From a virus, in IMG/VR virus record IMGVR_UViG_3300037520_000050, positions 1 to 46,331 of that record: a stretch of 46,331 nucleotides of DNA, one strand, 5' to 3'. The position numbers and the translations under genes are program-made. Shown here piece by piece: positions 1 to 46,331 of this stretch. A model generated the notes under the pieces. That model saw nothing but the letters and a program-made list of their open reading frames with translations. It was not told the DNA's origin and made no database searches. How positions within the stretch are numbered: the first letter of the stretch is position 1; each line of letters begins with the position of its first letter.

Positions 1-1323
1 ATCAGGATGTTCACCGAGCCGGTGCTGGTGTTGGATAAGGGTATCTTGGCTGCGCATTTGGATAACGTACAAGCCAAAAAAGAAGAGCTTATGGCTAAGC
101 TCAACTACGACAAGTCCGAGCTGATGAGTAACCCGAAGCTAGCGGAACTGTTGGAGTTTCATGGTGTGTCACCGCCCATGAAGGTGAGCGCCAAGACAGG
201 TAAGGCAGCATTCGCCTTCGCCAAGAGTGATGAACTGTTCAAGGCACTGCTGGAACACAAGAACCCGCAGGTGCAAGCCATCGTCGCTGCGCGACTGGGC
301 GTGAAGTCTACACTTGAGGAGACGCGGACCGAGCGGTTCATAGCTATTGCTGACCGGGGACTACTACCAGTTCCACTACGCTACTACGCAGCCCATACAG
401 GCAGGTGGGGTGGTGACGACAAGGTCAACCTCCAGAACCTACCGCGCAAGTCACCGCTCAAGAAGTCTATGCTGGCACCAGAGGGCTATGTGTTTATCGA
501 CTGTGACTCATCACAGATTGAAGCGCGGACCTTGGCGTGGCTAGCTGGACAGAACGACCTTGTGGAGTTCTTCGATAAGAACAACGCGGAAGTCGCAGCG
601 GGTGTAGAAAAGGCGAACATGCAGTACGACCCGTACAAAATCATGGCGTCAGAGATATACGGTGTAGCCGTAGGCGACATAGTAGACGACCAGCGGTTTG
701 TGGGTAAGACCACCATTTTGGGTGCAGGCTACGCCATGGGGCCAACTAAGTTCCAGATGCAGCTAAAGACCTTCAACGTCGATATGCCAATCGAGGAGTG
801 TAAGCACATTATTACGGTGTACCGTAACGCTTACCCCATGATACCGCTACTGTGGGAGCAAGGGGATAAGGCGCTAGAGGCGCTTATGTCCACTAGGACC
901 GCACAACTGGGTGAGCATGAAGCACTGCTAGTGGATATGTTCGGTATCAGGTTACCCAACGGTATGTACCTGCGGTACGATAACTTACGCAAGGAGCCAG
1001 ACAAGAAGTCGGGCCGGGACCAGTTCGTCTACGACGTTAAGAAGGGCCGAGCAGTTATCCCTACCCGTATATACGGCGGGAAGCTCATAGAGAATGTGTG
1101 TCAGGCAGTCGCCCGTATCATCATAGGTGAGCAGATGCTGATGGTTGCGCGTCGTTACCGCGTAGTGATGACCGTGCACGACGCCGTGGGGGTGATTGCC
1201 CCCATAGAAGAAGCTGACAAAGCCCGTGCGTTTGTTGAAGCGTGTATGCGTATACGGCCCAAGTGGGCACCAACGCTACCGTTGAACTGTGAGAGCAAGA
1301 TAGGAGCAAGTTATGGTGGATGA
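1..1323 (+). CDS. polA: Family A DNA polymerase (PolA), C-terminal part, 5' partial
   Basis: Replicative DNA polymerase of the Pol I family; only the polymerase domain is in the window, because the frame is open to base 1. The first ATG (base 7) is probably internal, and any exonuclease domain lies outside. Motif A is seen as VFIDCDSSQIEAR, with the metal-binding Asp in DSSQIE. Motif B is RFVGKTTILGAGYAMG, which keeps the Arg, the Lys at +4 and the Tyr at +12. Motif C is VMTVHDAVG. Two residues are notable: the position matching E. coli Phe762 is Leu (codon 718-720), and the usual HDE of motif C is HDA, although the catalytic Asp remains. The 3' end overlaps the next gene by 11 bases. The family call is certain; activity is inferred. 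Confidence 0.95.
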   Translation: MRMFTEPVLVLDKGILAAHLDNVQAKKEELMAKLNYDKSELMSNPKLAELLEFHGVSPPMKVSAKTGKAAFAFAKSDELFKALLEHKNPQVQAIVAARLGVKSTLEETRTERFIAIADRGLLPVPLRYYAAHTGRWGGDDKVNLQNLPRKSPLKKSMLAPEGYVFIDCDSSQIEARTLAWLAGQNDLVEFFDKNNAEVAAGVEKANMQYDPYKIMASEIYGVAVGDIVDDQRFVGKTTILGAGYAMGPTKFQMQLKTFNVDMPIEECKHIITVYRNAYPMIPLLWEQGDKALEALMSTRTAQLGEHEALLVDMFGIRLPNGMYLRYDNLRKEPDKKSGRDQFVYDVKKGRAVIPTRIYGGKLIENVCQAVARIIIGEQMLMVARRYRVVMTVHDAVGVIAPIEEADKARAFVEACMRIRPKWAPTLPLNCESKIGASYGG

Positions 1324-1825
1324 CGAAGAGGATTGCCCCCTTTGGTGGCAGACCCAAACCCCCCTTCAAGAGTTTAACGCACGTAGGAAAGCGGCTGTAG
1401 AGCGCGTCGAAGCGGAAGGCCGTGCGCGGTACGAGCATAATGCAGTTTGGCATAGGCGTAATGAAGAGTTCAAGAACAACCCAGAGCAACGGAAGTGGGC
1501 TATGTGGAGGGAGTACAAGGCAGGAGGCACGACCTTAGACAAGGTGGCTAAAAACTTTGGTGTAACCCGCGAACGGGTGCGTCAGTCGAATGCAAAGTGT
1601 GACCGCAAACTACGCACAGCCCTCAACCCCAATATGATGAATTGGTGGAAGGATGTACCAGACGAAATCCGTGACGCTACGTTGGGGGTAGAGTTCGTGT
1701 TCAAGAACGACCTTACTTTTAACGTTTGGGACGGCGACCAGACGGGATGGGCACGACTGGAACCTGATAACCACAACGCCAGCGCATACACATTCTATAA
1801 AGTAGGAGTTAGTCATGACGGATGA
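1313..1825 (+). CDS. Sigma-70 region 4-like HTH protein
   Basis: A 170-residue protein whose middle (about residues 70-105) contains TLDKVAKNFGVTRERVRQ followed by KCDRKLR. This closely follows the region 4.2 helix-turn-helix of sigma-70 factors, which contacts the -35 element. I see no region 2, so it is not a complete sigma factor. The N-terminus is acidic and Trp-containing and the C-terminus is unrecognised. It overlaps the polymerase gene by 11 bases and the next gene by 11, so it is co-transcribed and probably translationally coupled. It could redirect or inhibit host RNA polymerase, or be a DNA-binding protein that has reused the fold. The HTH call is strong; the role is inference. Confidence 0.75.
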   Translation: MVDDEEDCPLWWQTQTPLQEFNARRKAAVERVEAEGRARYEHNAVWHRRNEEFKNNPEQRKWAMWREYKAGGTTLDKVAKNFGVTRERVRQSNAKCDRKLRTALNPNMMNWWKDVPDEIRDATLGVEFVFKNDLTFNVWDGDQTGWARLEPDNHNASAYTFYKVGVSHDG

Positions 1826-2246
1826 ACCGCACGACGCAGTCAAGCTGCTACTTGCACGGATGGAGAGTCATCCAGAGGAGTTTAGGCTTAAAGACCCGTC
1901 GTACCATGACCGATGGTATAACCACATGAGCGCTATAAACTCTTACGGAAATGAGGCTGACATAGCTGCACTTAATGCAAAGGTACGTGATATTCGTATG
2001 GCTGAAATCCATGAGCAGATTATGGACGAAATGCTTAACGGTGAAGACCGTCGTCGTAAGCATGCGGAAGACACCGAGTACGAGCGGCATCTTGCAGCCG
2101 CATTGCAGCACACGCAGCAGCAAGCGATGCAGCAGAATATTCAGAACGCCATACTGCGCATCGAAAGCACCGGCAACGTCGGGATTGGTAATGTAACGCC
2201 AAGTACGCAGTTAGGTGGTGTGATAGGAATTAACAGAGGAGAGTAG
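1815..2246 (+). CDS. Unknown early protein with a tail-fibre-type GNVGIG motif at its C-terminus
   Basis: A 143-residue acidic, His/Gln-rich protein of unrecognised family. The ATG at 1815 follows a TAGGAG about 7 bases upstream and overlaps the preceding gene. The body is probably helical (a Gln/Ala-rich stretch near residues 95-115). The last 30 residues carry RIESTGNVGIG followed by NVTPSTQL, which matches the repeat (M)RIDSSGNVGIGTxxP found many times in the fibre protein at 28509-31883. The match extends to DNA: 19 identical bases at 2172-2190. This suggests copying of a fibre repeat into this gene, or two proteins sharing an oligomerisation element. No function can be assigned. Confidence 0.75.
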   Translation: MTDEPHDAVKLLLARMESHPEEFRLKDPSYHDRWYNHMSAINSYGNEADIAALNAKVRDIRMAEIHEQIMDEMLNGEDRRRKHAEDTEYERHLAAALQHTQQQAMQQNIQNAILRIESTGNVGIGNVTPSTQLGGVIGINRGE

Positions 2247-2248
2247 AA

Positions 2249-2434
2249 ATGGAAGTCTTAGTATTAGTAGCAGTTTTTATTACGCTGCCCCTGTTCGGAT
2301 ACATGATGGGTAGAGGTAGCGCAGACGGTAAGGTATTCACCCTCAAACGTGAGAACGAGCGGCTCAATGCCGAGCTACACAAGCTAACAAACCGCGACTC
2401 CAAGGGTCGCTTCGTAGGTAACAAGAGCAAGTAA
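2249..2434 (+). CDS. Small membrane-anchored protein with short coiled coil
   Basis: 61 residues. Residues 2-20 form a hydrophobic segment (LVLVAVFITLPLFGYMMG) suited to one membrane span. They are followed by a charged helix (KRENERLNAELHKL) with coiled-coil character and a basic tail. It starts two bases after the preceding stop, behind a GAGGAG site. I recognise no family. The shape suggests an inner-membrane protein with a cytoplasmic tail, for example a superinfection or host-takeover factor, but nothing in the sequence decides this. Confidence 0.65.
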   Translation: MEVLVLVAVFITLPLFGYMMGRGSADGKVFTLKRENERLNAELHKLTNRDSKGRFVGNKSK

Positions 2435-2457
2435 CAACCAAAGAAGGAGTAAGTACC

Positions 2458-2994
2458 ATGAACGTTATGTCTAAAATACGTCCGAACACTCGTAAGGAAG
2501 AAGTTTTTAATACGCTGAGGCTGCACCCTAACAGCACGACTAAAGAGCTAGCTGGCCTTATGCCCCACCACAGCATAGATAATATATCGCATGCTATAAG
2601 TTCGATGGCGGCTAAGAACCTAGTATTCGTGACAGGCAAAAAGCGCGAGGAGGGTCCATCGGGTCGGATTACGACGCACAGTGCGTACTCCGTAAAGTAC
2701 AAGAAGGTCGATAAAGATGCGGCACCACAACCAATCCCACGGCCTGAATTGTTTAATTCGCTTATCGAGACGCTGGAAACAGAGATTGCCGTGCTGACGC
2801 AGTGGAAAGAAGCTGCACTACTTCGCTATCCAGACTTAGAAGTAGACCCACTGGTGTTGGAAGCACGGGCACTACTAGCTGCGGAAGCGGAAGCGCAGGG
2901 CAGCATAGTGGCCTCACAAGCTTATATTATCGGTAATAGGGACCACACTGTAGCAGTTCAGGCTTTGGTTAAGGCGTTAGGAGCTAAGAAATGA
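2458..2994 (+). CDS. Winged-helix-like DNA-binding protein (putative)
   Basis: 178 residues with a start behind AAGGAG at a spacing of 8. Residues 10-70 read like a winged helix-turn-helix: TRKEEVFNTLRLHPNSTTKE, a second helix through SIDNISHAISSMAAKNLV, then a basic wing with GKKREEGPSGR. The C-terminal half is acidic and Ala-rich and probably helical. It overlaps the following glycosyltransferase-like gene by 4 bases (ATGA). It may be a transcription regulator of the early arm; the fold call rests on the pattern alone. Confidence 0.6.
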   Translation: MNVMSKIRPNTRKEEVFNTLRLHPNSTTKELAGLMPHHSIDNISHAISSMAAKNLVFVTGKKREEGPSGRITTHSAYSVKYKKVDKDAAPQPIPRPELFNSLIETLETEIAVLTQWKEAALLRYPDLEVDPLVLEARALLAAEAEAQGSIVASQAYIIGNRDHTVAVQALVKALGAKK

Positions 2995-3749
2995 CTGAAG
3001 AGAAACGACCGAGCCTTATGATTGCCACCCCCATGTACGGGGGCATGTGCACAGGGCACTACGTGCAAGGTCTGCTTATGACCATGAACAAGATGCGCGA
3101 ACTGGGTGTCAACGTGGCATGGTGTCAGATTATGAACGAGAGCCTTATCACACGGGCACGTAATGAACTGGCACGTGTGTTTCTGGCTAGTGACCACGAT
3201 TACCTTATGTTCATCGACGCTGACATTGGCTTTGATGCAGAGGCCATCGCGCACCTCATGCTGGCCGACAAGGACATCGCATGCGGTATCTACCCGAAGA
3301 AGGAAGTGAACTGGGACAGCGTCAACCGCGCTGCCCTTGCGGGTAAGACTGACCTTGCGAACCACGCCGGAGCCTTTGTGTTTAACATGGTAGGTGGAGC
3401 CAATGTGGAGACCGACGAGACAGGCTGCATTGAAGTGCGGCATGGCGGCACAGGCTTCATGCTAATCAAGCGGGGGGTATTTGAACAGTTGGTCCCGCAC
3501 GTACCAACCTACCGCGTGTCGTCGTTCCAAAACCCAGAGACGGGTGAGTACGACAAGCCGTTGACCCATGAGTTTTTCGCTACCAGCATCGACGAGACCG
3601 GTGCACTGCTAAGCGAAGATTACCATTTTTGTGAACTGTGGCGCAACCACGGTGGCAAAATACACGCCCACCCGTTCATCAAGCTACATCATGTAGGCAC
3701 GTATGTGTTTGGTGGTGACATCTTGCAGAGCGGCGGCAATCTAAAGTGA
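2991..3749 (+). CDS. GT-A fold glycosyltransferase-like protein (early arm)
   Basis: 252 residues. It opens with a beta strand and nucleotide-sugar-type loop (LMIATPMYGG). A helix with ITRARNELARVF precedes YLMFIDADIGF, the D-x-D metal/nucleotide-sugar signature of GT-A glycosyltransferases. GTGFMLIKRGVFEQL and SEDYHFCELWRNHGG follow the acceptor/catalytic-loop pattern of the superfamily. It is related to the protein at 40569-41306, which has YLMFIDSDINF at the same place. Possible targets are phage DNA bases, host surface glycans or virion proteins; its place among replication genes slightly favours DNA or host, but this is inference. It overlaps the upstream gene by 4 bases. Confidence 0.8.
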   Translation: MTEEKRPSLMIATPMYGGMCTGHYVQGLLMTMNKMRELGVNVAWCQIMNESLITRARNELARVFLASDHDYLMFIDADIGFDAEAIAHLMLADKDIACGIYPKKEVNWDSVNRAALAGKTDLANHAGAFVFNMVGGANVETDETGCIEVRHGGTGFMLIKRGVFEQLVPHVPTYRVSSFQNPETGEYDKPLTHEFFATSIDETGALLSEDYHFCELWRNHGGKIHAHPFIKLHHVGTYVFGGDILQSGGNLK

Positions 3750-3762
3750 AGGAGCAAATGAA

Positions 3763-4248
3763 ATGAGTATGAGAAAGAAAGTCATAGCAGGGAACGTTAT
3801 AAAGCTGCTTAAGCAGGGCTATTCGCCCAAGGAAGTTACCCAGCGTATGGCGGTAAGCTACAACTACGCATGGAAGTTGAAGAAAGATTTAGAGAAAGCG
3901 GCGCTAGCAGAGGCGGAAGCAGTGCTTGGTACGCCCTGCACTGATAACTGCGGACCGAAACCCGAACCCGAAGTTAGTGGGGTGGGTAAGGTGCTAGACG
4001 CAAGGGCGGAACAATATGGTTCGTTCATGCAGTCTTCGGATACGGTTATCAGGATTAAGAGCATTCTACACAATGTGGTGGCTCGTAACGAAGTGCTCCT
4101 ATACCCTGACCAGCTACAGGCGTTGGATATGATTGCGACCAAGATAAGTCGCATCGTGCATGGCAACCCAAACCACCTAGATAGCTGGATTGATATAGCC
4201 GGATATGCTACTTTAGTGGCTGACCGTCTCCAAGGGAAAATCAGATAA
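3763..4248 (+). CDS. HTH plus DUF6378-like phage protein
   Basis: 161 residues. The N-terminus (residues 8-40) is a helix-turn-helix-like segment with QGYSPKEVTQRMAVSYNYAW. The C-terminal part (from about residue 75) has ARAEQYG, a helix with ALDMIATKISRIVHGNPNH and then DSWIDIAGYATLVADRL. This is the pattern of a small phage family I know as DUF6378, whose function is unsettled. GGAG lies 8 bases before the ATG. The stop is followed after one base by the nuclease ATG, so the two are likely coupled. The family name is from memory; the HTH is pattern-based. Confidence 0.7.
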   Translation: MSMRKKVIAGNVIKLLKQGYSPKEVTQRMAVSYNYAWKLKKDLEKAALAEAEAVLGTPCTDNCGPKPEPEVSGVGKVLDARAEQYGSFMQSSDTVIRIKSILHNVVARNEVLLYPDQLQALDMIATKISRIVHGNPNHLDSWIDIAGYATLVADRLQGKIR

Positions 4249-4249
4249 C

Positions 4250-4921
4250 ATGACAGCGTGGTCCTATAGTAGCATCAAGACCTTCGACCAGTGTCCGAAG
4301 AAGTACTTTCACCTCAAGGTGATTAAGGACGTAAAGGACGACCCCGGCGAAGCAGCTATCTATGGGACCGACGCGCATGAAGCAGCCGAGCACTACATCA
4401 AGCACGGTACTCCTATACCAGAGAAGTTCAGCATCATGCGGCCCGTCGTGGAAGTGCTGGCCCAGTTTCCGGGTGAGAAGCACACCGAGCTGAAGCTAGG
4501 CGTAAAGAAAACGGGTACTGGCTACGAACCATGCGGCTTCTTCGATAAGGACGTATGGTGGCGCGGCATCGTCGATTTGCTCATCACAAACGGCACAACT
4601 GCCCACATGGTAGACTACAAGACCGGCAAGAACGCCAAGTACGCGGACATGAAGCAGCTGGACCTGATGGCTGGCGCAGTGTTCGTGCACTACCCAGAGA
4701 TAACCAAGGTTAAGTCGGGGCTGGCGTTTGTGGTGTCCAACGAGTTTCCTAAAAAGACCCACAAGCGTGAGCACTTGGATACGTACCTATCTGTGTTTGA
4801 TAATCAGCTAGAACAGCTTGAGGCCAGCATGGATAATGGTGTATGGAATGCAAAGACCAGCCCGTTGTGTGGTTGGTGCCCAGTTAAAAGCTGTGAGCAT
4901 TGGAAACCACGGAGGCATTGA
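4250..4921 (+). CDS. PD-(D/E)XK nuclease, RecB/Cas4-like, with a likely Fe-S cluster
   Basis: 223 residues. It shows the RecB-family nuclease core: SSIKTFDQCPKKYF at the N-terminus, GTDAHEAAEHYIKHG with the conserved His, GIVDLLI carrying the metal-binding Asp, and VDYKTGK as the D...(D/E)xK-type motif. Four cysteines are placed as in Cas4/AddB-type 4Fe-4S nucleases: Cys15, then Cys207, Cys210 and Cys215 in LCGWCPVKSC. It should cut DNA ends or process recombination intermediates in the cytoplasm. It sits immediately before an HNH-like gene and an SNF2 helicase, a likely recombination/repair cassette. It overlaps the next gene by one base. Confidence 0.85.
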   Translation: MTAWSYSSIKTFDQCPKKYFHLKVIKDVKDDPGEAAIYGTDAHEAAEHYIKHGTPIPEKFSIMRPVVEVLAQFPGEKHTELKLGVKKTGTGYEPCGFFDKDVWWRGIVDLLITNGTTAHMVDYKTGKNAKYADMKQLDLMAGAVFVHYPEITKVKSGLAFVVSNEFPKKTHKREHLDTYLSVFDNQLEQLEASMDNGVWNAKTSPLCGWCPVKSCEHWKPRRH

Positions 4922-5199
4922 TGGCAAGGGATTACAAAGCCGAGTACGATAAATACCACGCTCGCCCAGAGCAGAAGAAGAACCGTGCTTCGCGCAATGC
5001 GGCCCGTGCCAAGATGACTAAAGCCGGTAAGGTGCATAAGGGCGACGGTAAAGACGTTGCCCACGTAAAAGCATTCGACAAAGGTGGTTCCAATAAGACT
5101 GGACTGCGTGTAGAAAGTAAGGCCGCTAATCGGTCGTTCCTCCGTGATAAGAAGGGTAACCTCGTGTCGGAGCGCAGCAAACGGGAACGCAAGAAGTAA
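4921..5199 (+). CDS. Small HNH-like basic protein
   Basis: 92 residues from the ATG at 4921. I chose this start because GGAGG lies just upstream and the ATG overlaps the preceding TGA. The sequence is very basic (RNAARAKMTKAGKVHKGDGK) and ends with a segment of HNH type: KDVAHVKAFDKGGSN, then LRVESKAANRSF. In related phage proteins the first motif is usually DVDHK; here it is DVAHV, so the first acidic residue is replaced and nuclease activity is uncertain. The protein may bind or nick DNA. Confidence 0.65.
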   Translation: MARDYKAEYDKYHARPEQKKNRASRNAARAKMTKAGKVHKGDGKDVAHVKAFDKGGSNKTGLRVESKAANRSFLRDKKGNLVSERSKRERKK

Positions 5200-5215
5200 C
5201 CACGAAGGAGCAATC

Positions 5216-6760
5216 GTGCAGATAATTGATAACAAGGCGCTGCTAATTACAGCGCCGAACGCACATACTATACCCCAATACATTACAAAGAGCGCCGTGG
5301 TTGAAGGTGGAGCCGTAGCCGTACACTGGGGGCTACACGAGGCTACGCGCTTAGCTCAGCTTGGTTATGACGGCGTGCCGTCCCCTATGCTCCGCGACTA
5401 CCAGTGGACTGGTAAGTATGCGCCGTTCGACCACCAGAAAGAGACAGCTTCGTTCTTGTCTATCCGCAAACGAGCCTTCTGCTTCAACGAGCAGGGCACA
5501 GGCAAGACGGCTAGCGTCATCTGGACGGCTGACTACCTGATGAAGAAGGGCAAGATTAAGCGCGTACTGGTGCTATGCCCGTTGTCGATTATGAAGTCGG
5601 CTTGGCAGCGCGACCTATTCACCTTCGCTATGCACCGCTCGTGCAGCGTTGCGCACGGTGCAGCCCCACAACGCAAGAAGATTATCGAAGCAGGGGCAGA
5701 GTTCGTCATCATTAACTTCGACGGTCTAGCTATCGTCAAAGACGAGATAATTGCAGGTGGCTTCGACCTTATCGTGGTGGACGAGGCGAACGCATATAAG
5801 AACGTGCAGACCAACCGCTGGAAGATTTTCAGCCAGATTGTGAACCTCACTGACCCACGGCTTTGGATGATGACAGGTACACCCGCTGCGCAGTCTCCCA
5901 TAGATGCGTATGGCTTAGCTAAGCTGGTTAACCCAGAGGGTTGCCCTAAATACTACACCGAGTTCCGAGCTTCTATCATGCACAAGGTGACCCACTTTAA
6001 ATGGGCACCGAAACCACACGCAGCTGAGTACGTGCATAACATACTGCAGCCAGCCATCCGGTTCGAAAAGAAAGACTGCTTGGACCTACCCGAAGTTACG
6101 CACGTGTCGCGTGACGCACCGCTGACAACGCAGCAGAGCAAGTACTACAAGATGCTCAAGGACCAGCTGCTGATTGAGACAGGTGGCGAGGAAGTCAGTG
6201 CGGTCAACGCAGCTACGCAGATAAACAAGCTGCTGCAGATAAGCGGAGGCGCGGTCTATACGGATACTGGCGAGGTGCTGGAGTTCGATGTGTCTAACCG
6301 GGTTAACGTCGTACTCGAAGTCATAGAGGAAGCCAGCAACAAGGTGCTGGTCTTCGTGCCGTTCACGCACACTATTGAGATACTTCGCGCTAGGCTGGAG
6401 AAGGAAGGCATCTCGTGTGGCGTCATCAACGGCAAGGTATCACTGAATAAGCGCAGCGACATCATCGAGCGGTTCCAGACGAACAAAGACCCACACGTGC
6501 TTATTATCCAGCCACAAGCTGCATCGCACGGTCTGACCCTAACGGAAGCGGACACAATCATCTGGTATGCGCCAGTAACCAGCGTGGAAACATACTTGCA
6601 GGCTAACGCCCGTATCGACCGTCCCGGCCAGAAGAACGCCATGACCATCGTGCATATCAAGGGCAGTCCGGTAGAGGAGCGGCTGTATAGTATGCTCCAG
6701 AATAATATCACCAACCACAAAAAACTTATTGACTTGTATAAGGAAGTTATGGAAATATAG
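5216..6760 (+). CDS. SNF2-type DEAD/DEAH helicase-translocase
   Basis: 514 residues from a GTG at 5216. AAGGAG ends five bases before it, and the frame upstream of it overlaps the previous gene and does not look like protein. The helicase motifs are in order: Q-like FDHQKETASFL, Walker A NEQGTGKTAS (Lys97), motif Ia VLCPLSIMKSAW, motif II VVDEAN (Asp189-Glu190), motif III MTGTPAAQSP, motif V IIQPQAASHGLTLTEADTII and motif VI ANARIDRPGQKN. This is an ATP-driven double-strand DNA translocase of superfamily 2, SNF2 group, likely used in replication fork or recombination processing. It is the last gene before the palindrome at 6763-6777. Confidence 0.93.
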   Translation: MQIIDNKALLITAPNAHTIPQYITKSAVVEGGAVAVHWGLHEATRLAQLGYDGVPSPMLRDYQWTGKYAPFDHQKETASFLSIRKRAFCFNEQGTGKTASVIWTADYLMKKGKIKRVLVLCPLSIMKSAWQRDLFTFAMHRSCSVAHGAAPQRKKIIEAGAEFVIINFDGLAIVKDEIIAGGFDLIVVDEANAYKNVQTNRWKIFSQIVNLTDPRLWMMTGTPAAQSPIDAYGLAKLVNPEGCPKYYTEFRASIMHKVTHFKWAPKPHAAEYVHNILQPAIRFEKKDCLDLPEVTHVSRDAPLTTQQSKYYKMLKDQLLIETGGEEVSAVNAATQINKLLQISGGAVYTDTGEVLEFDVSNRVNVVLEVIEEASNKVLVFVPFTHTIEILRARLEKEGISCGVINGKVSLNKRSDIIERFQTNKDPHVLIIQPQAASHGLTLTEADTIIWYAPVTSVETYLQANARIDRPGQKNAMTIVHIKGSPVEERLYSMLQNNITNHKKLIDLYKEVMEI

Positions 6761-6762
6761 TA

Positions 6763-6777
6763 TTTGACACTGTCAAA
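6763..6777. promoter_or_regulatory. 15-base palindrome, possible operator
   Basis: TTTGACACTGTCAAA is a perfect inverted repeat with 7-base arms around a central C. It lies in the 75-base gap between the helicase and the next gene, one of the few true gaps in the early arm. The left half contains TTGACA, but no acceptable -10 box sits 16-18 bases downstream; TATAAC at 6797-6802 is 27 bases away. It may be a binding site for one of the HTH proteins of this arm. A loop of one base makes it unsuitable as an RNA hairpin. Confidence 0.45.
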
Positions 6778-6835
6778 GATTAGTGGTAGCTAACAATATA
6801 ACAAACCACAATCACAACCAAGAAGGAGCAAGCAT

Positions 6836-7237
6836 ATGGATGATTTACCCGTAGACCAGCTTGTGCGCGTCTATCGCAAGATACGTGATGTCGTGCAGGC
6901 TAAGGAAGACGCCCACAAAGCCGAGATTGCAGAGCTTAAGGGGCAGATGGACCTAGTTAGCGCCAAGCTACTTGAGGTCTGCAACACACAGAACGTGGAC
7001 AGCCTACGTACCAAAGAAGGTACGATAACTAGGCGCGCTGCTACCCGCTACTGGACGAGCGATTGGGAGTCCATGTACAAGTTTCTTAAGGAGAAGGACG
7101 TTCTGCACCTTCTCGAACAGCGCATCCACAATGGCAACATGCGTAATTACCTAGAGGAGAACCCCGATAGTCTACCTGTCGGCCTCAATGCAGATACTAA
7201 GTATGTGCTTTCGGTTCGCAAACCAACAACCAAGTGA
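6836..7237 (+). CDS. Unknown protein with N-terminal coiled coil
   Basis: 133 residues. It begins after AAGGAG and a short AT-containing leader. Residues 5-60 are predicted helical and coiled-coil-like (EDAHKAEIAELKGQMDLVSA). The rest is a compact mixed region with RRAATRYWTSDWESMYKFL and YLEENPDSLPVG. I have seen this kind of protein next to phage single-strand DNA-binding proteins, which fits its position directly before the SSB-like gene, but the function is unknown. It is the first gene after the palindrome and probably heads a transcription unit with the next two or three genes. Confidence 0.65.
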   Translation: MDDLPVDQLVRVYRKIRDVVQAKEDAHKAEIAELKGQMDLVSAKLLEVCNTQNVDSLRTKEGTITRRAATRYWTSDWESMYKFLKEKDVLHLLEQRIHNGNMRNYLEENPDSLPVGLNADTKYVLSVRKPTTK

Positions 7238-7245
7238 GAGAAACA

Positions 7246-8172
7246 ATGACTAATTTGACCATCTTTAAAAACCCTAACGCCGTAGCCGCATCGGCACTGC
7301 CACCATCGAAAATGGGTGCGCAGATTGCTTCGAGCATGGGCGGTTATAACCGCATCGCCACCAACACCAACGGTACGTTCAAGCGCATCGTAAATGGTGA
7401 GCAGGTCGGCAAAGCCATCCGTGGTGAGTTCAACGCCATCATCCTTGCTATGCTAGAGAAGCCAAGCCGCAGCTTCTACGCTAGTGACTACGACCCCGAC
7501 GCTAAGGGCACTGCACCTGACTGCTTCTCTAACCTAGGTGACAAGCCAGAGGCATCCGCCTCCAACCGTCAGGCGTCTAACTGTGCCAGCTGCCCTAAGA
7601 ACATAGATGGTTCGGGTAAGAACGGTAAGGGTAAAGCCTGTCGCTTCAGCCGCAAGGTCGCGTTGTTCTTAGACGGTGACGAGTCCGGCGACGTGTATCA
7701 GTTCAACATCCCAGCTAAGTCGCTATTCGGTAAGGGCACGGGCAACACCCTCCCGTTCGAGCAGTACTGCCGCCATCTAGTATCAAACGGTGCAGCGCCT
7801 GACCGCGTGGTAACCACGGTTGCATATAACCTCGACGCAGAGACTATGGAGCTTAACTTCACTGCTGACCGGTTTATCACCCCAGAAGAGCTGGAGCGCG
7901 TCACTGAGGCACAAGAGAACGCTGCCACGACGCGCCTGATTAGCTTCGACATCGTGAAGGCTGCTGCCGCAGAAGAACCTGCTAAGCTTGCAGCACAAGC
8001 CGAGCCGAAGGCGAAGAAGCCATCGTTCTTAGACGCTGATGACGAAGACGAAGAGGAAGAAGAACTTCCCGAGCCAGTAAAGCGTCCATCCAAGAAGGCC
8101 ACCGCTGAACCTACCGGCACTATTGCTGCTGTAGTAAGCCAGTGGGGCGACGACGAAGAAGACGACGACTAA
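7246..8172 (+). CDS. Single-strand DNA-binding-like protein with cysteine motif and acidic tail
   Basis: 308 residues from the ATG at 7246. I chose this over the GTG at 7234 because GAGAG lies five bases before the ATG and the GTG would overlap the previous stop. The centre has CFSNL, then SNCASCPKN and KACRFSRKV, a four-cysteine arrangement likely to bind zinc. The C-terminal third is disordered and rich in Ala, Pro and Lys, and ends in a run of Asp/Glu (WGDDEEDDD). An acidic tail after a compact DNA-binding domain is the hallmark of T4 gp32, T7 gp2.5 and bacterial SSB, where it binds partner proteins. The SSB role is an inference from this architecture and the replication context. Confidence 0.65.
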   Translation: MTNLTIFKNPNAVAASALPPSKMGAQIASSMGGYNRIATNTNGTFKRIVNGEQVGKAIRGEFNAIILAMLEKPSRSFYASDYDPDAKGTAPDCFSNLGDKPEASASNRQASNCASCPKNIDGSGKNGKGKACRFSRKVALFLDGDESGDVYQFNIPAKSLFGKGTGNTLPFEQYCRHLVSNGAAPDRVVTTVAYNLDAETMELNFTADRFITPEELERVTEAQENAATTRLISFDIVKAAAAEEPAKLAAQAEPKAKKPSFLDADDEDEEEEELPEPVKRPSKKATAEPTGTIAAVVSQWGDDEEDDD

Positions 8173-8414
8173 TGAGTAGCGGTTATAGCTTACGGATACA
8201 GGAGGCAAACGCCAAGGCAAGCAAACACAAGTTGGGTGTTCGCCTAGGTAGGCTCTGCATTGCGCAGGACATTCCTGTAGCCGTAGTCGCTAAGTGTACA
8301 GGCGTAACAAGGCAGACAGTATATAATTGGTTCTGCGGGACTTCGGTCCCGCAGGGCACTCCCGCCGCCCTTATAGCTGTATACATGGCAAGTCTGGAGA
8401 GTTCTGTCTCCTAA
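8172..8414 (+). CDS. XRE/Cro-like HTH regulator
   Basis: 80 residues from the ATG at 8172, which overlaps the preceding TAA by one base. Residues 20-65 form a Cro/XRE helix-turn-helix: LGRLCIAQDIPVAVVAKCTG, then VTRQTVYNWFCGTSVPQG. It is small and without a second domain, so it is probably a dimeric repressor or accessory regulator. A perfect 9-base-pair hairpin with a TTCG loop lies inside the coding sequence (8333-8354). A likely target is the palindrome at 6763-6777, untested. Confidence 0.75.
   Translation: MSSGYSLRIQEANAKASKHKLGVRLGRLCIAQDIPVAVVAKCTGVTRQTVYNWFCGTSVPQGTPAALIAVYMASLESSVS
8333..8354 (+). other. Perfect stem-loop with UUCG tetraloop inside the HTH gene
   Basis: CTGCGGGAC pairs perfectly with GTCCCGCAG around TTCG, giving a C(UUCG)G tetraloop hairpin of nine pairs, one of the most stable small RNA hairpins known. 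No U-run follows, so it is not an intrinsic terminator. It lies within codons for CGTSVPQ. It could protect a processed 3' end, pause ribosomes, or be a by-product of codon choice. Confidence 0.55.
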
Positions 8415-8477
8415 CGGAGCAGGGAGCATTTTCTTTTAGAAGTGGGCTTATGAGTTGCCCTATGGAGTAGTGTCTGC

Positions 8478-11312
8478 GTGGCGGAGGAATTTGACCTTTT
8501 ATCAGCGGTGCAGCCTCAAGAGGGTTGGTACGCTATCGTCGGGCTTAGCCCAGACAATAAACAGCAGGAGTTAGTAGAGACCCGCGAGGAAGCGGACGAA
8601 TGGGCAAAGACCTTCCTCAACCAAGGTAAGAACGTATTCTTTGGTGTAGCTAAGTACACAGACGGTAAGAGCCGCAAGAAAGAGAACGTGAAGGCGCTTA
8701 AGTCGCTCTGGCTCGACATAGACTGCGGACCAGAGAAGGATTACGATACACAGGACGAAGGCTTCACTGCTCTTCGTGCCTTCTGTAAGACCGTAGGTAT
8801 GCCCAAGCCTATCGTGGTTAACTCGGGGCGCGGTCTGCACGTATACTGGCCGCTAACTGAAGAAGTTACACGCGAAGAATGGGAGCCAGTGTGCGCACGG
8901 TTGAAAGAAGTCTGCGCCATCAAGGGGCTACGTGTAGATAACAGCTGCTTTGAGGCAGCGCGCATCCTGCGTATTCCCGGCACTTTTAACTTTAAGGGTG
9001 ATGACCCACTGCGCGTAGAGGTTCTGGTGGTCGGCAAGCCGACGTCCATGGTAGACATACGTGACATACTTGGCGTTAAAGAGACTAAGCCGTCGCCCCT
9101 AGGCGACCTTCCGGTGTTCGCACCTAGCCCGTTATCGAAAGTCATACAGGCTAGCATGGAGTCCAGCTTCGCCAAGATTATGAACCGTGGGGACAAAGGC
9201 TGCGCACAGCTTAACTCCTGTTACGAGGACCGCGAGCATATATCCGAGCCACGTTGGTTTTCGGCGTTATCAATCGCAAAGTTCTGTAAGGACCGTAATA
9301 GGGCGATACACAAGCTATCTGCAGACCATCCGGACTACGACCCTGACAAGGTTGAGCAGAAGATAGGACACATACTCGGGCCGCACACCTGCGCAGAGTT
9401 CGAGAAGAACAATCCCGGCGGATGCGGAAAGTGTCCACACGCTGGCAAGATACGCTCACCTATTACGCTAGGCAAAGAGCTGAAGGAGGCAACTCCGGAG
9501 GACAACGTAGTCATAGAAGAGACGAAGCTGGGGGCGATAAAGTTCCACATACCCGAGTTTCCCTTCCCCTACGTGCGTGGCAAGCATGGGGGCGTATGGC
9601 GCAAAGTTGCACCGAAGGACGAGGAAGAAGGCGTCGAAGACGTTGCGCTTGTGTATCCGTACGACATCTACGTGGCCAAGCGGATGGATGACCCTGTTGA
9701 GGGTGGCGTAGCCCTTATACGACTGCACACACCGCAGGACGGCGTCAAAGAGTTCACGGTGCACAATTCCAAGATGGCGGACGGCACCGAGCTGAAGAAG
9801 CTTCTCGCTTCTAAGCACGTGATGTTGAGTTCGAAGACCGACTACGCATATCTAGTCGATTACATAGTTAAATCAGTGGCACAGTTTTTTCATAACGAGA
9901 AGGTAGAGCAAATGCGAAATCAATTTGGATGGGTCGATAACGACAGTAAGTTTATCATTGGCGACCGTGAGATAAGTGCGGAGGGGACGTACCATAGTCC
10001 ACCATCTTCCGTTACCAAGGTAGTAGCGGAGCATATGACAGCTAAGGGCACACTGGATAAGTGGCGCGAAGTGTTCGACCTGTACGGACGTCCGGGCCTT
10101 GAGGGGCATGCGTTTGCAGCAGCCACCGCCTTCGGTGCGCCTCTCTTGCGCTTCTCCGGCCAGCGTGGGGCGATTATCAACGTGGTGCACCCTAAGTCGG
10201 GCACGGGTAAGACGACAGCCCTACAGATGGCTAACAGCGTGTATGGTGACCCTGTGGCGCTATGCGCAAAGAAGGACGACACGTTCAACTCGAAGGTGTT
10301 TAAGATAGGCGTGTTCTGCAACCTGCATATCAGCTTCGACGAAATGTCCAACACTGAACCTAAGCAGTTGAGTGAGCTTGCCTACCTGATTACACAGGGC
10401 ACCGGCAAGGACCGCATGAAGGCGTCCGCCAACGAGCTTCGGGCAAACCTGACGTCGTGGCAGACCATAGCACTGTGCTCGTCTAACCACTCGTTCTACG
10501 AGAAGCTGGAAATCAATAAGGGTTCGCCTGATGGTGAAACCATGCGCATCATCGAATACAGCATCGACTATTCTGACGCGATTGACATCGAGTATGGCAA
10601 GAAGATGTTCGACCACCAGCTGCTCGAGAACTACGGGCATGCAGGTGACATCTACGCACGGTACCTGATTACGCACTATGATGAGGTGAAGGCGCTCTAT
10701 GCTACGGTCCAACAGCGCATCGACACCAAGCTTAAGCTAACACAGCGTGAGCGTTTCTGGTCGGCAACAGCAGCTGCTAACATAACGGGCATCTACATTG
10801 CCCTGCATCTGGGCCTGTGTAACTGGGACATCGCTGCCATTTTCAAGTGGACGTGCAAGATGGTGCTCAACCTACGCAACACCATGACCCCACCACCTGA
10901 AGGCGACCAGCAGATACTGGGTGAGTTTATGAACGCCCGTCTCGGGAACATTCTTATCGTTAACGATGGGGTAGACCGTCGCAGCAAGATGGCGGAAGTA
11001 CCGGCGCTAGAACCAAAGCAAGAACTTATGATACGCTACGAGCCTGACACAGCTAAGGTGTACATAACTGCTAGCTCGTTCCGTGAGTATTGTGGTGCAC
11101 GTAACATTGCTTACCGCTCTACGATTAACGCTATGAAGGCCAAGGGCCTGTACCTCGACGCGGAAAACAAGCGTATGTCCAAGGGCATGAAAGTCAACAC
11201 GGTGCCAGTGCAGTCGCTAATCTTCGACGCTAACCACCCAGACTTCAGTGGCATTACGGACCTGTTTAATAACGTAGTGTCTGCCGCGAAGCCGGACTCC
11301 GACGAAGAGTGA
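8478..11312 (+). CDS. Primase-polymerase (AEP) fused to a DUF927-like helicase
   Basis: 944 residues from a GTG start; GGAG lies about 10 bases upstream. The N-terminal archaeo-eukaryotic primase domain shows SLWLDIDCG (Asp80, Asp82) and VVNSGRGLHVYW (His121), the metal and nucleotide-binding motifs of PrimPol enzymes. Residues about 285-330 hold a Cys-rich segment (HTCAEFEKNNPGGCGKCPH), probably zinc-binding. The C-terminal ATPase has Walker A HPKSGTGKTTAL (Lys578) and Walker B LHISFDEM (Asp621-Glu622). It would unwind DNA and make primers for PolA. No DnaB-type helicase is in the window, so this is the replicative helicase candidate. Confidence 0.88.
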   Translation: MAEEFDLLSAVQPQEGWYAIVGLSPDNKQQELVETREEADEWAKTFLNQGKNVFFGVAKYTDGKSRKKENVKALKSLWLDIDCGPEKDYDTQDEGFTALRAFCKTVGMPKPIVVNSGRGLHVYWPLTEEVTREEWEPVCARLKEVCAIKGLRVDNSCFEAARILRIPGTFNFKGDDPLRVEVLVVGKPTSMVDIRDILGVKETKPSPLGDLPVFAPSPLSKVIQASMESSFAKIMNRGDKGCAQLNSCYEDREHISEPRWFSALSIAKFCKDRNRAIHKLSADHPDYDPDKVEQKIGHILGPHTCAEFEKNNPGGCGKCPHAGKIRSPITLGKELKEATPEDNVVIEETKLGAIKFHIPEFPFPYVRGKHGGVWRKVAPKDEEEGVEDVALVYPYDIYVAKRMDDPVEGGVALIRLHTPQDGVKEFTVHNSKMADGTELKKLLASKHVMLSSKTDYAYLVDYIVKSVAQFFHNEKVEQMRNQFGWVDNDSKFIIGDREISAEGTYHSPPSSVTKVVAEHMTAKGTLDKWREVFDLYGRPGLEGHAFAAATAFGAPLLRFSGQRGAIINVVHPKSGTGKTTALQMANSVYGDPVALCAKKDDTFNSKVFKIGVFCNLHISFDEMSNTEPKQLSELAYLITQGTGKDRMKASANELRANLTSWQTIALCSSNHSFYEKLEINKGSPDGETMRIIEYSIDYSDAIDIEYGKKMFDHQLLENYGHAGDIYARYLITHYDEVKALYATVQQRIDTKLKLTQRERFWSATAAANITGIYIALHLGLCNWDIAAIFKWTCKMVLNLRNTMTPPPEGDQQILGEFMNARLGNILIVNDGVDRRSKMAEVPALEPKQELMIRYEPDTAKVYITASSFREYCGARNIAYRSTINAMKAKGLYLDAENKRMSKGMKVNTVPVQSLIFDANHPDFSGITDLFNNVVSAAKPDSDEE

Positions 11313-11509
11313 AGGTAGCTGGGGTCAGCTACGATATAAACTGGCGCGCCTTTACCAAGGGCGCGTCACTCTTTTTCCCGTGCCTAGACCCTAAAGCCGC
11401 CAAGCGCGAGATACGCCCTGTGCTACGCAGGCTGAAGCTAAAGGTAGTATATAGGAGCGTAATAGACCCTAAATCTGGTATTAGGGGTTTACGTATCTGG
11501 CGAATATGA
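11309..11509 (+). CDS. Small basic unknown protein
   Basis: 66 residues, starting at a GTG that overlaps the preceding stop by four bases (GTGA). It is basic and compact (KAAKREIRPVLRRLKLKVVY), ending in SGIRGLRIWRI. I recognise no family. It may bind nucleic acid or the primase-helicase to which it is coupled. It is the last gene of the rightward arm, 45 bases before the terminator stem. Confidence 0.6.
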   Translation: MKVAGVSYDINWRAFTKGASLFFPCLDPKAAKREIRPVLRRLKLKVVYRSVIDPKSGIRGLRIWRI

Positions 11510-11554
11510 CTATGCATGACACCGGAAGATGCTCCTTCCGTTTGGTTGATACTA

Positions 11555-11589
11555 CCCCCGCTGGCGCTACTCCCCGGCGGGGGTTTTTT
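11555..11589 (+). terminator. Intrinsic terminator of the early arm
   Basis: CCCCCGCTGG and CCGGCGGGGG form a ten-pair stem with one G-U pair and a nine-base loop, followed by TTTTTT at 11584-11589. It stops rightward transcription exactly where the leftward arm begins to end: the stop codon of the giant gene is at 11588-11590. On the other strand the hairpin has no U-run, so it should work mainly in one direction. Confidence 0.88.
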
Positions 11590-14500
11590 ATGGGCGGAAC
11601 ATCTCCGCCATGCCGATGTCTTTCCCAGCAGTCTTCTTCTCAAGCCGCATACCCTGCACAGTGCGCTCCCGAACATCTGCACGACCCTTGAGTGACCGCA
11701 TAATGCTCTCTTCGGTAATAATAAAGCTAGGGTCTGGATACGTGCGGTTGAATGGAATAATCTCGTCAGTGATAAACTCTTGCAGCTGTGCCTTAGAGGT
11801 AATCTCACCCTCACGTATCTTCCTATCCAAAGTGGATAGCAGCTGGGTTTTCTCCGCCTTTATCTTCTTATCGTTCTTACCACGTGTAATGTAATAGTCC
11901 TGCCACCGAGCAAGGCGCAGTGGGCGGAAGCCGGATATCGTGCGTAACGTATCGAGTGCGGAGATGTCGTCCTTGTCGATGATAACGTCGCCCTTACGGC
12001 TAACAACGCCTTCGGCTTCACCTTGCTCTGCAGCTACCCATGACCGGATAAACGCCGGGGCTACCTTCTTTATAGCACCGTACATGTCGCCTTCAGCGAA
12101 GTTATCCTTTGCGTTGAACATCTGAATTAGCATCTGCCCACCCGCCACGTTAGCCAGCGCTGTTTTTATTAGGGTATCCCCAGTAGAGTCGCCTGTAACC
12201 GCTTCGCGGAACCACATATTCTTGAGGTCAAGTGACGTACGGCTAGACAGTTCGGTGTTCGACAAAGCGCCAAGTGGACCGTGTATAAGAATGTCGGCCA
12301 TTGACACGTTGCCAACCATTGGCTCTCCGAACTTGTCCATTATCCATGCACGGAACATAATGTCGGAGTCGTATGCCACACGTGGGTCGAGGCCCATAAG
12401 CTTGCGTACGTCCTCATCGTCTTCTTCGTCAAAGCTCTCGGACAATGCCAGCGCCATAACAGAGTATAGGGGCATGCCTAAAAGACCGCCGAATACGCCA
12501 GCCATCATCAAGACGCCGCCTAGTTCCTTCATAGCACCTGCACGTGCCGCCTTTGCTTCTGGCGAAGCTCCGGGGTACAATCCACGTCCGATATCGCGCA
12601 TCGCCCCTACTAGGAACTTGGTCTGCAGGATGGGGTGCATCTTGAAGAGGAACAGGGCACGGGTTATGTCCTTCTTCATAATGTTAGACCGCTCCCAGTT
12701 GGAGTAGTCACCTAGTGTATCCCGCACTGTGTCTAGTGCAGTTGTAACGGCCTTATCGAAGACGAGGTCTTCGGCTTCGGGGCTAGGATTTTTAGCCTTT
12801 TCCGCATCGTACGCCAGCTCAAACGCCATGAAGTAGGCCGCTTGACGCGAGATGTTTTCCAAACCTTGGAACATTACGCCCATAGCCTTACCTGTGAGTG
12901 CAGCCGTCTCCACCGCTGTGCGCGCTACACCTGTACGGTGCCTCTTGGCCGTTTCACGCTCGTTCTGGATTAGGGTATCCTGCACGGTCTCAAGCACGTT
13001 GCGCTCCATACCCGCTGCCATAGCCTTACGTAAAAGTTTACCGCGAGGTGTGTCGGAGCTAACCAGCTTTGAACTGAGCATGTTTGGCATCAACACATCA
13101 AGTTGGTCGCCCGCACCGGCTAGACCAGTACGTGTAGTCTGTACCTTAGCTTTACCCAATGTGTCCCATATCCGCATGTACTTAAACCAAATCGCCGTAC
13201 CCTTAGCGACACCGTAATCACGCCACAGGCGCGGCACCACACGTATAGGTATCGAGGTAAGCTGCAGCATAGCTGTCGCTGGCGCTGTCAGGTAGTAGAA
13301 GTATGACGCACGGTTAAGGACGTTTATGAACGAACTCTGCGGGCTTGGGTTTATCTCGTCCTCTGCACGCGACTCAAGCTCGTCTATAACCGAGTTGTAT
13401 TTAGCCCGTAGGGTTGCATCGCGGTCAGATACGTTATCCCGTGCCTCCTCTATCTTTAGGCGAATGTCCCCGGCATAGGCCAACTTGCTTAGCTGGTTAG
13501 CATAGTTACTAGCTTGCGACGCAAACTGCTGCAGCAGGTCCTGCTGGAAGCCTACTACTTCTTGGGCGTGCATGAACCGGCGGCGCACCGACCGTTCCGG
13601 CGTAGATAGCAACCACGTCTGGTAGATGCTGTCCGTAAGGTCTTTGAAGCTCTCAGCGTTGATACCCTTGGTGCCCGCAAACTCCTCCTTTGCTGTTTTC
13701 ACTAGGTCGAATATCTTCTGCATCATCTGGTCGTCAGACTTTATATTCTCCCGCAGTTGAGAGATATCATTGCCTATGGTTATAACGCTGCTGTCCTCGG
13801 GGTTCACACCTAAGCGCTTAGCTATAGCTTTCTGTGCAGCTTGCATGTCCTTAGCGGAGTAGAACTGGTAGAACTCCCGCTCCCGTGTACCGTCTTTGGC
13901 CGCTGCTACACGCACATAATATTGACCTTCACGCATGAACGGGAAGTAGTCTTTAGTGAACAGGTCGGAGTTGAGGTCGTAGAATATATCCCCGCTCTTC
14001 TTAGCCTCGTCTGGGTTCATCACCTCGCGCATCATATCCGCACGTAGGTCGCGCAGGCGCTTAGCTTCTGCCTCACCGGCAATAGTAGAAATGCGACCGT
14101 CTAGTAGCGCCAGCTCTGCTTCGAACATGTCTTTGTAGTAGGCGCGTATCTCTTTATACAGCTTGTGGCCGTTCTTAATCTCGGCCAGCTCGTCCCACAG
14201 CTTATGCACGTCACGGATACGACGGGTAAGTTCTGCAATCTGGTCTGTCTGGGCACTCGTCTTCTGGCGGTCGATAGCAGTTTTAGATAGGTCCGCTAGC
14301 AGCTTGCGCATGTCGTCAGACCTTTTTACCTTGTCGCCCTTTACCCCCACTACTTCCTTACCCTGCATAGTCAGAGCCTTCATCTCGGCTATTATGCGGG
14401 CGGCTAGCGCCTTGTCGTTTGAGTTCTTCAATATGCGGGCTTCGATTTCCTTCATCGCAGGGTGGTTAGCCAGCGCTTCACCAGCAGACTTAAACTCGTC

Positions 14501-17500
14501 TGGAGAATATTCGTTTATACGGGCAGTGCTCATGGTCGTAGCCAGCACTTTGTCTTCGTCGGCCAGAAGAAACTCGTCCAGCTCGCGGCCTATATCCTCA
14601 GAGGCTTTGATAATGTTAGCCTTCATGGCAGTCATTTTCTGCACCAGCGTGTCAATCTCACGTATGGTAGGCAGGTCTGGACCAAACCAGTTTAAGATGC
14701 CGGACGTTGGTATAGTCTTTAGTATAGCCTTTAGCGTAGGTGGCCCCATGCCATCGGAGTTATCCTTGAACGCATTAAGGAAGGCGCTGAACGAACGTCC
14801 CTTCACAGCTTTCCCTACACCGTCAGCTATGCCGTTAGTGGACGTAGACTTTTTGGCACGCCGCAGACCATCGCTCATGGAGGCCGAGGTTTCTTCCAGC
14901 GCTTCCTTGTCTTTCTTGGTGGTCTTAGGCCGGGAGTATTTTGTAGCGCGTGGTGTGGTGGTATCCCACCCACTGATATACCGCATGCCCTTAACCAGCG
15001 TGCTTTCCTGTGGGCCGTTTACGACACGCTCGTGGCCTGCGGCCAGTATAGCTTCTACATCCGCATCGCTGATTGCTAGGTTGATACCCAGCTTACGTGC
15101 AAAGTTACGGATAATAGCCGCAATACGGCTAAGCATATTTGTCCGGATTTGTCCGGTCTCGGACATTTCAGCTAGGACTTCTTCTACTGCACGGGCGACC
15201 CGGTCAGTGTCTTTTGCATACGCCTCTGGGTTAGCAGCTAGCCACGCATCGGTTTGCGTCCGTATGTTACCGTTGCTTTTGTATAGCGCGGTCAAAGCGC
15301 CGTCTAGCTCGCCACGGAACAGCTTCTCAAGGCCAACGTGACCAAGGGCTTCATGGAACAGCACCGCCTTAGCACGCTCTACGGACTCAAGGTTGTCGGC
15401 AATCAGATACACTGTGCCATCAGGAGCCACGAAGCCTTCTGCATTAGTGGCGTTGTCCTGCATCACAGCCCGGCGTATCTTAGCGTCAGCTATGTCGTTA
15501 ACTGACTGTACCACTTCAACTACGGGTGGACCTTTCCACACCGACACGATAGCATCTACTGCTGCACGGACTTTGGATACGTCGGTCTTGGCTTGGCCCG
15601 GCTGCGTTTCACCCCTACGGTACTTCGACACACGGCTTTCAGCTAGGTCGATTTTGGCGTCGCGTAGCTCCTTTTGGTCACCTTCCAGCAACGCATCTTT
15701 AATACGTATCTTGGCACCAAGCTGCTCGTCCTTGCGCATCTCTGACATGGAACGTAGCCGCGACCGTATCGGGTTCAGCATGCGATTGTTTACGAGCTTA
15801 GCCAGCTTCTCGTTGGCGACCACCAACTCGGCTTCCGCTGCCTTGGCTTCAACGCCTGTGGTGTTGCGGAACTTGGACATTGCTGCCCGTGCTTCTTCTT
15901 CAGCCTTGGCGATGTTGTCCTGTGGGCGACCGAACTTGTCGTACGCAGCGGGACGCTCCAGCTGGCGGATAAGCTCTGTACGCTGGTTGTTGTCTATCTC
16001 GCCACGCTCACGCGCAGCATCAATCTCTGCAGTAAGCTCTTGCACCATCGACGTAGCCACAGTGGGCTTTGCGGAGTCCGTATCTGGTATAGCCGCAGCG
16101 GGAGCAACGTATGGCATGAGGTCCATAGCCTGCTCTTCGAAGTCCTTCAGGGTATCTGCGGCTGCAAACACCTCGCCGTCTGGACCGACAACCCTATATG
16201 GCTTCGGGCTAGTCTCATCAACCTGCACACTATACGCTTCGTTAGCAGGGTTAGCACGACGTATGGCGTCCTCAATGTTCTTTACGAACTGGGCCTTGTA
16301 CTGCTCGTCCTTGGCTGCACGCTCTTGCTGCAACCTATCAAACTCGTCGGCCTGTGCCTGACGCTCGGCTTCACGCTGCTCCGGTGCGAGCGCACCCTGC
16401 TCCAACTTGCGCTGCTGGATTTCCTCGAACTTGTCGAGGCGGTTTTCTTCCTGTGTAGGCAGTGCACCAAACAGACCTTCTTGACCTGCAGCTTCCACAG
16501 TGCTGGCACTGGGTGGGCGTCCCCTACGCGAGTATTTGATACCCGTGGGGGAAGCTGCTGCTGCGTTTAGGCGGTCAACGGCTTCCGCTTCGTCAATTCC
16601 GTATTTGTCAGCAAATGCACGGACGCCATCGTCGTTTTGCAGGGTAGCCTCAGCAAATGCTGGCGTAATAGTGGGCGCAGCGGAACGCGCAGGTGCAGCT
16701 TCTGCTTTTGGTGGGGGAGTATAGTCAAACCGACTAACGGCATTACGTATGCGGTCGATGGTATATTCAGGTTTATCCTTCTTACTGATGTCTAACCCTA
16801 GACCACGTGCAATCGCGTTTATCCTAGGCGTATTAAAAGGTACACCACCAGCATCAACTGCAGAGACAAGGTCAATAGCAGACTGCTCTATAGGAGATAG
16901 CTTACGGCGCTGTGGCGCAGCTTCTGCTTTTGGTGCAGCCTGCTCAGCAAACAACGGCTCAATAGTAGAAACTTCGTTACCAACAAACTGCGAGAACGCA
17001 GCCATGCGCTCGGGTGCAACAACCTTGTCGATGCCGGTGGTCTTCATGGCGTCAACGTATTGACGCGCTATGCTCTCTACGAGTGGTGCCGGTGCTACCT
17101 GCCCCTTATCAACAAACGCAGTGTACTCATCTATCTGAGTATTTATGTCTGGTATGGTGCTAGCAGGCTCGACTCCAGCAGCTTCAGCCTCGCGCATGCG
17201 CTGCACGACGGCTTCTTCTTCGATGTCCATCGGGGGCAATGTGGAAATGTCAGGGCCTTCGCCGACATCAATATCTTCTTGCGCTAGCCGTTCGGTACGT
17301 GCTTTTTCAAGTTCTGCAGCTTGCTTATCAATAGCGGCCTTCTGCGCCACCATGGTGTCTACGACCTGCTTGGCTTTCTCCAGCGGAAATCCACGCTTGA
17401 CGAACCTAGCTTCTGCCTCAGATATAGCTTTATCGTCTGCGTCTACTGGCAGGGCGTCAAGCTCTTGTGCAATCTCTTTCGTAAGTGCTTCGCGGTTTTC

Positions 17501-18529
17501 CTGCCGCGTTTCACGCGCACCACCATAGCCACCTAGGAATAGGGACGCGATGCCTTCGGACGCAGCCTGACCAGCTACGCCCTTCCACGTATCTACATCG
17601 AAGCCTTCACGCTGCAGCGCTAGGTTCTCGGCCAACTGCTCTTGCCCACCTTGTACAGCTTCCGGTACAGCTTCCACTGCCGCGCCCCTAGCGGTTCCAC
17701 CTAGTACACTGCGCCTTGCGCCGACTTCTACGGCTTCACGCGCTGCCACCTTAGCGGCAACATTCTTAGCTGCGTTTGCACCTATGGTACGGGCAATCTG
17801 TGGAGCAAAACCAGTAGCCGAAGCGAGCGCGCCAAATGCACCACCAAGCGCAATCTGGTCCATATTCTTGCCGCCATACTCCTGCGCCCGCTCAGCTGCG
17901 GCTTCGGCGTCTTTCTCAGACGCGCCGCTCTTTACGAACTCTTCGTAGACGGCGTCGTATACTGCACCTTTTATGGTACCTACGCCTGACGCCGTACCAA
18001 GTCCGGCCAGAGTAGCTGCAGGTATAACTCCGGTACCGCCAGTAGCAACAGCTGCCCCGACAAAAGGTATTGCTGAACCTGCTACACTAGCAACGTTCTC
18101 CAACGGCGCATAAGTGAACGCACGAGCAGCAGCCTTTACCTCTTCCCACACGCCTTTGCCTTCGGCGTCCTTCTGGATTTTGCGGGCAATTTCTAAATCT
18201 TCACGAGACCCAGCAGATTTCAAGGCGGCGGCGGCTTTAGACACGTAATCAGCTGCATCGGACACAGCATTATCAGCACCGAAGACATCTGAGATAGACT
18301 TAACTGTACCGCTTAAACCTTCGGCTACACTCAAAGGTATGTCTGCAACAGGCGCAATCAACCCGCCGACTAGCGGAATTTTCTCGATAGAGCTAGCACC
18401 CTGCTTGGACTTACCACCTTGGTAATACTCTCTGGCAATATACGCTTTAGCATCGCGGTCTGTAGCATTCTTAGGTGCGTTAACAGTGTATTCCCTGCCG
18501 TCTGGGCCTTTAATTACATATGTGGGCAC
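11588..18529 (-). CDS. Giant polyvalent / internal virion-type protein with zincin-like motif
   Basis: 2313 residues, GTG start with AGGAG eight bases upstream. The N-terminus (TYVIKGPDGREYTVNAPKNA) is a short motif I associate with podovirus internal and ejected proteins. It is followed by Gly/Ala-rich, partly hydrophobic segments (about residues 45-230), long disordered and coiled-coil stretches, and a zincin-like HEALGHVG at residues 1059-1066 within an SVERAKAVLFHEALGH context, as in polyvalent-protein metallopeptidases. The second half is mostly helical, with a hydrophobic stretch LMMAGVFGGLLGMPLYSVM near the C-terminal end. Such giant proteins are usually carried in the capsid and injected with DNA. 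The late-arm position beside a lytic transglycosylase supports this. Peptidase activity is unproven, because the spacing is HExxGH rather than HExxH. Confidence 0.75.
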   Translation of the reverse strand: MPTYVIKGPDGREYTVNAPKNATDRDAKAYIAREYYQGGKSKQGASSIEKIPLVGGLIAPVADIPLSVAEGLSGTVKSISDVFGADNAVSDAADYVSKAAAALKSAGSREDLEIARKIQKDAEGKGVWEEVKAAARAFTYAPLENVASVAGSAIPFVGAAVATGGTGVIPAATLAGLGTASGVGTIKGAVYDAVYEEFVKSGASEKDAEAAAERAQEYGGKNMDQIALGGAFGALASATGFAPQIARTIGANAAKNVAAKVAAREAVEVGARRSVLGGTARGAAVEAVPEAVQGGQEQLAENLALQREGFDVDTWKGVAGQAASEGIASLFLGGYGGARETRQENREALTKEIAQELDALPVDADDKAISEAEARFVKRGFPLEKAKQVVDTMVAQKAAIDKQAAELEKARTERLAQEDIDVGEGPDISTLPPMDIEEEAVVQRMREAEAAGVEPASTIPDINTQIDEYTAFVDKGQVAPAPLVESIARQYVDAMKTTGIDKVVAPERMAAFSQFVGNEVSTIEPLFAEQAAPKAEAAPQRRKLSPIEQSAIDLVSAVDAGGVPFNTPRINAIARGLGLDISKKDKPEYTIDRIRNAVSRFDYTPPPKAEAAPARSAAPTITPAFAEATLQNDDGVRAFADKYGIDEAEAVDRLNAAAASPTGIKYSRRGRPPSASTVEAAGQEGLFGALPTQEENRLDKFEEIQQRKLEQGALAPEQREAERQAQADEFDRLQQERAAKDEQYKAQFVKNIEDAIRRANPANEAYSVQVDETSPKPYRVVGPDGEVFAAADTLKDFEEQAMDLMPYVAPAAAIPDTDSAKPTVATSMVQELTAEIDAARERGEIDNNQRTELIRQLERPAAYDKFGRPQDNIAKAEEEARAAMSKFRNTTGVEAKAAEAELVVANEKLAKLVNNRMLNPIRSRLRSMSEMRKDEQLGAKIRIKDALLEGDQKELRDAKIDLAESRVSKYRRGETQPGQAKTDVSKVRAAVDAIVSVWKGPPVVEVVQSVNDIADAKIRRAVMQDNATNAEGFVAPDGTVYLIADNLESVERAKAVLFHEALGHVGLEKLFRGELDGALTALYKSNGNIRTQTDAWLAANPEAYAKDTDRVARAVEEVLAEMSETGQIRTNMLSRIAAIIRNFARKLGINLAISDADVEAILAAGHERVVNGPQESTLVKGMRYISGWDTTTPRATKYSRPKTTKKDKEALEETSASMSDGLRRAKKSTSTNGIADGVGKAVKGRSFSAFLNAFKDNSDGMGPPTLKAILKTIPTSGILNWFGPDLPTIREIDTLVQKMTAMKANIIKASEDIGRELDEFLLADEDKVLATTMSTARINEYSPDEFKSAGEALANHPAMKEIEARILKNSNDKALAARIIAEMKALTMQGKEVVGVKGDKVKRSDDMRKLLADLSKTAIDRQKTSAQTDQIAELTRRIRDVHKLWDELAEIKNGHKLYKEIRAYYKDMFEAELALLDGRISTIAGEAEAKRLRDLRADMMREVMNPDEAKKSGDIFYDLNSDLFTKDYFPFMREGQYYVRVAAAKDGTREREFYQFYSAKDMQAAQKAIAKRLGVNPEDSSVITIGNDISQLRENIKSDDQMMQKIFDLVKTAKEEFAGTKGINAESFKDLTDSIYQTWLLSTPERSVRRRFMHAQEVVGFQQDLLQQFASQASNYANQLSKLAYAGDIRLKIEEARDNVSDRDATLRAKYNSVIDELESRAEDEINPSPQSSFINVLNRASYFYYLTAPATAMLQLTSIPIRVVPRLWRDYGVAKGTAIWFKYMRIWDTLGKAKVQTTRTGLAGAGDQLDVLMPNMLSSKLVSSDTPRGKLLRKAMAAGMERNVLETVQDTLIQNERETAKRHRTGVARTAVETAALTGKAMGVMFQGLENISRQAAYFMAFELAYDAEKAKNPSPEAEDLVFDKAVTTALDTVRDTLGDYSNWERSNIMKKDITRALFLFKMHPILQTKFLVGAMRDIGRGLYPGASPEAKAARAGAMKELGGVLMMAGVFGGLLGMPLYSVMALALSESFDEEDDEDVRKLMGLDPRVAYDSDIMFRAWIMDKFGEPMVGNVSMADILIHGPLGALSNTELSSRTSLDLKNMWFREAVTGDSTGDTLIKTALANVAGGQMLIQMFNAKDNFAEGDMYGAIKKVAPAFIRSWVAAEQGEAEGVVSRKGDVIIDKDDISALDTLRTISGFRPLRLARWQDYYITRGKNDKKIKAEKTQLLSTLDRKIREGEITSKAQLQEFITDEIIPFNRTYPDPSFIITEESIMRSLKGRADVRERTVQGMRLEKKTAGKDIGMAEMFRP

Positions 18530-18540
18530 CCTAGGTACTC

Positions 18541-20130
18541 CTAGTTACGAACAGATACTGTTTCAAAATCTGCAAATGGGTCTTTTTCACCGGCACTGCC
18601 GCCTGTTTCTCCATCTAGGTTTAGCGAACCTTCCATACCGGTGCCACCATATTTTGTTTTTATCTTTTCCATAGCTATTTTTGCTGCAACAAACGCAAAC
18701 TGCCTAGCTTCGTTTTCTGGAACTCCTTCGGCTATTTTCTTGTTGTAGAACGTTTCGACAAAGGCTTCAAAACTATTTGGTTTAACACCTTCTTTAGCCG
18801 TAGCAGCAATCGTCCTAGCAATTAGTTCGTTATTTGCGATGGTTTCCCTGCTGGTAAGTTCACGCTCGAACTGCGATGCCTTTAGGCCAGTATTAGACAT
18901 ATCTACAGCGACACCAAGTATCTCTAGGTTTTCCCTACGGGTCTTGTCGTTCATCTGACCCATGATATCGAGAGCGCGGTCCTTAAGTGCCTTGCGCTCC
19001 TTCTTATCTGCACGTGCACCCGGCATAGCTGCGGCAGCGGCTTCACCCACTGCTTGCAGTAGATACGGGGACTTAGAGCTAGCCATGTTGAAGCCTATTT
19101 CTGCTAACGTCTGGTACATAGAGTCCTTACGCTGCTCCTCGTAATACTCGTCGGACGCCATCTCTTCAGCGCGGGCCAGACGCTTAGCTTCAACTTCCCG
19201 CTGTTTTTCCGTAGGACCAAACTGACGCATCAGGTTTTGGTATTCATCTGCGACTGAACTAGAACGGCCTTCGGCGGTCCCAAAATCACGTTCGGGCATT
19301 TTGGGTGTGGCTTTACCACCTAGGATATTGCCAATATATTTTTTCGTTTCGGCGGGTAGCTGCTTAGGGTCACCACCCTTCTTCAGCCACTTATCGACGT
19401 TACCCGGTCCCCAATTATACGCAGCTAGTGCAGTAGCCTCATCGCCGTAACGGCGATACATGGCATCAAGGTAGTCACGACCAGCACGGCGGTTCTCCGC
19501 TTCACTATCGTCCCGCATAGGCGTCACGCCAAAACCGGGGTCCTTCATAGTGCCGGGCATAAGTTGCATAACGCCACGCGCACCTGCGCTGCTCACGGCA
19601 TCCTGCTTACCACCGCTTTCCCAGTACTCTACGTCGTCATAGAGGTTTGCCATGCCGCCCTTACCGCCACTAGCAAACGCAACCATACCGCCACCTGCAT
19701 AACTGCCGTTGTCAGGCTCATCAAACATAGCGTCAGGCACAGGCAGAGTAGATAGACCGCCAGCGGCCATACCCTGTGGGGGTGGTGCCATGCCCATATC
19801 TTGAGGAGGCGGAGCCATAGGCATCTGTGGCGGAGCGCCCATACCTTGCGGCGGCATAGGCATACCTTGGGGTGGAGGACCCATACCCTGTTGTGGGGCA
19901 GGTGGAGCGCCTTGTGGTTGCCCACCACCAAGAACCTGCTGCGCTACAGTCGGCTGCTGCGCACCTTCCATAACCTGTGCGGAACGCATCCGGTCAATAA
20001 ACATACCTGCAAGCACGGCTGCAGTAGGGTCAACGATACCCATTTGCGCAGCTTGCGCAATCTTCTGCTTATTACCGGCATATTCCTTAGCAATATTTTC
20101 CGGCGCTTGGATGCTGAATGGTTTAGCCAA
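18541..20130 (-). CDS. Virion-associated lytic transglycosylase
   Basis: 529 residues. The start appears to be TTG at 20130, with AAGGAG seven bases before it; no nearby ATG gives the same conserved-looking N-terminus. Residues 70-125 are a Pro/Met/Gln/Gly-rich linker with repeats of PPPQGM. The SLT domain follows: VEYWESGGKQDAVSSAGARG with catalytic Glu171, GVMQLMPGT, ATALAAYNWGPGNV and KKYIGNILGG. It cleaves peptidoglycan to let phage DNA cross the cell wall. The C-terminal 230 residues are helical and of unknown role. It also carries MAAGG and FASGG motifs shared with other late proteins. It lies just upstream of the giant gene in transcription order. Confidence 0.87.
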   Translation of the reverse strand: MAKPFSIQAPENIAKEYAGNKQKIAQAAQMGIVDPTAAVLAGMFIDRMRSAQVMEGAQQPTVAQQVLGGGQPQGAPPAPQQGMGPPPQGMPMPPQGMGAPPQMPMAPPPQDMGMAPPPQGMAAGGLSTLPVPDAMFDEPDNGSYAGGGMVAFASGGKGGMANLYDDVEYWESGGKQDAVSSAGARGVMQLMPGTMKDPGFGVTPMRDDSEAENRRAGRDYLDAMYRRYGDEATALAAYNWGPGNVDKWLKKGGDPKQLPAETKKYIGNILGGKATPKMPERDFGTAEGRSSSVADEYQNLMRQFGPTEKQREVEAKRLARAEEMASDEYYEEQRKDSMYQTLAEIGFNMASSKSPYLLQAVGEAAAAAMPGARADKKERKALKDRALDIMGQMNDKTRRENLEILGVAVDMSNTGLKASQFERELTSRETIANNELIARTIAATAKEGVKPNSFEAFVETFYNKKIAEGVPENEARQFAFVAAKIAMEKIKTKYGGTGMEGSLNLDGETGGSAGEKDPFADFETVSVRN

Positions 20131-20141
20131 CTTATATCTCC

Positions 20142-22148
20142 TTAACCGCCGAGCGTCCTAGACAGACCCAATGCACCTAGACCAGTACCTAGCACTTGAG
20201 AAGCCATAGATGGTGGCGGCGCGTATGATGTCTGGGTCGAGTTCAAGCCTACAGGTATGCCGCGAAGCAAGTTGCTGTATTGGCCCAGCGTCTCCATTGG
20301 GTAGTCGCGCTGACGCAGGAAGTCTGCGTAAGCTTGGTCGAGGTATTGCTGCTGTAGACCGCGTTGCTCACTCGCCGCCGCCGCTTGGGCTTGCAGACGC
20401 TGGAGGTCCGACTGCTGCTGATACTGACCGAGGTTGCCAAGGGTCTGACCCATCTGCCCTGCTGCCTGTAACCCGGCAAGACCTTGAGAAGCACCAAACT
20501 GGCGCGACTGTTCTGCGAGACGCTGCGCTTCAAGCCCTTGCTGCTGGTTAGCGAGCATAGCCTGCATGTAGTTCTGTGAGCCAAGCTGCTGCGTATTCAT
20601 CAGCGCTTCGAGGTTCTGTGAGCCTACCTGCAACCCAGCCTGCTGGTTAGCCAGCGCTGCGCGCATCGCCTGTTCAGCATTTAGCCCCTGTGTCTGCAAC
20701 TGAGCAGCTTGGTTCTGCACGTTCGCCTGCTGTGCTGCCGACAAGTTAGCCAACGAAGTCTGCATGCCGATATTAGCACCAAGCTCCTGAGTACCTAGTT
20801 GTGACTGCAGGTTTGACTGCGCACGGGTAACGTCTACGCCTTGGTTAGCAAGCGCAGCACGTAGTGCGCTGTCCGCGTTCATCCCCTGTGCTTGGAACTG
20901 CTGCGCTTGGTTATTGACCCGCGCCTGCTGCTCGTTCGACAGGTTCTGCATCGCCGTCTGCAGACCGATGTTAGCGCCAAGCTCTTGAGTACCCAACTGC
21001 GACTGTAGGTTCTGTTGTGCCCGCGTTACATCTACGCCTTGGTTAGCAAGTGCGGCGCGCAGCGCGCTATCAGCATTCATCCCCTGTGCTTGGAACTGCG
21101 TTGCTTGGTTGTTGACCCGTGCCTGCTGCTCGTTCGACAAGTTAGCCAGAGCCGCCTGCATGCCAGTCTGGAGACCCAACTCCTGCTGACCCAATGCTGC
21201 TTGCAAGTTAGTCTGACCTGCGGTCATGCCTGCTGCGCGGTCACGCTCAAACTGAGCTTGCGCATTCTCAAACGCCGCTTGCGAACCACGTGCTTGGATA
21301 TCACCTAGCTGCGTACTCAGATTACGCTCACGCTCTAGACCGGCAAGTAGCTGACGGCTACCGCCATAGGTGCCCTGACGCGCAGCGCCAAGGTCTTGGG
21401 CAAGCTGGCTCTTCTTCGCGTCTGTAATGGCTTCGCGCTTCTGTGTGTCTACTACGCTTTGCACATAGGGAGACATATACTGGTCGGCTTGCGCCTGCCC
21501 GAACTGCTCTGGAGCAGACATACGCAACTGTTCAAGTGGGCCTTGGCCAAAAGAAGTCTGAGCACCCTGCATAGTAGGCGCGCTAACCTGCTGCGCTGAT
21601 ACCTGCTGAGTAGGGCCAAACTGGAACGCGTTTAGGCTCGGGTTGTACCCCGTCTGCGCTCCCTGCATGTCGGAAGAGCTAACCTGCTGCGCCGATACCT
21701 GCTGAGTGGGGCCGAACTGAAACGCATTTAGGTTCGGATTGTACCCGGTCTGGGCAGTGCCCATCATAGGCGCGTTTTGCTGCTGAGCAGCTACCCCCAT
21801 GGCAGGACCCATCTGGTACTGCTGAAGCTGTGGTCCACTGACCTGCTGCGCATTAAACTGCGACGGGTTATAGTTCTGCTGCAGTGCACCAAGCCCTGCT
21901 TGATAGGCAAGTGCGGAGCCAGTACCATACTGGTTCGGTGCACCCATGTTTAGCACATTCTGCTGAATTTGCTCTTGAGCCGGAGTGTAGCCTGCGATGC
22001 GTTGCTGGTTATACGGTGTATACTGCGTGTTGAGCGCGCCTTGCGCGCCTTGCATGAGGCTTTCAAAATACGGACGTGCGTATTCGGGCAGGTTGCTCGA
22101 AGTAGTAGTTACTTCTTGTTTCGTGGGTGCGCTAGAACCGCCAGCCAT
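20142..22148 (-). CDS. Gln/Ala-rich repetitive internal virion-type protein
   Basis: 668 residues, extremely rich in Gln, Ala and Asn. It opens with SSNLPEYARPYFESLMQGAQ, an N-terminus I associate with podovirus structural proteins. Residues 130-200 contain two 32-residue repeats (QTGYNPNLNAFQFGPTQQVS). Residues about 260-520 hold four 66-residue repeats (ELGLQTGMQAALANLSNEQQ, then QFQAQGMNADSALRAALANQ). The repeats suggest a long helical rod or bundle, consistent with an ejected internal protein. Function is inferred from its place between the transglycosylase and the acetyltransferase-like gene. Confidence 0.7.
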   Translation of the reverse strand: MAGGSSAPTKQEVTTTSSNLPEYARPYFESLMQGAQGALNTQYTPYNQQRIAGYTPAQEQIQQNVLNMGAPNQYGTGSALAYQAGLGALQQNYNPSQFNAQQVSGPQLQQYQMGPAMGVAAQQQNAPMMGTAQTGYNPNLNAFQFGPTQQVSAQQVSSSDMQGAQTGYNPSLNAFQFGPTQQVSAQQVSAPTMQGAQTSFGQGPLEQLRMSAPEQFGQAQADQYMSPYVQSVVDTQKREAITDAKKSQLAQDLGAARQGTYGGSRQLLAGLERERNLSTQLGDIQARGSQAAFENAQAQFERDRAAGMTAGQTNLQAALGQQELGLQTGMQAALANLSNEQQARVNNQATQFQAQGMNADSALRAALANQGVDVTRAQQNLQSQLGTQELGANIGLQTAMQNLSNEQQARVNNQAQQFQAQGMNADSALRAALANQGVDVTRAQSNLQSQLGTQELGANIGMQTSLANLSAAQQANVQNQAAQLQTQGLNAEQAMRAALANQQAGLQVGSQNLEALMNTQQLGSQNYMQAMLANQQQGLEAQRLAEQSRQFGASQGLAGLQAAGQMGQTLGNLGQYQQQSDLQRLQAQAAAASEQRGLQQQYLDQAYADFLRQRDYPMETLGQYSNLLRGIPVGLNSTQTSYAPPPSMASQVLGTGLGALGLSRTLGG
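20583..21375 (-). repeat. Four tandem 198-base repeats inside the Gln-rich gene
   Basis: Units begin at about 20583, 20781, 20979 and 21177, each 198 bases (66 codons). The middle two are closest and share long identical blocks, for example the segments encoding NADSALRAALANQGVDVTRA. The outer two are diverged. The whole-codon period means copy-number change would keep the frame. Confidence 0.75.
21560..21760 (-). repeat. Two tandem 96-base repeats in the Gln-rich gene
   Basis: Two near-identical 32-codon units encode GYNPxLNAFQFGPTQQVSAQ followed by QVS and a short variable end. The unit length is a whole number of codons. A partial third unit follows at each side (MGTAQ and MQGAQT). Confidence 0.65.
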
Positions 22149-22151
22149 AAC

Positions 22152-22583
22152 TTACTCCTGTATATCCAAAGGTAGTTCAAACGACTGCAGGGTTGCTTTA
22201 TACCCCTCGTCCCGGAATACCCGTTCCCAACCTACGCGCCCATGTGCCTCTATCGCGTCACACTTATTGTCCTTAGCCCAATTACGGAGCATATCCAACA
22301 TAGGCTTTTTCCACACTGCGCTTTCCTTACCACCGCACATCTCTAAGGAAAGGCACCGCTTGCGTGGGTAGTCTATAAACCGAGTTATTACAGCACCCTT
22401 TATATCATCACCATCGAAAGCAATCCATAGCGGATAATCATATTCTAGCACGAGAGCGAGCACATCTTCGGTTTCGTATTTACCTTGGCTATGCGCAACG
22501 GCGTCCCGCACGTACTGCTCCACCTGCGGCCATATATTGGGCACAAGCTCTTTCGGCACCGCAGATACGCGAACCTCGCTCAT
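22152..22583 (-). CDS. GNAT-like acetyltransferase
   Basis: 143 residues. The pattern matches GNAT folds found among phage virion genes: VEQYVRDAVAHSQGKYETED as N-terminal helices, PLWIAFDGDDIKGAVITRFI as the central strands, LSLEMCGGKES as strand beta-4 before the acetyl-CoA loop, then WAKDNKCDAIEAHGRVGWER and FRDEGYKATLQSFELPL. The classical Q/RxxGxG/A loop is weak. Its start overlaps the stop of the 919-residue gene by four bases. A role in virion assembly or host modification is unknown. Confidence 0.65.
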   Translation of the reverse strand: MSEVRVSAVPKELVPNIWPQVEQYVRDAVAHSQGKYETEDVLALVLEYDYPLWIAFDGDDIKGAVITRFIDYPRKRCLSLEMCGGKESAVWKKPMLDMLRNWAKDNKCDAIEAHGRVGWERVFRDEGYKATLQSFELPLDIQE

Positions 22584-25339
22584 GCTAGACCTTTCCGAAC
22601 TTTAGTGTCTTCGCCGCGCTTCGCTTTCTTGCGTGCTTTATGGGCCTTATCCATCAGGGAGTATAGTTTGGCAGTGCCGCGCTTATCGCTACCACCGCCT
22701 ATGCGTTTAACCGCTTCTGGTGTGAACAGTACTTCGTCGCGGGCAACACGTGCTTCCTGCTTGCCACCGATACGTGCGCGTATCGAGTCGCTTACTCCGT
22801 CACCGGGTCCTTGCAGCGGGCGTCCGCCCATGCGAGCCAGAAGCTCCATACCTGCATTGCTGCTGCCATTACCGAGTTCCGATACGGTACGTGCATCGAC
22901 GACAAAAGAGCCGTTACGCATGTCTACTTCACCGCCACGGGCAAATTCACCGAAGTTATCATACGACTGCATGCCACTAGGTACGTCAGTAGGTGCCTGC
23001 TGGGACGCAGCAAGCTGGTCCTGTAGCTGTTGCAACTGGGCATATACCCCACTCAGGTCAGTGGATGCAGGTGTAGGTATAGCATCGAAGCGCGAGTCAA
23101 TCTGCCCCAACCGGTCGTAGACCCCACTCAGGTCCGTAGCTGCGGGTGAAGGCAGGCTGTTGAAGCGCGAGTCGATTTGCCCAAGACGGTCGTAAACTCC
23201 GCTCAAGTCGGTAGCCGCAGGTGTGGGCAGGCTGTTGAAGCGTGAGTCGATTTGTCCAAGACGGTCGTAGACACCGCTTAGGTCCGTAGCTGCAGGTGCA
23301 GGCATGTTGCTCAGACGTGAGTCTAGGCTTCCCAACTGGTCGTAGACCCCACTAAGGTCAGTGGATGGGATACTTTCAAAGCGTGAGTTTATCTGCCCCA
23401 ACTGGTCGTAGACCCCACTCAAGTCGGTAGCTGGCATGTTGCTTAGACGCGAGTCCAAGTTGCCCAGCTGCGAGTAAACACCGCTCAAGTCGGTGGACGG
23501 GATGCTGTCGAAGCGCGAGTTTATCTGCCCGAGCTGGCTGTCGAGTTCAGAGTCCAGCTGCCCTATCTGCTCACCAAACCTATTTTCCAGCTGCCCGAAC
23601 CGGTCGTAGACCCCACTCAAGTCAGTAGTGGGCAGCGTATTAAACCGTGAGTCTATCTGGCTAAGCCGGTCATTTAGTCCTGAGTCCATGCTATTAAATT
23701 GGTCAGCAAAGTTAGTCTCAACCTGCCCAAGCCGATTGTTTAGCCCCGAGTCCAGCTGGTTGAACTGGTCAGTGAAGTTATTCTCAAGCTGCCCGAAGCG
23801 GTCGTTGATGCCGGTAAGCGCCGGAGTTATAGAGTCCTGCATGATATTGAACCGGGAGTCGTACTGGTTAAACCGGTCGTCAATACCTGAGTCTATCTGC
23901 CCCAACTGCTCACCAAAGCGGTTTTCAAGCCGTCCAAACCGGTCATCAAGCGCACTGTAATCAGGGTTAATTATGCTGTCTTCCATACGCCCAAACCGGT
24001 CGTATAGGCCGGTGAGGAAAGCTTCATCGTACCCCCCGAAACCACCAATAGCGTTACCGCCACCACCGCCACCCGCTATTGGGTTAGGGATTAGATTTGC
24101 GGAAGGACGTTTAAAGCTCATTATCTCCCCGGCCCCAGAGGGGGGAAGGCCAGCGTAATCAGGCCGCATCGACGCAGTTATAGCACCGGGACTATTTGCA
24201 CTGAAATAGTTCACCGCAGACTGGAAATCATTGGCGGCTGGCAGTGATGCAAGACCGCCCTCGGCAAACCCATATTCGGCCCGCTCTTCGGGGGTTAGCT
24301 CATTTACTGAACGAGGCGGTGGGTTAGATGGAGTAAAGTACTTATGTTCTGCGCCGCCAGAAGCCCGCATCTGCTCTGGAGATTGGAAAGACAACTCACG
24401 CTTACCGGGCACATACGGGCCATTGTAGTTGGACTTGTACTCGTCCTCTTCGTTGTAAGTGGGCATCTTCGGCTGCATAGCGTCCGATACTGAACCCAGT
24501 AGACCTGCACCAGCCGCCATAGGCGCAGCTTTAGTTATCATGCCGGGAGTGCCAGCAGGTAGCCCCTGAGTTACACTTTGCCCGAACTTGGAGAGCAAAC
24601 CACCAGATGTTGGGGCGGTTGCGGAGCTTATCGGACTAAGGGCGTTAATTGATAGCGCGGGGTCTGCTACTGCTCCAGTAACTGTTTGTATTCCGCCAGT
24701 AGTAGCTGCAGAAGGAGCCGTAGCACCGATAGAAGGAGCCGTAGCAGTAACTCCGCTAGTAACAGTAGGCGCAACAGCAGCACCGGCACCCATATTGGCC
24801 CCAAACATTCCGGCACTTTCACCCAACAACCCGCCAGCGTTTCCACCGAGCAACGTACCACCAGCACCAACAGCGCCAGCAAGACCAGCACCACCGAAGG
24901 CACCGAGACCAGCCATCAGACCTTTGCTTAAATCTCCAGTAAGTGCAGTCTGTCCTGCGGCTACCATACCAGCAGCGAGTGGGGCACCGACACCAGTAGC
25001 AGCAAGGCCGAAGCCGATAAGTGTTGGAAGAAGTTTACCGAGCCAGCCTGCTTCGGGTAGGCCAGTATGTGGGTTGATTGTAAGGGAGCCGCCATGTGCC
25101 ATAGCTAGCTGCTGCAGACCGTTGACTTCACCGGGGGTCATGTGGACAAGCATCTTGTCGTCACCACGACCGTAGCTCTGCAGCTGCTTAGCCATAGGGT
25201 TCTGAGTTACAGACAGACCACCAACCGCAGGCATGCCGCCAGTAGTGCCGGGAACCATAGCACCAAGCTGCGGAGCCGCCCCTGTTACCGAAGCATTCGG
25301 TGCTGAATTGATGACCGGCGGTACGGTGCGCATGTCCAT
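22580..25339 (-). CDS. Large repetitive virion protein with DLSGVYDRLGQIDSRF repeats
   Basis: 919 residues. The N-terminal part has LVHMTPGEVNGLQQLAMAHG and a hydrophobic Gly/Ala-rich region (about residues 100-190, LPTLIGFGLAATGVGAPLAA), which may insert in membrane or pack tightly. The middle (about 440-780) is built of coiled-coil-like repeats, first with ENRFGEQLGQIDS and then DLSGVYDRLGQIDSRF at a spacing of 22-27 residues. The C-terminus is compact and ends in basic residues (KAHKARKKAKRGED). FAEGG and FARGG motifs are present. It is probably an internal or tail-tip protein that forms a rod; the exact role is unknown. Confidence 0.7.
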   Translation of the reverse strand: MDMRTVPPVINSAPNASVTGAAPQLGAMVPGTTGGMPAVGGLSVTQNPMAKQLQSYGRGDDKMLVHMTPGEVNGLQQLAMAHGGSLTINPHTGLPEAGWLGKLLPTLIGFGLAATGVGAPLAAGMVAAGQTALTGDLSKGLMAGLGAFGGAGLAGAVGAGGTLLGGNAGGLLGESAGMFGANMGAGAAVAPTVTSGVTATAPSIGATAPSAATTGGIQTVTGAVADPALSINALSPISSATAPTSGGLLSKFGQSVTQGLPAGTPGMITKAAPMAAGAGLLGSVSDAMQPKMPTYNEEDEYKSNYNGPYVPGKRELSFQSPEQMRASGGAEHKYFTPSNPPPRSVNELTPEERAEYGFAEGGLASLPAANDFQSAVNYFSANSPGAITASMRPDYAGLPPSGAGEIMSFKRPSANLIPNPIAGGGGGGNAIGGFGGYDEAFLTGLYDRFGRMEDSIINPDYSALDDRFGRLENRFGEQLGQIDSGIDDRFNQYDSRFNIMQDSITPALTGINDRFGQLENNFTDQFNQLDSGLNNRLGQVETNFADQFNSMDSGLNDRLSQIDSRFNTLPTTDLSGVYDRFGQLENRFGEQIGQLDSELDSQLGQINSRFDSIPSTDLSGVYSQLGNLDSRLSNMPATDLSGVYDQLGQINSRFESIPSTDLSGVYDQLGSLDSRLSNMPAPAATDLSGVYDRLGQIDSRFNSLPTPAATDLSGVYDRLGQIDSRFNSLPSPAATDLSGVYDRLGQIDSRFDAIPTPASTDLSGVYAQLQQLQDQLAASQQAPTDVPSGMQSYDNFGEFARGGEVDMRNGSFVVDARTVSELGNGSSNAGMELLARMGGRPLQGPGDGVSDSIRARIGGKQEARVARDEVLFTPEAVKRIGGGSDKRGTAKLYSLMDKAHKARKKAKRGEDTKVRKGLA
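23040..24020 (-). repeat. Coiled-coil repeat array in the 919-residue gene
   Basis: About eight units encoding DLSGVYxxLGxIDSRF lie at 23040-23640. A related set (DRFGQLENxF) runs on to about 24020. Adjacent units share runs of identical bases such as the codons for GVYDRLGQIDSRF. The units are whole codons. Confidence 0.7.
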
Positions 25340-25351
25340 GGTGTATGTTCC

Positions 25352-25408
25352 TTATTCTGCTATTACACGTATAGCGCTAATCTGCTTAAAACTAAAGCCC
25401 TTACACAT
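25352..25408 (-). CDS. Candidate 18-residue mini-gene filling the gap exactly
   Basis: The ATG at 25408-25406 shares bases with the stop of the 223-residue gene (TGATG). The reading frame encodes MCKGFSFKQISAIRVIAE and ends with TAA at 25354-25352, leaving 12 bases before the next ATG. Coupling is the same as at many other junctions here. There is no separate ribosome-binding site. It could encode a micro-protein or a translational bridge, or be chance. Confidence 0.45.
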   Translation of the reverse strand: MCKGFSFKQISAIRVIAE

Positions 25409-26079
25409 CACATGACCTCTGACATAAACTCGACCTGCACAATAGCAGACGGAGTAGCAGGAATAGCGGGAGTAACACCTGCAGAGTACGCAACCGCTGG
25501 GAAGTGTTCTATGCTTACCCCTACGTCAGTAACATGCCACATGACTTGGATATAGTCGTTCGCAGCTAGTTCGACCATGATGGGTGTCGTGACAATTAAG
25601 TGTGATGGACTACCAGTACCTTTGCGCGCTACGATGGAAAACCGGCTATTAGTGTCGGGGATATCGGTACCGTTATTACGTAGCCAGATGTCAATATCTT
25701 GCACGGCATTGGTCGTGTTTTTGAACTGGATGCTGTAGTTAACGGTGTATACACCTTCGGTCGGCACAGTTAGTCTCGAACCACTGCTCAGTGTGACGCC
25801 ATCCAAGAAGTCCGACTGGTCGTAGGTAACAGCGTAAGCTTGGTCGATTGCAGCAGCAGTCTGGTCGGTCTGGCTCTGAAACTGCCCGTAGGGGAAAGTC
25901 AGGTGGACGCCGCTACCATAGAAAAAGTCAGCAGTATATTTTTCAGCATTGTTCGGTGTGCGAGAGTCTAGCTGAGAGAAGTAGTTTTCTATGACGCGCA
26001 TAAACTGCCGCATATATTGGGCATCGTATTCCGCCGGGGCGTTGGGTAGCGGCGCAGCCCTAAACTTATCTAAAGCCAT
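25408..26079 (-). CDS. Jelly-roll-like structural or receptor-binding protein
   Basis: 223 residues. The N-terminus PNAPAEYDAQYMRQFMRVIE is a helix that may join it to the virion. From about residue 80 it is beta-rich with features of C1q/TNF-type jelly rolls: VTLSSGSRLTVPTEGVYTVN, then YSIQFKNTTNAVQDIDIWLR and the ANDYIQVMWHVTDVG strand. Such domains form trimers at phage tail or fibre tips and bind surfaces. Its place beside a probable tail hub gene supports a virion role. Confidence 0.65.
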   Translation of the reverse strand: MALDKFRAAPLPNAPAEYDAQYMRQFMRVIENYFSQLDSRTPNNAEKYTADFFYGSGVHLTFPYGQFQSQTDQTAAAIDQAYAVTYDQSDFLDGVTLSSGSRLTVPTEGVYTVNYSIQFKNTTNAVQDIDIWLRNNGTDIPDTNSRFSIVARKGTGSPSHLIVTTPIMVELAANDYIQVMWHVTDVGVSIEHFPAVAYSAGVTPAIPATPSAIVQVEFMSEVM

Positions 26080-26082
26080 AAC

Positions 26083-28014
26083 CTATCTCCGACCATCAGG
26101 TCGTGCGTCTAGGCGTGGTGCACCTAACTGCCACTGTACCCCAAGTTCATCGGAAGCAACTTTTAGCGCCATCTGACGTGCACGGGCACGGACAAACACT
26201 TGGTCTGTATAAGCGCCTACTGAAGTCTCAATGACGCGTTGACTATCCGCAGGGTCTACACGGAACGCACTACCGGGAAAGTTGCGTGGCCGAACAGTTA
26301 GCGTAACTTCTGGAGACACAGCGGTCGAGCCATCAAAGCTTATGTCAGGTATTATACGCCTAGTGAGCATGAACTGGTCGCCGTCATCAAGGTCAAAGTC
26401 AGACGACTGGATGTAGCTGTCCATAGGCAAGTCATCGTCATTTACCCCAAGCTCATGGGAGTATAGGTAGCCACTGCTTGTATCGCTCGGCGTGTTTGCA
26501 GCTTGCGGGTAGTAGCGTATAGCAGTGTCGAGCCACGCTGTGCGCGGTACATATCCATAATACCAGATGCGCTCAAGGTGGTTGTAGACCACATAGGCGT
26601 TGTTATAGTCGCTATCTAAGGTAGGGTAGAACCACCAGATTTCGTTCCACTGCTCGTTGGTTCCGCATACTACCTGCTCAGCCTGCTGGATGTTAAAGTC
26701 ATTGAATACGTGATTACGTAAGGTGCACGGCAGTGTCTCGACGCGACCGGTGTAGGCATAGAACTTATCCTGCCCCATCCAGTATGTGGTGTTAGCCGCT
26801 GAAGCTACCGCCCGTGGCGACATGATAGAAATATTATCTGCGTATTCCTGCAAGCCAAACACGTCAGTCGTGCCAAGAAACTGCAATGTGTAGAGGTGGC
26901 TGTCTGTCCATATTAGGATTTCCTGCCGTGTAGGCAGAGCGCGTACAATACGTGAGCCGCGAGAAACGCGTAGGTCACCTGCAGAATTAGTCTGTGTGGG
27001 CGTCCAGTCGCCCGGTGTATCTTGGTCAGCCCAGCGTATAAGCATGGGGTCAAAATCATCAGGGTCTACTGAGCCAAAGGGCACAGCGCCGAAAGCGATT
27101 AAGTGCCGGTCCTGCTGCGATACCAACAACTGCATAATCTTAACAGGGACCGACGCCGCCGTATAGCCTTCGGCAGTGGCATAGTCTGATAGGCTGATAG
27201 CACGAGTACCAAGCGCGTTTGTCGGGTCATCCGTAGTCCCACGCGCCCACCAGTAGCCCTCACCGTTACGGTAGTTCATCACTAGGTCGTTATCAAAGTT
27301 ATCGAACCACCAGTCGCGCTGTTGCAGCGCTATCGGATACGCAGAGCCAGTGCCCCATGTACCACGACCCCAAGTGGCTGTACCCCAGCCATAACCAAGC
27401 ACGCTGATAGCAAAGCCGGGGCTAAGTTCAAACGCAAGCTCGATGGCTGTACCACCCGAACCAGTCACGGTAGACGTAGCACTTGTGCTAACGTCGTAGG
27501 TAAATATGAAGGCGTCTACGACGGTAATCGGGTAGTTACCGTTAATCTGAGTGATTGGTATGCCACCGATATTGGAAGGTGAGCCGGAACCTGTAACACC
27601 CGAAATAGTTACATAATCCCCCGTCTGCGCGCCGTGAGCAACTGCGCCTAAGTCCACTGTGACCTTAGCTTGGCCGCTAGTGGTGTCTATGCAGTTGTCA
27701 GTGTCCGGTGAGTCTAGCACCGGGGCTGTATCGCGCAGCGGGGTTATGTCGTAGTAGTTACCCGCAATTTCTATGTAAACTTTTACGTTCGTGCCCATTG
27801 CGAGCATGTCGTCAGAATAAGAAGTAACCCAGTTTAACATCTGCCTGCAATAGCCGATGAATGGGTCAGGCGCGGATTTTAGCCAGCCGCCAAGCTTCTC
27901 CGGGTAACCGGAACGGAAGCGTATTTTATCACACTCCCTCCAGCCGCCTTCGTTAGAATAGTCGGTCTGGTCCCGGTTAACACCCGGCTTAAATTGAAGC
28001 TTGATGAAGGACAC
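26083..28014 (-). CDS. Tail hub / DNA-stabilisation-like beta-propeller protein
   Basis: 643 residues, GTG start directly after the TAA of the preceding small gene, with GAAGGGGG upstream. The N-terminus (FKPGVNRDQTDYSNEGGW, then RECDKIRFRSGYPEKLGGW) is typical of podovirus tail proteins that follow the neck and close the tail tube (P22 gp10-like packaged-DNA stabilisation group, from memory). The rest is beta-rich, with Trp/Gly turns (GYGWGTATWGRGTWGTGSAY). It should plug or lengthen the short tail. The annotation is based on the N-terminal pattern and position. Confidence 0.65.
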   Translation of the reverse strand: MSFIKLQFKPGVNRDQTDYSNEGGWRECDKIRFRSGYPEKLGGWLKSAPDPFIGYCRQMLNWVTSYSDDMLAMGTNVKVYIEIAGNYYDITPLRDTAPVLDSPDTDNCIDTTSGQAKVTVDLGAVAHGAQTGDYVTISGVTGSGSPSNIGGIPITQINGNYPITVVDAFIFTYDVSTSATSTVTGSGGTAIELAFELSPGFAISVLGYGWGTATWGRGTWGTGSAYPIALQQRDWWFDNFDNDLVMNYRNGEGYWWARGTTDDPTNALGTRAISLSDYATAEGYTAASVPVKIMQLLVSQQDRHLIAFGAVPFGSVDPDDFDPMLIRWADQDTPGDWTPTQTNSAGDLRVSRGSRIVRALPTRQEILIWTDSHLYTLQFLGTTDVFGLQEYADNISIMSPRAVASAANTTYWMGQDKFYAYTGRVETLPCTLRNHVFNDFNIQQAEQVVCGTNEQWNEIWWFYPTLDSDYNNAYVVYNHLERIWYYGYVPRTAWLDTAIRYYPQAANTPSDTSSGYLYSHELGVNDDDLPMDSYIQSSDFDLDDGDQFMLTRRIIPDISFDGSTAVSPEVTLTVRPRNFPGSAFRVDPADSQRVIETSVGAYTDQVFVRARARQMALKVASDELGVQWQLGAPRLDARPDGRR

Positions 28015-28176
28015 TTAGCCCCCTTCTACATCATCCTGCGGAGTAGCCACTTGAGCTTCCGCTTGTTCCTTGATTTTCACTACGAGAGGCCAAGCACCTG
28101 AAGACGTCGGCAATGCGCCGAGTGTCTGCAATACAGCGTTAACTTCTTCGATGTGTAGCTTGATTTCAATTTCCAT
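28015..28176 (-). CDS. Small 53-residue conserved-looking phage protein
   Basis: Starts at the ATG at 28176-28174, which overlaps the upstream TAA by one base, and ends at 28015, directly before the GTG of the tail hub gene. The protein begins MEIEIKLHIEEVNAVLQTLG and continues ALPTSSGAWPLVVKIKEQAE. I have seen short proteins of this form (VNxVLxxLGxLP) in many aquatic phages, where they accompany tail genes. No function is known. Perfect packing between neighbours supports it as real. Confidence 0.75.
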   Translation of the reverse strand: MEIEIKLHIEEVNAVLQTLGALPTSSGAWPLVVKIKEQAEAQVATPQDDVEGG

Positions 28177-28505
28177 TATTCACTCCATGGTAACGGGGGT
28201 GTGACAACAGGAGGATTGATTTGGTTCTCTATCTGCTGCGCCACATTAGCTTCATAGCTTGCAACTTGCTCTTCGCCAAGTGCGTCTTGCACCCAGCCAA
28301 TGACCTGCGCTTGAGTGAGGGAAGCATATGGTGTGAATGTCGCGCCTTCGTCGAGCGTGACGCCGACTGAGCCGTATACGCTGCCGTTGTATGTGCCGTC
28401 TGTGCCATTTAAGGTCCAGTGCACTGTGAATACCACATCAGTTTCGCCGTCGAGTTCTGGGTAAGCGTCCATCTGAACTACGGACCATGTGTTTGTGATA
28501 GGCAT
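28176..28505 (-). CDS. DUF7936-like small tail-region protein
   Basis: 109 residues. It starts ITNTWSVVQMDAYPELDG and contains a beta-rich core (VVFTVHWTLNGTDGTYNGSV) and a C-terminal helix (EEQVASYEANVAQQIENQIN) with a Pro-rich end. This matches a small phage family I remember as DUF7936, common next to fibre genes; function unknown. It lies three bases after the fibre gene and overlaps the 53-residue gene by one base. Confidence 0.7.
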   Translation of the reverse strand: MPITNTWSVVQMDAYPELDGETDVVFTVHWTLNGTDGTYNGSVYGSVGVTLDEGATFTPYASLTQAQVIGWVQDALGEEQVASYEANVAQQIENQINPPVVTPPLPWSE

Positions 28506-28508
28506 GTC

Positions 28509-31500
28509 TTAGTTTCCTTCTAGTTGTGCCACGCGGGCGCGGAGCGATTGAATTTCCTTGACCAGCATCGGAACCAGTTTTGAGTAGTCCACACCCATCA
28601 TATCGTCTGGGTCTTCCGGCTGGCTTACTGCCTCTGGTGCAACGGTGACAAGTTCTTGGGCCACGAAGCCGTAGCGTTGTTCGCTGTTATCGGCATTCCA
28701 CTTGAAGCTGCGGACTTGAAGTGCGTCGATAAGGCTCGCCGCGTCTGGGGCGTCGATGATGTCGTGCTTTAGACGAACGTCGGATGATGTGACGTATGCT
28801 GTGGCGGTTGTAGTGGTAGTAATAGAGCCGACATTAACCGAGTTTACTTCAAAATATTCAGCCGTTCCGCCACTGCTTGCCCAACGCTGAACAATCCCAG
28901 TTCCTGTTGGCGCTACCTGTAGGCATAATTTGCCACCAGCAGTCGTCGTCCCCACCAGCAAGTTGCCGTTGTTGTCGATGCGCATACTCTCAGACGAGCC
29001 ACCGCCAGAGTAGAACGCCATGCCGTAACCGCCGCCAGTATTATTTTTAAACTGGGTTAGGGAGTTGGTTGTATCAACACCGAGAAGGATGCCCTGTCCA
29101 CCGCCAGCAGTTGTGCGGAAAGAAGCAAGATTACCCGAAACCGACGTAACCACATCGATACGCTGTGTCGGCGAACTCGTACCAATTCCGACGTTGCCGC
29201 TGCCGTCAATGCGCATACGTTCTGTATTGTTGGTGGAAAACAGCAACGGATTATTAGAGGTTACATTAACCAAGCCCCAACCTGCGGAAGTAGAACCGAA
29301 CTGAGTGGTTACGCTCCCACCATTGGCTTGAAACGCGGCACTGCTGCTTCCTGACGCGGTGACCAACCGGTCATTAACGCCGCCTCCCGGCGACGCCGTG
29401 CCAATCCCGACGTTGCCGCTGCTATCGATGCGCATACGTTCTGTTGCGGAAGTGCTGCCCTGAGTGGTCCCAAAGGCTAGGCTGTAAACATCGACGCCAG
29501 CGCCCTGAATGGCTTGCATATACGCACCAGCGCCAGTGTATGACGCGTTGGATGTGCTGGCCATGCGCAGCGTGACTGTCCGTCCCGGAGTATTATCTGC
29601 GTAGTTGAACCGAACTTCTGTGTTCGCGTTTCCGCCATTAACATCCAGCTTCGCACCCGGCGAACTCGTACCAATCCCGACGTTGCCGCTGCTGTCGATA
29701 CGCATGCGTTCAGTGTTGGTGTTCCAGTCGCCGAACCTGATGTTCCCTGCATTGGTAGCAAGAATAAGGTCGCTACCGCCAGCACCAAAGTTCATCTGCC
29801 CAGCGGCACCAAGCTTTACCGCGTTCCCACCATTCGTTGAAGAGTAAGCGCCCGCCGTGGTCGTGATGAAGCCGTTAACAGTCAGCTTATCCGCTGGCGA
29901 ACTCGTACCAATCCCGACGTTGCCGCTGGTGTCAATCCGCATGCGTTCTAAGCCGTTTGTGCCCAGAGACATGGCCGCAGCAGTGACTGTCTGGATAAAG
30001 AGGCCACCCGTTTCTGCAAGCATAGTTGCCGTGCGAGTGCCGTTAAAGCCTAAATCAATACCACCATAGGTCGTGCCGTTGATTTGCAGCATCGACGTGC
30101 CGGAAGAATTGATGCCCACCGAACGAGTGTAAAAACGACCAAATACATCAGGTGTAGCCGTACCAATCCCGACGTTACCGCTGCTGTCGATGCGCATGCT
30201 GAGGGCGCTACTTGAATTATAGAAGCTGGACTCGCCGTTATCCGCAACAATAAAACGGGTGGCCCCACCAGAAGTAGCCGCCTCAAACGAATAAGTTGAC
30301 CCTGTAGTTCCAGCACCACGAGCAGTAATGCGACCGTTGCCGGTCGTCCCCCCAACAAACAAGTTGCCACTCGCATCAAGCGTCATCGCCTGTGTGAAGG
30401 AGATAGCGTTTCCTGCTGTGCCGGATGGTGCGTTGAAGAAGCGATGTTCAGAGCTAGTCTGTTGGTAATACGTAGCCCCAGCGCCAGTTGCCGCATACTT
30501 GAAGCCAGAGTTGTAATAGGCGTTTGAGCTAAGGAAGGTGTTGTTTACTGTGCCCGCTAATGCCGCGCCGCCAAGAGCGCCAACTTGAAGCGCAGTGTAG
30601 TCAGTCCAAGTGCTAGGCGTTACACCAATCCCGACGTTGCCGCTGGAGTTGATACGCATACGTTCTGAACCAGCAGTTTCAAAAGCCATATTGCTGCTGG
30701 TATCAACAGACAACTTACCTTTTTCTGCGCCACCTACACCGAAGCGCATCTGAGCAGGCGAACTTGCTGGATAGATACGAACTTCGCCGTTTACATCTAG
30801 CTTCGCACCCGGCGAACTCGTGCCAATCCCGACGTTGCCGCCAGAGGCTTGCAAAGAAATATCCGCAGCACCGACACCAGCATTAATGCCTTGGATATTG
30901 ACAATATCCGTTACCGCAGATGCGCGTCCAAACTGAATAATGCGGGTGTTAGTTGTGCCGCTATCGCCAATCGTTGCGATGGTTGTAGTAGCACTCATAC
31001 CGAGAGTGGCTATGCCTGTAGTGCGAAAATCCCCAACAACATCCAGCCTAGCTCCCGGTGTAGCCGTACCAATCCCCAACCGGTTGTTGGTGTCGTCCCA
31101 GAAGAAGTTAGCATTGTCCTGCGAGTACACGCCAGACGCACCTGCAAAGACAACCGAGCCAGCGGTGAATGCAGTGGCCGTTCCTGTGCCGCCATTAGCT
31201 ACGCCAAGCGTGCCAGCAAGAGTTATTGCGCCAGTCGTGGCTGTGTTAGGTGTAAGGCCAGTGGTGCCTGCGCTGAACGACGTGACGCCAATGCCAGTGA
31301 GGGTGGCCCACGATGGAGCGCCGCCGGTATTACCGACGAGAACTTGGCCTGTGGTGCCCGCAGCAGTTGCAAGAAGGGCGGATGTGGTGTTGCCGTAAAT
31401 GACGCCGTTGGCAGTGAATGTCGAGGCACCTGTGCCGCCATCGGAGACCGCAAGGTCTGTGCCAAGCGTCAGCGAGGAGAGGTGAGTGGTGGCGTCTACG

Positions 31501-31883
31501 ACGTTAGTGGCATCGGTATACACCCACATGGTTTTGCCTGCGGGCACGGTAATACCGGTACCTGCTGCGGTCTTGACGACGACGCTATCTGCGCAGTCGT
31601 TCTTCACGATATAGGGTTTTTCAATCGAAGGGACGATAAGGTTACGAGTAGAGCCACCGGTCGTGCCGGTGCAGCGCAAGCGCATATTACGCGCTGTCTG
31701 CGAAGCGTTCGTATCTGTAAGAGTAAGGGTAACATCTGCGCTAGCAAACGTCACATCTGCCGAGCCTACAATGGCTTCCTCTAAGGCGGTCCCAAGGTTT
31801 AAGTTAGTGACGTCACCCCACGTGGTGTTATTCTCACCAGTGGCCATAAGTTGGATTTTGAGGGGGCTAAAAGTACTAGGCAT
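28509..31883 (-). CDS. Tail fibre with GNVGIG repeats and S74 auto-chaperone domain
   Basis: 1124 residues. The N-terminus (TWGDVTNLNLGTALEEAIVG) looks like a virion attachment segment. The shaft is a long beta-rich region with at least seven copies of RMRIDSSGNVGIGTSSPGAK or close variants, separated by beta strands. The C-terminus is an intramolecular chaperone of peptidase family S74: SSDVRLKHDI has the Ser and, five residues on, the Lys of the self-cleaving dyad; GFVAQELVTVAPEAV and a final coiled coil (VPMLVKEIQSLRARVAQLEG) follow. The domain trimerises the fibre and then cuts itself off. The fibre would recognise the host surface. Confidence 0.93.
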   Translation of the reverse strand: MPSTFSPLKIQLMATGENNTTWGDVTNLNLGTALEEAIVGSADVTFASADVTLTLTDTNASQTARNMRLRCTGTTGGSTRNLIVPSIEKPYIVKNDCADSVVVKTAAGTGITVPAGKTMWVYTDATNVVDATTHLSSLTLGTDLAVSDGGTGASTFTANGVIYGNTTSALLATAAGTTGQVLVGNTGGAPSWATLTGIGVTSFSAGTTGLTPNTATTGAITLAGTLGVANGGTGTATAFTAGSVVFAGASGVYSQDNANFFWDDTNNRLGIGTATPGARLDVVGDFRTTGIATLGMSATTTIATIGDSGTTNTRIIQFGRASAVTDIVNIQGINAGVGAADISLQASGGNVGIGTSSPGAKLDVNGEVRIYPASSPAQMRFGVGGAEKGKLSVDTSSNMAFETAGSERMRINSSGNVGIGVTPSTWTDYTALQVGALGGAALAGTVNNTFLSSNAYYNSGFKYAATGAGATYYQQTSSEHRFFNAPSGTAGNAISFTQAMTLDASGNLFVGGTTGNGRITARGAGTTGSTYSFEAATSGGATRFIVADNGESSFYNSSSALSMRIDSSGNVGIGTATPDVFGRFYTRSVGINSSGTSMLQINGTTYGGIDLGFNGTRTATMLAETGGLFIQTVTAAAMSLGTNGLERMRIDTSGNVGIGTSSPADKLTVNGFITTTAGAYSSTNGGNAVKLGAAGQMNFGAGGSDLILATNAGNIRFGDWNTNTERMRIDSSGNVGIGTSSPGAKLDVNGGNANTEVRFNYADNTPGRTVTLRMASTSNASYTGAGAYMQAIQGAGVDVYSLAFGTTQGSTSATERMRIDSSGNVGIGTASPGGGVNDRLVTASGSSSAAFQANGGSVTTQFGSTSAGWGLVNVTSNNPLLFSTNNTERMRIDGSGNVGIGTSSPTQRIDVVTSVSGNLASFRTTAGGGQGILLGVDTTNSLTQFKNNTGGGYGMAFYSGGGSSESMRIDNNGNLLVGTTTAGGKLCLQVAPTGTGIVQRWASSGGTAEYFEVNSVNVGSITTTTTATAYVTSSDVRLKHDIIDAPDAASLIDALQVRSFKWNADNSEQRYGFVAQELVTVAPEAVSQPEDPDDMMGVDYSKLVPMLVKEIQSLRARVAQLEGN
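29165..30840 (-). repeat. Dispersed GNVGIG repeats in the tail fibre gene
   Basis: Copies occur near 29180, 29400, 29670, 29910, 30165, 30625 and 30820. Several share the 19-base core GGCAACGTCGGGATTGGTA on the coding strand, preceded by codons for RIDSS. Spacing is irregular (about 200-460 bases), so this is not a tandem array. The same core is present in the early gene at 2172-2190. Confidence 0.8.
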
Positions 31884-31892
31884 CTCTGTTCC

Positions 31893-32858
31893 TTACGTCG
31901 GTATTTGCGTCCAAACTACTGTACTGCCATCAGCTATTTGCATCCAGCTATCCGCTTGTGCATCGTCTACAGCTTGCCAGTTCGGGGTTTGATTGTCGTT
32001 CACTGCCGTCCATACCCCCGCCTGCGCATCATTTACAGCCTGCCAGTCTGGTGTTTGGGTATCATTAATCTGGCTCCAAACCAAGGGGGTTGTAATTATT
32101 CCGGTGGCTTCTACACCAACAGGGAATACTTTACAACCAGCTACTGTAGTAGCTGTGCCTATGGAGCCGGTAGCGCTGACCCCTAATATGGGTACTCGGA
32201 TAGAGTTAAGGATAACGACATTACCGAGCGTGGCGGACCCTTCCACCCCGGACAAGAAGACCGTACCCTTGGACGTAATTGCGACTGTGCCGATGTCACC
32301 GGTAGCGGCTACCCCAGTGGGGGTGGCATTAGCAGATGCGTTGGTTGTGACAGAGCCAACAGAGGCTATGGCTTCTTCGCCGGTCTCAATTACGACACCA
32401 GCACCCATAACCTTTACGGGGCTAACTTGGCCCACACCCTCCACGCCGGAGGGAGAAATTACGGCTTTGGCAACAACAGAAGCCGTGCCAACATCACCGG
32501 TAGCAGACACCCCAATAGCAGTGACATTAGAAGATGCGCGAGCCTGCGCAGTCCCGATAGCGCCTACGGCTTCTACACCAGTTGCAAGAATGTAGCTGTT
32601 GGCTACCACTGATACGGTGCCAACTTGCCCCGCACCTTCTACACCAGAAGGAAATACATTACCCTTGGCCGTTGTGGTAACTGTACCGACAGCGCCTGTG
32701 GCGGATACTCCGGTAACAAATACGTTTGTTTGGAGCACGAAGGTGCAGGGGTCTACTGATGAACCCCAATCTCCACGCCCCCAAACACCCCACCCCCAAC
32801 CGTAGCCGTTAGAAGTTTCAGCATAGACGCCCGTAACTGTTACGGAGACGCCTGCCAT
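31893..32858 (-). CDS. Two-repeat tail-associated protein
   Basis: 321 residues. A short N-terminal segment with NGYGWGWGVWGRGDWGSS resembles the Trp/Gly turns of the tail hub protein. Residues about 50-260 consist of repeats of about 21-22 residues with alternating GVSATGAVGTVTTTAKGNVF and GVEGAGQVGTVSVVAN phrases, which fits a beta-solenoid or stacked strands. The last 60 residues are a second array: INDTQTPDWQ, AVNDAQAGVWT, AVNDNQTPNWQ and AVDDAQADSWMQ, with a period near 11. It sits directly before the fibre gene in transcription order and may be part of the fibre or its adaptor. Confidence 0.65.
   Translation of the reverse strand: MAGVSVTVTGVYAETSNGYGWGWGVWGRGDWGSSVDPCTFVLQTNVFVTGVSATGAVGTVTTTAKGNVFPSGVEGAGQVGTVSVVANSYILATGVEAVGAIGTAQARASSNVTAIGVSATGDVGTASVVAKAVISPSGVEGVGQVSPVKVMGAGVVIETGEEAIASVGSVTTNASANATPTGVAATGDIGTVAITSKGTVFLSGVEGSATLGNVVILNSIRVPILGVSATGSIGTATTVAGCKVFPVGVEATGIITTPLVWSQINDTQTPDWQAVNDAQAGVWTAVNDNQTPNWQAVDDAQADSWMQIADGSTVVWTQIPT
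31915..32740 (-). repeat. Two coding repeat arrays in the 321-residue gene
   Basis: At 31915-32080 the Trp-containing array of about 33 bases per unit encodes NDxQTPxWQAV variants. At 32090-32740 a longer set, about 63-66 bases per unit, encodes GVSATGxIGT / GVExxGxVGT. Sequence identity is moderate, so the repeats are old or selected at the protein level. Confidence 0.6.
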
Positions 32859-32860
32859 GG

Positions 32861-33040
32861 CTACCCGCTAAGGTACTGCGATAGAACAGTAGCCAATGTA
32901 CCTATAATAGCGAGTGCAGCTGCCAGTCTAGCTTTCCAACCGAGCGCGGGCTTTGGGTCTTCCATCGGCAAGATTTTACCTGCGGCTTTCTTAAGGAGTG
33001 CCTTCTCGGCTTCCCCCTTCAATGTGCTTTTCCAGTCCAT
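32861..33040 (-). CDS. Small membrane protein, holin candidate
   Basis: 59 residues from the ATG at 33040, which has AAGGAG nine bases before it; an upstream in-frame start would overlap the endolysin. The N-terminal half is charged (DWKSTLKGEAEKALLKKAAG). The C-terminal half has one hydrophobic span (WKARLAAALAIIGTLATVLS). It lies directly downstream of the endolysin gene. A single span plus this position makes it a candidate holin or antiholin; a structural role cannot be excluded. Confidence 0.6.
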   Translation of the reverse strand: MDWKSTLKGEAEKALLKKAAGKILPMEDPKPALGWKARLAAALAIIGTLATVLSQYLSG

Positions 33041-33051
33041 CGTCGTTCTCC

Positions 33052-33663
33052 TTATAACCAAGCAGCATATTTCTTGGTCTTCAGTTTACGGTCGTCGAGG
33101 CCGTGTGTACCACCATTAATACGCTTTGTCAGTGCAAGGATTGCAGCGTCGTTGATGCCTTGGTCGCAGATGCCCCAAAGTTTGTTCTTGTCGAAGAACC
33201 ACAAAGCGCTCTCAAAGGCGAGTTCTGTGGCGACAATGTCGGGGTTATCCATGATGTCTGGGCGACCGATATAGTCGGAGAACGCTTTGAAATTCGACTT
33301 GCCCGTTAATTGGAGCGCCCCTCGGCCTCGGAAAGCGAAACCTTCGCCGGACGCTTCGTCGCCATTACCCATGCGGTTTGCATAGACCCGGTTGGCAATT
33401 TTTGCAGGCTTGCGCTCATAAGCCTTGGCCAGCGCATCGGTCGGGAAGTACTTGCCGAAGATACCGCGCAGCCCCTTTGCACCGTAGTTCAGGTTCTCGC
33501 TGAACGCCTTGAAGTTGCCCGACTCATGCGCCGTTTGAGCAAAGAAATGCGCAGCCCGATCAGGTGATAACTTATAGTAAGCCGCAGCCGCCTTAAGTGT
33601 ACCCGGACCGAATGCGCCATCTGCGGTTACCCCAATCTTCTTCTGAAGTTCTATCATGCTCAT
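33052..33663 (-). CDS. GH19 endolysin (chitinase-type muramidase)
   Basis: 203 residues. A short N-terminal stretch (ELQKKIGVTADGAFGPGTLK) resembles the start of a peptidoglycan-binding repeat. The GH19 domain follows: AAHFFAQTAHESGNF with the first catalytic Glu (Glu47), RMGNGDEASGEGFAFRGRG and GALQLTGKSNF, the substrate-cleft motif. It cleaves the glycan strand of peptidoglycan at lysis. There is no signal peptide, so it needs a holin. It overlaps the upstream membrane gene by four bases. The only GATC I found in the window (33558) lies here. Confidence 0.9.
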   Translation of the reverse strand: MSMIELQKKIGVTADGAFGPGTLKAAAAYYKLSPDRAAHFFAQTAHESGNFKAFSENLNYGAKGLRGIFGKYFPTDALAKAYERKPAKIANRVYANRMGNGDEASGEGFAFRGRGALQLTGKSNFKAFSDYIGRPDIMDNPDIVATELAFESALWFFDKNKLWGICDQGINDAAILALTKRINGGTHGLDDRKLKTKKYAAWL

Positions 33664-34169
33664 TTGCCAGCACTCCGCCAGTCAGGAAAGTCGTTTTCGT
33701 CAACCACGCCGTCGCCGTTCGCGTCATAGCGCAGGTCGTTACGGTACTTCTCCCATGGCTCCATGTCATCGTCGTCATCGTCATCTGCATAAACGACACC
33801 AGTAGGAAGTGTGCGGTCAATCGCGTTCTCGTAGATAGGCTCTGGTGCAGGAGCGGGCGCTTCTGGCTCCGGTGCGACTTCTGGCTCTGGTGCAGGCGCT
33901 TCCGGTTCTTTGTCACGCGCATTGGCGTTGAGGCTCAGACCGCCCAGCAGACCGACAAACGCACCGATGATGGTCTGGAACGCAGGGTTAATCATCTCAA
34001 GGACGGCAGTGCTATCCACTACGTCATTAGGCACAAACATACCGACAACAAGCGCCAGCACGACGACAAGTATAACCGCAGAAAGCGTGACGATTGCCAC
34101 GCGCACAACAAACTCAACGGTGTCATTGACGCCGTCGCTCTTGCTCTCAAAACTATTCAGGAAGCTCAT
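33660..34169 (-). CDS. Membrane protein with acidic tail and EF-hand-like loop
   Basis: 169 residues from the ATG at 34169 (MSFLNSFESK); a longer frame runs into the neighbour and is less likely. Two hydrophobic spans: RVAIVTLSAVILVVVLALVV and INPAFQTIIGAFVGLLGGLS. A Pro/Glu-rich linker (PEPEVAPEPEAPAPAPEP), a run of Asp and the loop DANGDGVVDEND, an EF-hand/dockerin-like calcium site, follow. The second span is clearly related to INPIATFIVGALAGLMAG of the neighbour at 34153-34431. Next to the endolysin, it may be a holin-like or lysis-timing membrane protein. Confidence 0.65.
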   Translation of the reverse strand: MSFLNSFESKSDGVNDTVEFVVRVAIVTLSAVILVVVLALVVGMFVPNDVVDSTAVLEMINPAFQTIIGAFVGLLGGLSLNANARDKEPEAPAPEPEVAPEPEAPAPAPEPIYENAIDRTLPTGVVYADDDDDDDMEPWEKYRNDLRYDANGDGVVDENDFPDWRSAGK

Positions 34170-34431
34170 CTTCTTCGTCCTTCTTCTTTTGCATAGCGCC
34201 GCTGCCCTGCCCCGCCATAAGTCCTGCCAACGCCCCGACAATGAACGTCGCTATCGGGTTAATCAACTTGAAAAACTCAGCGTCGTTGGGGGACTGGCCC
34301 TCCATCGGCTGCGATACAAACACCAGCGAGTACAGCACGGTTGCAACGATGAACGTCAGCGTCAGCGACAGCACAATGCCGACAATGAACCGCAGCAGTT
34401 CCTCTGGCGACCAATCTTTAGTGGGCTTCAT
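34153..34431 (-). CDS. Two-span membrane protein, paralogue of its neighbour
   Basis: 92 residues. Spans are ELLRFIVGIVLSLTLTFIVA and INPIATFIVGALAGLMAG; the tail is short, charged and acidic (KKKDEEDELPE). The second span shares INPxxxxIVGAxxGLxxG with the protein at 33660-34169, pointing to duplication. It overlaps that gene by 17 bases and the lipoprotein gene by 14. Small size, two spans and a charged tail fit a class II holin. The pair could be holin and antiholin, inferred only. Confidence 0.65.
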   Translation of the reverse strand: MKPTKDWSPEELLRFIVGIVLSLTLTFIVATVLYSLVFVSQPMEGQSPNDAEFFKLINPIATFIVGALAGLMAGQGSGAMQKKKDEEDELPE

Positions 34432-34606
34432 GCTCTTGCTCTTCGCCGGTATTTATTAACCATTCAGTGCAGTAGCCCATAGCGATACACTTGGGCTTCT
34501 TGCAGATTTCCTCCTGCCAGTTCTCAGGGTCTTGGCAGTCATAGCGGTAGCGGTCTTGACAACCTGTAAGCGCCACTAGTGCCAGCAATAAAATACTTAC
34601 CCGCAC
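34418..34606 (-). CDS. Small cysteine-rich lipoprotein
   Basis: 62 residues with a GTG start behind GGGAG. Residues 1-15 form a lipoprotein signal with the lipobox ALTGC, so Cys16 would be lipidated after export. The mature part has further cysteines (YDCQDPENWQEEICKKPKC, then GYC) able to form disulfides in the periplasm. It lies at the start of the lysis gene group, so it may be an outer-membrane spanin-like subunit, or an exclusion lipoprotein. No matching inner-membrane spanin is obvious, although the protein at 39757-39999 has a suitable span and coiled coil. Confidence 0.7.
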   Translation of the reverse strand: MRVSILLLALVALTGCQDRYRYDCQDPENWQEEICKKPKCIAMGYCTEWLINTGEEQEHEAH

Positions 34607-34629
34607 GATGTAACTCCCGACTTAAGCTA

Positions 34630-35103
34630 CTACGCAATCCGAATGATTGCGGTGGTGTTTGTAGCTGTAGGAAATACGATGGTGAAATCGCCGTCTGTCG
34701 AGGTTTTGTCCGAACCAAAGTCCAGCGCGCACACAGCAGCGTTCGTCAGCGTAGTGTTAGCATTGGAGTTAGCCGAAGGCGTGTTATTATAGATAAGCGC
34801 GCCACGTGCCGTGATTGTCGCATTTGCGAAAGTCAGGTCGGAAAAGTCCGTGAAACCTACGCCGGTAGATGCGTTATTGTTCGAAGTTACGACCCCAAGC
34901 CGCGTCAGCGTGCCACCACCAGCGGTGTAGTTAGTACCGGTGACTTCGTTAGACGCAGTATACGCAGTCGTGTTGGCGTCGATTGTAGCCGACGAAGTAT
35001 AGAGCGCGAGCTTGAAGGTGTCGCCACCTGTTACGCGAAAGTCGTGTACAGCGAGCATAAGCTCAGCTTTGAAACTAGTGCACATTGCTTGGGTTATCGG
35101 CAT
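34630..35103 (-). CDS. Beta-rich structural protein
   Basis: 157 residues, start behind GGAGG. MPITQAMCTSFKAELMLAVH, FKLALYTSSATIDANTTAY, ATITARGALIYNNT and LDFGSDKTSTDGDFTIVFPT follow a pattern I associate with small beta-sandwich virion proteins of many aquatic phages. It probably decorates the tail or head. The exact role is unknown. Confidence 0.65.
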   Translation of the reverse strand: MPITQAMCTSFKAELMLAVHDFRVTGGDTFKLALYTSSATIDANTTAYTASNEVTGTNYTAGGGTLTRLGVVTSNNNASTGVGFTDFSDLTFANATITARGALIYNNTPSANSNANTTLTNAAVCALDFGSDKTSTDGDFTIVFPTATNTTAIIRIA

Positions 35104-35115
35104 ATCATGGCCTCC

Positions 35116-35400
35116 TTATGTATCGAGTATTGAGGTAAGCTCTGGATACCCCGCCCGTTTGAACTTGCTAACCAGAGTTACGTTATGTGACCGCACGGCC
35201 TCGTGCATATAGTGCACAAGCACCTGACGGATGCTGTCTTTGAAGGCTTCAGCTTGGTCACGAATAGCTGGGTGCGCTTCACTACCTACGTAGATAATCT
35301 TATCTAGCGCACGCTCGGCAACTTCCTCGGGCGTGAAACCACGACCTTCGGTTGTCATAACCATGACGTTGCCAATAGTTGCTGAAACTGCGTCGAACAT
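35116..35400 (-). CDS. Small helical phage protein of unknown function
   Basis: 94 residues, mostly helical and acidic. GRGFTPEEVAERALDKIIYV and SIRQVLVHYMHEAVRSHNVT are the clearest segments. I have seen this type beside adaptor genes in aquatic podoviruses, but no role is known. It starts nine bases after the adaptor gene's stop in transcription order. Confidence 0.65.
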   Translation of the reverse strand: MFDAVSATIGNVMVMTTEGRGFTPEEVAERALDKIIYVGSEAHPAIRDQAEAFKDSIRQVLVHYMHEAVRSHNVTLVSKFKRAGYPELTSILDT

Positions 35401-35409
35401 TTATACCTC

Positions 35410-36090
35410 CTACACGACCGGATAGCGTGCTTGGCCACTACGGTACATATCTTGACGATTTTTACCTTCACCAAGCTGTTTGAGTAGTGCCATCGCTTCA
35501 GTGTAACGCTTCTGATATTCAGCGTTGATGTCCTGCTCACCCTTCATAAAGATGTACGCCTCAATGAGCGCGCCATAGAGCAATGCGCTATCGAAGTTAT
35601 CGCCCAACCACGACGTACCAGCAGTCACAATCGAAGGCGGGTAGTAGAAGTAGTGCAGTTCGACGGAATAATTAGCGTCCGGCGTCGGCCCCAAGATGTA
35701 CGAGTTCTCGTCAAAGTAGGCGTAGTGTGTAGGTATGCCTTCCTCGTCTGGGTTCGGAAACGACTGCCGGATAAAGCTGACGTCCTTGTTGAGCAAATAC
35801 TCATACCGCCCTGTGGCGTCGATGACAGCCATGGAGAAGTTAGCCAGCCAGTCTGAAGGTACAGACAGGTATTTATTACCTGACGTCATGTTACCCGTCA
35901 CGTTCTTACGCAGGTCAAGCAACTGCACCGTGTTAAAGATGCGCTGCTCAGCCTGTTCGATGAACGTGTTAATCTGCTCGGTAGACGTCAAAGTCACCGG
36001 AGTGGTGCCGTCAGAGCCGGTCCACGAAGTGTTGGGAAAGTCGTTTTCGACGTACCCTTTGATTGTCTCGAACAGTTCAGCGTAATTCAT
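35410..36090 (-). CDS. Head-tail adaptor protein
   Basis: 226 residues. The N-terminal helices (YAELFETIKGYVENDFPN, EQINTFIEQAEQRIFNTVQL) and a beta hairpin (SGNKYLSVPSDWLANFSMAV), followed by YYPPSIV and C-terminal helices (QDINAEYQKRYTEAMALLKQ), match the adaptor proteins (gp11/SU10 adaptor type) that form a ring under the portal and receive the tail. It lies with the neck proteins, as expected. It overlaps the next small gene by one base (TAATG). Confidence 0.75.
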   Translation of the reverse strand: MNYAELFETIKGYVENDFPNTSWTGSDGTTPVTLTSTEQINTFIEQAEQRIFNTVQLLDLRKNVTGNMTSGNKYLSVPSDWLANFSMAVIDATGRYEYLLNKDVSFIRQSFPNPDEEGIPTHYAYFDENSYILGPTPDANYSVELHYFYYPPSIVTAGTSWLGDNFDSALLYGALIEAYIFMKGEQDINAEYQKRYTEAMALLKQLGEGKNRQDMYRSGQARYPVV

Positions 36091-36230
36091 TAGCCCAACT
36101 TCTTGCTGCTATGCGTGCCCTTAGTCGCTGCACCTGTACCGCGAGTCTTCACAGTCTGAGTGTTAGCTACGTTGTTTGGGTAGCCCGAATTGTTCTTCAC
36201 AATCGGCACCGTCTTTGGTTTGTAGTCCAT
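36090..36230 (-). CDS. Tiny basic protein
   Basis: 46 residues from the ATG at 36230, one base after the preceding stop; an upstream frame start is unlikely because it overlaps that gene. It is Lys/Thr/Gly/Asn-rich (VKTRGTGAATKGTHSSKKLG) with no predicted fold. It belongs to the group of tiny basic proteins in this part of the late arm. Its stop overlaps the adaptor ATG. Confidence 0.6.
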   Translation of the reverse strand: MDYKPKTVPIVKNNSGYPNNVANTQTVKTRGTGAATKGTHSSKKLG

Positions 36231-36231
36231 A

Positions 36232-36423
36232 TCATTTACCCCGCGAAGATGACTTCTGGTTGGCGACTTTGGCAAGATTACGACCCAGCGCCTTCATCTG
36301 CGCATTGGTTTTGCCGCCCTTAGCCATCTTAGTCAGAGGCTTACCCTTGTGCATTGCGCGCTCGTGCTTGTGCACGGCCTTCGCTGCGGTAGCCTTGTCC
36401 TGCTTCAAATCTTTCTTATCCAT
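36232..36423 (-). CDS. Tiny lysine-rich protein with AKGG motif
   Basis: 63 residues, with GGAG nine bases before the ATG at 36423. It contains KQDKATAAKAVHKHERAMHK and KMAKGGKTNAQMKALGRNLA. About a third of the residues are Lys or Arg. It is presumably disordered or a single helix and could bind DNA inside the capsid. The MAKGG motif recurs in other late proteins. No family known. Confidence 0.65.
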   Translation of the reverse strand: MDKKDLKQDKATAAKAVHKHERAMHKGKPLTKMAKGGKTNAQMKALGRNLAKVANQKSSSRGK

Positions 36424-36425
36424 CA

Positions 36426-36818
36426 CTAATTCTCCGTCTCAATCGTTACGGTCCCTACTTGACCATTGCCTAATAGCGTATTTGGAAGCCCAAATAAACC
36501 CAAAGGATTATTTAGCCCTACCGGGGCCCACCCCCACTGGATTACACGGCTACCGTCAGTTGGGTTGTTGTTCACGTTCAGACCTGCTTGGTTATAGCTG
36601 TTGTCTGGGCGAGGGTCGCGTAGCGCCTGTGGGTCATCCACTGGGTACATACCCAACTGAAGCTGCGGCTGGTCCGGTTCCCAGCATGTGGGGCACACGA
36701 GAATGTTGACGTTCTTGGTCTTAATGACGAGCCGCTTGAGCTCCTTAAGCTTGTAGCGAAAGTTACAGCGGTCGCATTGGGCGATTGCCCATTTACCGGA
36801 AGCGAACCGATTAGGCAC
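36426..36818 (-). CDS. Zinc-ribbon phage protein
   Basis: 130 residues from a GTG. The N-terminal half has a zinc ribbon: AQCDRCNFRYKLKEL, then VCPTCWEPDQP, giving paired CxxC motifs. The C-terminal half has Pro/Asn-rich sequence with repeated GLNNPLGLFGLPNTLLGNGQ. I recognise the form from phage neck/tail regions of aquatic phages, where it lies between connector genes. It probably stabilises a connector complex or binds nucleic acid. Confidence 0.7.
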   Translation of the reverse strand: MPNRFASGKWAIAQCDRCNFRYKLKELKRLVIKTKNVNILVCPTCWEPDQPQLQLGMYPVDDPQALRDPRPDNSYNQAGLNVNNNPTDGSRVIQWGWAPVGLNNPLGLFGLPNTLLGNGQVGTVTIETEN

Positions 36819-36821
36819 ACG

Positions 36822-37532
36822 TCACCGGAAATACTGACGAGGTGCGATACGCAACGGCGCTTTCTCGCGGTCCTCATCAGCAGCCTGCTGCCAGAGTTCT
36901 TCGTATTCAGCCTTTAGCATCGGGCTGCGCTCAAGCGCGCCGGGAACCTTTAAGGATAGGTGATACGCGAGACCAGCCACCAGACAAGGGAGGAACCTAA
37001 ACGGTATATCCTGCGTAGTAACGCCATCGCCAGCATCCTGTAAACGGCGCAAGCGCCAATAGACAAAGGTGTAAAAATTGCTCTGGTCCGGTGCGGGCCA
37101 GACATTTATCTGCGGGTTTGCAACGCCATCTACCGGATAGTCTGCACCTGACTGACGGTTAATCCACACTTGGATAGGCCGACCCTGCGCGTTCTTGTTC
37201 GGAATTGTCGAGTATGTGTCGATACTGATACGGCTAATCGTAATGTCCGTCTGCTGCTCCCCGGTTTGGGTGCGCACAACGTGCTCAAGTAGGTCTATCG
37301 TATCTACAGGCAGGTCATAAACAATCTGCCCCTGAACAAGCGGAATAGAGCCTTGCTCAATGGTCCACAGGTTAATACCACGGTTAGCCCACTCAATAGT
37401 GAGCAGGTTGAGGCTGCGGCGCGCAGTGCGTAAGTCATAACCCGTACGAAGCTCAGCCCCACAACGCTCAAAACTCTCTTCCACAATATCATTAAGATTT
37501 AGATTAAACGCACTAGTTCCGCTTGTGGTCAT
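36822..37532 (-). CDS. Neck / tail-tube-type connector protein
   Basis: 236 residues. NLNLNDIVEESFERCGAELR and TGYDLRTARRSLNLLTIEWA form helical segments, IPLVQGQIVYDLPVDTIDLL a hairpin, and PQINVWPAPDQSNFYTFVYW the beta core. This pattern recurs in neck proteins of podoviruses (T7 gp11 / P22 gp4-like group), but the detailed match is not certain. The start overlaps the homing endonuclease stop by four bases. Confidence 0.7.
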   Translation of the reverse strand: MTTSGTSAFNLNLNDIVEESFERCGAELRTGYDLRTARRSLNLLTIEWANRGINLWTIEQGSIPLVQGQIVYDLPVDTIDLLEHVVRTQTGEQQTDITISRISIDTYSTIPNKNAQGRPIQVWINRQSGADYPVDGVANPQINVWPAPDQSNFYTFVYWRLRRLQDAGDGVTTQDIPFRFLPCLVAGLAYHLSLKVPGALERSPMLKAEYEELWQQAADEDREKAPLRIAPRQYFR

Positions 37533-38068
37533 ACGTTTATACCTTTTTCCTTGGCGCGCTTTGCCGCTAAACCAGCACGAGCCGCATCCATTCCACGTTT
37601 TTTCGCACTTAGACTAATATTCCTACGGTGCTCTTCGGTAAACACCCTACCTGTTTGCCGCTGTCGGAGTAGTTCTTTGTGTTCCGCAGTTAGAGGTTTA
37701 CCCTTCTTAGCCTTAACTTTGGCCTCTTGGCATGCTGCGGACACACCGCGCTTCCTTGCTGCCTCCGACAGCTTTGCCCTAGTTTCGGGGGTAGGGTTAC
37801 GCCCACCATCGCCACCATCAGTGCGATTAACCAACTCTACACCAGCGCGCCGTAGGCACTTAATAAGGCCTTGTTCGAGCATGTAGGCAGTTTTATCGTC
37901 TGAACACTCGAGAGCACCATACGACAAGTTTTCCTTACCGTGTTTAGCTACTACGTTTTTATGGTGGGGGTTGCGCTCTCCAAAATACCGCACGCGCCTC
38001 CAAGCACCTTTCCCTACATAGAAGGGGGTGCCGTCTGGTTTACAGTGGATATATGCAAAACTACCCAT
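37529..38068 (-). CDS. GIY-YIG homing endonuclease with NUMOD3 motifs
   Basis: 179 residues. The N-terminal GIY-YIG nuclease domain has FAYIHCKPDGTPFYVGKG and GALECSDDKTAYMLEQGLIK. The C-terminal part contains NUMOD3-type DNA-binding repeats: RNPTPETRAKLSEAARKRG and KGKPLTAEHKELLRQRQTGR, then VFTEEHRRNISLSAKKRG. Such enzymes spread by cutting phage genomes lacking them. It overlaps the upstream stop by one base and the downstream start by four bases, so it is expressed with the neck genes. I see no intron boundary; it is free-standing. Confidence 0.9.
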   Translation of the reverse strand: MGSFAYIHCKPDGTPFYVGKGAWRRVRYFGERNPHHKNVVAKHGKENLSYGALECSDDKTAYMLEQGLIKCLRRAGVELVNRTDGGDGGRNPTPETRAKLSEAARKRGVSAACQEAKVKAKKGKPLTAEHKELLRQRQTGRVFTEEHRRNISLSAKKRGMDAARAGLAAKRAKEKGINV

Positions 38069-38463
38069 TACCTAAATTTCGCTGCCTTCTTCGCTATCGC
38101 TTTCGGCTGCTTAACGAACTGCTTGCCCGCTTTTATGCCTGCGCGTTTCGCCTTACTTGTAGCAGAGTATTCCTGCGAACTCAAAGCCTCACGTGCTTTC
38201 TTAGGCAAGTAGCGCTCGCCCGTGGCTTTTGCCCCCTGCGTAGACGGTTTACCTGACTTGGTACCCCAGTCTTCCTTAGTCCATTTCGACAAGGATTTCT
38301 GAGCTTCTGTCTTCGGGCCGCTGTAGCCACCGCCAGACTTCTTATACCGCTGCGTGGCTAGCTGAGCTTTACGGGCGGACCATTGACCTGCGTTTCCACC
38401 CTTCGTGCCAGCCTTTACGCTAGCAACGATGCGCTTCCATTTAGGTTCGTCCGACCGTGCCAT
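38068..38463 (-). CDS. Basic DUF5872-like protein
   Basis: 131 residues, strongly basic. ARSDEPKWKRIVASVKAGTK, GGNAGQWSARKAQLATQRYK and SLSKWTKEDWGTKSGKP are hallmarks of a small conserved family I know as DUF5872, found in phages and giant viruses. Its function is unknown; it may bind nucleic acid or be packed in the virion. One-base overlaps (TAATG) join it to both neighbours. Confidence 0.75.
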   Translation of the reverse strand: MARSDEPKWKRIVASVKAGTKGGNAGQWSARKAQLATQRYKKSGGGYSGPKTEAQKSLSKWTKEDWGTKSGKPSTQGAKATGERYLPKKAREALSSQEYSATSKAKRAGIKAGKQFVKQPKAIAKKAAKFR

Positions 38464-38717
38464 TACTTCTTCTTAAAGCCCTTCAGCAACTGTGCAAACC
38501 GTGCACGTTGGCCTAGCTTACCCGGAGCCTTAGCGGCCTTGGCAAGCTTACCGGCTGGGATTGGCTTGCCCTTCTTAGCACCAAGAGCCGAGCGCAACGC
38601 ACCCGGCTTCTTAATAGCTTTTGATATGTCGAGTTTCGCCTCACCGCCCTTAGCCATACCTGTGGCCTTGGGCATCTTAGCTGGGTTCATAGCCCCCATA
38701 CCCCGACAGGCACGCAT
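38463..38717 (-). CDS. Small lysine-rich protein with AKGG motif
   Basis: 84 residues, nearly all Lys, Ala, Gly, Pro and Arg after the first 20. MAKGGEAKLDISKAIKKPGA and FAQLLKGFKKK are notable; the rest reads like a disordered DNA-binding tail. TAATG junctions couple it on both sides. A role in packing or charge neutralisation of capsid DNA is plausible, not shown. Confidence 0.65.
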   Translation of the reverse strand: MRACRGMGAMNPAKMPKATGMAKGGEAKLDISKAIKKPGALRSALGAKKGKPIPAGKLAKAAKAPGKLGQRARFAQLLKGFKKK

Positions 38718-39754
38718 TAGCAGGAGCCGCCTTTTTTCATCTTGACCATTGAAGTCTTGGTCTTGCCCTTAACAGCGCAACCGTCGATGGAGCCGCCCTT
38801 GGCAAACTTCATCATTGCACGGCCCTTGGTGTCAGCCGACTTCTTCTTCATCGCTGCGCCAAACTTGGTCGCTGCTTTACCGCCCTTTGCCATACCCGGC
38901 TTAGCGTTGCGCTTTGCCAGTTCCTTAAGAAACTCTTTACGCTCTGGGGTCAACGGCACAGTGTTTGCACCGCCAGTGATTGGTTCTTTCGGCATTGGCT
39001 TTTTCTTCATTGGCATTGGTTTTTTATTCATGGTAGTTTCCTTTTTAACTAAGCCACCTTTGGCTTTGTACATGCCGGACTCCACTGCCCGCCTGTAATC
39101 TTGTACAGCAGCCCTAGAAGCACCGGGGGCTTCGGCTATAGCACGCATCCTAGCTAGTTTAGGGTTCTGGCTATTAACTGGTTTGCCACGTTCCGCTGCA
39201 ACCTTCAGGTCTACAAAAGCCTGCCTATTAAACGGAGTGACGGGTAGTGGTTTAGTCGGAGAGCCTGAGGTGCTTCCACCGCGTACATTGCGGAAGTTTG
39301 TTTTTGGTGCACTTGTTTTTGTGTCCGAAGCAGGTGGGGCTGCATCTTTATTTGTGCGCGGAGGGGCCGTTGGACGCCGTACAGATGCTTTAGCCTTCGG
39401 CTTGCTTGCGCCAATAGAGCTGTCCATCTTGGGTGTGGGCAAGCTGTCTGTGATTTTAGTTGTTGCCGCTGGAGCTTCAGCAGTCACCGACTTTGCTGCG
39501 CCGTACTTACGGGTCTTTGTCAGGTTGCTTTCTGCGGCTTTCTCTGCTGCGCGTGTAGCAGTGCGGTCAGCGCCTGTGCGCTTAGCTAGGTCGTCCTTGG
39601 CATCAGCGATACGCTGTGCGGCTTTCGCTTCAGCTACATCTGCGTTTTTACCTTTGGCGAGGGCAATTTTACGGTCTTTTTCAATATCCGCCATGCGGCG
39701 TTCGTAGCGGCCTTGTGCACCACCGGCTGAGAACTTTTTCATCTTGCGTGCCAT
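38717..39754 (-). CDS. Lysine/alanine-rich disordered protein
   Basis: 345 residues. Residues 1-90 are a charged helical segment (MARKMKKFSAGGAQGRYERR, KNADVAEAKAAQRIADAKDD). The middle is disordered, rich in Pro, Thr and Ser. The last 110 residues are basic with GMAKGGKAATKFG, KFAKGGSIDGCAVKGKT and a final KMKKGGSC. The DGCAxxGKT element also ends the protein at 40255-40569. AGGAAGG lies upstream of the ATG. Probably an internal head or scaffold-associated protein; inferred. Confidence 0.6.
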   Translation of the reverse strand: MARKMKKFSAGGAQGRYERRMADIEKDRKIALAKGKNADVAEAKAAQRIADAKDDLAKRTGADRTATRAAEKAAESNLTKTRKYGAAKSVTAEAPAATTKITDSLPTPKMDSSIGASKPKAKASVRRPTAPPRTNKDAAPPASDTKTSAPKTNFRNVRGGSTSGSPTKPLPVTPFNRQAFVDLKVAAERGKPVNSQNPKLARMRAIAEAPGASRAAVQDYRRAVESGMYKAKGGLVKKETTMNKKPMPMKKKPMPKEPITGGANTVPLTPERKEFLKELAKRNAKPGMAKGGKAATKFGAAMKKKSADTKGRAMMKFAKGGSIDGCAVKGKTKTSMVKMKKGGSC

Positions 39755-39756
39755 AA

Positions 39757-39999
39757 CTATACCTTCCTCATCTCATCGACCTTGGCTTCGAGACGTTCAA
39801 ACGCCTTATCGAACCGGTCCCCGAGCCTATCAACCATCACGTTAACTTCAGCGCGAGTGACATGTTCACGCGCTACTTCTTCGCGGGTCTTGTTGAGCAG
39901 GATGCCAAGACGGTCCAACTCGTCAATCTTTCCCCTAAGAAAGAAGCCCATAACCGCCACTACGACGCTCAATGCGATGTTCCAGAGCATCATTTCCAT
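39757..39999 (-). CDS. Membrane-anchored coiled-coil protein
   Basis: 80 residues from the ATG at 39999 (MEMMLWNIALS), chosen because the preceding stop (40001-40003) lies just before it and GGAAG is upstream. Residues 4-22 form one span (LWNIALSVVVAVMGFFLRG). The rest is a coiled coil (EELDRLG-like, then EVNVMVDRLGDRFDKAFERL). The form is common in aquatic phages. It could be an inner-membrane spanin-like protein or a structural adaptor; undecided. Confidence 0.65.
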   Translation of the reverse strand: MEMMLWNIALSVVVAVMGFFLRGKIDELDRLGILLNKTREEVAREHVTRAEVNVMVDRLGDRFDKAFERLEAKVDEMRKV

Positions 40000-40000
40000 G

Positions 40001-40255
40001 TCAGCACTTCCAAGCCCTGAGGCTTTTGTTGATGCGGCTATTAGGGTCATTCGCGGTCTTCTTGCTGGTCAGCTTCTTCTTCATCCCAGACATCCGGGCA
40101 CAGAATGACTTCTTGCGTGGACCACCTTCAGGCTGCGGTGCCTTGAGACCGGGCTTACCCGGATTGGCTTTGTTGTAAGACGCACGACCCTTGGCGTTCA
40201 GCCCGCCAGACTTCGCTTTGCCTTCTTTGCGTTGCCATGCGGGTGTCTTAGCCAT
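40001..40255 (-). CDS. Conserved basic protein of the AKTPAWQRKEGK type
   Basis: 84 residues, highly basic and Gly-rich: AKTPAWQRKEGKAKSGGLNA, KGRASYNKANPGKPGLKAPQ and NDPNSRINKSLRAWKC. I have met this highly conserved sequence in many phages and remember it as a DUF6321-type protein, function unknown. It has two cysteines, including one at the end. One-base TAATG overlap with the upstream gene. Confidence 0.75.
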   Translation of the reverse strand: MAKTPAWQRKEGKAKSGGLNAKGRASYNKANPGKPGLKAPQPEGGPRKKSFCARMSGMKKKLTSKKTANDPNSRINKSLRAWKC

Positions 40256-40569
40256 TACACGAACTTCCCGCGTGTTTTGCCTTGAGTAGCGCAGCCATCG
40301 CCGCGACGAGAGGCGGAGCCGCCCTTGGCCATCTTCTTGACCTTGCCGCCGCGCTTCATACCTTCACCGGCTTCCATGGCTACTACTTCTTCAGCGCCAC
40401 CGGGTTTACCCGCTGCACCTTTTTTCTTCTTCTTAGCTAACGCCATACCTGCTACACCTAGACCACCCATACGAGCGATGTCACCGATACCTACTTTGCC
40501 AGCCTTCATGGCCGCGCCCGCAAGTCCGCCCATAGCGCCCGCTTTTAGAATATCTCCGAATTTACTCAT
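40255..40569 (-). CDS. Small Gly/Lys-rich protein with DGCATQGKT end
   Basis: 104 residues. The N-terminal part is Gly/Ala-rich and mildly hydrophobic (GAMGGLAGAAMKAGKVGIGD). The C-terminus is basic: KMAKGGSASRRGDGCATQGK followed by TRGKFV. The end closely resembles the SIDGCAVKGKTK segment of the 345-residue protein. TAATG couples it to its neighbours. Probably a virion component; unknown function. Confidence 0.65.
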   Translation of the reverse strand: MSKFGDILKAGAMGGLAGAAMKAGKVGIGDIARMGGLGVAGMALAKKKKKGAAGKPGGAEEVVAMEAGEGMKRGGKVKKMAKGGSASRRGDGCATQGKTRGKFV

Positions 40570-41306
40570 TACGCTGCATCCTTCTGTGCGGGGACAACCA
40601 TTGGGTAAAGAATATCATCGCCGTAATTGCCGATATATTCCTGTACGCCCATGTGGCCCAGTGTGATTGTGGGGTCTACCCACACTTCAAAACCAAGTTC
40701 CCGTGCACGGTCGCAGAAGAGGAAATCTTCTCCGATGTAACCTTCGTCGGTGACGAGGAAGTCGAACATGGCGTTTAGCATGCGGTCGGACCGCGTGTCG
40801 TAGTAGCTCCACTCTGGGTGAGCTTCTGACATCTGCTCAAACACTTCACGACGCACGAGCATAAAGGCTGTCGCTACGCGCTTTGCGCGGACTAGACCCA
40901 TCTGGTTCATGGTGAGCTGGTTGTTCTCGTCGTGGTCGAGAGTAGCAATATAGTTTTTGGTTTCGCTGCGCGTACGGGGCACCGCAGCTACAATACCCTT
41001 CTTAGGGTCTGTACCCCACGCCATGAGGCGGAATACATCTTCTGGCTCGAAGTTAATGTCCGAGTCGATAAACATAAGGTAGTCGCACTTAGACTCAAGC
41101 AGGTCTTGCGCCAGCAGGTTGCGCGCACGAGAAACAACCGAACACCCGCATATGCTGCCGATGTGAAGTTCAATTCCGTGTGCCGCAGCCTGCTGAGCAA
41201 AACGTGCAAGAGAAACAGCTAGCTTCAAGGAGACCTTGAAGTCGTACGCTGGAAGAGCGATGAAGACGCTCTTACCAGCTAAGTCGTAGCTTTGTTCCTG
41301 CTGCAT
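40569..41306 (-). CDS. GT-A fold glycosyltransferase-like protein (late arm)
   Basis: 245 residues. The domain order matches the early paralogue: SVFIALPAYDF near the start, SRARNLLAQDLLESKCDYLM with the D-x-D signature FIDSDINF, AVPRTRSETKNY, KRVATAFMLVRREVFEQM and a final GEDFLFCDRARELGF. Expressed late, beside head genes, so it may glycosylate virion proteins. Only the fold and the metal site are supported. Confidence 0.8.
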   Translation of the reverse strand: MQQEQSYDLAGKSVFIALPAYDFKVSLKLAVSLARFAQQAAAHGIELHIGSICGCSVVSRARNLLAQDLLESKCDYLMFIDSDINFEPEDVFRLMAWGTDPKKGIVAAVPRTRSETKNYIATLDHDENNQLTMNQMGLVRAKRVATAFMLVRREVFEQMSEAHPEWSYYDTRSDRMLNAMFDFLVTDEGYIGEDFLFCDRARELGFEVWVDPTITLGHMGVQEYIGNYGDDILYPMVVPAQKDAA

Positions 41307-41309
41307 ATA

Positions 41310-41591
41310 TCACCCGTAAAAGACAGAGACGTAGCAGTTCGTCAACGCAGCATAGACGTTGGTTTCGAACAGTACACCTTCGCCGGGGATATACACAGTG
41401 TGAAATGCCGCAGTAGCAGGTACATCGACTTCAATCTGTGTTGTGCCGCTAGAGCCGCCATCTTTAAGGAGGACAGAACCAGCCCCGGCACCAGTAGAAG
41501 TAATCACCATACCCTTAACACGTGTGCGGTAACCCACCAGCGACCCGGAAGTATTCCGGTGTACGTTCTTGACATCATATTGCATACCCAT
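41310..41591 (-). CDS. Small beta-rich structural protein
   Basis: 93 residues. It starts with YDVKNVHRNTSGSLVGYRTR, followed by alternating strands (VKGMVITSTGAGAGSVLLKD, HTVYIPGEGVLFETNVYAAL). AAGGAG precedes the ATG. It is probably a minor head or decoration protein, judged by beta content and its position between capsid and internal genes. Confidence 0.6.
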   Translation of the reverse strand: MGMQYDVKNVHRNTSGSLVGYRTRVKGMVITSTGAGAGSVLLKDGGSSGTTQIEVDVPATAAFHTVYIPGEGVLFETNVYAALTNCYVSVFYG

Positions 41592-41622
41592 CAGTATTCT
41601 CCTTCTTAGAGGTTGTTACCGA

Positions 41623-41976
41623 TTACGATGCAGTTGTAATAGCAGCCCAGCCGGTCGTGCCGTTGGTGTTGATGTACGCACGAGTCGAAGTCGAGTTACC
41701 ATCGCTACGAAGGTAGAGCGAACCCTGCGCAGCAGCCACGGTAGGGACGCCTGAACCGAAGTAGACACCCATGCCAGCAGCAGTGTTGGTGCCGATGAAA
41801 GCAGCAGCGCCGCCAGCTGTGAGAGCCGAACCGCTAAGAGCAGTGACCGTGCTGGTTGCAGTGATTGCTGCACCGATGGTACCGGTAACAGTTACCGCGC
41901 CAGTTGTGGCATTGATTGAAATTGTTTGGAAGCCGTTCTCAGAACGAACTGGACCGTTAAATGTGGTATTAGCCAT
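41623..41976 (-). CDS. Small structural protein, possibly head fibre/decoration
   Basis: 117 residues, Thr/Ala/Gly/Ser-rich. ANTTFNGPVRSENGFQTISI and TGTIGAAITATSTVTALSGS form strands; GSLYLRSDGNSTSTRAYINT resembles a small C-terminal cap. It lies first after the capsid terminator, behind GGAGATAAATC. Likely a capsid surface or fibre protein, not proven. Confidence 0.65.
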   Translation of the reverse strand: MANTTFNGPVRSENGFQTISINATTGAVTVTGTIGAAITATSTVTALSGSALTAGGAAAFIGTNTAAGMGVYFGSGVPTVAAAQGSLYLRSDGNSTSTRAYINTNGTTGWAAITTAS

Positions 41977-42005
41977 GATTTATCTCCTGTGTAGTAGCAC
42001 TCGTC

Positions 42006-42044
42006 CGTACCGTCTCTACTAAGTCCGCTGGGCCGGTCGGTACG
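42006..42044 (-). other. Possible 5' leader stem-loop downstream of the capsid terminator
   Basis: CGTACCG and CGGTACG form a perfect seven-pair inverted repeat 25 bases apart. It lies between the terminator and the ATG at 41976, so it would be in the leader RNA of read-through or newly started transcripts. It could be an RNA-processing or stabilising hairpin. No promoter is clear between 42045 and 42080. Confidence 0.35.
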
Positions 42045-42080
42045 AATAATGTTCCCTAGTAGCGTAGATATACCACAAAC

Positions 42081-42114
42081 AAAAAAGAAGGGAAGAGATT
42101 TCTCTCCTCCCTTC
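42081..42114 (-). terminator. Intrinsic terminator after the major capsid gene
   Basis: Read on the minus strand, GAAGGGAGGAGA pairs with TCTCTTCCCTTC (12 pairs with one G-U) around a GAAA loop and is followed by six T. Read-through is needed or a new start must exist for the genes beyond. Placing a terminator behind the capsid gene raises the share of short capsid transcripts, a common phage design. Confidence 0.85.
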
Positions 42115-42150
42115 CCCCCGTTCCCTTGAGCTACGCTCTCGGGGAAACTA

Positions 42151-43062
42151 TTAGGCTGCGCCTTCGCTGCCGTACATACCCAGAGGGTCTGACCAGCCGA
42201 ACGAATAACGCTCACGAGCCTTGTAACGTACGTTACCAGTATCGAAGTCACCGTCCATGCCCGTCGCCATTGGCGTACGAACAAAGTGCTTCAGACCGTT
42301 TGGCACGTCGGTGGTCAAGAACCACGCGTCAGTGTCGGTCAAGAAGTGGTTTACGGCGTAACCTTCTGGGATAGAGCCGTTCGACTTGATTGCGTTGATG
42401 TCGTTGTCTGCAGTCGAAACGCGAAGTTCGGTTTCGAGCAAGCGAGTAGCAACAAACATCAGGCTTGGCGGTACGATGAGCTTACGCGGTTTAGCCGCGA
42501 TGAGCAGGCCACGTTCATCCGTCCACGCTGCAATCTGAATTACAGCCGCTTCAAGCGACGTTTCGTTCAAATCAGCAGGAGTGCTTGGGATGTTCGAGTT
42601 CGTGCCACCAGAAACCAATGGGTGCGAAGCCGAGAACAATGGTTGGCCGTCACCACCGACATAGTCGGTGTCAAAGCCGTTGTTCAGGACGCCAGCAGCT
42701 TTGGTCTGCTTGGTGTACGACATGGCGCGAGCCAATGCCTTTGTGTAACGCGACGACAGCGAGTCGTACAAGTTATCTTCAATCGCTTCTTCCGTGAGCG
42801 AGAACCCAAGGGCAATCGTTTCGTGGTTGTAGCGAGCGGTGAAGACTTCTTGACCGTTGTCGTATGCGATGGCCGAACCTTCGTTCTTGACTGGAGCAGC
42901 TGAGAAACCAGAAAGCTTTGTTTCTTCTTCGAACGAACGCTCGGAAGTTTCCGTTTCGTAGATTTCTTTGTGCTCTTCGCCGTAACGTGCATACTCGAGG
43001 CCGAACAAAGCGTTCAGTCCGGGCAACAGTTCCTTAAGAAGTTGTGCGCGTGAAATTGCCAT
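42151..43062 (-). CDS. Major capsid protein
   Basis: 303 residues. AISRAQLLKELLPGLNALFG, LEYARYGEEHKEIYETETSE and SRYTKALARAMSYTKQTKAA, followed by SHPLVSGGTNSN and PRKLIVPPSLMFVATRLLET, are typical of HK97-fold major capsid proteins of the Mu gpT-like group. It would build the icosahedral shell. It sits next to the decoration and scaffold genes and is followed by its own terminator. It starts after TAAGGAGA-like sequence. Confidence 0.88.
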   Translation of the reverse strand: MAISRAQLLKELLPGLNALFGLEYARYGEEHKEIYETETSERSFEEETKLSGFSAAPVKNEGSAIAYDNGQEVFTARYNHETIALGFSLTEEAIEDNLYDSLSSRYTKALARAMSYTKQTKAAGVLNNGFDTDYVGGDGQPLFSASHPLVSGGTNSNIPSTPADLNETSLEAAVIQIAAWTDERGLLIAAKPRKLIVPPSLMFVATRLLETELRVSTADNDINAIKSNGSIPEGYAVNHFLTDTDAWFLTTDVPNGLKHFVRTPMATGMDGDFDTGNVRYKARERYSFGWSDPLGMYGSEGAA

Positions 43063-43074
43063 TATTCAGTCTCC

Positions 43075-43692
43075 TTATGCCAGACCGGTTGGGTTGAGGT
43101 ACTGATGAGTGCCTTGGTTCCACTTGACGATAACTTCGGTGTAAGAACCGGGGTTACCTGCAATAGCGGTCTCAGGAACAACATCCACAACGCGGATAGG
43201 CCACGTCGAAGTAGTGCCTTCAGTCGAGTCTACACCGACCTTGGAGTTACCGTTCGAAGTCGAACCTACGTTGTTCGCACCGTTAGCAAGCTTCACGTTC
43301 GAGCCGACAGCGGCTTGAGTGAGGTAGCTTACAGTGTTCGAGTTGGTGCCAGCGCACACAGCGACCTTGAACAACGCATCAGGGTCTTCCTGAACGTATG
43401 CTGTGATGTCACTGATGTTCGTGGTGCCGGGGTAGTACTGACGGAATGTCAAACCAAAGGTTGGGTCCGTATAGGTACAACCGAGGAAAACACCGACAGG
43501 TGTAGCAGCGTCCGTACCAGTGTCCTTGCCAACAGTACCGCCTGCGAGCAACTTAACGACGTCACCGTAGAAGATGGCAGTCGAAGAGTTGGTTGCGATT
43601 GGAAGTTGACGAGTTGCACCAGCAAAAACCTGTCCGCCAATCAGATTGATTGGGATTAGCCCGTAAGGGCTGGTAACAGAAGGGTATGCCAT
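43075..43692 (-). CDS. Head decoration / minor capsid protein
   Basis: 205 residues. AYPSVTSPYGLIPINLIGGQ, RQLPIATNSSTAIFYGDVVK and GVFLGCTYTDPTFGLTFRQY form a beta-rich protein. It lies directly upstream of the capsid gene in transcription order. This pair is a frequent arrangement, where the first protein decorates or cements the shell. Annotation by position and form. Confidence 0.7.
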   Translation of the reverse strand: MAYPSVTSPYGLIPINLIGGQVFAGATRQLPIATNSSTAIFYGDVVKLLAGGTVGKDTGTDAATPVGVFLGCTYTDPTFGLTFRQYYPGTTNISDITAYVQEDPDALFKVAVCAGTNSNTVSYLTQAAVGSNVKLANGANNVGSTSNGNSKVGVDSTEGTTSTWPIRVVDVVPETAIAGNPGSYTEVIVKWNQGTHQYLNPTGLA

Positions 43693-43708
43693 TTTATAGC
43701 TCCTTTAG

Positions 43709-44185
43709 CTATTTGCCTTTGCCAAATGACGTCGTAGACCGTTTTTCCCTAAAGAGTGGCATACGAGCGTCGTTTTCACGCATGAAGTTGTTATCCACGG
43801 ACTCCATCTGAGCCTGATTTTTGTTAGCGAAAAATTCTTTACGCTGACGCATCAGTTCTTCCGGTGCCTTGCACAACAACAGTCCTGCGACTTCGATGTT
43901 GTTTTTGAAACGGCTATCTGGGTCTACCAGCATCTGGAACTGAGGTTGTTCTTCGATGCTTACTGGCTCCCAACCTTCCCGTAGTTTGGACGAGATATTG
44001 CGGGGGTCATTTTGGCCCATTGAAGCTACACGTATCCAGCGATATGCGTAACCAGCTTCCTTGTCCGGTTCTGGCAGGGTCGATGCCGGTTGCCATACTT
44101 TTGGACGTTCAGCTTCTGCACGAGTTTCACGAGGGGCACGAGCTGAGCTCGATTTACCTTCTAGGGCGTCAATAATATCAGTCAT
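43709..44185 (-). CDS. Unknown head-module protein
   Basis: 158 residues. A disordered N-terminus (EGKSSSARAPRETRAEAERP) is followed by a compact core: GYAYRWIRVASMGQNDPRNI, LREGWEPVSIEEQPQFQMLV and LLLCKAPEELMRQRKEFFAN. It lies between the scaffold and decoration genes. I have seen this type in head modules of aquatic phages; role unknown. Confidence 0.65.
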   Translation of the reverse strand: MTDIIDALEGKSSSARAPRETRAEAERPKVWQPASTLPEPDKEAGYAYRWIRVASMGQNDPRNISSKLREGWEPVSIEEQPQFQMLVDPDSRFKNNIEVAGLLLCKAPEELMRQRKEFFANKNQAQMESVDNNFMRENDARMPLFREKRSTTSFGKGK

Positions 44186-44186
44186 C

Positions 44187-45140
44187 TTATTTCTCCATTT
44201 TCACTAGTTCACGGGCATATTGTTCAGGTGTTAAACCTAGACGTTTTGCAATTGCCAGTTGGGACTGTTTTAACACAATCTTTTTGGGGGACCGTGTACG
44301 TGAGGCCGGAGCAACGACCGATGACGCCTTTTGTTCGCGTGCAGTGGACTTGGTGTCGCCACTATCCATTTCATCTCCGAAGTAATCGGAGAAGCGACGG
44401 CGCATAGTTTTGTCTACAACGCCCCAATATTCGTCGGTGCCTGCAAACTGCGGGCCACGTTCATTTATGAGCCTCTGATGAAGCCCAAGAGCAGTTGCGG
44501 TCATCTCCGGGTCGGAACCATACCACGTATTACGCTCTTGCCACGCAATAGTTTTCTGGTCCAGCTGCGGAGTTTGCACCTGCTGTTGCGGTATTTCTAC
44601 CGGAACATCTTCCCTCTGTAAAGTAGGGCGGTAATTATTTATTTGCTGCATGCGGTAGTTGACTTCAGCAAGCTTCTGTTGCGCGTCTGCGAGACGGTCT
44701 GCATCACCAGACTCGTACGCTTCCTTGAACTCACGCTTAGCCGCTGCAGCTTCCATTTCCGCAGTATACTTATAGCTGCCCATCAAGGACTGTTCGCCCT
44801 GTGCTAGCGTGCTTTTCAGCCTGCGGTTTTCTTCGAGGATACGCTGTGCAACAGAAAGAGCTTCTGTCTTTTCGCGCATCTCACGTTCTTTTTCACGACG
44901 TTCATCGTGCCAGACCTTCTTCATCTGTTTTAGACGGGTCTTTACCTTGTCGGAGTATTCTTCAAGCTCATCAGCTTCTAGCTCTTCAACAAGTGCCTTT
45001 GGCATGGGCTCACGGCCACGGTCTGCCTCCGGCGTATCATCTTCAATTTCAATTTCGGGCTTGTCGGCTCCAGAAACGGGGGTTTCGTCTTCGACTTCAA
45101 ACGAGAAATCGTCGAAGTCGTCATCATTCTGCATACTCAT
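44187..45140 (-). CDS. Scaffolding protein
   Basis: 317 residues from the ATG at 45140, with GGAG six bases upstream; longer frames overlap the co-chaperonin gene. The N-terminal 80 residues are strongly acidic (DDDFDDFSFEVEDETPVSG). Coiled coils follow (KKVWHDERREKEREMREKTE, QQKLAEVNYRMQQINNYRPT). The C-terminal end is basic (SPKKIVLKQSQLAIAKRLGL), as in scaffolds that bind capsid protein. Position before capsid genes supports the role. It would be lost or degraded on maturation. Confidence 0.75.
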   Translation of the reverse strand: MSMQNDDDFDDFSFEVEDETPVSGADKPEIEIEDDTPEADRGREPMPKALVEELEADELEEYSDKVKTRLKQMKKVWHDERREKEREMREKTEALSVAQRILEENRRLKSTLAQGEQSLMGSYKYTAEMEAAAAKREFKEAYESGDADRLADAQQKLAEVNYRMQQINNYRPTLQREDVPVEIPQQQVQTPQLDQKTIAWQERNTWYGSDPEMTATALGLHQRLINERGPQFAGTDEYWGVVDKTMRRRFSDYFGDEMDSGDTKSTAREQKASSVVAPASRTRSPKKIVLKQSQLAIAKRLGLTPEQYARELVKMEK

Positions 45141-45168
45141 ATTATTCTCCTTGTACGAATTACGTCCG

Positions 45169-45609
45169 TTAAGCGCGGGAAATGCCCCGAGGGTCTTCAA
45201 CAACACCTTCGACACTGTCGTCGTTAATGATGCGGAACTCACGACCGTGGATTTTCACACGGCTACCTGCCATTGGGCGGGTCAGAATGAAGTCACCTTC
45301 TTGGCACCATGGGCCAGACGGGAAGCGTTTCTCGTCCTTGTAGCAATCAGGGCCGAGCTTCAGCACCATAAGCACTGGAGTGGTAAGTTCTTCATACTGC
45401 TTGGTAGAGTCGGCCTTGAAGATACCACCAGCTGTCTTCTCTTCGACTTCTGGGATAGCGCACAATATGCGATAGCCTGATGGGTCTGGAAGCTGCTTAG
45501 CTTTCTTCTCGTCGGTGTCGGGTAGGACTGTTGCGTCCTCAATGTTGTTTACGTCCGAAGCCAGAAAAATCTCTGGCAGGGTCGGGAGAGTATTGTCCTC
45601 TTCAGTCAT
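45169..45609 (-). CDS. GroES-like co-chaperonin
   Basis: 146 residues. After a disordered leader of about 40 residues the Cpn10 fold is visible: PDPSGYRILCAIPEVEEKTA, a mobile-loop segment AGGIFKADSTKQYEEL, VLKLGPDCYKDEKRFPSGPW, GDFILTRPMAGSRVKIHGRE and FRIINDDSVEGVVEDPRGI. Like T4 gp31 it would cap host GroEL to fold the capsid protein. It lies in the head module two genes after the portal. The mobile loop is the part that contacts GroEL. Confidence 0.85.
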   Translation of the reverse strand: MTEEDNTLPTLPEIFLASDVNNIEDATVLPDTDEKKAKQLPDPSGYRILCAIPEVEEKTAGGIFKADSTKQYEELTTPVLMVLKLGPDCYKDEKRFPSGPWCQEGDFILTRPMAGSRVKIHGREFRIINDDSVEGVVEDPRGISRA

Positions 45610-45796
45610 CGTCTTGTTCCATTCTTTGTGCGGCTTCAGCCATGAAACCGTTTGAAATCATAAGCCCACGGATAATCCCGCAAGCGTATTTGTAGTCCCC
45701 ATGGTCCTTTGCAGTTCCACGGGCGAGGTCGCCGCTAAGTACGTCAATCTCGTCTTGTACCTTTTTTGACAGGTACATCAGTAACTCATTGGTCAT
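45602..45796 (-). CDS. Small helical head-region protein
   Basis: 64 residues. LLMYLSKKVQDEIDVLSGDL, TAKDHGDYKYACGIIRGLMI and an acidic end (AAQRMEQDDD). It overlaps portal and co-chaperonin genes by four and eight bases. I have seen this short protein next to portal genes in aquatic phages; function unknown. Confidence 0.65.
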   Translation of the reverse strand: MTNELLMYLSKKVQDEIDVLSGDLARGTAKDHGDYKYACGIIRGLMISNGFMAEAAQRMEQDDD

Positions 45797-46331
45797 TCAT
45801 TCTCCTTGGTCGTTGCTTCGTTGGGAACGGGTTGTGGTTGTGCCGACTGCGCGGCCTCGCGGGCAATTTCGATACCCATACGAAGTCCGGCTTCCTGCTG
45901 TTTTGCCGACAAGTTAGCCTTGTCTGTGGCAACTTTTGCGCCGACCTGTAGGCCAGCGATTTCTTGTTGTGACGCGATGCGCTTGTTCTCAAGCTCAAGG
46001 CGGTCGTTCTTTTCCGCAGCGTCAATAAGCATCTTCTGCTTCTTAAGCTCGAGCTCACCCTGCTTAATCTGAAGCTCCTGCTGCTGCATCTGTATGATGG
46101 GGTCTTGAGCCATCTGCTGCGCCTGCTGCTGTTGAGCCTCGGCTTGGTTCTTCTGGAGTAGCTGCTGAGCTGCTTGTGCAGCCAGACGGGAGACAGCCAA
46201 CTCGGTGTTCTCGTCCATCTCAGCGTTGGGTGGTGGTAGCGGCACGCCAGCCTGTTCTTCGACCTGCTTGCGGTACGCAAACGCAAGGTGTTCTTGGATG
46301 TGTGCGGCTGCTGCGGCCATCATAGCCTGCG
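45793..46331 (-). CDS. Portal protein, C-terminal part (5' partial)
   Basis: About 179 residues are in the window; the frame is open to the edge, so the start lies outside. The seen part is AHIQEHLAFAYRKQVEEQAG (the end of the crown/wing region in podovirus portals), then a long Gln-rich coiled coil (QKNQAEAQQQQAQQMAQDPI, QMQQQELQIKQGELELKKQK) and a final Pro/Glu-rich tail. The long helical barrel end is a known podovirus portal feature. The annotation is based on this C-terminal form and on the module order; the clip domain is not in the window. Confidence 0.7.
   Translation of the reverse strand, partial: QAMMAAAAAHIQEHLAFAYRKQVEEQAGVPLPPPNAEMDENTELAVSRLAAQAAQQLLQKNQAEAQQQQAQQMAQDPIIQMQQQELQIKQGELELKKQKMLIDAAEKNDRLELENKRIASQQEIAGLQVGAKVATDKANLSAKQQEAGLRMGIEIAREAAQSAQPQPVPNEATTKENE

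Follow-up and report, generated by a model that had tools for sequence, protein, structure and literature searches.

Organization of the early gene and its surroundings

The window (the whole stretch of viral DNA that was analyzed, 46,331 nucleotides) carries at 1815-2246 (plus strand) an ORF of 143 amino acids, which homologue comparison placed in an uncharacterized phage family, designated RMESHPEEF, and which bears a fibre-like unit. It lies downstream of the C-terminal part of a DNA polymerase A gene (7-1323, plus strand), the upstream neighbor kept in most family loci, and of a gene for a protein with a weak match to sigma-70 region 4. Glycosyltransferase-like, exonuclease, helicase, and primase/helicase genes follow on its 3' side. 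The ORF is situated in the replication arm, and the virion genes occupy the minus-strand arm.

The ORF contains the sequence AILRIESTGNVGIGNVTPSTQLGGVIGINRGE, followed by the stop codon. On the basis of the family alignment and a structural model, its product begins with a conserved helical N-terminal domain (residues 1-78; 1815-2048), which overlaps a long predicted helix, first E/R-rich and then Q-rich (residues 47-119; 1953-2171). The fibre-like unit LRIESTGNVGIGNVTPSTQL (residues 114-133; 2154-2213), delimited by flank match, profile, and codon test, includes a 19-mer at 2172-2190 and is followed by the tail end of the protein (2214-2246); 14 residues remain past the proline of the motif. 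The AlphaFold model (mean pLDDT 86) was helical to residue 119, with residues 47-119 as one helix, and the fibre unit was modeled in the monomer at low confidence (pLDDT about 50-57). AGAGGAG (2235-2241), within the last codons of the ORF, is likely the ribosome-binding site of the next gene, which starts at 2249.

The tail fibre and its repeat

The ORF at 28509-31883 (minus strand) encodes a tail fibre of 1124 amino acids. It has both repeated shaft units (about ten copies) and a Peptidase_S74 intramolecular chaperone domain (28629-28787, minus strand; PF13884, 6.6e-11), which are the features of S74 tail fibres, and it was matched by PHROG tail-fibre profiles down to 2.8e-51. Its nearest solved relatives are the MAT fibres of Bdellovibrio (8OND, Bd2133, 1.3e-9; 8OML; 8OJN; 8ON4), and by its sequence and its S74 domain the window fibre belongs to these MAT/S74 fibres. 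No reverse transcriptase, as would mark a diversity-generating retroelement, turned up when 26 ORFs of the window were compared with PHROGs. In phage G013 (locus L253), a second fibre-like ORF (minus strand, 771 amino acids) with fewer repeats was observed beside an S74-type fibre ORF of 1402 amino acids.

An earlier note on this DNA had claimed that the fibre repeat is embedded in the 143-residue protein, and this proved to be real. The 19-mer GGCAACGTCGGGATTGGTA at 2172-2190 (plus strand) recurred at 29180, 29399, 29669, 29906, 30161, 30623, and 30821, always on the minus strand and with 0 or 1 mismatch, and all seven of these copies fall inside the fibre ORF. Identity over the 19-mer, which it had reported for 29669-29687 (minus strand), was confirmed and extends to 29906-29924 (minus strand). 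Its statement that the flanks match with few changes also holds: the upstream flank agrees as TGCGCATCGA.AGCA.CGGCAACGTCGGGATTGGTA, and the fibre copy closest to it in this respect is 30161-30179 (minus strand; RIDSSGNVGIG). In dinucleotide shuffles the mean number of 19-mer matches was 0.01, and none of 100 shuffles reached 8; recurrence by chance is excluded.

The two genes lie on opposite strands some 27 kb apart, as had been described, so that the early-gene and fibre copies are inverted repeats. These could in principle recombine, and the DNA is more alike than similarity of the proteins would require, both of which would suit a nucleic-acid element, that is, a recombination site or a site of mRNA-mRNA pairing that does not act via the protein. 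However, the motif reads in the same direction in both mRNAs, and pairing between them is therefore excluded. In addition, no fusion ORF of early and fibre genes was seen in the loci scanned, and the stretch is in frame in every family member having it. Such an element is accordingly a very improbable explanation of the shared DNA.

In the MAT fibres, trimeric beta-helices intertwine and the repeat makes up a capping loop on them; its consensus opens with V-G and has P and L at fixed spacing (PMC10769870). When the pattern V-G-phi-G/N-polar-x-x-P-x-x-x-L was positioned via alignment to 8OND, V122-L133 of the early protein (V-G-I-G-N-V-T-P-S-T-Q-L; 2178-2213) fitted it. By sequence, then, the fibre-type unit corresponds to the capping loop of trimeric beta-helix shafts. 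The repeat unit and capping loop are common to the early protein and the Bdellovibrio fibres Bd2133 and Bd3182 (8OND, 8OML; PMC10769870). Unlike those fibres, the early protein has a single isolated unit and is otherwise helical, lacking the several beta-helix repeats, and no Pfam match to an S74 chaperone was found in it above the cut-off.

The RMESHPEEF family

Searches of IMG/VR yielded 92 distinct family sequences, from loci confirmed by tblastn and from an HMM of the N-domain. Because recruitment leaned largely on the MESHPEEF string, distant members are under-sampled in this set. The layout is a conserved helical RMESHPEEF domain followed by a hypervariable C-terminal tail. In the N-domain, R15 and P20 are invariant, and L12, M16, S18, E21, E22, F23, and W34 are nearly so. 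In most loci the DNA polymerase gene, the family gene, and a common set of neighbors appear in conserved order, from which a constant role of the N-domain in the replication arm may be deduced. Two or three tandem paralogues, mostly near the DNA polymerase gene, were found in L066, L069, L071, L073, L078-L080, and L177 (the L numbers denote loci).

With four members as queries, no homologue in cultured phages was found, and no member was confirmed in contigs of prokaryote genomes. Neither Pfam nor solved structures gave a match to the family, and no fold match in the PDB was significant; BFVD returned only two fold matches, both uncharacterized proteins of uncultured phages. A model of the L035 protein, which has a longer fibre-like tail, showed two short strands and a C-terminal helix (pLDDT 54-82). 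The family is apparently new to the libraries searched.

A methyltransferase-like gene (start TEYQFTKDWF) is often located just 3' of the family gene (L023, L035, L042, L047, L104, and others), where it takes the place of the window's 61-amino-acid gene. Tail type and downstream gene tend to move jointly.

Fibre-type units among the family tails

A fibre-type string was present in 10 of the 92 family tails, and an eleventh (L382) was found later. An HMM built solely from 35 fibre repeats of four phages was run on 14,157 stop-to-stop ORFs. Outside the fibres, the best matches were family tails without exception, ahead of all other ORFs: L042 (7.4e-6), the window (6.8e-5), L002 (1.3e-4), L047 (4.2e-3), L005 (4.3e-3), and L038 (0.02); one other multi-repeat ORF was detected, the second fibre-like ORF of 771 amino acids mentioned above. 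PHROG tail-fibre profiles also matched family members. Searches of IMG/VR with the tail only (two queries) returned family members and one fibre each (L379, MRIESTGNVGIGTVSPSQKLDVNG; L384, NLGIATQSPSQPLTVAGG), with no other class outside the family. No paper was found for the literal peptide NVGIGT.

The DNA signature, defined as the 19-mer with A or G at one position, was placed in its context at 80 loci read from at least 119 IMG/VR stretches. Fibre-like ORFs held 98 of the 102 instances; the early-gene lineage held 3, and a partial ORF of 352 amino acids at a contig end held 1. The proposal in the earlier note of a moving cassette is not borne out by this distribution.

The endings of the tails differ by lineage: some have an IK..LG helix and others a fibre-type unit, and L014, L008, L026, and L018 end differently again, with an ..ID[T].. 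string in the corresponding position. Within the family, VGIGTQSPSQ, VGLSGQSPSS, TGLVGQSPTR, and QGLVGKSYTH form a graded series. The key capping-loop positions (V-G-phi-G...P...L) are retained in seven diverged family tails, which hints at more constraint than would be expected of passive filler.

Codon-level kinship to fibre genes and age of the tail

Codon identity was evaluated over the 33-base unit by 1000 synonymous randomizations, in which the protein was fixed and codons were drawn from the phage's usage. The window unit was identical to its own fibre at 30 of 33 positions (24.4 expected, P 0.002) and to the fibre of phage G002 at 31 of 33 (P 0.001); against the fibres of the window phage, G002, G013, and G019, P ranged from 0.001 to 0.007. 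The L002 unit gave P values of 0.001-0.003. Weaker signals, uncorrected, were obtained for L042 (P 0.007 at best), L047 (0.004), and L104 (0.002), and no codon-level kinship that stands was detected for L005, L035, L023, and L038. In this test the window tail was not specially close to its own fibre as compared with those of other phages.

These results bear on the possibility that a flexible Gly/Asn/Val-rich tail grew fibre-like at the protein level, with no shared DNA. The graded series inside the family and the several pattern-bearing tails with no codon-level kinship to fibres are in keeping with such convergence. For the window and L002, however, codon identity exceeded that in nearly all of the randomizations (P about 0.001-0.002), and the run GGC AAC GTC GGG ATT GGT had a P of about 9e-4 from codon usage. 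Convergence is thus disfavored for the window tail and, as an overall explanation, unlikely. Since their codon identity goes beyond synonymous expectation, the stretch in the window and L002 likely descends from fibre DNA. In view of the missing codon kinship in L005, L035, L023, and L038, several of the other fibre-like tails may be older, convergent, or of other origin.

The L002-L004 proteins, 87% identical to that of the window, carry RIDSIGNVGVGNVTPSTQLGGVISINRGE, and L005, with an N-domain 62-64% identical, carries RIDSNNLVGVGTIAPSTQLGGVISINRGE, a diverged form of the tail. Both L002 and L005 have CTGCGCATCGAC and GTCGGGGTTGGTA flanking a stretch that differs between them (AGCATCGGCAAC vs TCTAATAATTTA). 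This pattern fits, but does not prove, the copying of a patch into an older fibre-like tail. We infer, short of proof, that the transfer ran from the fibre to the early gene; no donor copy could be dated. A copied stretch reaching into GNVGIGVTPST of the copy at 30623-30641 was also considered and looked promising once a 3-base gap was allowed, but it was rejected because L005 accounts for that part by point changes.

The earlier note had held that a repeat was copied. The codon identity in the window and L002 and the tail-only searches do support a copying event from fibre DNA in the past, but a recent date is not supported, because the same tail occurs in relatives at 87% identity and, more diverged, at 62%. 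It had also named the same motif with different codons in homologues, or its presence in all homologues with no datable recent copying, as observations against its proposal; the outcome was mixed, in that most homologues lack the motif and several of those having it use different codons. The 19 bp shared with two resident fibre copies might suggest that a mobile repeat cassette jumped recently out of the fibre gene in this phage only. The occurrence of the tail in L002-L004 and, in diverged form, in L005 argues against this, as does the finding that none of the 102 placements of the signature fell in another non-fibre gene family, and we regard such a jump as extremely unlikely.

Exchange of tails and constraint on them

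Identities in the N-domain and the tail were only loosely coupled among pairs of 61 members (r 0.45). Between L002 and L006, identity is mostly 83-95% in the N-domain and upstream of it, compared with 25-61% in the tail. L015 and L048 show the reverse, with 58-80% in the N-domain and 88-98% in the later tail and beyond. At the DNA level, the tails of the pairs L015/L048 and L057/L040 are 75-100% alike and their N-domains 53-85% alike, and dS for L057/L040 was 1.43 in the N-domain and 0.155 in the tail. Comparison of these sequences thus shows that tails have been exchanged between N-domains and between phages. When placed on the N-domain tree, the fibre label required 9 changes, against 9.6 for random labels; the number of fibre-tail origins is not fixed by this figure, since many forks of the tree are unresolved.

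Because tail ends are traded among relatives, the early gene is an unusual case of ordinary protein mosaicism and neither a recent one-off jump nor a demonstrated mimic of the fibre. In phages, domain mosaicism is described as fragments common to otherwise unrelated proteins, together with recent within-gene recombination, with receptor-binding and replication proteins as hotspots (Smug et al. 2023, PMC10684548). The early protein and the fibre likewise have a homologous fragment in otherwise unrelated proteins. The present case differs from that survey in that the fragment falls short of a whole domain, being one unit of the fibre shaft about 20 residues long, and in that the recipient is an uncharacterized replication-arm protein, a gene class other than those usually reported.

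The dN/dS ratio of the tail ranged from 0.12 to 0.9 and exceeded that of the N-domain in most pairs, although the counts are small. It was 0.72 in the tail and 0.19 in the N-domain for the window and L002, the tail figure resting on 7 changes, and 0.77 and 0.18, again from small counts, for L002 and L005. To judge from these few changes, the window-type tail appears to be weakly constrained.

Possible role of the tail

The earlier note had raised the possibility that the unit serves as a fibre-compatible oligomerization element. The protein would then form trimers through it, or bind nascent fibre chains, for example as a decoy or in superinfection control. The unit is indeed known from solved trimeric beta-helix shafts, and the full capping-loop pattern is retained in several diverged tails. 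Moreover, exchangeable C-terminal tips are known from other small phage proteins, the P22-like tail needle and T4-like fibritin (PMC3741392, PMC3797505), which also resemble the family in having a conserved N-terminal part and a long helix. In contrast to them, the early protein has no heptad pattern and is not encoded among virion genes, and no relation to them in sequence was found.

A crude test for 3.5-residue hydropathy periodicity in the helix preceding the tail was negative in all 15 members examined, and a coiled-coil stalk was rejected on this ground. The lack of heptad periodicity makes a coiled-coil mini-fibre less likely and favors a flexible tail. The low confidence of the unit in the monomer model, the weak purifying selection on the window-type tail, the location of the gene in the replication arm, and the fact that its own fibre is matched no better than those of other phages also speak against a docking element, and a lone capping loop with no flanking beta-helix would be unlikely to fold alone. 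Given the weak constraint, the missing periodicity, and the lack of a special match to its own fibre, a fibre-binding or superinfection role is unsupported, and a working oligomerization or docking element seems quite improbable.

The account that we consider probable is that of a family with domain mosaicism, in which fibre-shaft units are among the exchangeable tails and the window's stretch came from fibre DNA. The family comprises small replication-arm proteins of uncultured tailed phages with a conserved helical N-domain, in most members a long charged or Q-rich helix, and a hypervariable C-terminal tail, and recombination inside the gene swaps tails between phages, often along with the downstream gene. 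Some tail alleles contain one unit of the fibre-shaft repeat. An older tail would already have contained a fibre-like RIDS..VGVGT..PSTQL unit, as L005 does today. The ancestor that the window and L002 share may then have acquired, within this tail, a short patch copied from fibre DNA, with short repeats as the sites of ectopic recombination or gene conversion, and the tail with the patch would then have spread and diverged along with the family. The N-domain would perform a constant job, with the tail as an appendage that is flexible, evolves fast, and may be a variable hook for binding partners, and the fibre unit as a tolerated or weakly used segment of it.

On this account, an apparently undescribed family beside the DNA polymerase gene exchanges its C-terminal tails as freely as receptor-binding tips are exchanged, and proteins other than fibres can take up short fibre-shaft units, which is mosaicism on a smaller scale than domain-based surveys count. 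A stronger version, to which we give little credence, is that the capping units are functional, selectable tail alleles, acting as exchangeable hooks for oligomerization or for docking on nascent fibres or a host partner; that partner would then be one recognized by the fibre-like sequence. If the tails are functional, the family would lend itself well to the study of hooks that are hypervariable and recombine, placed in the replication arm and not in the virion.

Other genes in the two arms of the window

Some further genes of the window were recorded. In the replication arm, 6836-7237 (plus strand) has a PHROG match named minor head protein (9.8e-20). The ORFs at 2991-3749 (plus strand) and 40569-41306 (minus strand), one in each arm, were placed by BLAST in a single cluster that includes a glycosyltransferase-like protein. 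Finally, the ORF at 11588-18529 (minus strand) encodes 2313 amino acids and resembles DarB-like antirestriction proteins (phrog_10089, 4.6e-39).
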